A stretch of DNA of 64,000 bases, from positions 16,769,545 to 16,833,544 of the forward strand of contig NC_044919.1 in the NCBI RefSeq assembly GCF_003576645.1. Reading direction: 5' to 3'. The notes under the pieces were generated by a model. The model was not told the DNA's origin, did not search any database, and saw only the letters and a program-made list of their open reading frames with translations. The translations under genes and the position numbers were made by a program. Source of the stretch: Ipomoea triloba (lineage: Eukaryota; Streptophyta; Magnoliopsida; Solanales; Convolvulaceae). Below are positions 1 to 64,000 of the stretch, piece after piece (position 1 is the first letter of the stretch; each line of letters begins with the position of its first letter).

Positions 1-198
1 CAAACTCAAATGTTAATTGTGATTGTTATCTATGTTGCTATGGATATAATATTGAAACTATATATGCTCTGATATTCTTGTAAAAAGTTGTGTATCTCCA
101 AAATTGTTCAAGAAAATATTTCGATTGCTTATTTTTGTGCCTTTTTTGAGTACATATATATTTTTGTGCCTTAGAATGTACACCTTTGCGCCTTAAGT

Positions 199-765
199 CC
201 TTTTTTTTTTTTTTGTTTTTGTTTTGTTTTTTGTTTTTTGTTTTTTTTTTTTTTTTTGTTTTTGTTTTGTTTTTTTTTTTTTTTTTGTTTTTGTTTTGTT
301 TTTTTTTTTTTTTTTGTTTTTGTTTTGTTTTTTTTTTTTTTTTTGTTTTTGTTTTGTTTTTTTTTTTTTTTTTGTTTTTGTTTTGTTTTTTTTTTTTTTT
401 TTGTTTTTGTTTTGTTTTTTTTTTTTTTTTTGTTTTTGTTTTGTTTTTTTTTTTTTTTTTGTTTTTGTTTTGTTTTTTTTTTTTTTTTTGTTTTTGTTTT
501 GTTTTTTTTTTTTTTTTTGTTTTTGTTTTGTTTTTTTTTTTTTTTTTGTTTTTGTTTTGTTTTTTTTTTTTTTTTTGTTTTTGTTTTGTTTTTTTTTTTT
601 TTTTTGTTTTTGTTTTGTTTTTTTTTTTTTTTTTGTTTTTGTTTTGTTTTTTTTTTTTTTTTTGTTTTTGTTTTGTTTTTTTTTTTTTTTTTGTTTTTGT
701 TTTGTTTTTTTTTTTTTTTTTGTTTTTGTTTTGTTTTTTGTTTTTTGTTTTTTTTTTTGTTTTGA
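199..765. repeat. 29-bp T/G minisatellite
   Basis: Seen directly: about 17 head-to-tail copies of a 29-base unit, T17-G-T5-G-T4-G, with slightly irregular units at both ends. Because 29 is not a multiple of three and the unit lacks stop codons in several frames, long open frames run through it on both strands (Phe/Leu/Cys/Val on plus, Lys/Asn/Gln on minus). These are compositional artefacts and not genes. The uniformity of the inner units points to recent unequal exchange or slippage. Confidence 0.95.
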
Positions 766-869
766 AGTATAATTAAAAAAAAATCAGTAGATCTGGACAA
801 AATTAATGGTTGAGATTTATATGTATTCTTCACCAGGAAACTCCTTTGCACTTGACCCTGGACACACAC

Positions 870-1180
870 ATATAAATCATTCGGTTTTTAATTGAACTGA
901 ACTGAAACCATTAGGTTTATAAAATATAGAACCGATCAATTTTTATAATAAACCAAAACCAAGTCGTTCGGCTAGGTTTCAGCTCGGCTCGAATAACCCG
1001 AACCAAAACGCCCACCCTAACTACAATAACGAACAACTATTAAAAATAAATTAAACTTTTAAAACAAAAATGTAATACCCTAATATCAATAAGCTACTCA
1101 AAGTAACTTTTTCATTTTCAGTTTATTGCCATGAAAAAAAAATTGTTTACCAAACACACTAATATTATTTGACCAGTCCA
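870..1180. repeat. Decayed MITE fragments downstream of KMS1-like gene
   Basis: The stretch at about 876-1020 ends in a sequence typical of non-autonomous hAT ends (cgaaccaaaacgcccaccct on plus). At about 1065-1175 there are motifs (agctactcaaagtaac, gtttaccaaacac) shared with the MITE in intron 1 of the neighbouring gene at 6070-6362. No coding potential is seen. The assignment rests on motif likeness only. Confidence 0.4.
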
Positions 1181-1201
1181 AGAAGCTAGTATCCATCAAA
1201 T

Positions 1202-4200
1202 TTATCCAAGCAACTTCAGCTTCAAAGCAGCCAATTCCTTCTCTTGCTGTTTTCTGAGATGGCGTTGTGCAGTTGCATTCAAAATCTTAGCCAAAAAGTT
1301 GAATATCATGATGCATACAACAGCATTCCATGCAGAAGCAAGGGAGTAGTACTCCCAATGGCTCCCCTGTCAATATAATGCAAAACAAACTAAGAATATG
1401 CATATATGCATGATATTATAATGGATAATATAATTAGCTAGACATATATAAGCAACCTTAACATTATTTGAAGACGCATGAAGTTTGGTTGTCATGTAAC
1501 GGTCCTTCATGGAATGAAGCTTGGCTACGAGTTTTGATAGGATGGAATCAACTCCAGGTACAGAGCTACGGACCCACATCAACTCATTTTCACTCCATTC
1601 CAGCAGCTGATTATTGCACACTAATATAACAAAAACTGTCTGCAAATAATCAGATCTCCAGATCAGATGATATATAAAACCACTGAAATTATCGAAATTT
1701 GGATAACTAACTAGTATTAGGTCTTCGATAATAATTAACAATTACTCCCAAGTCTCTAATTCCTTGTCACATTTACTTTTTACACTATTTTTAATGTAAC
1801 TAAACAAATTTACTAACTTCCTAATTTTGCCTTTTAAAAGTATGATGAATCGCCAAAGGCCTTGTGGTCAAGTGGCATAGCTGTGGACAATACTACATTA
1901 TAACAACGTTATGCCTGGAATCGAGTAGGATTGAACTCGACCAACTTGGCCGACACCCAACAAAGTATGTGAGTATGTGTCATTTGTACAAAGTACAATT
2001 GTACTTATCTCATTAATTGTCTAGAAATTTTAAAAAGTGGGATACATTAAAGAAATGTAGAATAATAGTTATGTTCAAGAGTTATTTACCGATTTGGTCC
2101 CTCGACTATTGGGATTTCACCAAAGTGGTCCTCGACAATTTTTCTTGCCCAATTAAGTCATCGACTTTGAAAAAATTAACCAATTTGGTCCTCCGATTAT
2201 TTTGGTATTAAACAGCCGTTAAATCGGAACCAAATTAGTAATTTTGCTATAGTCAACGACTATTTCAGTAATTAATTTTGACTGAAATGGTCCCTTGACT
2301 ATAGTGAAAATTACCAATTTGGTCCTGATTTAACGGATATCAGATGGTAAAATAAACGAAGGATCAAATTGGTTATTTTTTCGAAGTCGAGGACTTAATT
2401 GGACAAGAAAAATTGTCGAGGATCAAAGTTGTGAAATCCCAATAGTTGAAGGACTAAATCGGTAATTAACTCTTATGTTCAATATTGAAAAGAGGACACT
2501 ATTTTGGGACAAATTAAAAAGGAAAGTAAGACAAATAAAATGGGATGGAGAGAGTATTTAAATGTAGTAAGGAAAAGAAATTGAAGCAGAAACTCATACT
2601 TTACCTGCATATAAGTTTTAATGATACCCTTTCCAACCAAAGTAGCAATAAAGAACTTCCAGAAAGGAATGCCAAATTGTCCACACATTACACCAGCCAT
2701 GTCAAATAGCGGATTAGGCACCTAATATAAATTAATCAACACCAAAAATAATAAGCTTAATTAAGACACGAAGTAGCTTAGCTTGAAGATAACTACAAAC
2801 AATTAACACCACCAGTCCACCACATTCTTAACCCACCTATACTAATATATGAAATACAGATATGAAAAAAACCCAAGTCAGGAAAAATGAAATGAAAATC
2901 TTCCTCAGCTCAGCTCCTTGTATATTCTTTCTCTTTTCTCATTCAGATTTTAAAAATGGAAAAAATTGCATTTTTAGTGTGATGAGGCTAAGGATTTTGG
3001 GATCAAATCAATCAGTGAAATGGGCGAAGAAAAAGGGAATTTGGCCAGTAAAACCTAGAAGATGAGGCCAAGATGCATGGAAATTTTTTGGTTCACATAG
3101 CTCTGTGTGGACCATATATAAAAATTACATATTTTTTGAAATCAGTAAAAAAATATTTTTTTAATATAATAAAAATATATTATTTGTGTACTGAAGGTAC
3201 ATTATACAATATAATAAACTTTGAGTATTCAAATAATGTACTTTTTTTGTATATAAGGTAAACTTTTAATATATTAAAAATACATTATTTATATATTGAA
3301 TGTATATCATGTAATAGTATACAAAATAATTTACTTTCAATATTTAAATAATGTACTTTATATATACAAATAAATAAATAATGTACTTTTTATTTGTAGT
3401 CTGATCCATGCAATAACAACTTCCCAAGATGCATGGGAATCTTAAGGAGTATTCCTAATATGTCGTCTAAGATAAGAAGGGTGTAGAAGGAATATGAATT
3501 AGATTCTTGTCTGGAATCTTGCATGTACTTACCTTAGCTTGTCCGAATAGGACAAAGCTTGCATAAATCTATTCCTATAAATAGAACTCGATCTTGTTCT
3601 ATCAGTCATATTATTTCTCCCCTATAGCTATAATATCTTCCTACAAGTTGTGCATAATAATTTGCTATTCAACCCCTATAATTGGAAATCCGAGCTCCAT
3701 CATAGTCTAGGTTATAGGGAACTTTACAAATTGGTCCCTTGATAATTAGCACAAGCCAATGTTTACGTCAAATTAGTGATTTTGGTGAATCTGCTTATCG
3801 AGCCTTACTTTAATTTCAGTCTATTGCATGTAAAAATATATCCTCTTTCATCATCTCATGGCCACTCTCTCTAGTATCCTCTTGTTGGACGGAGACCGAT
3901 AAAGGCCAAGTCTAACACCAGGTGACTGGGAATTGTTGAGTGGAGGCCAGTAAAAGGTCAAGTTTAACACCCGGCATTTCGAAAATGTATGATGGTATAA
4001 GGAAATAATGTTACGCTTTCGCTACTAGCTATAACTTTTGACGTGAGTGGTAAGCGTTTGATTTTAATAAGTAATGTCCGAGCCATGCCATAGGTTTGAG
4101 TCTCAATAACATTTAAGATTGGTTGGTGTTAGGAGGGGGATTGCTGGACGGAGGCCAGTAAAGGACCAAGCCCTGCACCAGGTGACTGGGAAATTGTTGG

Positions 4201-6541
4201 CCGGAGGTCAGTAAAGGGCCAAGTCCTGCACCAGGTGGTTGGGAAATTGTTAGATCGTAGTTGGTAAAGGGCCAAATCCAGCACCTAGTGACTAGGGAAT
4301 TGTTGGGCCGAGTCCGGTAAAGGACGTCCAACATCTCGCGTCACGAAAACATGTGAGGGTATAAGGAAATAAAGTTGTTCCTTTGCAACTAGCTATAGCA
4401 CTTTTGCCGTAAGTGGTAAGCACTTGATAGTAACATCTCTAATCAACACGTACCATGAACAAAGATGAAAATAAAAATATATAGAGTTGAGAATCACTAA
4501 CTGTAGCCAGGATTAGGATTGTGAGCAGGTTCATATTTTGTGCATGTGAAAGAAACCAGTGCTTGATTTTGTTTATACGAGTAACTAGAAATCCAGCATC
4601 TTCTTCAGTGGAGGACATTTCCAAATCTTCAACTTCAATGCCTGAATTGCTTGCTGCAAAAGATAAGTGATATAATATCAAGTGAAAGAAAGTCTTAAGT
4701 AGTTTTGATAATAATCCATTTGTACTGTGTACATAGTTACATACTAACCTGCTCTTGAAACAAAATATGAAGGAATCTCTCCCAGGGTTGTCCCAATTCC
4801 CCGCAAAATGGATTCTAATTGCACCTGCTGTAATATACTGGTGAGTGGAACCGAATGATAATATAATGGAGGCCCAAACTCTGAACAATTCTTGCTCATC
4901 CATGAAGGGCTTCTGTTAAACTGCATTGTATCATATGGAGCAGTTTTTAAGTCGACTCGCCCACACTTCATTGCTTTTATAGTGAACATAGCAATGTGAG
5001 GACCTAAATACAGAACAAATGTGTGCAAACCTGACCCTGCACACAAGCCCAAAATCATATCAGACAGAGAATTGAAGCATACCAAGCCAGTAGGAGATTC
5101 GCCTAAAGCCACCAATTGTTGGACTTGACCTTTACTAGTCTCTGCCCAACAATTCCCCTCTCAGCACCTGTCCGTTTTAATTGCACTTTACCGGCTCCCG
5201 CCAAAAATTACTTCTTAGGATAAGGGCTTACCACTACGCCAAAAGTTATCTCATAACAAAAGCGCAACTTTATTTCTTTATATACCGAGAGGCAGAGTGC
5301 GACTTGGCCCTTCATCGGCCTCCGCCTAACAATTCCTTAACCACCAAATGTTGGACTTGGCAACTTTATTTCTTTATATACCAAGAGGCAGAGTGCTGGA
5401 CTTGGCTCTTCATCGGCCTCCGCCTAACAATTCCTTAACCACCAATTGTTGGACTTGGCTCCTACTTGATAGGATCAAGTGCTTACCACTAGGCCAAAAT
5501 CTATAGCTCATAAAGCGCAACTTTATTTCTTTATATACCAAAGGTAGGGTGTTGGACTTGACCATTCATCGGCCTCCACCTAATAATCTCCTAATCACCA
5601 ATTGAGGACTTAATCCTTTACTTGCCTCAGTCCAACAACAATCCATCTCCGATCCCCAAAATGAAGCAAGAAATTAAAGAAAAGGAAACTATATATTTAG
5701 CCTTACCAAATCCAATAGATGATGCAACACCAAGGGCCACCCACCATAATCCAAATTGAGCATACTCAAACACTTGTGCTAAATAATGCTGCATAAGTGT
5801 AAGCCTGCATACAGCAAACACAGCTATTCCACTCAAAAGTGTAAGCCATACAGCATGAGCATGTGACAAAACATATGTGAACCACTGCCTCAGGTACTGT
5901 AGTACAACCAAAATGAAAAACTTCACTGTTTTCCAGGGCTGTGTCACAACACTCAAGTTTTGCAATTCCTGTTGATGCTTTGATTCGAGACCTGCAAACA
6001 ACAAACATCAATTATATCTATATCGATGAAACACAAGTTTGGAGAAATAATTGATGTACCATTTTTCATTATAGTCCTTTGGTAAATAATCAGCCTATCA
6101 ACCAATTTTGACTTATTTGACCACTATTAATTGTTTGGTTAATAAGCTTTTTGTAACTCTAAAATACTAAAATTCAAAAGTCTACTCAAAGTAGCCTTTT
6201 CAATTAGCTTTTTAAGAAAAAAATTATACCAAACAGCTATCAGCTAACAACTAATCTATCAAACAACTTTTTACAATCAGCTAATGTTATTAACAAATCA
6301 TACTTTCTAACCCAAACAGCCAACCCAATCAACCAACAGCCATTTACCAAACACGCCTATATCTTTACTCTAAGTTTCCACAAATAATTCACCCAACAAT
6401 TAAACATCCAAAAATGTGGTTACCCTGTAACATCTAATATTTGCATTGCAATAGAAACAACAAATTAAAGATACCAAAGAGAAGAAACATGCTTGCAATT
6501 AACAAATTATACGAAGAAACAGCGTTTTCCTTCGAAGCCAT
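1202..6541 (-). CDS. KMS1: Vacuole membrane protein KMS1-like (VMP1 family, SNARE-associated/DedA-type domain)
   Basis: Seven coding exons, read right to left: 6541-6475, 5991-5707, 5036-4749, 4653-4502, 2721-2605, 1639-1457, 1366-1202. They join in frame through GT-AG introns to give 418 residues, close to the usual family length of a little over 400. The start is the ATG in [10 protein letters not shown]; exon 7 ends in a Lys/Leu-rich tail before TAA. Recognised family motifs are the [11 protein letters not shown] start of the conserved part, [19 protein letters not shown] and [20 protein letters not shown] (about residues 105-140), CSEFGPPL, and the [15 protein letters not shown] segment (about 200-213) of the VTT/DedA-like fold. 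Several hydrophobic segments predict a multi-pass membrane protein. In Arabidopsis, KMS1/KMS2 are ER-located VMP1 homologues needed for early secretory traffic; the same role here is inferred. Introns 1, 2, 4 and 5 carry transposon-derived repeats; intron 4 is 1.78 kb. No disabling lesion is seen. KMS1 versus KMS2 orthology was not tested. Confidence 0.93.
1855..1990 (+). mobile_element. tRNA-derived SINE-like element in KMS1 intron 5
   Basis: A Pol III box A-like sequence (tggtcaagtgg, near 1870) is followed after a usual distance by a box B-like sequence (ggattgaactc, near 1930). The order and spacing are those of a tRNA-related SINE head. The 3' limit is unclear and no target duplication was identified. 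It lies on the strand opposite to the host gene. Confidence 0.5.
2079..2472. mobile_element. Foldback MULE-type MITE in KMS1 intron 5
   Basis: The two halves are inverted copies of each other over about 150 bases. The left side begins gagttatttaccgatttgg and the right side ends in its near complement. A perfect 10-base direct repeat, ttatgttcaa, flanks the element at 2069-2078 and 2473-2482. Target duplications of 9-10 bases with long terminal inverted repeats fit Mutator-like MITEs. It encodes nothing. Confidence 0.85.
3080..3400. repeat. AT-rich repetitive stretch in KMS1 intron 4
   Basis: Repeated short motifs (aataatgtac, tacattat) occur in both orientations, as in a decayed foldback element. 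No open frame or RNA gene is visible. Confidence 0.4.
3880..4440 (+). repeat. SINE-like repeat cluster with 60-bp tandem units, intron 4
   Basis: A unit of about 60 bases (core ggaggccagtaaaggaccaa then tgcaccaggtgactggg) is repeated three to four times at 4141-4330, with related copies at 3888-3985. Next to it are tRNA-like box A sequences (gtgagtggtaagcg near 4043; gtaagtggtaagcac near 4411) and a box B-like sequence (ggtttgagtctc, near 4093). The same family lies in the opposite orientation in intron 2 at 5110-5630. This suggests a tRNA-derived SINE whose body has been tandemly amplified. Confidence 0.6.
5110..5630 (-). repeat. SINE-like repeat cluster, inverted relative to intron 4 copies (intron 2)
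   Basis: On the minus strand, box A-like sequences tggcgtagtggtaagc (near 5230) and tggcctagtggtaagc (near 5485) precede units containing gccaagtccaac and ggcggaggccgatgaa. About three tandem copies of roughly 100 bases occupy 5258-5605, each also holding a tttatttctttatatacc segment. These are the reverse complement of the family in intron 4, so one pre-mRNA carries both orientations on either side of exons 3 and 4. Confidence 0.6.
6070..6362. mobile_element. MITE in KMS1 intron 1
   Basis: The ends are inverted relatives of each other: tttggtaaataatcagcc on the left against ccatttaccaaacacg on the right. The interior is AT-rich without an open frame. This end motif is common in non-autonomous plant DNA transposons. 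The exact border and target duplication were not settled. Confidence 0.5.
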
Positions 6542-7019
6542 TTGTTTTCCTTTTCTTCTCTACGTGCTCTCCGCTGTCATCTCATTGTGCCTCTCTTGGT
6601 GCGGAGTATACGATGAGTCTAGGACTGGGGAAGTGGGATTACAGAGAGCGATGAAATTGATGAATGAAAGAAGCGCTTTTCCTAAGCGATTTAAGCTTTG
6701 AGTTAGGTGTCATGGAAAGGAAACAAATATTTAAAATATTGATTGATGAATGGAGTTGTTAGTACCATCTCTAACGCAGTAACACGCCACCTGAAAGAGT
6801 GAAGAAATTGGAAAAATGGTGTATTTGAGTAAAATTCTAGTTACTTTTAGTAAGAGTAAATTAGATTGAAGAAGGCAGAGTTACATTGCAAGATAAGGGA
6901 TTAAAAAGATGAAAATGTATTGATTGTAAAAGTAGTTGCCGAGTGGATAGAGTAATCTAACCGGAGAGCAATGTGTGTAAAAGTTGGTCTCCTAATATGT
7001 CAGTGGATGCTATTTATAC
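6542..7019 (-). promoter_or_regulatory. 5'-flanking region of the KMS1-like gene
   Basis: This is the stretch between the start codon and the first transposon upstream. It should hold the 5' leader and core promoter, but no TATA box or other element could be assigned with confidence. An open frame at 6441-6701 on plus merely crosses exon 1 on the wrong strand. Confidence 0.35.
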
Positions 7020-7372
7020 TAAGAGCATCCACACCAATTGTTTTTTGTGGGGTCCAATATGAGGTGGAGGATAGAGAAGAAAGAAAGAGAATGTATTTTA
7101 AACTCCTGCAAGATAATGTTTTTTGTGGGCCTCAGGAGAGAAACAACGGAGGAACTTTTTCTTATTTTTTCCAATTTTTGTGGGCCCCGCTGTTGGAGGA
7201 TATACCTACAGTAGTAATAGTGAGGGTATTAGTGACATTACATGTAGTTAGCTTCTCTGTGTAGTGTATAAAAGGGCCATAAGCCTTCACTGTTAAGGGA
7301 GAGTTATATATTCATTCTGTAAGCTTCAGTTCTCATTAATCAATACAACATAGTTCCATTCCATCTTCTTCT

Positions 7373-8158
7373 ATGTACTGCTTTGTACATTCCAACATGG
7401 TATCAGAGCTCGTCGGTGAGGGAGTTATACCGTCGCAGCTTCCGGCACCGGCAAGTCACGCTGAGCTGCGCCGCATTCGTCTCCGGCGAGAGATTCGCAA
7501 AGGATCTTCACTCCGTAGAGGAGTAAGTTCACCTTTCAATCCGAGCGCAGTGCTCATCCAATCAAGCATAGACGGCAGTTCACGGAGCAGATCCGTGGAG
7601 ATTTCGAGCAAAGTGCTCGTTAATCCTCAGTTTGCCGTCTTCAATCGTACTCCATGGAGCAGATCCGTGAAGGGATCGAGCGCAAAGCTCATTAATCCCC
7701 TATTTGATTCAGTTTGTATTCAGAGTTTGAGCAAAGTGCTCATCAGTTCTCTGTTTACAATTTTCACCCGGAGCAGATCCGGGAAAAGCTCGAGCGCAAA
7801 GCTCGTAGTCGTTGTATCGTCGCCGCAGTGGCGAACGAGGAAGAAGAAGGAGTTTCTAACTCTGATTCGTGACTTTGTTTCTGAAAAATCGCAATGAGAG
7901 CGAAGAATCTCGAATCTGAGGAACCGAATTGGAGAGCTTCGATCTGTGATTGAGGCCGCAACTGCGAACATCGAAGAAGCATGTGCAGAGTATGCTGAGA
8001 TCATTAACACTGGTAATCAGTATATCTTTAATACTCAATCCAAATATTCATCTGAGACAGTAGAGGATACCTTTGTTGAATAATCAACGGAGGCTGCTGA
8101 GTCCAGTGATTGTAAAACTTTTGCAAACTTATTTGAAGAGTTTTTTGATAAACTAACG
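7373..8158 (+). pseudogene. 5' part of the retrotransposon reading frame, unrecognised
   Basis: One forward frame stays open from inside the 5' LTR to 7894, then continues through a TGA (7895-7897) and a TAA (near 8081) in the same frame towards 8162. The first part is Ser/Arg-rich and shows repeated DNA motifs (gagcagatccg, gagcgcaaagctc), so it looks locally duplicated. The part from 7934 reads RSVIEAATANIEEACAEYAE, compatible with a helical protein. I do not recognise either part. It may be a relic gag or another captured host fragment. Confidence 0.45.
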
Positions 8159-8161
8159 GAT

Positions 8162-8772
8162 ATGGCTGTGTTGTTTCCTGTGAGTAAAACTGGTAATGCA
8201 AAAGCCAAGGAAGGTGATGATGTTAATGTGAAAGTGAAAAAGAAAGAGACGACTACTATGATTAGGTCTGGTCTCTTCTTTGGTAAGTCATTAGAAGTTT
8301 ATACAAGCCGGCCTAAAGAGGAACCTGAAGTCACTGAAGAGTTCAGTGATGCAGAGTGGAGTGATCTCATAGAATCTCAGCTAGAGGAGCTCATACTGAG
8401 CAATTTGGATGCAATTTTCAAGAGTGCAATCAAGAAAATAGTGGCTTGTACTTATAGCGAAGAGATTGCAAATAAGGATGTTCTGAGGTCTGGTTTGTGC
8501 TATAGGCATAAGGACATTGTGTCAAATTCAGTGGATAATACTTTGGCATTTCTTAGGAATGGCTAAGAGTTTGATATACATGTGGAGCGTTATTTTAATA
8601 ACTTGCAGTAGATGGAAAAGTATGTTTTGGCTGAATTAGTTTGTCTTCTGCGAGAAGTTAGGCCGGTCTTTAGTACTGGTGAGGTAATGTGGTGCTTGTT
8701 AATATGTGACATGAATGTGTCCCAAGCTTGTGCAATGGACAATGATTTTTTGAGTAATTCGGTTTTGAATGG
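8162..8772 (+). pseudogene. Captured fragment of an RF298/MIP1-like RING-type E3 ligase gene
   Basis: In one frame, broken only by stops at 8564 and near 8609, the translation holds EWSDLIESQLEELILSNLDA, IFKSAIKKIVACTYSEEIA, VLRSGLCYRHKDIVSNSVDN and, after the stops, AELVCLLREVRPVFSTGEVM then WCLLICDMNVSQACAMD. I recognise this as the conserved N-terminal (UBA-like) region of plant RF298/RF4/MIP1-type putative E3 ubiquitin ligases. The RING domain of that family is absent. There is no sign of introns, consistent with capture through an RNA intermediate. The flanks are a retrotransposon 5' region on one side and a SUD1-like fragment on the other, in the same frame. Confidence 0.85.
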
Positions 8773-9130
8773 GGTGTTTCTTCCTCTTGATATTTCTGTG
8801 TCAAATCCATTTACTGAAATTCCTACTGACATGCTTCTCTTTAAAATCTGCATTCCTTTTGCCATTGAGCATTTTAAATTGCTAACAACAATCAAGTCTC
8901 TCTTTCGATATTGGTTTACTATTGTGGGTTGGTCTCTTGGCTTAACTGAGTTCTTACTGCCTAGACCTGAGGATAATAGTGGGCAAGAGAATGGAAATGG
9001 TGACCAAAAGGCAGGCATAACAGGGTGCATGGGCAGTTAGGTGGACAAGATCGTGCATTTGTGGGACTTGCTCCTGATGATTTGAACAGAATTAGACATG
9101 CCACAAGAATTAATGGCAATTCTGTTGATG
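8773..9130 (+). pseudogene. Captured fragment of a SUD1/CER9 (DOA10-like) E3 ligase gene
   Basis: Directly after the RF298-like piece and in the same frame, the translation reads FLPLDISVSNPFTEIPTDML, LFKICIPFAIEHFKL, then WSLGLTEFLLPRPEDN and a GQENGNGD stretch. This is a hallmark segment of the multi-pass ER ubiquitin ligase SUD1 (CER9, Doa10/MARCH6 family). A frameshift near 9020-9030 moves the continuation (QLGGQDRAFVGLAPDD) to the next frame, ending near 9130. Only a small internal part of the roughly 1100-residue protein is present, without the RING-CH domain. No intron is seen within it. Confidence 0.82.
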
Positions 9131-9200
9131 AGGTGTATGTCAAAACAATTTGGATGACAGTATTGATGATGACAAGCTCAAGGAGTTGTTCACTGAATTT
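9131..9200 (+). pseudogene. Probable captured fragment of poly(A)-binding protein (RRM)
   Basis: After a one-base frame change near 9142, the sequence reads NLDDSIDDDKLKELFTEFGA, preceded by VYVK. This matches the start of an RRM in plant cytoplasmic poly(A)-binding proteins, where VKNLDD is followed by a KLKELF helix. The match is short and then decays, so it is weaker than the two fragments before it. If right, the element has combined pieces of three host genes. Confidence 0.55.
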
Positions 9201-9545
9201 GGTGCATTCTGATTTCATCCGGACATCAAATGAGGTTTCGGATTTGTATGATGACATGAGAAAAGAAAAACTTGTTATAGAACTTGATGCCCTTCATTTT
9301 GCAGCAGTGTATCGGCATGTCAGGTGCCTGATTTTGTTCCCAGAAGTGAACGTTCTCATTCAAAGAGTAAAGTGTGTAAATGAATGTGCAGATGATAACA
9401 CTGATTTTTTGGATTTGTTTGAGGGCATGCTAACATGGCACTCTCATTCAGTCTTCTCAAGGCCAGAGTCCTCCCTTACACTCTCTTTCTCTGTTTCATT
9501 CTAAGCTGGACATACAAAGCATTGCATGCTCCAACTTATGGGGGG
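9201..9545 (+). pseudogene. 3' interior of the gene-capturing element, unrecognised
   Basis: An open frame continues to 9504 (for example LVIELDALHFAAVYRHVRCL and KCVNECADDNTDFLDLFEGM). I do not recognise it. It ends about 40 bases before the 3' LTR, where the polypurine run is found. It may be a further captured piece or filler. Confidence 0.35.
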
Positions 9546-10091
9546 TGTTAAAGGATATAGATATACCTACAGTAGTAATAGTGAGGGTATTAGTGACATT
9601 ACATGTAGGTAGCTTCTCTGTGTAGTGTATAAAAGGGCCATAAGCCTTCACTGTTAAGAGAGAGTTCATATATTCATTCTGTAAGCTTCAGTTCTCATTA
9701 ATCAATACAACATAGTTCCATTCCATCTTCCTCTACGTACTGCTTTGTACATTCCGACACCCGTGCACATACAGCGCTCAGTTGGGCGCGTGCACTACAG
9801 GCGCATTAGGCACTATCTTTATTTATTTATTTATTTATTTTTGCGTCAGAGAACAACTTTTTCTTTTCTTCTTCTTCTTCTTCTCTCTCCCTCCTCCCTC
9901 TCCTACTTGGCTTCTTAAATATTGTGCAAAAAAAACAATTGGTATGGATGCTCTAAGCATCTAGGCTAGTGCTATGGTTATTTGTAACACGAGGCTCTAA
10001 GGTGGCATGCTCCGATTGGAAGAGAAAAGTAGTATATAGGCATCATGGCAAGCTATCCTATCAACTAGGTAGACAGGTTAGCGTATTGAGC

Positions 10092-10593
10092 CTAGTTCAT
10101 GGTATAGTACGTAAGTGACCGTAACCATAGGTTAATCCTCATGACCACCTCTAGTTGGTCTCGTAGTTTGATATAGTTGATCTTTTGGGCTATAGTTGTT
10201 TGAGGCGCAGCTTGAGGGGTAACTTGAGGTAAAGGAATACCCAAAGGTGGAACTTCATCAACTGGTACATCTCGAGTACCTTGAACCAGCCTATTAACTA
10301 GACGACCTCTTGATTGCCTTGCTTGCCCTCCTCTTCCTCCCACCTGAGGATCCTCTACGACCTCTATCCATGGATTGCCTAACTTGCTGAAAGAACAAAC
10401 AATCAAATATGACAAAACCAATACTAATAAAAACTATTCAGTACATCAAATACCTAAGGTTTACAAATGACCCCATCACGTTCCAGATTAGAACACAAAT
10501 TTCTTTACAAGCTTAAATATTTTCATTTATTTTTTATTAGGAATCAATCTATACTTAGGTAGACAATCAAATTCAAACCTGGCTCTGATACCA
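10092..10593 (-). mobile_element. Ty3/gypsy 5' internal remnant with primer-binding site
   Basis: On the minus strand, tggtatcagagcc (10593-10581) is a Met-tRNA primer-binding site. It follows an LTR end containing tttcggggcatgata and precedes an open frame at 10421-10092 (GRLVNRLVQGTRDVPVDEVP and similar Pro/Gln-rich sequence) that fits the start of a gypsy gag. The frame is short and the element is cut off at about 10090. The family is inferred from layout and LTR-end style. Confidence 0.5.
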
Positions 10594-11185
10594 AATCTAT
10601 CATGCCCCGAAAACATAGCGTAACCCGACCATATTACTACGACAATTATAATCGTTATAATACAAGGCCTGCTAAACAAATATATCATCTACAAAATAAA
10701 CCAAAAGACTACTTTGTCTTGAAGTTCCTTCTCCTAACGATAACTTAATTAGAAGTAATAAATGCACAGTTAAGCATTGAAACGTAGTCTATATTTACAA
10801 CATAGAGTCTAAGATCATAGTACAAACACTAATATTTCACAAAAAGACCAAAACGAGGTCTACCATATCCCAAAACACTAGGCTAATATCGTAGAGTCTG
10901 ACTTCACCTTCAACCCCAAAATGTGACTTTCCTTTTCTTAACATTGATCAACAAACTAATTTGAAAACATGAAACGCGCGAGTGAGCTCAATAGATTAGT
11001 ACATCTGTTAGCACTTCTCTACCAAATTAAATATAGAGATAATAAAGAGAGCCACTAATAAATAATGAAACATATGATTTAAAACAAAATAAATAAAAGC
11101 TTTAGTATTCTAATACAACTATATCGCATTCGATTATTAATTCAAAAGTTTCTTTCGAAGTCATGAGTCATAGATGCTTGAATAA
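10594..11185 (-). repeat. Partial gypsy 5' LTR (minus strand)
   Basis: This AT-rich sequence abuts the primer-binding site and ends at an (AT)n tract near 11190, so the outer LTR border is missing. The ggggcatga end is typical of gypsy LTRs. No gene is seen. Confidence 0.4.
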
Positions 11186-11216
11186 CAATGATATATATAT
11201 ATATATATATATATAT

Positions 11217-11682
11217 AGAAGGGTTCAGGTGCGGTTATATCTTCCCGTGCGGTTGTGCGGAACTCACCTTAAGCATTAAAACGATTCACCTTAAATACAC
11301 AAACCACGCACCTAAAGTTTTTAAATGGTGCACCTTCAGTTGAGAACACAATGCGCACCATAAGTACAAAAATCACGCACTTTAAGTACACAAGCCACAC
11401 AACTTAAGAACACAAACCACACACCTAAGGTTTTAAAATGACGCATCTTAAGTTACAACAACTCACGCACCTTAAGCATATACATATCACGCACCTTAAA
11501 AAGGAAAGTAACTCACCTTAAAAAGGAAAACAACGCACCTTAAGCTTTAGATTCACTCACCTTAAGTTTCAACACTCATGCACCTTAAGCATACAAATCA
11601 CACACCTTAAGAAGAAAATTACGCACCTAAAGCTACCACACAACTGCATGGGAAACACCCCACTGCACGGGAACTGAATTCA
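11217..11682. mobile_element. Foldback element A between TA microsatellites
   Basis: The element lies between (TA)n tracts at about 11190-11216 and 11682-11698. Its ends are imperfect inverted repeats: ggttcaggtgcggt...cttcccgtgcggttgtgcgg on the left against a complementary right end containing cactgcacgggaactgaa. The interior is a chain of degenerate short units around acgcaccttaag. It has no coding potential. Flanking by TA repeats recalls the rice micron family. Confidence 0.65.
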
Positions 11683-11699
11683 TATATATATATATATAG

Positions 11700-12050
11700 A
11701 ATTCTGTTCAAATGTGACTGTGCCTTCCCGTGCGGTCGGTGGGGTTCACACCACTATGTATACAAATATACACCACTCAATGTTAGAAAATGCACCACAA
11801 TGGAAATACACAAAAACACCAAAAAACACACCACACACTCAAAATAATGCATCATAACTTCCCTACCCCTAATGGTGCATTTCCTAACACTGTGTGGTGT
11901 ATATTTGCATACCTAGCGTTGTGTTTTTTGGTGATGCATACCTAATGGTGCATATTTGTGTGGTGTATTTTCTAACATTGAGTGGTGTACATTTGTATAC
12001 ATAGTGGTGCGGCCGCACTGACCGCACGTTAAGGCGCTGCCACACTTGAT
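11700..12050. mobile_element. Foldback element B between TA microsatellites
   Basis: Inverted arms of about 50 bases with only a few mismatches lie at about 11749-11801 and 11960-12013 (core accactatgtatacaaat and its complement, with a caatgttagaaaat part). Outside are cttcccgtgcggt on the left and gaccgcacg on the right. (TA)n tracts lie on both sides, the right one running into (CA)n at 12082-12118. No open frame of interest. Confidence 0.7.
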
Positions 12051-12081
12051 CATATAAATATATATATATATATATATATAC

Positions 12082-12120
<39 letters not shown>

Positions 12121-12186
12121 ATACATAAAAAAAACACATGTATAACAACTAGTACTCGAACTTATACTCAATCTTGTACTCTTTCT

Positions 12187-12600
12187 TTTTTTTTTTTTTG
12201 GTGGGAGAAAGAGACCTTAGGGGTCCCGAAGATTAGTGCCGCCTACTATAGGAAGCACCTCGTACATCCTGAGCAAGAAGAAAATTCAGACCTTCAGGAG
12301 GATGTTCCAAAATTGTCGTACCCCAATTAGAGTCTTGTCCAAGGTTTGCAAGAAAGTCTGCACATTGATTTCCTTCTCGGAGAACATGTATTATCTTGCA
12401 CTCTTGAAACTGTCGAGTCAACGGTTTGCAGTCAGAAATAATCACGGAATCATGGGGGCCTATATCAGAACCCGAACCAAGGACTTTCACTAAGGCTTCA
12501 GAGTCAGATTCAGCGATAACATGACCGAACCCATGATTTTTTACAAGAACAAGGCCTTCACGAAAGCCCCATAATTTCGCCAGAAAGCTATTAGTATGCC
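12187..12600 (-). mobile_element. 5'-truncated L1-type LINE (RNase H end)
   Basis: An exact 18-base target duplication, caatcttgtactctttct, flanks it at 12169-12186 and 12601-12618. The T-run at 12187-12199 is the poly(A) tail read from the other strand. On minus, the sequence codes for the RNase H end of a plant LINE ORF2: AESDSEALVKVLGSG, then FQECKIIHVLREGNQCADFL and GTTILEHPPEGLNFLL before the stop near 12233. It is a close relative of the C-terminus of the large LINE at 48124-53937. Severe 5' truncation is the usual result of incomplete target-primed reverse transcription. Confidence 0.92.
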
Positions 12601-12619
12601 CAATCTTGTACTCTTTCTG

Positions 12620-13040
12620 GTGTTACTTTCTTTCACCATTCTTTCTGGTGTTACTCAATTCTATACTCAATCTTGTAATCTTGTACTTAACCTATACTCA
12701 ATCTTTTACTCTTTCTGGTGCTTTAGGAAAACCACACACCTAAAGCTTTAGACCGATGCACTTAAGTTTTCACAATTGACACACCTTAAGCACAGAAACC
12801 ACGCACCTTAAGAAGGAAAATCACGCACCTTAAGCACAAAACTTACGCACCTTAAGTTCTCAACTGCATACGTGACGCACTTTTAGCACAGAAACCATGC
12901 ACCTTAAGCACAAGTCCTACACACAAACCCTACTCTCCTTAAGTTTGACACATATGGAAAATGACCAAATTGCCACCACATTTTTTTAAATCAATGGTTC
13001 CCCTCTCACCGCATAACTGCACTTGAAAAGATCAACCGCA

Positions 13041-13045
<5 letters not shown>
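12620..13045. repeat. Degenerate caccttaag-repeat element
   Basis: The part from about 12720 has the same acgcaccttaag units as element A and ends in aaccgcacgtg before a (TA)n tract at 13045-13075. The part at 12600-12725 has three imperfect copies of ctttctggtg with tactcaatctt. It looks like a relative of element A that was hit by the truncated LINE. Confidence 0.5.
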
Positions 13046-13075
<30 letters not shown>

Positions 13076-13300
13076 TATGATTTACAATCAAATGAGAAAA
13101 CACCTTCCCGTGAGACGGTGAGACACAACGTGAATGCACACAGTTTACTACGCGGATGCACACAGCCTAGAGTGTGTGCACTTAGCCCAACATGAGTGCA
13201 CACAGTTTAGAGTGTGTGCATTTATAAAGTAGACTGTGTGCACTCACGTTGTGTCTCACCGTCTCACGGGAAGGTGTTGTCTCACATGAAGTCAACCCTA
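13076..13300. mobile_element. Foldback element D between TA microsatellites
   Basis: Inverted arms at 13099-13146 and 13231-13278 match at all but a few of about 47 positions (core caccttcccgtgagacggtg). The spacer has repeated cacacagttta and agtgtgtgca motifs. (TA)n tracts flank both sides. The cttcccgtg motif is shared with elements A and B, suggesting one superfamily. Confidence 0.75.
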
Positions 13301-13435
13301 TATATATATATAATACATACCCATCTCACCATTTTACCTTGAGAGCTATTATACTACTCATGGTACGGGTCAAGATCAATTAAAGAAATTATACTAGTCA
13401 AAGGTAGCGAAGCTACCAACTAAAATCAAGGGAAC

Positions 13436-15330
13436 TGTTAGGAATAAAATTGTAATAGTTTTGATGAGCCAAATTGTATTTTTAGAAATCCCCTATTTTA
13501 TTTTTAGAGTGTAGCTAGTTGACCCGGAAGTCAAGTTCATGACATTAGATTGGTTCGAATTATTGTGTTATAGAGTCCATTATGTCATGAGACTTGTAAA
13601 TCATTTGCTTCCACTATACATATGAGTATGTGTGATCCAATAGACAAGAGCCAGATTGTCTATGCTAGAAGGCACGAGTTCAAATCCCATGAAGAACATT
13701 TTGGCTCTTGAAGACCAAGGAGTGGAGCTAGTTTGTCACGGCTAAAACTCCAAAGAGGAAGTCAATATTTTAATCAAGGGAGGAGCTTGTGGAGACTACA
13801 CCATACGCTACACAATGCAACGAAGGAACAAATATACTACCTATTGGTTTAATGTTTGAATCCCATTAGCAACATTTTAGTCTACTTAGACTAAACTTCG
13901 GAGCTACTTGATACGACGAAGCTTTTTGGAGCAAGACTTGGTCAATGGAGTAACTTGTGGAGCTAGTCAAGGTTAACATAGAGGAACTTTGGCAAAGCTT
14001 TTGAGCGCGTGATCAACACTACCTCTATACACGCGTGAAGAGCTAAGTAGAACATGTTATGGAGCAACATTTGAGTGGAACTTATACTTAGCCATATTTT
14101 CAAGTTCCATATACATTTTGAAGGTCCAGAACGTGAAGCCATGAACCAGATAAATTTGAAGATGGTGATTTCATGAAGGTCATTGTTTGTACTTAGGCAA
14201 GAATCACCCAAAAAATATTTTTGAAAGATCAACTTGCCAAAGATCAAATCAAGAATGCAACAAAGGCAAAAATATCAAGCTCTGAAGGATACAAAGTCCA
14301 TAATATCAAGCTGTGAAGGCAACAAAGTCAAAAATTGGAGACTACAAGTTTCAAGGATCAATCAAGCCGAATTAGAAGACTTTGTGAGCAATTTGCAAAG
14401 GTAATTTTTCAAAAATTACCAGCAGGCATTAAATGTTGCAGATCAAATTGGAGATCTTATCAGATCAAATTGGCAAAGTTATCAGATCAATGGTATGGTC
14501 ATTAAATGAAGAGGTATGACCATCAAATCAAATTGGCATGACCAATCAGATCAAGTGAACGTTTAAAATTTGAATGTTCACAACGGGCAAATAATTCTTT
14601 GAATTATAAAAAGCCCAAGAAGACTTGAAGACATGAGATAGAGGTATTACGGTTGCATCGGACTTACAATGAGAAATTCAAAGTGCTGAGATATTGAGCT
14701 ATACACGAGAGATTCAAGTCTTAGAAAAGAAATCTTTATTTCTTACAATAACATCTCTACTGAGTGTAGAAAGGAGTGTAGCTGTGTGCGAGACACTCGG
14801 GAGAACTAAGTGTAGCTTTGTGCGAGACACTTGGTTGGAGCGCAGCTTTGTGCGAGGCACTTGAGAGCTTAGCTTTGTGCGAGAAGCTCCTGGTGGAGTG
14901 TAGCTTTGTGCGAGACACTCGGGAAGTGCTTGTGTAGCACTGATATTTCACTATTTGTATCTGGGTGAACGAGATAGTGGAAGGATTACACCACCTCTGA
15001 ACCACTATAAATCTTTGTCTCTCTTTACATTACAGCACTTTACATACTTTGCATATTTGACTCACTAACCCATTTCATACTGCATTGATTTATCCATCTG
15101 GGTTTGTGTGTTCCCACGTTCGCATGTGCTTCAAACTTTGCATACATATTCTTTGAGCTATTTAAAGGCACTCCAACGTGTTGCATGCGAGTTATCTCTT
15201 CAGTTCTACGTAACTTTTATTTATAGCACTTTACCGTACGATATTCCGTTGTGCATTTCAAGTTGAATTTATTCACTTGAAATTACTTTTTTTTGAAGTG
15301 TTATAAAGTTTTTAATAGTTAGAAAAGTCT
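13436..15330 (+). mobile_element. Possible long LTR or LTR remnant
   Basis: It begins with tgttaggaataaaattg, a usual LTR start, and holds a TATA-like tataaaaagccc near 14606 followed by leader-like sequence. At 14755-14935 there are five imperfect copies of a unit of about 30 bases, core tagctttgtgcgagacactc. No primer-binding site follows and the right border is not clear, so it may be a solo or truncated LTR. Open frames on minus at 13963-14247 and 14757-15005 have no recognisable product. Confidence 0.4.
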
Positions 15331-15345
15331 ATTTATATATATATA

Positions 15346-15400
15346 TATATATAAAGGTATTAATCGTACACCACCAATACGATTAATACCTTTATATACA
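15346..15400. repeat. Perfect hairpin within TA microsatellite
   Basis: The arm ataaaggtattaatcgta (about 15350-15368) and its complement tacgattaatacctttat (about 15378-15396) enclose a loop of about 9 bases. It is flanked by (TA)n on the left and by (TA)n, (CA)n and a short (GC)n tract on the right. It may be a minimal MITE or an expanded palindrome. Confidence 0.7.
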
Positions 15401-15439
15401 TATATATACACACACACACACACACATGCGCGCGCGCGC

Positions 15440-18025
15440 ACATACCATGATCAACATAAGTGTAGGTCTTGCTGAGTAATCCTTTCGTTAATCCTTGACC
15501 GATCCTTTACTCCTTCTGACCATCCGATTCTAGTTCCGGTGAGCTTTGAGCTTGGGGGATTAAGCTCCTTTAAAGGGGTAGAGTGTGATACCCCGGATTT
15601 AATTCAAGCCTTAAACCCCGTAATTATTCATACCGTGTAATTAATTTTATTAATTGGGCTCCGTGTTTTCAAATAGAGATATACCTTACATGCTCTAGTT
15701 ATTTATTTAATCAAAGGGCCCAATTCCTTGATTTAATTTTGTAAGGGATTTTCTTCATTTGGACCTTTTATTCCTTATAAGTAAATTAAATATTCAATGG
15801 CCCAATCTTTGAAAGACAATGTTCTATATTCATTAAATTAATAAGTGAGTTGGATAGCCCATTCCTTATGAATGAGCCCATACTTTATTCTAACACCCTA
15901 ATGTGATACATATATTATGTATGTAATAATTTCCCCAAGTTCATATAAAAGCGTTGTAATAATAATCTCTAGCTCTTTCCTTCTCCTGCAAAAGAAATCA
16001 TCCCCACTCTTTCATTTCTAAAGAACCCTAAGCACACACTATCCTTCATCTTATCAAGACTTCAAGAAAGGTTGCTCTTTTAGGAACCATGGCACTTTGG
16101 TAAGCATTACTCCTTAGGTTGATTTCATTTCTCATCATGATTTCATAGTCTTTTATAAGTTCTCATTATACTCTTTTGGGGATTTTTCTTGGGGGTAAAG
16201 GTGATCAAGAAGGTGGTGGTGGCTTGTGAGGTTGAGCTGAGTTGGAGATTGCTTGGTTTGATTAGAGCTTCAAGAGGTAATCTTCCATGTTACACAAAAC
16301 CTATTTTCACTCATGAATCTATGAATATTATTTGGTGTTTGGAATCCTGTGAATTTCTTGGGGTTTATTCTTTGTTTTTGTTGGATTGTGAATATATCTT
16401 GTGGATTATTGGACTTGTGTTCATTATCCTTTCATTGTGATGAGTATGAGTATTTATTGTTATGGATTCCATGTATTATTTGGCTTCTGAGATGTGAAAT
16501 CTATGTGTTCTGAGCATATTTCGTATTCTGGATTGGTTTATCGTGTATTCTGTTCTGGTCTGGGAGTGGTGTTGGAATTGCACTTGCGGTAAGGTTAGGC
16601 AGTATAATGTGTCCCGCTTAAGTGGTCCGCAAGTGTAAAGGAGGAAGGGAGTGGCGGAAGGTGGTGCACCGCTGGGCGGCCCCGTCCATTCGTGCGGAAG
16701 AGGACGGCGGACCGGCGTGTTCCGCTGGAAGGCACCGTCTGTTGGGGCGGGGGAGTGTGGCGGTACAGGGTGTTCCACCAAGGTGTTCCAGTAGTTCATT
16801 TTGGCTCTGTTTCCAGTAGCTATTTTGTTGATCTGTTGACTTTGTTGATTCATCTCTGATTCTGGAACATGTCTGGAATATATTGTTGAGTATTTCATCT
16901 TGGTTGTTGAGTATTTATTCATGATCTTTGGTCAATTATCTTGACTCGTTGAGTTTGTATTGTTGGTTTATTCCTTGGCTATTGTCTTGGGCATGTACTG
17001 TGTTCATTTCCTGAGTTGAGATCTGTTGGAGGAGTAGTTCTGTGGAGAGTGAATCTGAGTTTGGTATGTGGAGACCTTGAGTTTTTTGAGTATCTCTTGG
17101 CTTGTTGAGTGTGTACTAACTTTGGGAACTAACTGTGGGCTTTGCGCCTCTATGGTAATGGGCATCATATGCCTCTGTGGTGGGGTTTTGCGCCTCTGTG
17201 GACTAACTGTGGGCTTTGCGCCTCTGTGGTAATGGGCATCATATGCCTCTGTGGTCGGGCTTTGTGCCTCTGTGGTAATGGGCTTCGTGCCTCTGTGGTT
17301 GGGCTTTATGCCTCTGTGCCTCTGTGGTGGTTAGTATGAGGGATGGTATGGTGGTTTGGTGGTTGTAGTTTGGGACTTTATCCTTGGTATTGTGGTTTGG
17401 TTGGTTTCCTTTGTAGTTATTTGGTTGAACTTGTGACTCAGTTGGTGTCTTGCTATAGACTTGTTGTCTCATGCATTCGTTTCTTGATATTGGATTCATT
17501 TGGAAGAGTCTTTGGTTTGTGATTCATTCAGCTTGTTGTTGTTGAGTCATCTGATTTAAATAAAGAACAGTTTTGTTGGTGCGTATATTCTATACGTGTG
17601 TGTAAACCTATTTACAAACCATACTATACTATGTATTTTCTCACGAGTGTGAGTGGTTGATTGCTTAGCATTTCTTCGCTAATGTTTTCCTAAACTGTTT
17701 TCCAGGTATGGAGTAGTTTGAGCCGAGAGCGCGATAGAGATAGATCTACATTGTGCTATGCTTAGACTAGTGGCTGTTCTAGACATTTTTGAGCCCGTGT
17801 GCCTTAGTTTATGTATTCCGTTTTGACTATTGCAACTACCTTTACTTTATGGATCAGTATTATGGATTTTAGCCTGTGCATCTAGAGTTGAATTTGCCTA
17901 GATGTGGCATGACACCCTGTTGAGTTTTAGAATGCTTCCGCTTTATTATGATGTTAGTCCTCAGATTGCTAGCTTTTATGTTAAGTTTATGCCTATCTCA
18001 GCGTGAAATTTTTTGGGGTGTCACA
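15440..18025 (+). mobile_element. Ty3/gypsy 3' end with 2.4-kb LTR
   Basis: The LTR at 15594-18025 has palindromic ends (tgtgatacccc at the start, ggggtgtcaca at the end). A purine run, taaaggggtagag (15581-15593), lies just before it as a polypurine tract would. A TATA-like catataaaagcg lies near 15944. Upstream only about 150 bases of the element remain. No matching 5-bp target duplication was found, so this is a truncated copy with its 3' LTR. Open frames inside the LTR are not genes. Confidence 0.75.
17120..17335 (+). repeat. Minisatellite inside the gypsy LTR
   Basis: About eight imperfect units built on tgcctctgtggt plus aatgggc or gggctttg alternate here. The variation between units shows an old array. 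It creates a small open frame at 17142-17339 that is not a gene. Confidence 0.85.
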
Positions 18026-18875
18026 TATTGTCTAGGCTTTTTAAGAAAAATCTCCCTTGAGATGTGTACCTAGGACTCCTTTTGCCTTCGTCACATTTTC
18101 TCTTAAAGCTTGTTTGTTTGAGGCTTCGAACTGTTTGCTCAGAGAATGTCTCGAGCAATCCTTTAAAATAGTTAACTCTTACTATTCGGGTTAACGTTTT
18201 GAACCTTAAGCTTTTAACCTTTCATATTCGAATAGTTGTCCTTACTATTTGACCTATTACAAGTTCCTTCTATTCTATAAGGCAGACTCTTCCACTCTTC
18301 ATCCTTTGCAACTTTCCAGTCTTGTACTCTACGACTTTTACTATTCGACTCTTCATCTCGAACTCTTCATGTCTTCAACTCTTCAAAGCTTGTATTCTGA
18401 CTATCCGAGATGTAAATATTCGAGTTACTATACGAATACGAACTATTCGAATCGAATAAATAGAGTTCCTAAGTCTAAGAATAAAAAATAACTTGGGGAC
18501 TAAAATTTCCTAACTTTAGTATCATCAAAATCTAAATTACATTTGTTCCTAACACCTTTTACATTAACTTTAATTTATATCTCAATAGTACTATGTAGAA
18601 CAGGTTATAATATGTGTTATCCAACAATAATAGTGAATTTCGGCCTAACCCAAGCAAAAGAGGCTCATGGGTTTTCCCTTTTCAAATTTTCATGTAAAAG
18701 ATCTTATTTTGTCATTATCCTTTCCTGGTATTCACTTCTACAATGTAAGCTGACCCCAAGCCTATTTATGCTATCAAATGGCGCCATCTATGGAAACCGT
18801 GATGAAAAATTCATGTTCTCTCTCAGTTGGTCTCCCAACCTCACCATTCTTCATCAATGTCGAGTAGAGCTGTGC
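18026..18875. other. No gene seen
   Basis: The stretch is AT-rich with a loose scatter of tattcga-like motifs at 18185-18460. Small frames at 18249-18491 and 18543-18929 show no recognisable domain. Confidence 0.5.
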
Positions 18876-20323
18876 AAACCCGACCCAACCCACCCGGTCC
18901 GAGATTCGAAACTAGGCCATCCAACCTAATCCGCTTCTAAGAAGGCATATCCGAACTGCATGGCTAAACGACGTCGAAGAAGTGATTTCGGATAGGGTAG
19001 GATAATTTGATATCTGGCCCGCCCGAATATCCAAAATATATTAGGGTTAGGGTTAGATATGTTATGGTATGACGTCGTTTAAGCCCAGTATATATGTATG
19101 TTGAACGAGACAATCGTTCATTTGCGCAGTCGTTCACTTCTAGCATATTCTCCAATTCTCTCTGTTCTCTGACTTCTCTCTACTCATCTCTCTAGTCTCC
19201 GATAGTCTGATTCTCTCTAGTCTCTACTCCTCTGTTCTCTCTAGTCTCTTCTTCTTCGATAGTCCGATACTCCAAATCCTCTGTTCTTTGGAATCTCTAA
19301 CTTCTCTCTTCTTGTCTCACTCTCTGAGACGATGAGACCTGAGACTAAGATAGTCGTAACCGATTGTCCAGTGACCATTGGCGACTTAGAGTGGTAGAAG
19401 CCCTTCTCGTGTTGATTACTGATTAGAGGTCCTTGTTCTCTGGGAAATATTTAGGGGAAACCAAGTATATCGCAAATCTTAGTTTTATATTTCTGATTTA
19501 TTAAATGTATTGTGATATATTTTTATATATTATGGATATATTATGATATATTGTGATATATTATTGTGGAAGCAGTTTTAATCACAAATCCTTGTTTTAT
19601 ATTTGTGATTTATTCAGTGTATTGTGATATATTATGAATATGTTCTAATATATTGTGATATATTATTGTGGAAGCAGTTTTAATCGCAAACCCTAATTTT
19701 ATATTTGTGATATATTGTGATATATTATGAAATATTGTGATATATTTTGAAATATGGATATTTTCTGATATATTATGATGGAAGTAGTGTGAAACTGTGA
19801 GATTTTGTGATATTATGTGATTTATTGTGATGTCTCTTAAAGAGTTAAAGGCTTAAATGTGAAATTTTCAAGGTTGAAACCTGAAATTTTCACTTATTGG
19901 TGGAAGCCCTTAATTGAAATCCAGATAATGATGAACTGAATACAGTTCCTAAATCTGGATTTCTTTGTAATGTAATATGTTTATGTATGTATGACCCTTA
20001 ACTTCACTTAACTGTTTGTAATGTAAATATGTAATTGTGAAATCTTGATAAATGATGACACACACAAGTGTCTGAATCTGGATTTCTTTGTATGTTTATG
20101 GTGATTGTTGCCTACTTTCCATTGTTGGATAATGAATTAATGCCCATCCTTTTAGATAGAGAGCATCACTGAACTTGGTTCTAGACCTCAACCCTCAACT
20201 CAGGAGGAACACGCCCAAGGCACTGAGACAAATGCTCGGCAGCCTTAGGTGACTCCTGATGTTCCACACAAAAAAAGGAAAAAAAAAAAAAGGAAGAAGG
20301 TTGAGTCTAGATCAAAAGTGTGA

Positions 20324-21365
20324 GATCACTATGAAAAAATCCTTGATAAAGATGGAAAATTGGTTAAGGGGAAGTACCTATACTGTGCAAGGCTCTTTGC
20401 ATGTGAGCCAAAAAAATATGACACTTCCTCTTTAAGAAATCATATGCTTGGCTGTCTAAAAAATCTTCATTCTAAGGATGCATGACAGTCATTACTAACC
20501 TTCAATGTTGTATCAACCTAGCTCTGCCTCAGAAGGTTCTGAGGGGGTAATGGGGGAACTAGGGACTTGGGTGTTTAATCAGGAAGCCATTAGGAGGCTT
20601 TTATGTGAGATGATTATAATAGATGAGTTATCCTTTAGGTTTGTTGAGGGGCAAGGGTTTAGAAGATTTATTCTAGTTGCCTATCTTAGTTTCCAAATCC
20701 CTTATAGGTGGACTGTTTCAATAGATATTTTCCAAAGATACCTACTTGAATATAGATAGTGAAGCCTCTACTGCCTAACCTTCTCAACCACAACCAGTGA
20801 ATGTGCAGGCTACTATTGTTGGTAGGCCACAGTCTAGGTTGAAAAGTGAATTGAAAAAGCAAAGAATGGAGAGTGGTGGAAACCTTAAACAGACTGAGCT
20901 GCAAATATATTTGAGTGAGAGTATTGTGGATGATAAGGATGATTTTGATATCCTTAGATGGTGGAAGGTAAACAATGAGAGATTTCCCATTCTCTCAAAA
21001 ATAGCAAGGGATATTCTAGCAGTACCAATATCAACAGTGGTTTCTGAAAGTGTTTTTTTCTACAAGTGGTAGAGTGTTAGATCCATTTACGAGTTCCTTA
21101 ACTCATAGAATTGTGGAAGCCTTAGTTTGTACACAATATTGGTTGAGATTACCAAATCAACCAATACAAATTAAAGGAAAATATTAATGACTGTGAAAGG
21201 CTTGAAAAAGGTAATCTCTTTTATAATGTTATTCATTTTATCATTTATACTTAAATAATACTTTTTGTTTGTGTGTTTTAATTTATATGTTTTTTATTTG
21301 CAGAGTTGCCAACTGGAGTTAGGAGTACTGGAACTAGTTCATCCCTTCAAACCATTGCAGTAATG
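20324..21365 (+). pseudogene. hAT transposase remnant (BED finger and dimerisation domain)
   Basis: Four parts align with RICESLEEPER-type hAT transposases. First, 20324-20486 has a BED-like zinc finger (DHYEKILDKDGKLVKGKYLY, then C-x5-C, LRNH and GC). Second, 20505-20759 has GTWVFNQEAIRRLLCEMIII, DELSFRFVEGQGFRR and PYRWTVS. Third, 20797-21188 is the C-terminal dimerisation region (ILRWWKVNNERFPILSKIAR, VVSES, then after a one-base frameshift FSTSGRVLDPFTSSL and IVEALVCTQYWLR). Fourth, a short last exon follows a GT-AG intron of about 90 bases (21213-21302). The catalytic middle between parts two and three is deleted, and stops are present. It is non-functional. Confidence 0.85.
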
Positions 21366-22104
21366 TTTTATTGTTCTAGTTCATTCATTGTGTTGTGATT
21401 TGTATCTATTATCTTATGTTAATCTATTATGAATTCAATTATCTAAGTGAGTAGTGACAACATGACAATGGCTTCATTGGCTTAGCAACAATTAACTTGT
21501 TACTGCCTTGAATCCTTGGCCCCTTCAACTCTTCAAGCTTTGAATCAACAACAAGTATAATAATATCAGTTCAGTATGACCTTTAGCGTTTTGTCTTGAT
21601 TCATTCATTGAATCCTAAGTACATGTGTTATGGTAATCTGATCTGGTATTATCATTCTCCCTTTCATTCTTTGGCTATGATGATGCTTCCACATTTGTCT
21701 GAATCAAAGGATTTCGGGTTGGTATGTTGCTCTTGTTTTGGGTTTTGTTCCAAAACATAAAAAGCAATTTGCCGCCAATCTTAACTTGATATGAAAACAT
21801 AGCAATCTGAGCCTATTTTCCTTTTTGATCAAACTGTTAAACTGTGAGTTTTTTCATTTATTTAATTGTGTTTTAAGTTATAACTTTGAGCAGGAAGATA
21901 AAGAATGTTGAATTGCTAAACTGTTGACTTCTAACTGAGTAACTGCTAAGTGTTTTAACTTTGAGTGTTTTAACTATGAGTGGTCGGTGTACTGGACAAT
22001 ATGATTTTGTAAATTTGTAATTAAATTTTTGTATTAAGTTTTAACTTTAAGTTGTAAGTTGTAAATTTTATATAAGTTGTCAGTAACTAAGTATTAAGTT
22101 TTAA

Positions 22105-25100
22105 AAAAATTCTCTCTCTAGTCTATCTAGGGTTCCGCTTCCCCTCCTAGGGTTTTCCTAGGTTTCTGGTGCTTCTTTATTCTTTCTTCGGTCATTTTTT
22201 ACGGTTTTCGCTACGTTCTTGCTGAACGGCGTCAGGTTTTCTTTTGCATGGCGACATTAGCGGATGCAGGAGGTGTTGCTCGGTTGACGGAGAGGTGGGC
22301 TAACATGGTGTTGGAGGACGAGGCTGAGGGTTTCGAACTAGTTGGGGAAGGCGTGGGCGAGACTGCTGTAGATGGCAAGTCGACGTGGGTAGTTGTTGGT
22401 CGCTTCTTGACCAACAAGTTAGTCAAGGTGGAATACATGCGGCAGGTCATGGCGTCCGTCTAGTGTTCGGTAAAGGGATCTCAGGTCTCGGAGGTTCATC
22501 CAAATCTGTTTATGTTCGTGTTTAATCATGAATCCGACATGAGGAACGCTGAGCGTCTCCGGGTCAAGCTTGGTTTTGAATAACTATTTTTTGTTAATAG
22601 TGTTGGTTTGAGTGGGGGCATGGCTTTGTTATGGAGGAAGAATTACATGGCTAGGTTGTTGAGTTATTCGAATAATCATGTTGATGTGGAGGTTAGTGTT
22701 GTAAGCTCAGCAAGTTGGCGTATGACGTGTTACTACGGGTTACCTGAGCGAAGCAGGAGGAGGGATTCTTGGAATTTGTTGAGATCCCTGGCTGGTCGGT
22801 CTTCGCTTCCGTGGGTGGTGGTAGGATATTTCAACGATCTTCTATACCGATCAGAGAAGCGTAGAGGATACCCCCACCCTAATGGTCTCTTTCGTGGCTT
22901 TAGGGAGGCTATGGATCATTTTGGTTTGATTCAGCTACCCTTAAGAGGTTATCAATTTACCTGGGAAAGGGGTGAGGGCACTGGGAACTGGTTAGAAGAG
23001 AAATTGGATAAAGTCATGGCCAATGACATTTAGTGTGGCCTGAGGAAGGGTGTTTTTGTTAAAAATATTTTGACATGTACCTCGGATCACTCGGCCTTAT
23101 TCTTGTGCATTGATGATACTCGCAAGCATGGAGGTGGCACTCGTGTGGGGTTCAGGTTTGAGATGGCTTGGCTGCTCGACGAGGGATTTAGGGTGGTGGT
23201 GGAGAGTGCTTGGCATGATGGTAGAGGTGGTGGACTTATGAGCTTTTTGCATATGTGTGGTGAAAGACTAAAGAGGTGGGGTGGGGACCATTTTCATAAG
23301 TTTGGGCAGCGTATCAGGCATCTCCGCGAGTATCAATTGTCTCTACGAGGGCGTAGGGATCCAGGTTCTCTGTCTAAATTCCAGCGTGTTGAGGAGCAAT
23401 TGTCTCAACTTGAGGCTCAGAAGGACATCTTTTGGCGGCAGCATGCCAAGCAGCATTGGTTGAAGGGTGCATATGCAAATACTTAGTTTTACCACAGGTA
23501 TGCATCTGCTCGTAAGAAGAAGAATACTCTCTCAAAACTTAAAAATGATGAGGGAAGTTGGGTTGAGGGTGAGTCAATGAATTCTGTTGTGCTAGCTTAT
23601 TTTGAAAATATTTTTCATTCTAATGGTTCGGCCCTTGTAGATTCATTTTTTGCCTCTATTGTTCCTCGAGTTTCTCGGGGGGATAATGAGTCTTTATTAC
23701 GCCCTTTTGAGTATGATGAAGTTAGGGCAGCCCTGTTTTCCATGTTTCCTGATAAGGCTCCTGGTCTCGATGGGATGAACCCTGGGTTTTATCAGCATTA
23801 TTGGGATGTGGTGGGGGTGATGTGTCTACTTTTGTGGCTAATTGCTTGAATTCGTGTTCCTTCCCCAGTGGTTTGAATGACACTGATGTGGTGCTTATTC
23901 CTAAGAAGACTGTTCCAGAGTCTGTTTCTAATCTTAAACCTATTGCTCTGTGCAACATAGTGTATAAAACCATGGCAAAAGTGTTAGCTAACTGGATGAA
24001 GCATTTGCTAGGAGACCTAATCTCTGAGTCCTAGAGTGCGTTCATTCCGGGTAGGCTTATCACTAATAATATTTTATGTGCTGCAGAGGTAGGTCACTAT
24101 CTTAATAGGAAGCATTCTGGTAAGTTTGGTTGGGGTGCACTAAAACTTGACATGGCAAAAGCCTATGATAGAATGGAGTGGTCTTTCTTGGGTAAGATGT
24201 TGCATGCTCTAGGCTTTGCAGAGAGGTGAGTAGATCTGATCATGCTCTGTGTCACTTCGGTTTCCTATAGCTTCTTGATTAATGGAGTTAGGTGTGGGAA
24301 AGTTGTCCCCTCCCGTAGTTTGAGGCAAGGTGATCCCCTGTCCCCGTACTTATTCTTTGCAGATGACTGCTTGTTGTTCTTTAAAGCAAATGCTCAAGAA
24401 GTCGGGGTGATTAAAGAGTGCCTGAATGTGTATGAGGCTATGTCTGGGCAAGCTGTGAATTACCATAAATCTAGTGTTTGTTTCAGTAGGAACACTACAA
24501 TAGAGCATAGGGACGAGGTGGCTCAGGCTCTTGGCGTGTCTCAGGCTCCTAATTTTGGGAAGTACCTAGGTCTACCTGTTTTTGTAGGGAGAAACAGAAG
24601 GGCAGCTTTCTCGTATATAGAGGATAAAATCAAGTAGAGGATTGGTTCATGGAATAAGAAGCTACTCTCTCAAGCAGGGAAGAAAGTCTTGTTAAAAAGT
24701 GTGGCTTAGACTATGCACACCTTTTCATTGAGTGTTTTCTTGTTACCGGAGGCAGTGTGTAGGTCAATTGAGAGAACTATGAATAGGTTTTGGTGGGATT
24801 CTGGTAATGATAGAAAAATCCACTGGAAGGCCTAGGACCGGTTATGTGTGCCTAGGAAGTATGGAGGCCTGGGAATCAAGGACCTTCGAGATTTCAATAT
24901 GGCGGTTCTTAAGGAGACCTCAGTCCTTGGTTGCAAGAATTTATAAGGCACGATATTTCCAAGAACATCTTTTGTTGATGCTACTATATGTAGTTGCCTA
25001 AGTTTCTGTTTAAGAAGTATTATGGCAGCTCATGGCCTGGTTTGTGATGGGGTGAGGCATAGGATTGGGAATGGTAAGACTACATTGATCTAGGGGCATC

Positions 25101-26384
25101 CTTGGCTACCTTATGACCCAAGCCCTATGATTCATACTCCAATGCCTGCCCATTTGAGTGGCTCTTTGGTTTCTGTCTTAATTGATGAGCAAACTAACTC
25201 CTGGGATCTATTTATCTTATCTGACATCTTCCTCCCTGTTGATGTATTGCGCATTTCCATGTTACCCGTCTCACCTAGTTACGAGGACCCCTGGTTTTGA
25301 CATGGAGACCCTAGGGGCTACTATTTTGTTAGAAGTGGCTATAGTCGCATTATAGGGGAATTTTATTACTCTTCAGCTGGCTTTGAATATTGGAATACCC
25401 TATGGAAAATTAAAGTTCCCCCTAAGTGGAAAACCTTTCTTTGGAGAGTCCTCAATGATATCTTCCCTGTAACCACAAATTTGCTTTTAAAGAGGGTAGA
25501 GGTGGATCCTACATGCCCAATGTGTGGGCTTAGATCATGAGAGTGTTATGCATGCACTTGTGTTGTGTGACTTTTCATCCAAAGTTTGGCATGAGTCTTC
25601 TTTGCCTATTTTTAGTGTGACGGGTCATTCATTTGCATTGTGGTTTTCGAATTTGATGATGGGAATGTCTGAGGATAATCTTAGTTTAACTGTGGCAATG
25701 CTTTACAATTTGTGGCGTGCAAGGAACTCAGTAGTGTGGGAAGGCAGTCTCCCTTTTTCGAAGGTTGTAGTTGCGCAAGCGGTGACATCGATGCATGCAT
25801 GGCGCGATATTCATCAGCGTAGCAGTCCAAAAGCGCCTTCTGCCCTCACTGCTGGCTCGGCGACAGTCTAGGGAAACCCCGCGCACACTTCTTCTGCGCT
25901 GCCTCAATGCTTTTTCGGCGCTAGGCATCTTCCAAACTCCTAGGAGTCAATTTTTGCATCTGTGTTGCTAGAGTCGGGTGACGTTTTATCGTAGCTTGTG
26001 TGGGTCGTATTCTAGTCTGTTTCTCGCCACCCATGGCGGAGTCTATGGCTTTCAAGGAGGTAATGGCTAAGACAGAAGGGAGTGCTCAACGTCCAAGTCT
26101 TCAAGGATTGTGCTCAGCTACGTGGTGCCTTGTCTACGGAACGGTCTACATTTCTCTCACATGTGGGCTTCGCTATTGATGCTTGCAGGATCTCTTTGGC
26201 TTCTTTTACTAGCTGTTACATTTCTTTGATTCCTAGGTCAGGCAATACTATTGCTCATACACTTGCTTCTGCAGCTTTCACGCTCGTAAACACTATGTTC
26301 TGGGATTCTATCCCTCCTGACTCTATTTCTGCACTTTTGCACTAATCTATGAGGTTGTTTGGTTTTTTTTTTTTTTTAAAAAAA
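22105..26384 (+). mobile_element. Decayed L1-type LINE with internal deletions
   Basis: A 16-base target duplication, aagtattaagttttaa, lies at 22089-22104 and 26385-26400, the right copy after an A-run. The order is: ORF1 start with a DUF4283-like part (22248-22520), endonuclease (22520-23100), reverse transcriptase (23577-24640), zinc-binding part (about 25380-25600) and RNase H end (26082-26345). ORF1 passes directly into the endonuclease with no zinc knuckle and no ORF2 start. The reverse transcriptase also lacks a block between its [11 protein letters not shown] and FADD motifs. At 4.28 kb it is clearly shorter than the intact-looking LINE at 48124. Confidence 0.88.
22248..26345 (+). pseudogene. 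LINE ORF1/ORF2 remnant
   Basis: Recognised parts: GKSTWVVVGRFLTNKLVKVE (DUF4283); GLSGGMALLWRKNYMARLLS, WVVVGYFNDLL and TSDHSALFL (endonuclease); [67 protein letters not shown] and FADDCLLFF (reverse transcriptase); TCPMCGL and MHALVLCDF (zinc-binding part); SLIPRSGNTIAHTLASAAF (RNase H end). Several in-frame stops, many of TAG/TAA type, break every domain. It cannot make a working protein. Confidence 0.88.
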
Positions 26385-26634
26385 AAGTATTAAGTTTTAA
26401 GTTGTAATTTGTAAGTTTTAACTTTTAAGTTGTTTACTACTTAACTTTTGAATCGTAAACAGTTTAAATTGTACCATATTTAGTACTTTACTTTGAGGTT
26501 TTTTTTTTTTTTTTAAAAAAAAAGTATTAAGTTTTAAGTTGTAATTTGTAAGTTTTAACTTTTAAGTTGTTTACTACTTAACTTTTGAATCGTAAACAGT
26601 TTAAATTGTACCATATTTAGTACTTTACTTTGAG
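26361..26634. repeat. 137-bp tandem duplication at the LINE 3' junction
   Basis: Two near-identical copies (26361-26497, 26498-26634) each contain a T-run, an A-run, the LINE target-site motif gtattaagttttaa and flank ending tactttactttgagg. The copied unit spans the LINE tail and host flank, so the duplication is younger than the insertion. Confidence 0.9.
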
Positions 26635-27147
26635 GTTTTTTTTTTTTTTTTATTTTAATTTCAATCTGATCTAACTTTTAATCCGATTAAATCTTATCGT
26701 AATCCAAACATATAAAAAAATCGATGAATTGAGCTGTTCTAAATAAACGGATATGGGATAATTTATGTTATTCGAAATCCAAACAAGTGGGCGATTCTCA
26801 TATTCGAACCACCCGAACTCGTCTGATGCTCAGGCCGAATGTGCTGCCATGCACTAGCAAACCTGCTCCAAATTCGATTGGACTCAAATCAAAGTTCTAG
26901 TGGCTGGCACTTTTTAAAATGTAAAGCATGCAAGGGTTGATCTCATTCACCTCTTTTTGCCACATTGTACGTAACAAGCAAAATGTATGTGTACATGTAT
27001 TCACATGAGAAGGACGTGTCACCATTAAGAGATCTTATGCATCCATAAAGATTTAACCAAGATTATCTGTCCAGTTTCACTATCCGAGCTCCCCGAGCTA
27101 CATGATCGAAATTGCAAAGCTTTTTTAAAGTCCAATTTCACTTTTCG

Positions 27148-27228
27148 CAGAGCCGGTCCTGAGCACGGGCGGAATGGGCGACCGCCCAGGGCCCCATGCT
27201 AGAAGGGGCCCATTCATATATATGTATA

Positions 27229-27289
<61 letters not shown>

Positions 27290-27770
27290 TGTTATAATTA
27301 TATTAGAAAACAAAAAATAGAATAGATGGGACTGCAGGAAGCTGGAATCGACGCTTAATTAAATAAATTTAGAAATAGAATCGACACGGGGACACCTAAT
27401 TATCTATTAGAATCGACACCCTAACCGGCTAATCCATTCGTCTTCTTTAATAAAATTTTTCCCAACCGGCTAACCCATTCGTCTTCTTCAATAAAATTTT
27501 TTCCCAATTTGATTCATCCTCGAATCTTTGTCGACGATCAACGATTGTTCTTTTGTTTCCCGGTTTGGGGCCCCATTGTCGGTTGTAACTTGTAAGTTTT
27601 ATTCTATTTGTAACTTGTTATGTCTTTATTTTCTCTGTAGCACTGCACACAGGCAACACAACACACCTATAAGGCATTAGGGATTTAGGGCTATAAATCT
27701 ATAATTAATCCTCTAATGAGTAATGCAAATATGTAATGGGATAATAGATTTTGTGATTTCTGTAATTCTA

Positions 27771-27820
<50 letters not shown>

Positions 27821-28221
27821 TAAATTATAATTACCCTGAGTTACTGAGTTCTGTCTAATCTATTCTATTAACAGGGATAGAAAGTGAAAGAAGAAAAGAA
27901 CAAAAAATCGTAAAACCTACTTGAGATCTTCAATGTCAAGAAAGATTGAATGGTTTGGCGATTTTGTGTGTTAAGAAGGATATGCTAGACAATGTTAATT
28001 TTGATGCAATTATCGATGATTTTTGCATCGACTAAAGCACGTAGAAATTTTTTGTCATGATTACTTTGTATTTAAAAAATGTTGAAAATTTTCTAATCGT
28101 ATTTCATGTTATTTGATATTATTATTTTTCAGTATTATTAAATTTAAATTTTAGTTTTTTCATATAGGGCCCATTTTTTTAAATTTCGCCCAGGGCCTCC
28201 AAAATGTTTGGACCGGCCCTG
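27148..28221 (+). mobile_element. Non-autonomous hAT element
   Basis: The left end cagagccggtcctgagcac and the right end ggaccggccctg (28210-28221) are inverted hAT-type ends. Inside, 27935-28035 encodes a relic transposase C-terminus (RLNGLAILCVKKDMLDNVNF, then DAIIDDF) as in TTF-type/ZMYM1-like plant hAT transposases. (TA)n tracts occupy 27228-27286 and 27772-27812. The 8 bases beyond the right end are acaaacaa; the left flank is acttttcg, so no matching target duplication remains. Confidence 0.75.
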
Positions 28222-28383
28222 ACAAACAATTATAGATTTTGCAGGCGTTCTACCCTCTAACTCAACTCATTGTACTCAAGTCAATGGTATAATTCCCACA
28301 AACAACATAATTCAATTGGAGAACAATCAATTAAATAAAAAATCAAACTTAACTTTTAACTCGAGCTAAGTTTTTTAACTCAA

Positions 28384-28466
28384 ACTATACATATATATGA
28401 ATGGGCCCCTTCTAGCATGGGGTCCTGGGCGGTCGCCCATCCCGCCCGTGCTCAGGACCGGCCCCG
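28384..28466 (-). repeat. Inverted duplicate of the hAT left end
   Basis: This stretch is the reverse complement of 27148-27229 with only a few mismatches over about 80 bases, including the catgctagaaggggccc block. The 8 bases following it (ttgtttgt, 28467-28474) are the complement of the acaaacaa that follows the element's own right end. Confidence 0.85.
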
Positions 28467-28618
28467 TTGTTTGTTTATTTCAAAGAATATAACTTAGTGA
28501 ATGAAAAATCTATCACCATTCAAAAAAAAATTTAAAAAGAAGATTGAAAAAATAAGAATTATGTTCAAGTATATTTTGTTTATCATTTATTTATTGTATT
28601 TTTTATTAATAAAAACTA

Positions 28619-29159
28619 GGAAAAAGGTACAAATAGTTCATTGAACTATTTCAGGGATAGAAATTAAGTCATCGAACTCGAATAAGCTCCAAATTCATCC
28701 CTGAACCTGAAAAAAAAACAAAAAAAAAAAAAAAGAAATTAGCACTTTTAGCAGGTTAACAAGTTTGTGAATTAGGATGCCATGTGTATTTTTTATTTTC
28801 TACTTGTTATTATTTTTATTATCCTACTAAGCATTTGACTCAAAAAAAAAAAATACTAAGCAATTAGCATTCCCCCTATTGAGGTGTCATCATGTGATTG
28901 GTTGTTAAATTTATTTATAAGTTAGGTGTAGATAGGTCAAATGTTTTTTTTTTAGGGTCAAATGCTTAGTAGGATAATGATAATAAAAATTAAAAATTAC
29001 ACATGATATACTAATCAGCACAAACTTATTGTTAACCTGCTAAAACTGCTAATTGCTCTTTTTTTTTTCAAGTTCAATGATGAGTTTGGAGGTTATTCGA
29101 GCTCAATAGCTTAATTGCTATCTTTCAAATAGTTCAGTGACCTATTTGTACCTTTTTTC
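28619..29159. mobile_element. Foldback MULE-type MITE with 9-bp target duplication
   Basis: The ends gaaaaaggtacaaatag and ctatttgtaccttttttc are inverted, and the arms extend roughly 230 bases inward (for example gcaggttaacaa against ttgttaacctgc). The 9-base repeat taaaaacta flanks the element at 28610-28618 and 29160-29168, the size expected of Mutator-like elements. No open frame. Confidence 0.88.
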
Positions 29160-29272
29160 TAAAAACTATTTCAAATAAGTTCTCCAAATGCAAAATTAAA
29201 AAACATGGGTGCCCATGTTTTGGAGCAATAAGATTATATATACATATAAATTAGGGGAGCAATTAAGATGAT

Positions 29273-30030
29273 CTAATCCTATATATTAACTTCAAATTAA
29301 TATATCCAAACATATTTTAAATATTAACTTTAAAAATATTAATATTATTTGAACTAAATTTTAGGTGAACTTAATAAGTTATTGGTTCAGATATTTTTCT
29401 AGTATTGTTATATACGGATATAAATTTGCTTCGAATATCAAATGTAAAAACTTACACATATTAGACTTAAAATTAAAAAAATGTTTGTTCCATTTAAACC
29501 AAACATATCCAAAAATATTTTAAATATATGGTCTAAAAATCACTCAAATTTACACTTGTGTTAATTTTATAATGTTCGTTTAAAAACAATATATTTGAAA
29601 AAAAATGGTCTGTTTACTCACTGGAAACTGTTTTCTATTTTCTAATTTTTCATTTTTCATTCCTAGTTTTCCATTCTTTGTTTTTTATTTAGAAAACTTA
29701 TTTACTAACACTTATTTTTTAAAATCTATTTTTTAGATTAATTTTATAAAATTAACACAAGTTAATTTCGGTGATTTTTAGACCTTATATTTAAAATATT
29801 TTAAAAATATATTTAGTTTAAATAGAATAAATATAATTTTTACTTTTAAGTCTAATATATATAAGATTTTTACATTTGATATTTTAACCAAATTTGTATT
29901 TGTATATAACATAACTATAAATATATCCGAACCAACAACCTATTAAGTTCACATAAAATTTAGTTTAGATAATACTAATATTTTTTGAGCTAATATTTAA
30001 AATATTGCTGGATATATTCATTTGAATGAC
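29273..30030. repeat. AT-rich foldback sequence interrupted by a Helitron
   Basis: About 300 bases at 29273-29575 are repeated in inverted orientation at about 29745-30030 (for example tggtctaaaaatcac against gtgatttttagacc). Related sequence continues after the Helitron, at about 31600-31740. Blocks around ttttctatttagaaaac at 29630-29700 recur at 31970-32180. No gene is seen in this host sequence. Confidence 0.6.
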
Positions 30031-30043
30031 ATGTATATAAATA

Positions 30044-31600
30044 CTAGTTTTACACGCGCATTGCGCGAATGGGTTAATGCCCAATGTTTATATTTAAATA
30101 AATATTTGAAAGTATATAATGCAAGATTATATATGAGAAGTTTATACTATACATAGGTAGTTGAATGTCGAATTTTTTTATTTAAAATAAATGTTTGCAA
30201 CTTTGTAAAATTGATAGTCTAAATATTTGGTCTAAAAATGATAGTCTAAATAAATACTACTTTTAGTTTGAATTTTTCTAAGTATTCTTAATTCTCTTTT
30301 GAGTAACATTGTCATTGGCCGCATCTTTACTATTTGTTCTCTTCCTTTTTGTTGGTAGTGTGTTATTTGCAATTGGGTTATTGTTGGTAGCATAGATGAC
30401 AACGTCATGCAATGAGATTATGATATAGGAGTCATGGGCTTTCCTTTAGGTGTTCTGTCCGGGGTTCATTTGGTTCAACCATTATTGTTGAATGAGTTGT
30501 TGTGGATAAAGAAATCCCTAGTTTAAAGAAAAAGATTAAATAAATTAGTAAAAATTTGAACATTTTAAATATGATGTATTCCACTGATATTAAAAGGTAG
30601 TGTCTCACTTCAATTAGCTGGGTAATGGGTTATTTGAGTACTTTCATTGTCTAACAAATTCCCCAAGTAGTTAATATGATTGGTTTCAAACTATCCTTTT
30701 TATTTTTTTCATGGTATTAATAAAATATTTGGAAAATAAATATATAACATTATTTTGTATTATAACTTTGATATTCAATTACAAGATAGTGTAAAAAGAA
30801 TATAATGGACAATGTAATGAATATCAATTGATGAATTTGAATGTACAGAATCTTTGCATTAGAGAAAATAATGACAATATAACTAATGAAATTATTTTTC
30901 TTATTTAATTTATTGATAATGAATATTTGTTTATAAATAAAGGCATTGTAGACACATAATTCTAAATTAAAGAAATTCACATATATCATTTTTTGTTTTA
31001 AAATTGTTTTTTCATGGTATTAATAAAATACTTGATAAATAAATATATATAACATTATTTTGTATTATACCTTTGATATTTAATTACAAGATATTGTAAA
31101 AATAAGATAATGGACAATGTAATGAATATCAATTGATAAATTTGAATGTAAAGAATCTTTGCATGAGAGAAAATAAAGACAATATAACTAATGGAATTAT
31201 TTCTCTTATTTAATTTAATTTTTTGATAATGAATAATTTTTTGAAATAAAGGTATTGTACACATAATTCTAAATTAAAGAAATACATATGTATCTTTTTT
31301 GTTGTAGCTTAATTATGTCAAATTTGATTGAGATGAGGTTCGAACCTAAAACCTTTCTTATAGAAATTAATGGGTAAGTTAAAAGTTAACGGAATATTAA
31401 CGGATAAGAGAATATTTAACGGAAAACTTAACGGATAATCATATAAGTAAGGGTAAATTAGGAAATCTCAAGGAAAAATATAAATCTAAACAATCTAAAC
31501 CATCCATTTGATTAAATAATTTGACCGCCATTTTTTCTACCCATTTTAGGCCTAACTCTCTTTGGCTCTTATTAGTATATATATATATATATATAGTAGA
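30044..31600 (-). mobile_element. Non-autonomous Helitron
   Basis: Read on minus, it starts TCTACTATAT at 31600 and ends CTAG at 30044. A GC hairpin (cgcgca and tgcgcg) lies a few bases before the end. The host base is A before the start and T after the end, the canonical Helitron insertion between A and T. The 5' part (ataagagccaaagagagtta, repeats of ccgttaa) is also found at 59882-60130. No Rep/helicase gene is present. A 303-bp segment is tandemly duplicated inside it. Confidence 0.88.
30706..31295. repeat. 303-bp direct duplication inside the Helitron
   Basis: Two copies start at about 30706 and 31009 (both with catggtattaataaaat) and run in parallel with minor differences. A third copy in opposite orientation lies at 61010-61230. 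The open frames at 30750-30989 and 31055-31264 on minus are duplicates of one another and show no domain. Confidence 0.85.
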
Positions 31601-32214
31601 TATAATTTTTACTTTGAATTCTAATATAGTAATATATGTGAAATTTCAATATCAGATATCCGGACCAAACTTGTATTACGATATATCATAACTAAAAATA
31701 TCCGAACTAATAATCAATTGAGTTCAATCAAAATATAAAACTTGGTATAAATTTCAATTTTTAATTTTGATAATGTGAATAATGTCTAATTTTAAGTATA
31801 AGCAAATAAGTTATGTTTAAATAAGTAATGCAAGTAGTAAAAATAGAAGATGGTGACAAGTAAAAGAAGATTATAATAAATGTAATCATAGTAATAATAA
31901 ATATGTAAGTAGATAATGGTAAGAATGTGGTTATAGTAACATATAGTCAAATAGATGATAGATGATTCTATTTTCTATTTAGAAAACAGTTTTTAATAGT
32001 TTTTCCGTTTTGTAGAAAATTGAAAAATTGTTTCCTGTTTTCAAAATGAAATATTGTGCTAGTAAACATGTTTTCTGTTTTCCGTTCTCTAATTTTTCAA
32101 TTTTCCATAAAATTGAAAAAAAAAATTAGTTAATAAACAAACCTTGTAAATAAGTTTTCTAAATAGAAAATAGAGATGAAAAATTAAAAATTTTAAAAAT
32201 AATAATAATAATAA

Positions 32215-32735
32215 GAGCCATTTTCATTTTTGGTCCTACTGTTATTGGGACATTGTCAATTTTAGTACACTTCATTAATTTTTACCATATTACGACCAGT
32301 CTTATTTAGTCCTTACCACTTTTAGTCCACCGTTGAAATTTTTGTCAAATTGCTGTCCAAAACAGGGGTATTTTTGGTCTTTTCATGTTTTGATCATCTC
32401 ATTGACCCTTTGCAGTGGTTTTCCTTATACATTTTCATCCATTGAAGAGGTCCGGCGAAAGCCATGTGAACCACATTACAAAGCTATGGCTTACGCCGAA
32501 CCTCTTCATTGGATGAAAATCTGTGAGGAAAACCACTACAAAGGATAAAGGAGATGATCAAAGCATGAGAAGACCAAAATACTCATGTTTTGGACGGTTA
32601 TTTGACGAAAATTTTAACGATGGACTAAAAGTGACAAGGACTAAATAAGACTGGTCGCAATGTGACAAAAATTAATAAAATCGACTAAAATTAGCAATGC
32701 CTCAATAACAATAGAACCAAAAATGGAAATCACTC
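32215..32735. mobile_element. Foldback MULE-type MITE forming a long hairpin
   Basis: Nearly the whole 521 bases fold on themselves. Paired segments include ccattttcatttttggtcc with its complement near 32715, and gaggtccggcgaaagccatg with the complement near 32490. A 9-base repeat, taataataa, lies on both sides (32206-32214, 32736-32744), but the left one is within a TAA microsatellite. The small frame at 32333-32548 crosses the hairpin and is not a gene. Confidence 0.85.
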
Positions 32736-32744
32736 TAATAATAA

Positions 32745-33880
32745 TTTCCTGAAGTAAACGGTGTCTAATGGTTACTTATTTTGTAACATTTTCTTTTCTT
32801 ATTTGACTTTGGGAGTTAAATTTGACCAGAAGGGCTATAGCCTATTGCGGTGGTGGATAATGATACTGCTCTACTATACAACGTGACGATTAGGCCTATG
32901 CGGGCCCCGCTATTTCTCGGAACTTCCGTGAGGGTGACTGCAATTTTTCTTTTTCTTTAAAAAACAAAATAAATAACGGAGTATTATATTTCCTCCACCA
33001 AGCTGCCGGGTTCTTTTACGCCGTTCGATCTCCCCGCCCCGCTTCCAACGGCCAGATCTGTTAGTTGGAATCTAAAAAGCTCCAATCAAAGAAACCAACC
33101 CCACCCGCCACGTAAGTTCTGAAATCTCACGCCCCAGGTGGTTTCTATTTACGCTACACCAGATCTGCACCGTCAATCCTGTCTGTGGCGTTGGGCTCAC
33201 TTGTTTTATTTGCATTTTGTAGTTGTAGGTGTAGCCGCGGGCCCCACTGCTATTGTTTTTCTTTAAGCATAAAAAACACTCAGCACTAAGTGCTCTCAAA
33301 GACTCAAATCCCATCCTCATCACCATCATTAATTAATTAATTAATTAATTAATATTTTATTCAACGAATTAAATAATTATTTGAGGAGTACAAAATTTTT
33401 CAGATTATATAATTGATTAATTTAAAAATAAAAAATAAAAAATTTGACCGGCTGGAATGATATTTTGAGTGGTGACCAAGATTCCTAGTTGCTTTTATCA
33501 AAACCGGCTACTGCCGGTTACTCTAAAAAGGATAGATAGCAAAATCCAAATTGGAGATTGATTCGTCAGCAAATTAATATATGCCCATTATGTTCTGTCA
33601 AAAATCAAAATGTGGAGTAATAACAGCCAAAACAAAATTAAACCGTGATTGAAAAAAATCTCTGGTCGCTTGTGTATTTTTTTATTAATATTTTATTTTT
33701 AATTTTTTTATTTTTTAAAATATTTTTAAGACTTGATAATTATTAACTATTTTAATAGTTAATACTAAAATATTAAATATTAACCTAAAAAACATCTAGA
33801 GTTTGGAAGATATAGAGTTATTTCGCTTACAACGACATCGTTTTGAGTGAAATAACTCATTTAAAAACAAAACCAAAAAA
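32745..33880. other. Intergenic stretch with a GC-richer part, no gene seen
   Basis: The part at about 32850-33270 is richer in G and C than its surroundings and contains gccacgt and gggcccc motifs. It looks promoter-like, but no adjoining coding exon could be found on either strand. A short (AATT)n-like tract (taattaattaatt) lies near 33330. The rest is AT-rich. Confidence 0.35.
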
Positions 33881-34003
33881 AAAAAAGAACAATAACTAAT
33901 CGACCGACTAGGCAGCCTAATCGGCTGCCTAGACCACCAATTATGGTGATACACTAGGCGGCCGACCGACGCCTAGCACCTAGGCTCGATTTTTGCAACA
34001 CTG
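33880..34003. repeat. End of a cctaggcg-type hAT MITE
   Basis: The stretch rich in ctaggcagcc and cgcctagc motifs ends in cgatttttgcaac, the complement of the gttgcaaaaattg that opens the element at 56437. It is probably the right end of a related copy in the opposite orientation; the other end was not delimited. Confidence 0.5.
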
Positions 34004-34063
34004 AATTATATTATAAATTTGCACGATTTCAATTTTCTTTCAGGATTCCTTGTTTATGATTGA

Positions 34064-34065
<2 letters not shown>

Positions 34066-34108
<43 letters not shown>

Positions 34109-34525
34109 TGTTATTGTTGTTGTTGTTGTTGTTGTTTCTGAGTTTAGAGTTTTTTGTTAGGCATATATATTTATTCACAATAATTTAAGTAGTTACCTTA
34201 ATAAGTAGAAATCTTAACAAAAATCGTTATTAAGGACAAAAAGTAGTTTATATTCAAAAAAAAAAAAAAAGTAAAGTCAAAGGAAAATATTCATTCTGGT
34301 CCATGAAAAAAAACTCAATTTTGCGGAAAATATTTTCCTAGATTTTTAGTCGGAAGAGGACATTTTCCAAATTCTTTATTTTCCATATTTATCTTTTCTC
34401 TCATCTCTTTTCTAGTTTTTAGATTATTATTACTACCACCACCATCATCACCATCACACCACCGCACTACACCACCACCACCACCACCACCTTAACACCA
34501 ACAACACCACCACCACCATAACCAA
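34066..34525. repeat. Microsatellites (TAA)n, (GTT)n and (CCA)n
   Basis: A (TAA)n tract at about 34066-34108 passes into (TTG)n at 34110-34135; a CCA/ACC-rich imperfect tract lies at 34432-34525. Between them is AT-rich sequence without a gene. Confidence 0.9.
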
Positions 34526-34639
34526 CACCATCACTTCTTCTAAATCTTACATAGATTGGTTGTCGAACTGGTCAAGTAGAACTTGAAGTACTTCTTTTGA
34601 CGAACACTATTTTTGTGACTGGGGATTGATCATCTTGGT

Positions 34640-37395
34640 AGCCTAATCCAGTTTTGATATGGCTCTTCCAGAATCGAGAATCTCATCTAAAGTCGAAGTT
34701 GTGTCCAACATCCTTACATTCATTTTTAGATCTTCCAGTTCCTTTATCAATTTTTCTTCTCTTGTGCATATCTGAGTGATCAGATCTTCCCTTAGTACAA
34801 GATTAGCATTCAAGTTTTTTAAGGTCTCCTCATAAGTCTGCAGTTTATCATTCATTACCCTATTGACTTTGAGTCTTTGACCAATTGTTCTCAACTAGAC
34901 ACTAGCTTAGCATATTCGTTTTCCAACTTAGTATGCCTTTCTTCAAAATCATCAGAATACGTGTAGTCTTCGTGCCAATAGATTTTTTTTCGTGCAATGA
35001 AAGCAACGAAGTTTCCATGTAATAACACCTATAGATTTTTTTTCGTTTTAGAAAGGTAGGACATTCAGATTGGATATGGTCGTAGCCTTCACATTCACGG
35101 CAGTGAATTGCTCTGTTTGGATTCTTACCATTACTGGATGAGTTGTTCTTTGATTGTTGAGTGGATTTACCAGATTTTGCACCAGAGGCATTATCCTTCG
35201 AAGTAGATTTTGAACCTTGTGAGGAGTTGACAAAGGAATTTTGTGGTGAGTGGTGGATTTAGGATAGGAATAAAGATTCTCGGGATGTCGTTCTCAATCG
35301 ATGACAACTTGGAAGCGTTGAGATGCGGGTGAGTTAAAGAAGTAATCTAAGCTTTTCATATACAAGATTCACAAAAAGCATAGTGCACATGGTTCAAAAG
35401 TAAAGAGAGCAAAGTGGTAACACAAATTGAGAATCAAATTGTAAAAGAATGGGAATAGAATTGTTCATTCATTGCAACATGCTTCTAGTGTCTTAAGTAG
35501 GATTTGTGGATAGAAATTATTGGACTTCAAGTAAGGTTCAAATCAATGTCGTTGCCATTTTAGGTCTTAACGGCTTATCATAAGTCAAGGAAGCACCCAA
35601 GTGACAATATTTCCCTATAAGACAATTTATCAAACACCTTATCTACACCTCATTCCGGACTATGTCCTCTCGAATCTAAGGCGGGAAAAACAAGTGGAAT
35701 TGAGGCTACATCATCCTAGAAATCTCTTGCCTAGGATGAAGGATCCTAGATCATCTATAGAGTTGGGGCCTAACTCATAAGACACAATACATGCTTCCAC
35801 TTCCAACATGAAGTCAAGCAATAATCACAATTCACAAGTCCAAATCAACAATTCAATACCACACTAGCATATTGCATTGAATTTACAATTCAATCCCTAA
35901 GCTTGCCTAGCCACTCATGATAGCAAATTGAATACAAATTGAATTGAAGCAAAGCATGAAATTGAAACGAGAAAATGGAAAGATTGCCATACTCCAATCT
36001 AAAATTGAATCCAATCTACAAAAGTAATCCAAAAGCTTCAAGGTTTGGGACTTTTGTCAAGACTCCTTCAACCTATATTATTCTTCAATGTAAAGTGTTC
36101 TTGAGTTGGCTAGAGAGCTACAAGTGAAATGTAAAAGATACACAAATGATTCAACCCCTAACACTATAATTTTCTCCTATTTATATCAAATTTTCCCAGG
36201 CTTCTTCCAAGACTTGTCTCGCCTCCCTCATCACGACCGTGCCACGATAGTGATCGGGTCACTTAAGGTGCCCATGGTCCCGGCCACGATCGTGAGCGAA
36301 TCGTGGTCGGGTCTGATTCTTCCTCACGACCCCGCTAGGGGGTTCTGCAGCATTCCTCCGTTTGCACTCTTCCTTGGTTCCTCCAATTCAAGCCCATATG
36401 GCATCTTTTAAGCTCAAGAATCCTTCAAAATACTAAAGTATACATATTATAGGGCTTTGCAACACATTAACACATTTCAAAGCATTTTCCTCATAAATCA
36501 ACCACTAAGGACTCCACATAAGCATAAAACAACCCTGAAATAACCCTTAAAAGTAAGCATCTTTGGCATTTATCAAGAGTTAGGTTTACTTAGCCATATA
36601 TTGGTTTGTCCCTGTCCGCGATGATTAAACCCCTTTAGGATTACTTTAAAGCTTTTGGTGAGTAGAACCAGCGATTCATCATCTAGACGATCCTCAGTAT
36701 CTAGCTCGTTCTCCATCTCAACAGTAAATGCGACTGATTTACCCTTTCTAGATGAACTAAGGTTATCCTCAACAAGTGTTTGCAATTCATATGTGTGTAT
36801 GCCTCCCATGATTTCACCAACAGATTTGTTTTCCCAGCCTGAATTCTCTTGTATTGACATCACTTTCATGTCAAATCTTCTAGGCAAGGAACGAAATACT
36901 TTCTTTACAACTCGTGTTTCATAAAATGGTTGACCAAGAATTGAGGCTTTATTCATCAAGTCTTGCACTCGGTTGTGGAAATTTGTAATCATCTCATCTT
37001 CATTCATCTTTAACCCTTCAAATTCAAACAAAACCATTTGAAGTTTGGATTGTTTAACATCATCTGTTCCTTCAAATCTTGTTTGTACAATTTCCCAAGT
37101 TTTCTTGACTTCTCCATCCAGTAACTAAGGTGAGAACCGACTCATGCAGCAAACCCACAATTGAATTCAGTGCTTTGTTATTGTACTCGGAGAGAGTTTG
37201 TTCTATGTCTGACCATTATTCTTCTAGTTTGAGAACTAATGTATCATTTTGTCTAGCTTTAGTAGGGGGTGTCCAACCAATAATCACGGCACGCCAAACC
37301 CTAGCTCCTTGGGCTTGAAGATAGATATGCATCTTGGCTTTTCAAAATGAGTAGTTTGTACCGTTCATTTCAGGTGGCTTCATGTTGCTCTCCAT
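34640..37395 (-). pseudogene. Copia gag remnant, split by a nested LTR
   Basis: The frame opens at 37395 with MESNMKPPEMNGTNYSF, a usual copia gag start, and carries internal TGA and TAA codons. The part at 37037-36573 has the gag core (NEDEMITNFHNRVQDLMNKA, VFRSLPRRFDMKV, SVGEIMGGIHTYE). It ends at SKPNS where the nested LTR begins. Beyond that LTR (from about 35240) the same protein resumes with a Ser/Lys-rich linker and the zinc knuckle CRECEGYDHIQSEC (C-x2-C-x4-H-x4-C, about 35100), then a Lys/Glu-rich tail with coiled-coil character at 34894-34643. It is broken by stops and frameshifts. Confidence 0.82.
35242..36575 (-). mobile_element. Solo-LTR-like insertion inside copia gag
   Basis: The gag coding sequence is interrupted exactly here. 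On minus the insertion starts TGATAAATGCCAAAGATG and ends CACTCACCACA, the TG...CA pattern of an LTR. Its style (the start motif, and ctcgggatgtcgttctcaat near 35280 on plus) recalls gypsy Athila/Tat LTRs. No convincing 5-bp target duplication was found. The plus-strand frame at 36106-36411 is not a gene. Confidence 0.65.
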
Positions 37396-38540
37396 CCTGC
37401 CAAAAACAATACCCAACGCAGCAGGAGTATATGTAGAAAATTGGAACAACCAAGATTTCAAGATATTCAAGAACTGATACGATACTCTAGATTTGACCAA
37501 TGATATTAGGAATTACAAAAACTTAGATTCCCTCTGGGATCAAGTCACTGTGTAGACTTAAAAGCTCTGATACCAATTGTAATTTTCAGTATTGACTGAT
37601 TAACAGACTTTGAATATCTTTCTTAACCCAATTGTTTGAATTATTGATTATCGCTAATCCTAATCATGTTTGATTAACCAGACATTGTGACAGCGATATA
37701 TCTTTTGCGAAAAACTAAATCAGACAGAATGTAAATGAGTCAGAGTATTGTTTATCTAGTTCGATACAATTGTATCTACGTCTATGAAACCACCATCAGT
37801 GAGTCTAATCCACTATCTCAACAACAAATCATACAGACGGTAATAGAACAAATTCTCAATCCAATGTGCGATATACATCACACGGTAAGAACCCTATCTG
37901 ATGAAGCTATAGAGGATTGTCAAGGCCAGAGATCCGTGTTGTAGTAGTCCAATTAAAAAATTGCTTTTTGGAGATCCACGTTGTTGTTGTACGTCTCGCT
38001 AACTCACCCACCACTACACCACAGTTATATGAAATATGGTCTAAAAATAAAGCTTTGTATAGTTTCTTCTCAAGAGTCTACTTAAATTCATATCATCAAT
38101 AATGTCTTGAGAAGATGACTTCATAGAGTACTTCACTTGTAAATCATAGATAGAGTTTCTTGATATTCAAATCTTGAAGATTATCGATTATCTCTTGTCA
38201 TTCTATCTCATGTATTTTGTTGAAGACTCTCTCTTTCTCTCTCTCTCTCTCTACCCAGTATATATAATACTCTAGAACTTGTAAGACAAGTAATCCTAAG
38301 ATATTTCATGTAGCATGAATTATTGTCTTATCATTGAGGTCTTTCCGCCAGAGATTGATATTCTTGTAAAATAACCTCAGGATGCGTAACTGCTCTACCA
38401 ATTGTATAAGATAAATCGGTGTAGTTCCAACGGCTAGTTCCAAAGGCTCTGGTGTAATTTCTGTTCCGCCAGATCTTCAATCAGCATACTAACACTAGAC
38501 CTAACCTATCTATTTTGCCATAACAATTTTGTCAATTACA

Positions 38541-40171
38541 AGTTGAGATTTATAAGACTAAACACTAATAACAGGCTTGATTGCATCGTCACATTTCGGA
38601 GACCAATACTTTGTACTAGAAGAAATCTCCATTCGACAATGAATTGAACCATCGACCACAGCTCCACCTCTACATCCACAAACACACAATTGAATAAAAA
38701 TGAGGAAGATTAAAAGATGAAAAAAGTAAATAAAAATAGCATTGTCTATGTATTCAATATGCAACTTTAATGTACATACACGTGTGTATTTTATTTTATT
38801 TTATTTATTTATTTTGATTCTAATTCTTATTTACTTATTCTATTTATACTCATTATCATTACCAAGTATTTGATTCTAATTACCATTCTGATTTCAATGT
38901 TTGAACCAAATGCCCTATAGTGCACTTTTATGAATATTAAATTAAAAAGAGATAAAAGATAATGCAATATTAAAGAACCAAAAAATTTGGGACGACAGTG
39001 CTATGCCTATGTTAATGGACGTGTCAAAATACTATTATTATATGTTCCTAATTTTATCAACTCAGTCTTATGTCATGTGCATGATAATAATGTTTTTGGC
39101 TTTGTTTGTATGTATTGGTGACACAATAAAAAATGGTGATATATAGCACAAAATTGAATGGCATAAATAACATTGTGTAATGGTAAATTAAAAGAGAAAA
39201 GAAGAGATAAATAAAAAGAGGCATAGGCCCATTACCAGCATTTTACTTTACAGACCATCCAAACGCCATAAAGCATTTTAACCAATTATGGTGATGCCAC
39301 ATCCCCCATATCCGTGTTTAAGGCATGCATTAAAACATGGGATAATAATGAAAAAAGATACCATCAATTTAAAAGAGACACCCGAAATTTGATTGCAAAA
39401 TAATTTTTAAAGCAATGCTCTTATATTTTCTCTAGATCAACCATTTCATTTCACAGGCACCTAATGAATAAAAATTTCCATCACCAAAAAAATAAAGGAT
39501 AAATTTCATTTCAACTAAAAGTCTAAACTAATAATTAGCCTGCACTATTATATTTCTATCACAAAAAAGATACTGAATTGAAAGATAAAATGGATAAATT
39601 TCATTTCAACTAAAAATCTAAACTAATAATTTAACTGCACTATTATATTTCTATCACGAAAAAGATACTGAATTGAAGGATAAAATTCCATTTCAACTAA
39701 AAAACAAAGCTAATAATTAGACTCCACTATTATATGATCAACAATCACAGCAGTCCACCTTCATATTCTCTCTCTAGTCTCTCTACCAAAACAACAATGT
39801 TGATGATGGAAGCCAGAAGCACAGTGCAATTAAAGCAGCTGTCACCAGACATTTGACAAGAAAAAAAATTTCAGCTTAGTAGTCAAGGAAATTAATATGA
39901 TCTAGACATTATACACCTTCCAATACAGACATCATATATAATATTTATATATTTATGTCCAAAAATATACTGTTCAGTAACTGCTCTTTCAGCAGATGTC
40001 AAAAACTTGGAACTACTAGTCTACTAAAAGAAGAAAAAGAATAATGATGTAGCCTGTAGGCTCCCCTCCCCCTCCCCCTCCCCCACCCCCACCCCACCCT
40101 CTTTGTTTCATCACATTCACGGGATCCGCTACATACATACACTGTCCTCATGCTTGCTGCTGTGCTGTCCT
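38541..40171. other. Intergenic region downstream of TIC, with a tandem repeat
   Basis: The region is AT-rich. At 39494-39735 a unit of about 90-96 bases (gataaatttcatttcaacta, tgcactattatatttctatc) occurs about three times. A C-rich tract at 40062-40100 probably lies in the TIC 3' untranslated region. No other gene is seen; frames at 38558-38764 look random. Confidence 0.6.
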
Positions 40172-43100
40172 TCATTTCTTCTCAGGCTGCCAGCATGCAT
40201 TCAAATTATCATTTCCTGGTCAAGAAATTAGGGTTTGCTTCATAAATTAATTGTAATTTAAACCATTTTTTTCAAATCTTTCTACCAACAAATGGGGGTG
40301 GGGTTGCAAAACAAAATGCAGTAACTCACCAGCAGGCTGTTTCTGCTCCGGTGGAGGCTTCACCTGAACCACAGTAGGGACAGGAGGTTGAACATAAGAG
40401 AAACCAGCCGGAAAAATCTGATGCTGACTACTACCAGATGATGCTGCTGCTGCAAATTGGGCGGTATGGAGAATGCTTTGCGATGGCAACCCACCACCAC
40501 CTCTCACGTTGCTAGCAGCAGCAGCGGCTGCTGCTGCAATTGCTTTCGCAGGATCAGAAGTGTTTCCACCACCGAGAGTAACGGGGCACAAAGTCAACAT
40601 CCCAGCCGTTGAGGATGTTGTTGGTGCCATCGTCGAGCCTGAAGGCTGTTGCTGTTCTGGTCGTCTTGTCTGAATATAATACCCACTAGTAGCTGGAGCA
40701 GAACTCGAACTCGAACTCACAGAATGTGAAGAAGGTTGTGCTTGCGCATAAGGACTTGAGAAGAAGAGTTGAGATTGTTGTATGCCTTTTGCTAAATGCT
40801 GCTGTACTTGAGTTTTGCTTACACTGCTTGAGGTAGAAATATGAGGGTTGTTTCCAAGAATTGATGGAACATTCCTCCCACTTGCCGGAGATGACGACTT
40901 CTGGTTGGGGTTTGACACTGATGCTTTCCCCTGTTGTACTACCAATGGAGTTTGGTGGTCCATTTTATTATTCATCGAAGCAGAAGTGGTTCTTGGGCTT
41001 CCACTGGCACCCTTTGAGATAGAGGAAGTAGTAGTTGGAGAGCCAATCACCATTGAGGAAGATTGTGACTGATTACTGTTTGAGGGGTGTTGTCCTTGTG
41101 AAGTTGTCGTCGTCGATGATTTCTGATTCGCCGCCACAAAAGATATTTGAGTGTGGTTTGGTTGGATTCTCATCTGCTGTTGTTGCTGCTGCTGCTGCTG
41201 GTGCTGGTGGGAGATGCTTTTGAGAGACGACGGTGTGGTTGATGCCACTTGGGAGGAAGACGACGTTTTTCCAGATCCTTTCCACTGAGGAGAGTGCACA
41301 GGACTACCATTGCTACTTGTTTGAACAAGATTTTGTGGAAACGCAGAGATTGTGTTGGGGAACTTCATACCAACCGAGGTTGGTGGATTCGAATGCTCAG
41401 AATACACAATGCCATTACTCGTAGGAGGTGCTTTACTTCTAGCAACAACTGCAGCTAACTGATGTTGCTGCTGCATCTGGAGTTGAGCCATTTGCTGCTG
41501 CTGCTTATGTTGTAGTTGAGCTTGTAACTGAGCATTTGACCCCATGGAGGTTGGTATTGCAGCAGCCCGTGCAGTCCAACCAGAAGCAGATGCAAGAGAT
41601 ATGGATCTTGAGCTATCAATACCATTTGCTGCAAGTTTAGATCCTGAAGCATCCGCAACGTCAGACCTTGAGAATGTAATAGACTGTCCAACAGTAGCAG
41701 GACCCTTCCCTGCCGAACCCCCCTTTCTCTCATCATCAGCACTAGTAGTTGGATCACCGGATCCACCTCTACTCTCATCTCTGTAGTTTTTCTTAGGCTG
41801 AGCAGCAGCAGCAACTGCTGCCGCTATATGCAAATTTTGCCTTGAAGCCTCAGTGAAATTCTGAAAAATAGCAGCATTAGCCTGTGCCATAGACGATGAT
41901 ATATCGATTCCAGGAGCAGAAGCCCCATTAATTGAAGTAAATGACATAGAAAAAGATTGGGGTTGCATTGATTCTGTTCCAGGTTTAATTCCCTGCTGTT
42001 GTTGCTGCTTCTTCTCACTTTGATTTCCACTTACACTTGTAGCACATAAAACACCGGCAGTAGGTGGAGTCATCAGATTGAAATTTGAGGGATGGATTGG
42101 CATCACACAATTTTGGTTGCTATACATGTTAACTGGCACACGAGATCCTTGGCTCTCAGCAGTTGATGGGGGGTTATCTTCACTACCTAGCTCATTCTCG
42201 ATATGGCGTCCATGTGGGAGTTGCTGGGGCTGATGAGGTGGATGGGTCTTTGAGTTTGAGGCAGGGAAGTTGTGCAAGTTCCCACTTCCACTGCTTCCAT
42301 TAATAACACCACCACCACCACCACCTTGGGACCGCTGCTTTTGCTGGTGGTTTTGGAGAAGCTTATGGGATGAAGAGGAACCACTTGAGATGCTGGTATT
42401 TTGCTGCATTTGCTGCTGGGATTGTGAACTTGGAGTAGGCTGCTGTGGCTGCTGTTGCTGTTGCTGATGATGATGATGATGAAGCTGTGATGGATGATGG
42501 ATCATCTGAGAAGGACAGAAAGAGCCATTAAACATTGGCAAGGACGGAGGATGAGTTGCTCTGTAATTGAGCGGTGGACCAACAGCTGCTATTGGAAAAT
42601 ATGCATTATTTTGTAGGATCGCCAAGTATGGAGTTTCATTTGGCGGCATATTCGGGTAGCTGAAGCTAATTGCAGCTGGAGCTCCTCCAGTGGTAGCAGT
42701 ACCAGTTGCAGCAGAATTCGACGCATTTGAGGCAGCGTTTGCAGGGGACTTTGCAGGCCCAGGTCGAGCTGCGGAAGTTGCGGCTGCTGCTTGTTGCTGC
42801 TGCTGATTCAAAGGGAAGATGAAAGTGTGCCCAGGCTGCAACAAATCACTCCAAGTGAACTCCTTAATTTCCTTTAAAACTATAACAATTTTTTTTTAAA
42901 AGGCAGAATATACCATACCAGTAGATTGTTGGGTGCAATAGGGGGTGGTAATGCTTGCTGCAACAAAATCTGCTGCTGTTTTCTCTGAGCAGGATGATCT
43001 GGAAGGGTGGGTGGTTGAGAGCCTTTGTCTTTACCACCACCAGCAGCAAGACCAGGGAAAATAGCAACACCCCCGTGCCCCCCCTTATTATCTGGACCAG

Positions 43101-46100
43101 AATTTACGCCCCTCCCACCGATGTTTCCATGAAGATCTGCCGGTGTGGGGACAACATTAAGATTACACGCCGCCTTTGAAACAAACAAGGACGCAGCAGA
43201 GCTAGCAGCAGCGGCAGCAGCAGTTGGCAGCCAGAAGGGATTCATTTTGGTGAACTGTTGATACAAGTGTATATTCCTAGCAATGTAGCAATGCGTCGCA
43301 CATCTTTTTGGCCGCGGTTGAGAAAATGTTGGCTGTCCCAAATTGCAGTAGTGTTAAAATAATGCAATAGAAAGAAAAGAAGAAGAAGAAGAAGAAGAAG
43401 AAAAACAAACAAACCTACCTGCAATGGTGGTGTGGGAACAGAGCTCCCATCCATTGTCACAACTCCTTGAAGGGGTGCCATGTATCTGCTGACCCGAACC
43501 GAAAGCAATTATTTCACCAAGGATCTGATAGTGTATTATTTGAATTAAATGAGTATTAAAATGTGCAATAAATCAATCGGACCGTACCCCATTGGAGGAA
43601 GCCCAGCAGCAGCAGCAGCGGCGCCAGCAGCAGCAGCACCAGGCCAGCCAGCCAATGACATCGGGGGCAAAGGGAAGGAACTTGATTGATCTGGGCAGGC
43701 GGGAGTCGAGGAAAACAAAGATAAATTAGAAAAAGGAAGCCATGAAGATGAAGAAGAAGAAGAGTTTGAGAAAGACAGCAAGCTAGCTTACTAGCTTTCT
43801 CTGGATGTTCTTCATTGTTACTTTTAAGCAGTGGATGGTGGTGTTGATGAAGTTTACTATTATTATCCCCCCTTTGCAGCTTTTCTAAATCCAGCTGAAC
43901 ACCAATATTATCCTTGCCCTTACTACTACTACTTTCAGTTCTTTTCTGGGGTGGTGCTTCTGCTTCTTCTACTGCTTTCATCTTTTTCTCTTCTTCCACA
44001 GTCTTTTCCTCCATTTTCTCATCTTCCTCATTGTGCTTCACAGCAGCCCTTTCCTGCAAATAACACAGTTAGTTCTCCATCAATCCATCCATCCCAGAAA
44101 AGGCAAATGAATTCAAGAAAACTCCACTCACTGGCAAAGACTCGGATGCAATTGTCTTGATATCCATTGTAGCAGAGCCTTCCCTCTCCGGTGAAGATCT
44201 CAACAGTGGAGGCGGCGGAGCCTAAAATCCCAATCCAAACATATCCAATCAAATCAAATCAAATCCAATCCAATCCAGGAAAAGAAAAACACAAACTCAA
44301 GTCCTCACCATCAGATCTATCTGGATCTTCTTCTCCTCTCTCTGCCCTTCTTCCACCTCTGACACAGTTGAGCTGAAATTCAAATCCAAGAAAAGAAAAA
44401 GCAAAATTAGTGAATCCCAAAAACATAGAGAGAGATGATGAAGATGAATGATTGGATTGGATTGGATTTGAACGCTCACGGTTTGGTGGTTACAGAATCA
44501 GCCATCGCTTTCGAGTCCTCGGCAGAAGCAGAAGCAGAAGGAGGTGATTCCTTCTTCGGAGAGCTCACCACCACCTCCTCCTCCTTTCCGGCCAAATCTC
44601 CACTTTCCGGCGCTTGCTCCGTCGCCGGCGGCTTGATTTCCGATTCCACCTTCATCGGCTCCGCCGTCGGATCTGATTGTGAATTGATTGAACTGCCCAA
44701 ACCATATAACAAAGAGCCACCACCATTTTGAACTGGTGTTTTCTCGAAATTTGGGGAAGAAGAAACCTCCGCCTTCATCGTCTGATCCATCTCTGCTTTA
44801 GCAGAAGCCGATGACGGACTGCTCCGAACGCTAGCGCTGCCCTGATTCTCCGAAACCTGCCTTGGTCTCTTCCTCTTCGGAGCTGAAATTATCACCAAAA
44901 CAAAACAAAAAGAAGAAATCAGAGAAAAAGAAAGGAATAGAAAAACGAAAGAGTGTTTTGCTAAGCTCACCAACAGCCGAAAAGGGAGCTGCCGACGAGG
45001 AGTTGGGCACCGAAGGCAAAATCGCCGGCGACGGAGAGCCGGAAACCGGCGATGAGACACGGGATTTAGTATCGGCACAGGATCTGTTGTTTACTTCTCT
45101 GGTATCGTTAGATGCAATTTCTTTCTTCAAAGGAGCTTGTGACTGAGTCATCAACCCATACAAAACCTCCGCAATCTCAATCTCCAGCTCCTCAGGGTTG
45201 TTGGAAGAAGTCGATTTGGACGAGGATTTCGGCGGCGGTCTCTGCTTCGACCCATTAGCCTTCTACATCAGCAAAAACACCAGTGTCACTCAAAAAGCAC
45301 TCACAATTCCGAGAAGATAAAGCAGAAAATTGAAGTACAAGGACTAACAATCTTTCTACGCCCCGAAGCATTGGATGACGACGGCGACAATGGAGGTGCC
45401 GGCGAAGGCGTCGAAGTTGAAACCGGACCCTGTCTCACCGGCGAAGTCGAAGCCTGACGGTGAATTTGATCCCCGACTCCACAACTACCGCCGCTGCCGC
45501 TTGAAATCCAATCGTGTGACCTCTTGGGATGGACTGTTGAAAAAAAAAGGGAAAGAACCCTAAATTGGGATATTTTTGAGGGAATCAAGGAAAAATACTA
45601 AATCATAAGAAGAAAGTACCTGAGCGAGCTTTTCTGGGGACTGGAACGTCCATCATTTCATTGCCGGATTTCCACACGGGCGCCGCCCTGAAAGGCTTTC
45701 CGGCGCTCGGAGGAAAAGTCTTACGGTGCTGAAGCTGTTGGTGGTGCTGGTGATGGCTGTTGGTGCTACTGCTATGGTGATGGTGGTTCGTAACGGAAGT
45801 CGCCGCCGCCGCTGCAGCCGCAGCCGCCGATGGATTCGGCGGCAATAACCTCACTCCTCCTCCACCACCGGCGTTGCTACTGTGGTGGAGTTGGTGGTGG
45901 ACGTGGGCGGTGGTATCCTCATCCTCCTCATCTTCATCATCGTTCACACTTTCCTGAGAACTATCATCGCCTCTCCTCCTTTTACTCCTGCTCGAACGCT
46001 CCCTCTCCCTCTCTCTATCTCTGTCTCTCTCGCGCTCTCGATCCCGATCTCGATCCTTCTTCACTCTCTCCCTTAATCTCACCGATTCCGAAAACTCCAC

Positions 46101-46309
46101 CGCCACATCTTCATCTGCAAAAAAAAAAAACCCAATTTTTAGGCGAAAATTGAATTGAAAATCCGAAACCTAAAATAGATCTGAATGGGAGGGATTTGAA
46201 GGGAGAGACCTGGGGAGTCTCGAAGACTGTTAGTTCTATGTCTCCGTCTGGATATGCCATTGGAAGAGGCCACCATACCGGCTCTTCTAGCCTCTCGGTT
46301 ACGGTCCAT
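40172..46309 (-). CDS. TIC: TIME FOR COFFEE (TIC)-like nuclear regulator
   Basis: Thirteen coding exons: 46309-46210, 46114-45620, 45533-45349, 45262-44971, 44882-44480, 44372-44309, 44221-44132, 44053-43792, 43690-43588, 43485-43419, 43332-42919, 42835-40330, 40215-40172. All borders are GT-AG and the joined frame gives 1674 residues and one stop. Recognised family marks: the N-terminal MDRNREARR and SRRRHRTNSLRDSP; an Arg/Asp/Glu-repeat and SKRRRGDDSSQESVNDDEDE (basic, probably nuclear-targeting); ARSVHPKRSHDWISSG; LPPMGYMAPLQGVV; FSQPRPKRCATHCYIARNIH (about residues 690-709); and the C-terminal CWQPEKK. The 2.5-kb exon is low in complexity, with Gln, His, Ala, Gly and Ser runs. In Arabidopsis, TIC is a plant-specific nuclear protein that supports circadian clock amplitude and links to metabolic and jasmonate signalling; the same role here is inferred. 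The paralogue TIC-LIKE cannot be excluded. Confidence 0.95.
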
Positions 46310-46594
46310 CGGAGGAAAAAATCAAGTACCCCAGTTGAGAAAAAAGTCAATCGCAAATCTCCTCCCAGGTGGTGTAGCTGCTTCTCTGTGTTTTCTCCGG
46401 TCGCATAATTCTCCGCCGGATATGTGGCCGGACTCGCCGGAAAATCAATAATTGCCTCCCGCTCTCCGTCACCACCCAAATCGATTCTCTTCAATGATCC
46501 CCTTTTCACAAATGGGTGCTTTCACAGACACCTCTATCTCTCTCTCTATCTCTCTCTTTCTTACCTGTGTGTGCTTCTCTAGCTTCTTTGCCTT

Positions 46595-46632
<38 letters not shown>

Positions 46633-46900
46633 TCTACCCCAGAGCACTTTTTCTCTCTCTCTCTCTCTCTTCTATCACACACACTCTAATTCTCTCTATC
46701 TGCTCTTCCAATCTCATCGTCTTATGGTATTTCACTCTGGGGTTGGGAACCATCGCTTTTGACAATCACCTCAATCCAAACCCTCCGTTTCTCAGATGAT
46801 CCAACGGTGGAAATTTTCCCTTGCCAACATGGCACCGGAACCTGCCTTCACACTGACACTGCGTGTTACTTACACGTGTCGGTCCTCACCCTTGTCCACG
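46310..46900 (-). promoter_or_regulatory. 5' leader and proximal promoter of TIC
   Basis: Upstream of the ATG (46309) the sense strand has GA microsatellite tracts, seen as CT runs at about 46530-46672 on plus. These are common in leaders of plant regulatory genes. A palindromic ACACGTGT (46872-46879) contains the ACGT core of a G-box-like element, about 560 bases before the start codon. No TATA box was assigned. Confidence 0.5.
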
Positions 46901-46939
46901 AGCTTCCGTGTTTGGCATTTTTATGATTATATTTTTCCG

Positions 46940-48109
46940 ATTTTGTTTCGACACTACAAGTACTAGTACTTACAACTCAATTAATTACCTCTAAATCTAC
47001 CTATATCATGTGCACTTTATCACTTTGTATATATATATATTTATATTTATATAATATCTAGTATATATGAATGATGCTTCTTTACAAAAATCCTTAAATA
47101 CCCTTTTTTATTTTATATTTAATTATTATTACGTCAACTTTTTATTAACTCATAACATCATATAGTAAATATTATGTTGAAATTTTTGTATATACAAATT
47201 ACTGCCTCCGTCACATTTTATATGTTTGGCTTAGTTAACGATATTTTACTGAAATTATTTTTAATTTAATTTTTTATAATATAAAATTTAGTATTAATAT
47301 ATAAAATTTATACATTTAGAAACTAGATTATAAGTATTATTACATATAAAAATTAAATTTAAAAATAATTAAGATTCACAAGAAAAAATAAGTTTAAAAA
47401 ATAAATAATTTGTTTGACCAATAAACAAGTGACGATTCCCCTAGGTCAGCTCCTGTGCCTCTCGGAGCGAATGTGAGTAGACTCGAACAGTTAAACGGAC
47501 GAAAAAAGATCCGGTGAATTTACCAAAAAAATAATAATAATAATAATAAACAGGGTATGTAAAATGAGATAAAGGAAGTAAAACATTTCAGAATTTAATA
47601 AAGTAGATATTGTAACACACAATATGCAAAAATTAATGCTTAATATTTAAACTAAATTATCATGATTATTTGCAAGAGATGAAATGAAAAATCTTAATTT
47701 ACTCTCACAACCTTTACCGTATAAATCATATCATAGCAAAATCTCTCTCAATTTCCAAATTTCAAATATGAAATCAAGAATTATGATTCTTTTAAAAATT
47801 ATTCCATATATTTAACGGTGTAACGATAATTTTGTCCAACAAAAATTAAAAGCATAATATTTTTAGCTCAACATACAATTCTACAAGCATAAAGACATTG
47901 ACACAATTTAAGGGTACTAATATAAAATCACTTTGATAAAATTTTGGGAATACAATAATATCAATATAAGTATTAAAAGCATTTTTGTTTTTCACTTATT
48001 AATTAACAACTGTGAAATAGTCCATTTGATCCTTTGCGACTAATGCAGACACAAATGTCATATCTAATTATTTTACATAATTGTCAGATACGTTTTTTAT
48101 CTGTTACTA
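46940..48109. other. AT-rich intergenic sequence, no gene seen
   Basis: Only AT-rich sequence, a short TA tract near 47030 and an (AAT)n-like tract near 47530 are visible between the TIC promoter and the LINE. No open frame of note. Confidence 0.6.
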
Positions 48110-48259
48110 TATTGGTCTTTCACCTCCGAATGAATATGTATTGTGGAGATTGGAGGATTTTTTCTCTCTAGGTTTCACCGCTTTTGTGACTGTTAGTCTG
48201 TTATTTTAGGAAGGTTCTTTTCACCCTAGCCGCTCGAAGCGGCCGAGGTTGGAGGCCCG

Positions 48260-49813
48260 ATGGCGGCGCCGGCCTCTGAAGTTCCACCGCCGGACGATAG
48301 GATGGCGGACGGAGACCAGCAACAGAGGGCTACCAAGAAGTTTAGAACCGCAAAACGTTCCTTTGCCGATACTGTGGCCTCTCAAGCCACATTCACCACG
48401 AAGGAAACTCCCAGAGAGGATGCCCACGACTGGGCCTTTGAAGATCCGATCATCGCATCCGACGATGAGATAGACATGCAGGATAAGGCGGATGGACGAC
48501 CGAGGGTCGTCTTCCCGAAAGAACTGAGGAAGGAGTTGTGCCAAGACTGGAAGTTGGCGTTGATCATCAAGTTTCTGGGAAAGAACGTAAGCTTCAGCGT
48601 GCTCAACCAACGCTTGCTGGCGATGTGGGGACTCCAAGGACGTTTCCATCTGATCGATATAGGCTTTGGGTTCTTCGTAGCCCGTTTCGATAACAAAACA
48701 GATTATCTTCACGTCCTCCTTGACGGACCCTGGAAGATATTTGACAACTACTTGGTGGCTCAAAGGTGGGAGCCGGATTTCAAACCAAGAATGGCAAAAC
48801 TGAAAAAGATGGCAGTATGGGTACGGTTACCGGAGCTTTCGATGGAGTACTTTAGAGATGACACCGTAAAACTAATCCTTGAAAACGTGGGGAAGCGGCT
48901 CAAACTCGATCGTGCCACAGCCATCAGGGAAAAGGGTAGGTTTGCGAGAGCCGCCATTGAGGTAGATCTCGACAAACCCTTAGTAACGGAGATATGGGTG
49001 CAGAACGAAGTGCAAATGGTGGAATATGAGGGTCTCCACGTCGTCTGCTTTGGATGCGGGGTGGTTGGTCACAGAGAACAAGACTGCCCTCTCAATCAGC
49101 CGAAGCCCCAAGAACCACCCCCGATGGATCTTAACAGTCCACCATCTGCCGAGAGGGATGAAACCCAACAGCCGCCTACACCCTCGCCCACCCCGACGTC
49201 CTCGCCGCCGGCTGTGGCGGAGAGACCACGCTATGGGTCTTGGATGCTTGTTACGAGGAAACCAAGAAACTACAATCAGAACAATAATCACCAACAAGCA
49301 AAACAATCCCAGCCCAATGCAAAAAGCAACCATAATCGCTTTCAAGCCCTCGCCAATAACAAAGAGCGCTCAACCCCGAACAAGAGCTCCTCTAACAAGG
49401 GCAAACAGCCTGCGCAAGCGGGAGGTAACGGCAAAGGTAAGTCTTCCTCCCCTATGAATCCCCCTCCGAATCGGCGGGGTGCTGTGCCCGTTGAAAGCCT
49501 TGTAGTGCCCCCAAATAATAGCAGGAACTCTGCGAACTCAAGTCGCAACCGTGGAGGGCACGCAGGAACGAATAGAGGGAAATCTGGAAATCACAGGGGA
49601 GGTGGTGCCTCTACAAGTGGGAGTTTTCCTGCTGGGGGGAATTGGCCTAGTAACTTGGAAACCAGTGGGGTTTTCCAATTTGGCAGATCAACACAGCTGC
49701 ACAATGTGTGCGACACGAATGTTCAGGGCCAACATGGTCCTCGGTCCTCTACTTGTCCGACGCCGGGGGAAGGCGGTCACCCAACTTCCCTCCCTGCCAA
49801 TAGCTCCACATGA
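48260..49813 (+). CDS. LINE ORF1 protein (DUF4283 and zinc knuckle)
   Basis: An intact frame of 517 residues starts with MAAPASEVPPPDD. A DUF4283-type region covers about residues 80-190 (LALIIKFLGKNVSFSVLNQR, FHLIDIGFGFFVARF, DGPWKIFDNYLVAQRWEPDF). A CCHC knuckle, CFGCGVVGHREQDC, lies near residue 262-275. The C-terminal third is rich in Pro, Asn, Gln, Ser and Gly with RGG-like patches, suiting RNA binding. The family packages LINE RNA into a ribonucleoprotein. The stop codon overlaps the ORF2 start as ATGA (49810-49813), which suggests that ORF2 is made by termination and re-initiation. The frame has no lesion. Confidence 0.93.
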   Translation: MAAPASEVPPPDDRMADGDQQQRATKKFRTAKRSFADTVASQATFTTKETPREDAHDWAFEDPIIASDDEIDMQDKADGRPRVVFPKELRKELCQDWKLALIIKFLGKNVSFSVLNQRLLAMWGLQGRFHLIDIGFGFFVARFDNKTDYLHVLLDGPWKIFDNYLVAQRWEPDFKPRMAKLKKMAVWVRLPELSMEYFRDDTVKLILENVGKRLKLDRATAIREKGRFARAAIEVDLDKPLVTEIWVQNEVQMVEYEGLHVVCFGCGVVGHREQDCPLNQPKPQEPPPMDLNSPPSAERDETQQPPTPSPTPTSSPPAVAERPRYGSWMLVTRKPRNYNQNNNHQQAKQSQPNAKSNHNRFQALANNKERSTPNKSSSNKGKQPAQAGGNGKGKSSSPMNPPPNRRGAVPVESLVVPPNNSRNSANSSRNRGGHAGTNRGKSGNHRGGGASTSGSFPAGGNWPSNLETSGVFQFGRSTQLHNVCDTNVQGQHGPRSSTCPTPGEGGHPTSLPANSST

Positions 49814-52800
49814 AGATCATTTCTTGGAACTGCAGGGGCATCGTCAATGGTCGTGTGAGGAAACACGTCAAAGAACTCCTTAATACATCCAACGTCGATG
49901 CCCTTTGCCTCCTTGAAATTCGTTCTCCCAAGGCGGATAAAATGATTGAGTTAGCCTCCAAATTGGGGTTTACCAAACACTTTATCGTTGAACCCTTGGG
50001 TTTTGCCGGTGGTCTGCTTCTCTTTTGGAAATCAGGCAATCTTGACTTAGACATCATCAGTCACAACTCCCAAGCCATTCACACTAAAGTGAATACCCGG
50101 CTGGGCGACTGTTTTATAACTTTTGCATATGTGCGTCCTAACTTGTTAGCGAAGTGCAGGTTCTGGAACGAGTGTAAGATGCTTGTTAGTTCTATACAGG
50201 GGCCCTGGTTACTCTTAGGCGACCTCAATGACATTGCATCAAATGATGAACAACGAGGGAGCGGTCCTATGACAAATACTGGCATGCAAAGATTTGTGGA
50301 CGCTTATAGCGATTGTGGTTTGATAGATCCAGGGGCGTCAGGCGCTAAGTTCACCTGGTGTCGGCTTGCAGGGAACAGGGTTACCCATCTGCGAAGACTG
50401 GATCGCGTGCTTTGGAATGTTAAGGCTCAGCTGCACTTCCCGAAAGCAAAAGTGGTTGTGCTTCCAAGGTTATATTCTGATCATAACCCCGTTCTTTTTA
50501 TTCAGGAAGCTAGAAGGCCCCCAAACCGCAACGAACGGCCATTTCGCTTTGAAGCCGCATGGCTTAACGGAGAGGATTACAATCACATTTGGTCAGAAGC
50601 TACGGTTAACAAGAACCGGTCCTTTGAGAATATAATTGAAACTGTGACACAGAATAGCAAACTTTGGAACCGTGACGTTTTTGGGAACATTTTCCAACAT
50701 AAGCGGAGACTGGAGGCTAGAATCAATGGGATCCAACGTGCCCTCAACTTCCAGTCATCACGGTATCTCCAGAGGCTAGAGAGACACCTTATTAATGAGC
50801 TCAATTCGGTCCTTGACCAAGAAGAAACTTTCTGGTTTCAAAAGTCAAGAACGACTTGGATCAAGGAAGGCGACAGAAACACCCGGTTCTACCACCACTC
50901 CGCCTTAATTAGAAGAGGCCGAAATCGTGTTCGGTTCCTTAAACTCCAAGGTACGTGGACTGATGACCCCCCATCCTTATCTAATCACATTGTTGGTTTT
51001 TTCTCTTCCCTTTTTGCTAGGGACCTCACGGATGAAGAGATTGATCTTGCACCCATAGCCGAGACAAATATCATTCCTCAGAACCAGTCTGAGAGTCTGG
51101 TTAGGAATGCCTCGCTCGAGGAAGTGAAAAAAGCCGTCTTTGGAATGAAAAAATTTGCAAGCCCTGGTCCAGATGGCATACCTGCAGGGTTTTACCAACA
51201 TTTCTGGGAAGATATTGGTCCAGCCTTAACGAGTATGGTCAACCAGGCTTTGAGAAACGGCGAGGTCAATAAATCTCTACTTCAAGCTTACGTTACTCTC
51301 ATCCCTAAAAAGGACGCGCCGGAATCAGCGGCAGACTTTAGGCCTATCACTCTTCTAAACGTGGCCTTCAAAGTGATTTCCAAGGTCCTAGTCAATTGGT
51401 TACGACCAATTATGTGCAAGATTATTGGTCCGCACCAAAACAGTTTCCTACCTGGACGCTCGACCCTGGATAATGTGATCTTAACTCAGGAGATCGTTCA
51501 TACCTTGAGTAGGAAAAAAAGAAAAAAGGGTTACATGATTGTCAAAGTTGATCTTCAAAAGGCCTATGACAGCGTTTCCTGGGTATTCTTGGAAAATACT
51601 TTAGAAGCCTTTGGGTTTCCAAGAAGAGTCATTGACCTCATTCTCTTTTCACTGAGGGAAAGTGATATATCTATCCTCTGGAATGGGGGTCGGCTCCCAC
51701 CTTTTAGCCCGGGTCGAGGTCTTAGACAAGGAGACCATCTCGCTCCTTACCTCTTCAATCTAGTCATGGAAAGGTTGGCATATGACATCCAAAGCAGAGT
51801 CGAGAACAGACATTGGAAACCGGTACGCATCACCAGAGGTGGGACAGGCATTTCACATCTCTTTTTCGCAGACGATCTCATGCTTTTCGGGGAAGCCTCA
51901 GAGAGACAGACGGAGGTTATGATGGAGTGCCTTAACTCCTTCAGCAAAGCGTCCGGGTTAAAGGTAAACCTCTCTAAATCTCTCATTTTCTGTTCCGCTA
52001 ACTCCAGTGCAGGTACTAAGAGACTTATAGCTGAGAAAACAAATATACCCCTGTCACCCAACTTGGGAGCATATCTCGGTATGCCCATTCTCCAACAACG
52101 GGTCTCTAGAAACACCTTCACAACGGTGGTCGATAAGATGCGAAAGAAACTCGCCACTTTGAAAGCCAACTCCCTAAGTATGGCAGGACGGAGGGTCTTG
52201 GTTCAATCGTCGTTAGCAACCGTCCCCACTTATACCATGCAATCGACGGCGTTACCGATTAGTACGTGTAGCGAGATCGACAAAATTTGTAGGAACTTTT
52301 TGTGGGGCCATGACGACAATACGCGGAGCTTCATACAGTCAATTGGTCGGATATTTGTAAGCCTCGTGGTATGGGAGGTCTAGGTCTAGGGCTCAGAAAA
52401 GCCCGGGACTTCAATCTTGCTTTCCTTACTAAGCTTGCAGGTCAAATTTTCACCAACCAAGACAAGTTATGGGTCAAAGTTCTCCGGGAAAAATACGTGA
52501 AAGAGACTGACTTCTTACACCTCCCGGTTTGCGCGAACGGGTCCTGGGGTTGGAAAAGCATCATGAAGGGTAAACAAATTCTCATGAATGGGATGAAATG
52601 GGAGATTGGCAAGGGCGACTTGGNATGGGAGATTGGCAAGGGCGACTTGGTTAACTTTTGGCAGGATTGGTGGTTTGGTAGTGGCCCCCTCAACTCCATT
52701 CCGAATGTCAGTGTTCCGGTCAATCTAGAAGCGATGAAAGTTCATGAGACCATAAAAGAAGATGGAAGCTGGGACATAACAATGCTTGATCACTTCCTAC

Positions 52801-53893
52801 CGCCCAACATTGTAAACAGCATCAGAGCCGTCCCTCTCCCGGTCACTGGCATTCGGGGCGATGCTTTGGTATGGCCCAATTCCACTTCAGGTAAGATCTC
52901 GGTGTCCTCCGCCTTTCATTTTATTGCAGGTGATGATGACAGTGACGAGGACCATGCATGGATCTGGACAATTTGTAGCATTGGAAGAGTGAAACTCTTC
53001 CTTTGGAAAATCACGAAGAATGGACTGCTCACCAACGTGGANCATGTCCGAGCTGCGGGGAAGCAGATGAATCCCTCGACCACCTTCTTAGATGCTGTGA
53101 TACCGCTAGGAGTTGCTGGGATCTCGCATTACCTCCTACAGGCTTCATAACGAGCTTCCACCTCCCTATCACCCGCAGGCTGAAATAAGAATGCACCAGC
53201 AATGGATTGACGGGGTCAGGCATCCACTGGAAACTACTCTTCCCCTACATGCTTTGGAATATTTGGAAGGCAAGAAACAATCTCGTCTTCAAAAACCACC
53301 GGGCTCCTGCGGAAGTGATCGTTAGACAGGCAACAAGCGAAGCTTTGGAGGCGCAACACCTCCTCATTAATCGGAAGGGCCCCATGGCGGCTTGGTCACC
53401 GCCACCACCTGGGTCAGTCAAGTTGAACACAGACGGCGCCATGAAACGGAGCACTGGTTTAGCAAGTGCGGGCGGTCTGCTCCGCGACTACCAGGGAGAA
53501 TGGATCGTTGGCTTCACTACAAATATCGGGAATACCAACAGCTTTGTAGCAGAGATTTGGGGCCTTAGAGAAGGTCTTATAATTGCAAAGAACCATGGTA
53601 TACGAAGCATCATCATAGAAACCGACTCTGAAGCAGTGGTGGAGGTGCTGACAAGCCATGAAACCCCCTCAAACGTTTATACGTTACTTGCTGATTGCAA
53701 AGTCCTCATGGACTTTTTCCAAGAGTTCAAGATTGTCCACATCCTACGGGAAGGCAACCAATGTGCTGATCTTCTTGCTAATATGGGGTAAGATGCTCCG
53801 AGAGGTACATCTATCCTCGATCATCCTCCGGAAGGCTTAAGGGAGTTGCTGGTTCGTGACTCTCAAGGCGTTGCATCTTGTAGAAGGCGTTAA
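49810..53893 (+). pseudogene. LINE ORF2 (endonuclease, reverse transcriptase, RNase H), lightly damaged
   Basis: Order: apurinic-type endonuclease (about residues 1-230: SWNCRG, LLLGDLND, SDHNPVLF), reverse transcriptase (about 450-760: [71 protein letters not shown] with the catalytic aspartates), zinc-binding part (CPSCGEADESLDHLLRCC, near 53045-53100), and RNase H with LNTDGAMKR, TDSEA and HILREGNQCADLLANMG. The frame is open from 49810 to 52383. A one-base loss near 52330 shifts it. The N at 52624 lies between two copies of a 26-base sequence; at the N at 53042 coding sequence appears to be missing. In-frame TAAs occur at 53186-53188 and 53789-53791, and translation would end at 53891-53893. 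Whether the copy is truly dead depends partly on the N sites. Confidence 0.93.
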
Positions 53894-53951
53894 TTTTTTC
53901 GGGGCCCCGGCCCCTCCCTTTCACCAAAAAAAAAAAATATTGGTCTTTCAC

Positions 53952-55080
53952 TAGCATTTATGTCTTAATAGATTTATTTTGTAACTCAATGAACCAATTC
54001 GACAATAATGTAAAATATCAAAAGAAAAAAAAACAACAACAATTAGGTATTACGAAGATCCAAATCAACCAGTAAAGAATAATTAAAGGAACAAAATTAC
54101 TATTTCTCTAAATTTCTCTAAATATAATAACATGAGTGTGGAAATCAGATTTACCATAAATGTATAAATTAACTTGCGTGCATTTAAGATGCATTTTTTG
54201 CATAACAATTTACAAGTTGTTTATTTGGACTATCCAAATATAGCAAATATTTAATATCACTAAATAAATTTCATTGGATCATGATTAGTCAAACAATAAT
54301 CAAAATATAGACTATAAGATAAGTCATTAAGTCGTAATTTCTTCTTCTCCCAAAAGGCTGAATTCTCACCCCCAAGTAATTTCTAATACAATATATTTGT
54401 CAATCTCCTTAGGTAATATACAGGCGAGTTTGAAATGCATATCTTAAAATGCACGATTTCTGTAAATATCATAATTTCTCACTATTTTTAGCAGGTTTTT
54501 TTCATTTCCTACTTTTTTTCTAGCATTTTTAAACATTTTAAATTAATAACAAAAATAATTATATTATCATAAATTTGAATAACAAATTATAAAGAATGAA
54601 AAGATAACAAAAACTAGCATAATGGATTATGGGAATTGATATGGATTAATTCTTCCATATACTCAGTGTACAAAGTATGTAGAGAAAATGTATGTAAAGT
54701 ATAGTGCTCAATCCATAAATGGGCTCTCAATCTCTTCTTTATTGATTGTTCTTGAGTAAAATAGAGAGAAAGTAAAGAGCATATTCTCTTGGTCTTGTTT
54801 AGAGAGAGAGTGAAGATGGAAAAACCCTTGAACTTGAAGGGCTAGGGCCCTTATATAAGCCCAATACCTGTACAGTACACCGAATATACGTATAGTATTT
54901 GTAGGGCGGCATGAAGCGAATATCGTGATGAATGAATTGCACTCGGGACTCTGCTCTACTCATTAGAGAAGTCAGTCATTAGCTTGGAGGATAATGTTGC
55001 TAGGGTACTATTGGCCGTCTATATAGTTTGACTGTGACAATCTCGCCCCAACGTGTGAATCGTGTTAGAAGTTTGCTAAG
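53952..55080. other. Intergenic, with a possible LTR-like stretch
   Basis: The first 650 bases are AT-rich without genes. At about 54690-54900 the sequence has a promoter-like tatataag on minus and low-complexity agagagagagtgaag, as LTRs often do, and it lies just before a gypsy integrase fragment. No borders could be fixed. Confidence 0.35.
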
Positions 55081-55092
55081 ATCCCGGGACGA

Positions 55093-55925
55093 CCAGCGAC
55101 ATTCTATCAGCCGGTTAGTACAGTGATCCCATTCGCACGCTGGGGGGTGGATATCATAGGCCCCTTTCCAATGCTAGCAGCTCGTAAGAGATTCATAATA
55201 GTCGCAATTGATTATTTTTCCAAGTGGGTTGAGATAGAGCCCTTGGCGACGATTACCGCCCAACAATGTGATTGGTTCGTATGGAGAAATGTCATCTCTC
55301 AGTTCGGAGTCCTTGTGTATCTAGTCACCGACAACGAGAAACAATTTGAAAGTCAATATTTCTATAAAAAAAAAATTGGCAACCGTCGGCACGAGATCGA
55401 TCCAATTGTCGGTGGCATACCCTCAGGGGAACGGGCAAGTCGAGAACGACAATCGGACGATCTTGGATGGATTAAAGAAGAAATTGTTTAACGCCGGACG
55501 TAGTTGGGCGAACAAGCTGCCGTATGTGTTGTGGGCGAACAGAACTACCCCTCGGGAGGCAACGATGGAAACCCTGTTTGCGTTGGTTTATGGCGCCAAG
55601 GCGCGTCTGCCGATAGAAGCTTGGATCTCGACCTCGCGGGAAAGAGGCTATGGCGAAGAAGAAAACGAGTGAATGATGGTCGCTGAGTTGGATAGCCTGG
55701 AAGAAAAGAGAGAGGTTGTGGCTCGACGAATTGTCAAATACCAAAAGAAGGTCAAAGGATCCCGAGGCGTCTGAGTCCGACCGTGATATTTTTAGGTAGG
55801 AGATTATGTGCTCCGGGAAAGGCAGACCAGCCGACCAAATGAAACCGGGAAGTTTATGCAGAATTGGGAAGGTCCCTATGTGATTTCCACAGTGATTCGC
55901 CCGGGAACTTACAAGCTTGTTTAAG
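55093..55925 (+). pseudogene. Ty3/gypsy integrase fragment
   Basis: Translation in two frames gives the integrase core: FARWGVDIIGPFPMLAARKR, IIVAIDYFSKWVEIEPLATI, VTDNEKQFES, then after a frameshift near 55370 AYPQGNGQVENDNRTILDGL, LPYVLWANRTTPREATMET and LFALVYGAKARLPIEA. This is the second and third parts of the D,D(35)E motif. The C-terminal part (GDYVLRERQ, KFMQNWEGPYVISTVIRPGT) follows with stops. Reverse transcriptase and LTRs are not adjacent. The sequence stops where a MITE has inserted. Confidence 0.88.
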
Positions 55926-56197
55926 ATCATATGAGATCACTTGTTTAAGTGAGATTGTAAGATCAAATCTTGTGCATCAATGTAATAATTTAATGGTCTA
56001 GATTGATTGAGATTCTAAGTTGAAGTGTGTGCGAATGGTGATAAAATGTGTGCAAACGGTGATTAAGTGTGTGCAAACGGTGATTAAATGTGTGCGAACG
56101 GAGTGTGTGTGTCAATCAATCTAGACCGTTAAAAAATATTACGTAGCTGCACAAGATCTGATCTCACGATCTTACCTAAACAAGTGATCTCATTGGA
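55926..56197. mobile_element. Foldback MITE inside the gypsy fragment
   Basis: The arms atgagatcacttgtttaagt (about 55929) and its complement ending near 56193 are inverted; the similarity extends through caagatttgatc-type sequence and the ggtctagattgattga block. Between them are four tandem 21-base units (gtgtgcaaacggtgattaa) at 56025-56105. It encodes nothing. Confidence 0.7.
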
Positions 56198-56436
56198 ACC
56201 CTGCCCTATAAATATAACCGCTCAAATGCGGTCATCACGTCAGGTGTGGTCGTGTGGCCAAATCTTCATCGTCCAATTAGCTGCATCGAACGGCTCCATA
56301 TTGTTCTATATTTGTTAAATTCAAGAAACGCTTCTTAAGTTGGGGTATTTTGATAATTTTATGATGTGTTTTACGTGCATGATAGACAATTAAAGTTTGT
56401 TTTGATAGACAATAATCAAAGTTTATTATAATCAAA

Positions 56437-57039
56437 GTTGCAAAAATTGTGCCTAGGCGCCGATCAGGCACTAGGCGGCCGGCTAGGCGCCTAGACTGCC
56501 TAGCCGGCCACCCCGTCTCAACCCCCCCCCCCTTTTCTTCGTCGAGAAAAAGGAAATCAGCAACGAGAGAGAAAAAGGCGGTCGACGAACAGTCGAGATG
56601 CGATGTACTACAGCCTGCGCCTAAAAGAAGTTGACGCCGGAAGAAGCCTCTGTACTGCATGCGACGAGAGAGACATCAGATGTATCACCGTCGCCTCTAT
56701 TTGAGGTAACCACCACTGCCACCGGGCGAACTGCTGCAAAGTCGTCGCTGCCCATCACCACCGCTATCGCTAGGTTGGAGGTTGGAGGTTGCCGGTGATA
56801 GATGGCACAGCGAGATCCACCGTCGTAGATCTAAGATGGATGGGGATGGAGCTTTGAGATTTCACTATTTCAAATCTGAGAGAATAGTGAGATGGAGCTG
56901 GAGCTGGAGGCCTGGAGCTTTGAGATTCCATCGCCGTAGATCTGAGATATGTGAAAATGAACCACACTTCCCTTTATTAAATTTTAAAAAAATTTAAAAA
57001 TAAAAATAATTCGAGCACCTAACGTCTTTTTCAACCTTG
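56437..57039. mobile_element. cctaggcg-type non-autonomous hAT-like element
   Basis: A 12-base direct repeat, attataatcaaa, lies on both sides (56425-56436 and 57040-57051). The left end gttgcaaaaattg and the right end ctttttcaac are weak inverted repeats; after the left end comes a GC-rich part with repeated ctaggcg. The interior has C-runs and several small frames with no recognisable domain. The 33880-34003 stretch is a relative. Confidence 0.6.
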
Positions 57040-57051
57040 ATTATAATCAAA

Positions 57052-57718
57052 TTATGCACCGCCAAGCATATAAAAATGCACCATTAGGGTATAGAAATGC
57101 ACAACTGTAAAACTAACAATGCAATTTTCACCTAGTATTTAAAGCACAACCGATTGTCAAAGTATGCATCATTATTTAAATAAAAAGCACCGTAAGTGTT
57201 CAGAAATGCACAACTGTCAAATTCATTTTAAGATTTAGCTCACATTGTGTAAAAATACAAGAACACTGCAATAATGCATACCTATATACACACAAATGCA
57301 CAAGAGTCTGAATAATAATGCATCACAAATTAATATTTTCTAGTTTCCTACCTGTATTTAAAGCACAACAAGTTATCATATTATACACCACTATGTGCAT
57401 AAATATGCACAACAAGTGTTCGTATATGCCCAACAAAGAGACTAATTTTAAAATGCACAACACTCAACTATCATCAATGCACCAACATGAATCTACAAAT
57501 ACACTAGAGTAAGGCCAATAATGCACCAATTACACAAATAAAACACACAACAATGTGATCCGCCCTATTCCGGTGCCCTATGATGAGTTTACCCTTGTAG
57601 TTCGTGTGGTAGGAGAACATGTGCGGAAATATTGGAGGAGTCTTGATCAATGTGATTCATTGGAAAAATGCACTTACACTTAATGCACTACTTCACTTCT
57701 TGGTCCACCAATCAAGAA
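57052..57718. repeat. Degenerate aatgcacaac repeat region
   Basis: Short units around aatgcacaac and tgcaccattat recur irregularly at 57055-57540. This resembles the interior of foldback element A in texture, though with another core motif. No gene is seen. Confidence 0.5.
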
Positions 57719-58818
57719 GTCACTACAAGAAATTTTATATTTAGTGGCAACACAAGTTATCACCAAAACTGTAATTTTTGTCACTAATTTTAATTTTTGA
57801 AGTCGTCACCAGTTGTCACTATATTCTCCATCACTATTGTAATAGTGACAACTTTTGAAAACTTGTCAAAATTATTCAAGAATACTCAAGACTTTTGTGA
57901 CAAGGTTTACTTGCACTAAATATTATTTGAGTGATAACAATAGGAGTCACAATAATTTTACATTATATATTTTTTTGGTACGTCTGCAGCCGGAACAATG
58001 TCCGGCTTAAGTGATCCTTCGAGTTATGGCTCCACTAGATTACCCATGCCATCGGGGGGGGGGGCTCTAGGATCGTAGTCCCCCACCTAGCGTTTTGACC
58101 AAGATTTGATAGCCAATTTGCACATTTATTTCCCTCTTGAAACACATGCACGGAATTCACCCATTTAAATTGCCCGACCAGCCTTTTGCACTCGCTGAGT
58201 AGTGGCTCCTCCCCTTCACCGCTCTCGGGGTCGGTGTTCATTCAAGAAATAGCAGCTTCAAAGTCCATCTCGATGATGACGTTGTCGAAGTGTTTCCCAA
58301 TAAGAAGCTGGATCCCCTCCTTGAGCCCCCATAATTCAGCCCAAAAACTAGTGGTAGCTCGAATCTTGACAACAAAGCCAACCATCCAGTTCCCATTGTG
58401 GTCTCTTACAATACTTCCTTCTGTGACCAAGTATGTTATTACAAAAAAAAAAAAAAGATCTAGTGACAACTAAAATCGTTGCAATTAATCATTTATTGTG
58501 ACAACACTTTAGTCACAATAATTGTACTTATTTGTGAGAAATGTTGTTGACTAAAAAATGGTTATCAATGATCTAAAAAGTGATAACATATAATTACTTT
58601 GTTGTGTCAATAATCATGGTAACAAATGTTGTATTTATTTGTGACAAAAGAAATTAACTCTAAAACAATCATTAGTGTTAAATAAAGTTGTAACAACAAT
58701 TAAATTTATTGCAGTCATCATCTTCGTCACTAATATCTTTAAAAATAGTGGCATCATATTTGTCACTAAAATACTAAAAATTAGTGGCAAAATTTGTGTA
58801 ACTTATATTCTTGTTCTA
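57719..58818. mobile_element. CACTA (En/Spm-like) transposon remnant
   Basis: The left end reads cactacaagaaattttat, the classic CACTA terminus, followed by repeated agtggcaac and gtcactat subterminal motifs in both orientations up to about 58810. The right end (near ttcttgttc) has lost the CACTA signature. No transposase is present. A LINE piece is nested inside. Confidence 0.7.
57969..58456 (-). mobile_element. 5'-truncated LINE piece (RNase H) in the CACTA element
   Basis: On minus, GSIVRDHNGNWMVGFVVKIR, AELWGLKEGIQLLIGKHFDN and IIEMDFEAA, then after an in-frame TGA the part VHVFQEGNKCANWLSNLGQN and ARWGTTILEP. This is the RNase H end of an L1-type ORF2, related to 12187-12600 and 53207-53893. 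A T-run at 57969-57975 would be its tail. No clear target duplication was found. It is more diverged than the other two copies. Confidence 0.8.
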
Positions 58819-59819
58819 AAGCTACTTGTGCGATTTATTTAAATTTTGGAACTTCTTCTTCTAAATTATTTTTCATGTTTCTTTGAAACTTCTATTTTTG
58901 TTTAAAGAAGAATCTTCTCTTGAGTCTTTGAAGTTATCCCTTTAAGACCTAAATCATCATAGAAAAACCTTTCATGCTGTTGTCCACTCCATTAGGCGTT
59001 GAGTAACATTGGGAAGTAAGCAGTGAAGCTGGCACAACGTCGTTGGGTGTATCTGTTAGTGCCATTGGAGGGACAAATTGCGCCATAGGGCTTGCGGCAC
59101 TACATCTTAGGCACCATTGGGTGCCGAAGCGGCTGGCAACCATGTAGGCAACACATTCAATGGTTTAGGAGCTATGTTTTTTGTCGTGCTTAGGGTTAGC
59201 ATGAGAAATCGAGTTTTGTTGTGAGTAGTGCCATAGGCGTTGTGGTTTAGTTATTGGATTCGACCTGCTTTGGATTCATCGAATGGCATTACTGGTGGTG
59301 GAGTTTTCGAAAGGGCAAACGTGGCTGGTTTAGGCGCCATTGGAGGCGCGTATGTGTTTTTGCGACAATCGCTCAAGTCCCTAGATAGTGACCATTCTTC
59401 GGTCTTTCTACTCCGTCTTGACTTAAATCATATGCATAATTTGACTTTCTTTTTAATGGCAATTATTGATAATTACAATTATATGCCTGTATTATATTAT
59501 TGTATTGGTATAATATTATGCGATCCATTATTGTTAAAAATGGTAATTAGCCATAATTGGCATCTTTGTAGTTGCCTTGCCTATATTACCTTTAGTATTG
59601 AGTTCATACGACCATCAATATGATTGATATATTGTTGTTATATTGAGATGATTGGCATCTCATGCAATTATTTGTATTTATTGGCATTGTTATGGTAATT
59701 AGTAAGACTAATTGGAGTTGATTACTTTTATTACCATGAGTTGTTTGACATATTTTCTAGCATTCAATTTGCATTATGATTTTGTTTTGGTAATAATGGC
59801 AATAAAATTTCAATCAAAA
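58819..59819. other. Intergenic, no recognised gene
   Basis: The part at 58960-59370 has a repeated short motif of the type gccattggaggg and is slightly richer in G and C; a frame at 59240-59623 contains no known domain. It may be an old transposon body. The rest is AT-rich. Confidence 0.4.
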
Positions 59820-61230
59820 ACCACTTTTAATTATGCCTTTATATATATATATATATATATTTATTTATTTATTTATTTATATATATAAAAGTTAGGTCTA
59901 TAACAAGAACTAAAAAATGTTCGTCCAATTATTTGATGAAATGAATGGTTCAGATTATTTTAATTTTAGTTTTTTTTTTTAATTTTCCTACTTTATCCTC
60001 AATTATATATTTTTTTTCTCTTAAACCCACATTTCGTTAGTATAAATTTTAGTAACGGAATATTCCGTTAACTATTTATTATTCTTAACTTACACGTTGA
60101 TTTCTATAAGAAAGGTATTAAGTTCGGACCAATTCCAATCAGAGTTAGCATAATTGTTGAACATCTACTACGAATATGTTAGAGTGTATTAAAAAAAATA
60201 CAATATGAAATTTAACATGAATTTTGGTCAAATAATTAGTCTAACTAAATACATAGCATTCAATTTGAGCATCAAAGATTACAAATATGGAACATTGAAA
60301 ATCATTTTCTTGCATTTTTTTAAAAAACAAATTTAGCTTAAGTTTTTTTTCCCTTTTTTCGTTTAATTAATCTGTTTTTGCTTATTTAGAACAAGACTCA
60401 ATATTTCAATTATGTTTTTGCATTATTGGGAATGAGGTCATTATGGTATTAATATTTTTTGTCTGCATTTCTATAATTGTACAATTGTATATTACTTTAC
60501 AAATAGTGTACTATTATTTTTTATCAGACAAAATTGTTCTTACATCATTGTCAGACATGTGCGACCTAATTACAAAGTTGTTGATCAAAAATGCAATTGC
60601 ACCTGGACTCTAAACGGTAGGACCATTATCCAAAGAATTGACAATTTTGACACCCCACTAGCTCCAATTGAACAAATTTACACAATATTCTTATAATTTT
60701 ATCAATGCACGAAAACTTCTAAAGAAATTTGTAAGTTAATTTTTATTATATCATTATAACGTTATCTATTGTAACCATATATTTTGAATTATTTACATTC
60801 ATTCTCTATTGACAGCAATTGTAGTAATTGTCATTGACAAACTCTCAAAACAATTTGTCTCAACAACGAATGGAAATAAAAAAATCAATGACTTTATTGT
60901 TGTGGATGAAAAGTATGTACCTCACTCTATTACTCTTATTAAGTTAAATAAATTAGTAGCTACAACAAAAAATAATGCATATGCATTTCTTTAATTTAGA
61001 ATTAGATGTCTACAATGCCTCTATTCAAAAAAACAATTATTCACTATAAAAGAAAATAAAAAAAAAAGATATATAATTTCATTAGTTACGTTATATTATC
61101 TTTATTTTCTACGATGCAAAGATTCCTTACCTTCAAATTCATTAATTAATTATATTCCTCACATTGTCCATTGTCTTCTTTTTACACTATCTTGTAATTA
61201 AATATCAAAGTTATAATACAAAATAATGTT

Positions 61231-61470
61231 TGTGGGCGTCGGCCGGGTTAGCCGAGTTCAGCCCCTGCTCGATTCGAGACGTGGCGTTGTGGCTTACCAT
61301 GAAGGGATGTGGTTAAATGGTTAATGTTCACCTACTTATCACCAATTGATTTTAAGTAGGATATGGCTACTAGATAGCTAAGGAACTCTATGGTTAAGCG
61401 TGCTTGACTTCCGGCAGTCACGGGATGGGTGACCCTCTAAGAAGTAAGCATAGTGTAGCGCTGAGATCCA
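61231..61470 (+). mobile_element. Cassandra-like element with 5S rRNA promoter motifs
   Basis: gttaagcgtgctt (61393-61405) matches the A box of plant 5S rRNA, and ggatgggtgacc (61433-61444) matches its C box. The spacing between aagcgtgctt and the C box is 17 bases, the same as in 5S rRNA, while the bases between differ. The unit starts tgtgggcg and ends gatcca, as an LTR could. Cassandra retrotransposons are known to carry such 5S promoters in their LTRs, so this may be a solo LTR. No matching target duplication was seen; a 5S-derived SINE is the alternative. Confidence 0.6.
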
Positions 61471-61557
61471 TCAATTATTTAAAGGTAAATTATTTTTTTA
61501 TTAAAATGTATAAATTGTTACGTCCTTATCTAATCTTATTCCTTAAATAAACTAGGA

Positions 61558-61783
61558 ATTTCTTTATCCACAAGAATTCATTCAAGAATAATGGTTGAAC
61601 CAAAATTTACCTCGAGCAGAACACCTAAAGGACTAATACGCTTTTATGCTGATAATAATATGTAAATGGTATTTCTTTATCCACAAGAATTCATTCAAGA
61701 ATAATGGTTGAACCAAAATTTACCTCGAGCAGAACACCTAAAGGACTAATACGCTTTTATGTTGATAATAATATGTAAATGGT
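61558..61783. repeat. 113-bp tandem duplication
   Basis: Two almost identical copies (61558-61670, 61671-61783) begin atttctttatccac and end atgtaaatggt. They differ at one position or so, and hence are recent. The unit belongs to the Helitron-related sequence. Confidence 0.93.
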
Positions 61784-61799
61784 AATTAGATCATTATCT

Positions 61800-63150
61800 T
61801 ACATAACTACTGATAGTCCGTACGGATCTAGTGGTCGGTATTTGACCCTTGGACCGCCCTCGGGCTGAACCGACCTCACCTGATCCGGTTCGATGGTCTT
61901 CCCGACCTGGTGCGTCGTCGGGTGAAATCATTCCTTCGCTCTAGGCTATATGCCATCCTCGGCATCACTGGAACCTTTGACCGATTCCGACCCGCTGACC
62001 TTCTTGACTAAGATCAGTTCCACATCTTATCAATCATCTACGGCACGTGTACGACATCGTTTCTGCCCTTCCCCTCACGTATGCATGCACTCCACGTGCT
62101 CGCCATGCTGAGGGGACAGAAATTGTCTCTTTCTCCCAGCTATAAATACCGCATTTATTGAGGAGAGAGGGATGTTTGGCTATTTCGACAAGAGTAGCTA
62201 ATTGCTTGGACACCTAAGGCCCACTGCCCTGTTGACCAAGCCGAAATCCTTGAATTCAATCGAGCAACCAACCCAACGCAAACCCAGATCGACTATACCG
62301 TTCATCGTGTATCCAATTACTATTGAATTCAATACAAATACAGTTACATTTCGTCACCCCTATCGTATTTACATTATCAACTACATTTAAAACTCATTGT
62401 TAAAAATGTCAATGTAGGGCAATAGAACATCGTGACACACTTGACGCATTGAAAAGATGTCGAGACTACAACAATACTGCAATCAATCTTGCAAATCTAG
62501 TGATGGAGAATATTCCTTGAATATACACACTACACACTTGCTTAGTACCTGGCTTAGTCGTCATGAGGAACCGGTCCTAACCATATGCTAGACCGACCCG
62601 ACCTTAATGTGAAAACCGAGCGAGTGACTTATCAGCATATACCTTTCACTTTACCTTGAGATCGGAATCAACCCCGTGGGCTCTAGATGATCAACTTGAA
62701 CGGGGCCACTTAGAGAGATGAGCCTTATTTCTCTATTTCAACCCGACCGTAGAAGGAACAAGGACGTTAGGAACATTCGCACACATAGGGGAATCAGCAA
62801 CGCTTCGACCTCCCTGTGCATGAGTCACATGTGTCGCACATGTCGACCACTGGCATGTGCTCCCTTCACACCCCTATAAATAGAGCATTTAATACCTTGG
62901 GGGAGGGGGGGGATTTGGGCATTTCTACCCAACCTTAATCAACTCGGGATGCCCCGACCCACTGTCACCTCTTCCCGAGCTCAACTACTTAAACCAACAA
63001 GCAAACTACATCTGTATACATACACTGATCTACATACCCTAGTGTATTTACTACATCATTCAGAAAATGAAGAAATTTCAAAAATAGCCACCATTGCAAC
63101 TTCTTTGATCTTGTATGTAAAATACTTATTGTGCATTCTTTAAATATATT
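61800..63150 (+). repeat. Two LTR-like segments with TATA boxes
   Basis: The segment at about 61810-62390 has a TATA-like ctataaatacc near 62140, and that at about 62530-63110 has cctataaatagagc near 62872. Both are GC-richer, with cgaccc motifs upstream of the TATA and a leader with caacc motifs downstream, which suggests two diverged LTRs of one family. No primer-binding site was seen. Between them, 62400-62525 is AT-rich host-like sequence. Confidence 0.4.
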
Positions 63151-63596
63151 AGAATTAATATAAATTTACAATTCATGTCATTTTCTAGACTCAACATGTT
63201 TGGATCAAAGGCAAAATTAGCTCGAAAACACTTAGTATTTAGGATGTAGCCACCGTTTCAAAAAAAGTGTATGCACAAAGAGGCAAACTATTTAATTGCA
63301 TGCATTGTGGATGTGAAAATTATTGATAAAACTAGACACATTGTAGCATCAGTATTCGAACCCTGAGAAGTCATTGTTGTTACTATCAAGTAATAAGTTA
63401 TGGAACTAGAATAAGAGGTATTACTCATGAACCTTCTACAAATATAATTAATATTAATATTTTATTCAATACTTTCACATGAGAATCTACGACACACATC
63501 TCACAACGCATAAAACATATAGAGAAAAAACTACCACAGCCAAATATCAACATGCACTTGCAAGATCAAGAGTTCATAGTACAACTAAGATCCCAT
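63151..63596. other. AT-rich sequence, no recognised gene
   Basis: A broken frame near 63265-63310 reads RGKLFNCMHCGCEN, a Cys-rich patch like a zinc ribbon. It could be from a Helitron-type RPA-like gene, but this is too short to assign. Nothing else is visible. Confidence 0.3.
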
Positions 63597-63749
63597 TTAG
63601 GGATGGCAATGTGCCCCGTCCCCGTCGGGGACGAGGACGGGGATGGGGAAATTTTGTAGGGATCGGGGACGGGAACGGGGAATTTTTGGAATTCCCCGCC
63701 GGGGACAGGGACGGGGATACCCCTCCCCGCCCCGCCCCGTCCCGTCCCC

Positions 63750-63785
<36 letters not shown>
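63597..63785. mobile_element. hAT-type MITE end with GC-rich subterminal repeats
   Basis: tagggatggcaatg is a frequent start of non-autonomous plant hAT elements. It is followed by many cggggac and cccgtccccg motifs in both orientations, then a (TA)n tract at 63753-63782. The far end was not identified within the window. Confidence 0.55.
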
Positions 63786-63786
<1 letters not shown>

Positions 63787-64000
63787 TAATCATATGAGAA
63801 CTATGCCCCCAAGTGAGAACGTGAGGACAAATATAAACCATTGATCTGCAAGATCTGATGGATGAGAAATCAAGTAAAATATGAGCGGGGTCATTTTCAT
63901 AAATATTACAATTTTTTTTTATTTCAACCGTTAGATCTACTAGATCAATGATTTGGATTTGTCCTTACGTTCTCACCTGCGACATGGTTCTCACCTGATT

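Follow-up and report, generated by a model that had tools for sequence, protein, structure and literature searches.

How does a short LTR retrotransposon come to hold pieces of several host genes joined one behind the other? The question is raised by an element at 7191-9759 of the window, that is, of the whole 64,000-nucleotide stretch of Ipomoea triloba DNA that we analysed (C4:16769545-16833544; the genome searched comprises 462 Mb in 17 contigs, here designated C plus a number). Its 5′ LTR (7191-7397, TGTTGG...CCAACA) and its 3′ LTR (9546-9759, delimited by LTR comparison and direct reading) are 97-98% identical, with 8 differences in 207 aligned sites and a K2P distance of 0.040, which at plant substitution rates we take to correspond to about 1.5-2.9 million years. 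Direct reading also located a primer binding site (PBS), TGGTATCAGAGC, at 7398-7409, a polypurine tract (PPT), GGGGGG, at 9540-9545, and the two copies of a target-site duplication, CCCGC at 7186-7190 and CCCGT at 9760-9764, which agree in 4 of 5 bases. The PBS is presumably of the initiator tRNA-Met type. The LTRs, the PBS and all interior features described below are on the forward strand. With its TG...CA LTR pair, PBS, PPT and duplicated target site (4/5), this 2,569-bp sequence is an LTR retrotransposon, and it has no gag-pol genes of its own: a Pfam scan of its six sense ORFs found no gag or pol domain. It is nested in an older small inverted-repeat element with arms at 7016-7049 and 9927-9960.

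The 3′ end of the interior (9494-9545) contains the PPT preceded by what is likely a copia pol tail: positions 9494-9553 are 76.7% identical over 60 bp to the pol end of an RVT_2 locus (L088), the only copia-like match in the window element. The LTRs and the PBS have, in our judgement, a copia-type look. The element is likely copia-derived, a link drawn from this 60-bp match, the type of its PBS and a single record with gag from another Ipomoea species (see below). The initial annotation of this locus had reported a near-identical 207/214-bp LTR pair and a Met-tRNA primer site, and both are there, the former at 7191-7397 and 9546-9759 with 97% identity and the latter at 7398, presumably of that tRNA type; the interior without any retroviral gene that it also described agrees with the lack of gag and pol domains in the six sense ORFs and has to be amended for the stretch resembling a copia pol tail. 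The element is like TRIMs in its short LTRs (207/214 bp) and in the absence of a gag-pol domain from those ORFs, and unlike them in size, its 2,569 bp standing against the 1,172-1,449 bp of the gene-carrying TRIMs of soybean and Medicago described in PMC4717578.

Between PBS and PPT, the interior is a mosaic. It begins with a leader common to other copies of the family (7398-7981; pieces 68-93% identical to the other leaders), in which a reading frame (7397-7894) opens with an ATG overlapping the LTR/PBS border and ends before a stop at 7895. The Pfam scan found no family in this frame; of 16 protein records from Ipomoea that we examined, 7 begin with its MVSEL start. The following module (7975-8280), present as well in C8, C10, C14 and C2 copies, is related to the uncharacterized multi-exon gene LOC116033687 on C10, whose record P0180 is 63% identical to window 7946-8272 over 133 aligned residues and is placed on C10 (L024) as four or more blocks, three of them at 98-100%. 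The idea that this module has no host source was dropped once that relation was found, and we take 7975-8280 to be an older module from an uncharacterized gene of the LOC116033687 type.

Three better recognizable pieces come next. Positions 8287-8778 correspond to an exon piece of RF298, a RING E3 ligase, and are 91% identical to C13:29029216-29029707 (E 1.2e-197), where the donor has a 722-aa ORF with the same PIR2-like_helical domain that the Pfam scan detected in the window frames (E 5e-8 and 1e-9). A SUD1-like piece covering two exons (8780-9133) follows, with its part 8797-9133 94% identical to C9:1295218-1295552 (E 4.6e-144); we call it SUD1 provisionally, after a so-named record (P0133) that shares part of the piece. 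The third (9134-9206) is a frameshifted piece of a poly(A)-binding protein (PABP) gene, 94.5% identical over 73 bp to a locus on C1 (L041:1552-1622) whose product contains three RRMs, with PABP as its PDB match; the piece itself reached only E 1.8e-4 in the protein search. PDB sequence searches with the RF298 and RF298-SUD1 frames returned a single weak unrelated match (E 0.048) in all, and that with the SUD1 donor exon returned none.

The rest of the interior is made of smaller fragments. For 9207-9242 no source sequence was found in the genome. Positions 9243-9288 have one match elsewhere (98% to C4:14423788-14423833), and 9288-9371 match two blocks on C3 at 93% (13545226-13545265 and 13545124-13545153), which are spaced more widely there than in the window, possibly by an intron. 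The matches of 9243-9371 are short and fall in sequence without a gene name. Finally, 9369-9533 is common to chimeric loci on C3 and C4 (93% and 85%) that have histone-deacetylase and zf-UBP pieces. Neighbouring pieces in the window overlap by 0-7 bases.

The SUD1 piece is informative about the form in which host sequence entered. It starts at 8780 and crosses a junction at 8796/8797 where the donor intron (L013:1357-1500, gtaag...ggcag) is exactly missing, so the window copy holds spliced sequence. The RF298 and PABP pieces each lie within one exon and thus say nothing about splicing. The initial annotation had proposed an RF298-like region at 8162-8772, a SUD1/DOA10-like segment from 8773 and a short RRM of PABP type, captured as spliced transcripts of at least two genes of the ubiquitin system, a reading that was to fall if the interior resembled neither RF298 nor SUD1. 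The similarity to both donors is present (91% and 94%), the SUD1 piece begins at 8780, and the PABP piece that it thought probable does follow; the limits of the RF298 piece had to be redrawn, 7975-8280 being a separate module, and, although both ubiquitin-system genes were captured, splicing was seen for SUD1 only. Its description of a single frame from RF298 into SUD1 is in part correct: one frame does run from the ATG at 7397-7399 through module 7975-8280 and RF298 into the first part of SUD1, but it is interrupted by stops at 7895, 8081, 8564 and 8609 and by a shift near 9005. A single protein cannot be made from the window copy, which is decayed and, hence, not an intact chimeric gene.

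The element belongs to a family. At least 31 separate loci of the I. triloba genome, the window included, match the leader (40 scored of 102 first-look candidates), and LTR pairs of 92-99% identity (K2P 0.010-0.076) occur at 20 places. Repeat pairs below 92% were not counted as LTR pairs (C10:4383103, 76%; C2:14657239, 72-75%; C5:13931691, 77%; C8:1412350, 88%). Target-site duplications of 5 bp are exact at six of the 20 LTR-paired places, apart from the 4/5 bases in the window, and were not seen at 13, three with clear mismatches and the others with unclear or cut ends. For interior comparisons we used 20 copies: 18 LTR-paired places plus two without an LTR pair in hand (C14:13516847 and C2:14657239), leaving out the composites C14:8378224 and C10:7867690, with LTRs 4.8-4.9 kb apart. 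The PBS is exact in 17 of these interiors and differs by one base in the remaining three, and the PPT motif is found with at most 2 edits in 19. LTRs, leader and the short copia pol end are retained in the copies and the middle varies; in the copy at C11:11801850 the interior measures 636 bp. The possibility, raised in the initial annotation, that this is a family of mobile chimeric genes has been confirmed and exceeded by the LTR pairs at 20 places, the many other donors and the copies that look recombined; sister copies of the kind it expected to recognize by their LTRs were found, with mosaics that differ from one another.

A signature of the family 3′ end (at most 2 mismatches) occurs at 127 places in the genome, 65 forward and 62 reverse, with 0 in the control. 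One of these places, L088, was opened: it has a copia reverse transcriptase, and its match to the window does not continue beyond 9553. This signature search and the one place opened yielded no complete autonomous partner sharing the LTR. Another locus, L077, was suspected of carrying gag after the leader, and no Pfam family is found there.

We surveyed the cargo in 30 sense ORFs scanned with Pfam at the curated cut-offs. This set includes loci without a leader in hand: those on C3 and C4 (L039 and L040, the zf-UBP source) have the family 3′ end only, C9:13047205 (L025, LbH_GLGC) has the 3′ end together with an LTR piece, and L036, which has none of these features, is the LOC116033687 gene itself. 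In 17 of the 30 ORFs at least one family was above cut-off besides DUF4283, which is also present among the sense ORFs of the copies and which we assume to be LINE-like. Sixteen host Pfam families were found: PIR2-like_helical, LbH_GLGC, NTP_transferase, Hist_deacetyl, zf-UBP, Cpn60_TCP1, HSP70, Got1, QWRF, HVA22, thioredoxin, GH1, ankyrin, Adaptin_N, AMP-binding and Alfin (LbH_GLGC and NTP_transferase are parts of one enzyme type); matches to MAP65, EF-Tu and Na/H-exchanger remained below the cut-offs. The longest sense ORF (670 aa) combines QWRF, HVA22 and DUF4283 above cut-off with Cpn60 below it. Among ten antisense control ORFs, nine had no family and the tenth had NAD-GH above cut-off in a copy that also carries HSP70 in sense orientation, presumably an antisense artefact of HSP70. 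Most of the other donors that we found are unrelated genes, which makes the ubiquitin theme of the window copy incidental.

Sister copies also join sequences that are apart in the genome. In the copy with the 670-aa ORF, the HVA22 piece joins three separate exons (C1:37503172-37503567) and the QWRF piece four separate blocks (C8:4174076-4175877). The copy at C8:15257996 has residues 4-90 of a LOC116033687-type protein uninterrupted; in the gene on C10, the blocks matched by residues 1-63 and by residues 51-105 are separated by about 310 bp, and, with 52% identity to this copy, that gene is related to the true donor rather than being it. Pieces that were compared with their donors showed no intron sequence. 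Cargo matches between copies outside the leader and 3′ end were always in the same orientation (33 sense and 0 antisense, in 27 pairs involving 18 of the 20 interiors; 171 and 0, respectively, with a looser filter). The pieces are sense, intronless and from unlinked host genes, as in a Bs1-type capture, with splicing in the window itself seen for SUD1 only. From their matches, some copies look recombined from sister copies. In that at C9:15681500, query bases 1-1125 are 97% identical to a C4 copy (C4:21708000, also given as C4:21708883) and bases 1120-1466 are 97% identical to C14:14826138, the two matches overlapping by 6 bases; the C2 copy has RF298 in common with the window (95.7% over 302 bp), continues to match it as far as 8791, beyond the RF298 edge, and then diverges elsewhere.

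We consider it highly probable that the window mosaic built up as a copia reverse transcriptase, supplied in trans, switched templates repeatedly within an LTR element that is itself likely copia-derived. Element RNA and host mRNAs would be packaged together and, during first-strand synthesis, the enzyme would jump to a host mRNA and later back to an element RNA. Such a jump out and back would preserve the leader on one side of the captured sequence and the pol tail, PPT and 3′ LTR on the other. The inserted product could be a template for the next round, so that pieces would accumulate and copies recombine. Introns lying in sense within an LTR element can be removed from its transcript by splicing, and the one donor intron that we read, in SUD1, has ordinary gt...ag ends, which lends some plausibility to capture at the DNA level, with genomic pieces entering by repair or recombination and losing their introns in a later round of retrotransposition. 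This route has no orientation bias, yet none of the 33 cargo matches is antisense; no trace of introns was seen in the pieces compared with donors, and the many pieces from dispersed genes would imply many repair events in one short element. We rejected it on the sense-only orientation and the lack of visible introns, and regard it as improbable.

The longest sense ORF is longer than in all 200 shuffles in 17 of the 20 interiors; p is 0.005 for the window and C14:17779152 and 0.01 for the C11 copy. Some excess length is seen in antisense ORFs as well (p 0.035 or less in 13 of 20). In 15 of the 20 interiors it is the leader frame that runs furthest into the cargo, and in five another frame does, with p 1.7e-4 if copies were independent, an optimistic value because copies are related and some leader ends were set by BLAST inside the leader. 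Changes at the three codon positions are distributed evenly, with 16/15/12 in RF298 and 6/3/5 in SUD1 relative to the donors, 11/13/11 between two sister copies over 1,161 gap-free sites and 3/6/4 between the window and the C2 copy. For the leaders, 22 related pairs summed to 597/563/605, with dN/dS of 0.45-0.91, which leaves room for weak constraint.

Long sense ORFs are what a domesticated chimeric gene, a selected host gene that happens to lie in LTR remains, would have, and in I. batatas (sweet potato) the ORF of the C2 copy is matched at 88% along 90% of its length. With four stops and a frameshift in the window copy and such even codon positions, we nevertheless rejected this explanation as very unlikely. 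We read the data as frames kept open without much amino-acid constraint, and we infer that selection may act on openness itself. In the template-switching scheme, the leader frame, starting at the ATG beside the PBS, would tend to remain open into the cargo, probably because RNA with an open frame survives better, a reading that we favour since the amino-acid sequence appears to be little constrained.

The leader also has matches beyond I. triloba. At an E value of 0.001 or better, a leader search of protein databases listed 71 proteins, 70 of them with a legible Ipomoea name and one with a truncated name; at this sensitivity, none was listed from outside Ipomoea. They carry about 45 gene names, and the weakest of these matches cover little of the leader. 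In I. batatas, one leader-bearing record also has Retrotrans_gag, and record P0120 combines RF298, PABP and the following stretch without SUD1 (by eye). A one-off Bs1-like transduction, in which an ordinary element took up a few genes and the family is unremarkable, has parallels in the three host pieces of Bs1 (PMC13317346) and of the soybean TRIM GmaRetroS15 (PMC4717578), but it is the least credible explanation, rejected on the sister loci with other donors and other mosaics, the 16 host families in 30 sense ORFs and the 71 leader-matching proteins under about 45 names.

The comparison with these systems can be extended. In maize Bs1, pieces of three host genes joined inside an LTR element form a chimeric gene (PMC13317346) and the captures are exons only (PMC4717578); Bs1 as described there is one element with three captures, whereas the set of pieces differs among the Ipomoea copies, some of which look recombined. 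The gene-carrying TRIMs of soybean and Medicago (30 elements in seven subfamilies, two of them with exons of more than two genes; PMC4717578) share with our family the short LTR structure, the exon-only, intronless pieces and the 5-bp duplications; in contrast to them, the window copy reaches 2.6 kb, with three named host genes plus further pieces, and copies appear to recombine with each other. A maize survey found host gene fragments in 425 intact LTR elements and, under its conditions, no case of fragments from two or more standard nuclear genes within a single element (PMC2774510), whereas the window copy combines pieces of several. Pack-MULEs, CACTA elements and Helitrons are likewise mobile families that shuffle gene fragments, but they are DNA transposons, and Pack-MULEs also capture introns (PMC4717578), unlike the tested Ipomoea pieces, which are spliced and in sense. 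In the open-licence literature on LTR capture in Ipomoea and sweetpotato or on multi-gene LTR capture, we recognized no report of this family.

A few cases of multi-gene capture by LTR elements were known before. Some of the about 45 names on the 71 leader-matching proteins may mislead gene-family and crop studies. We also propose, tentatively and as a serious possibility rather than as our expectation, that the family could be a running exon-shuffling machine, in which each round can join unrelated host mRNAs and sister copies behind a fixed leader with a start codon that overlaps the primer site, open frames being favoured. Ipomoea would thereby hold a combinatorial library of chimeric proteins joined in frame, which databases now present as dozens of ordinary genes. 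With copy-specific mosaics, introns removed and parts apparently exchanged, such a family makes it possible to date, count and watch RNA-level exon shuffling.

Arms of a small inverted-repeat transposon (7016-7049 and 9927-9960), 88% complementary to each other, enclose the window LTR element (7191-9759) on either side, and TAA adjoins both of them. The LTR element is nested within this small transposon, which is the older of the two. A sister place on C11 (L070, C11:11801850-11805300) has an interior of just 636 bp, consisting chiefly of the leader and the 3' end of the family, with an additional 3' end located upstream; this place may represent the element in an empty state. LTR-like sequences also occur at C3:8023560 (L005) and C5:14597788 (L006), with 76% similarity to the first 159 bases of the LTR, and adjoin an opposite-strand ORF which we take to resemble a ribosomal L24 protein.

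Among the host genes related to the cargo, LOC116033687 (L024/L036, C10:4383103-4386472), an uncharacterized gene with internally repeated exon-like blocks, appears to be a relative of a module captured many times by the element family. Several places similar to the RING E3 ligase gene RF298 lie at short distance from one another in C4:29091370-29336037, possibly as a local gene cluster.

At the chimeric C3 locus (L039, C3:27176636-27179752), a long unreadable or masked run of bases directly follows the 3' end. The I. triloba protein record P0006 resembled, on reading, the copy at C13:7279952, and many Ipomoea database proteins bearing ordinary host-gene names look like chimeras of the element family.
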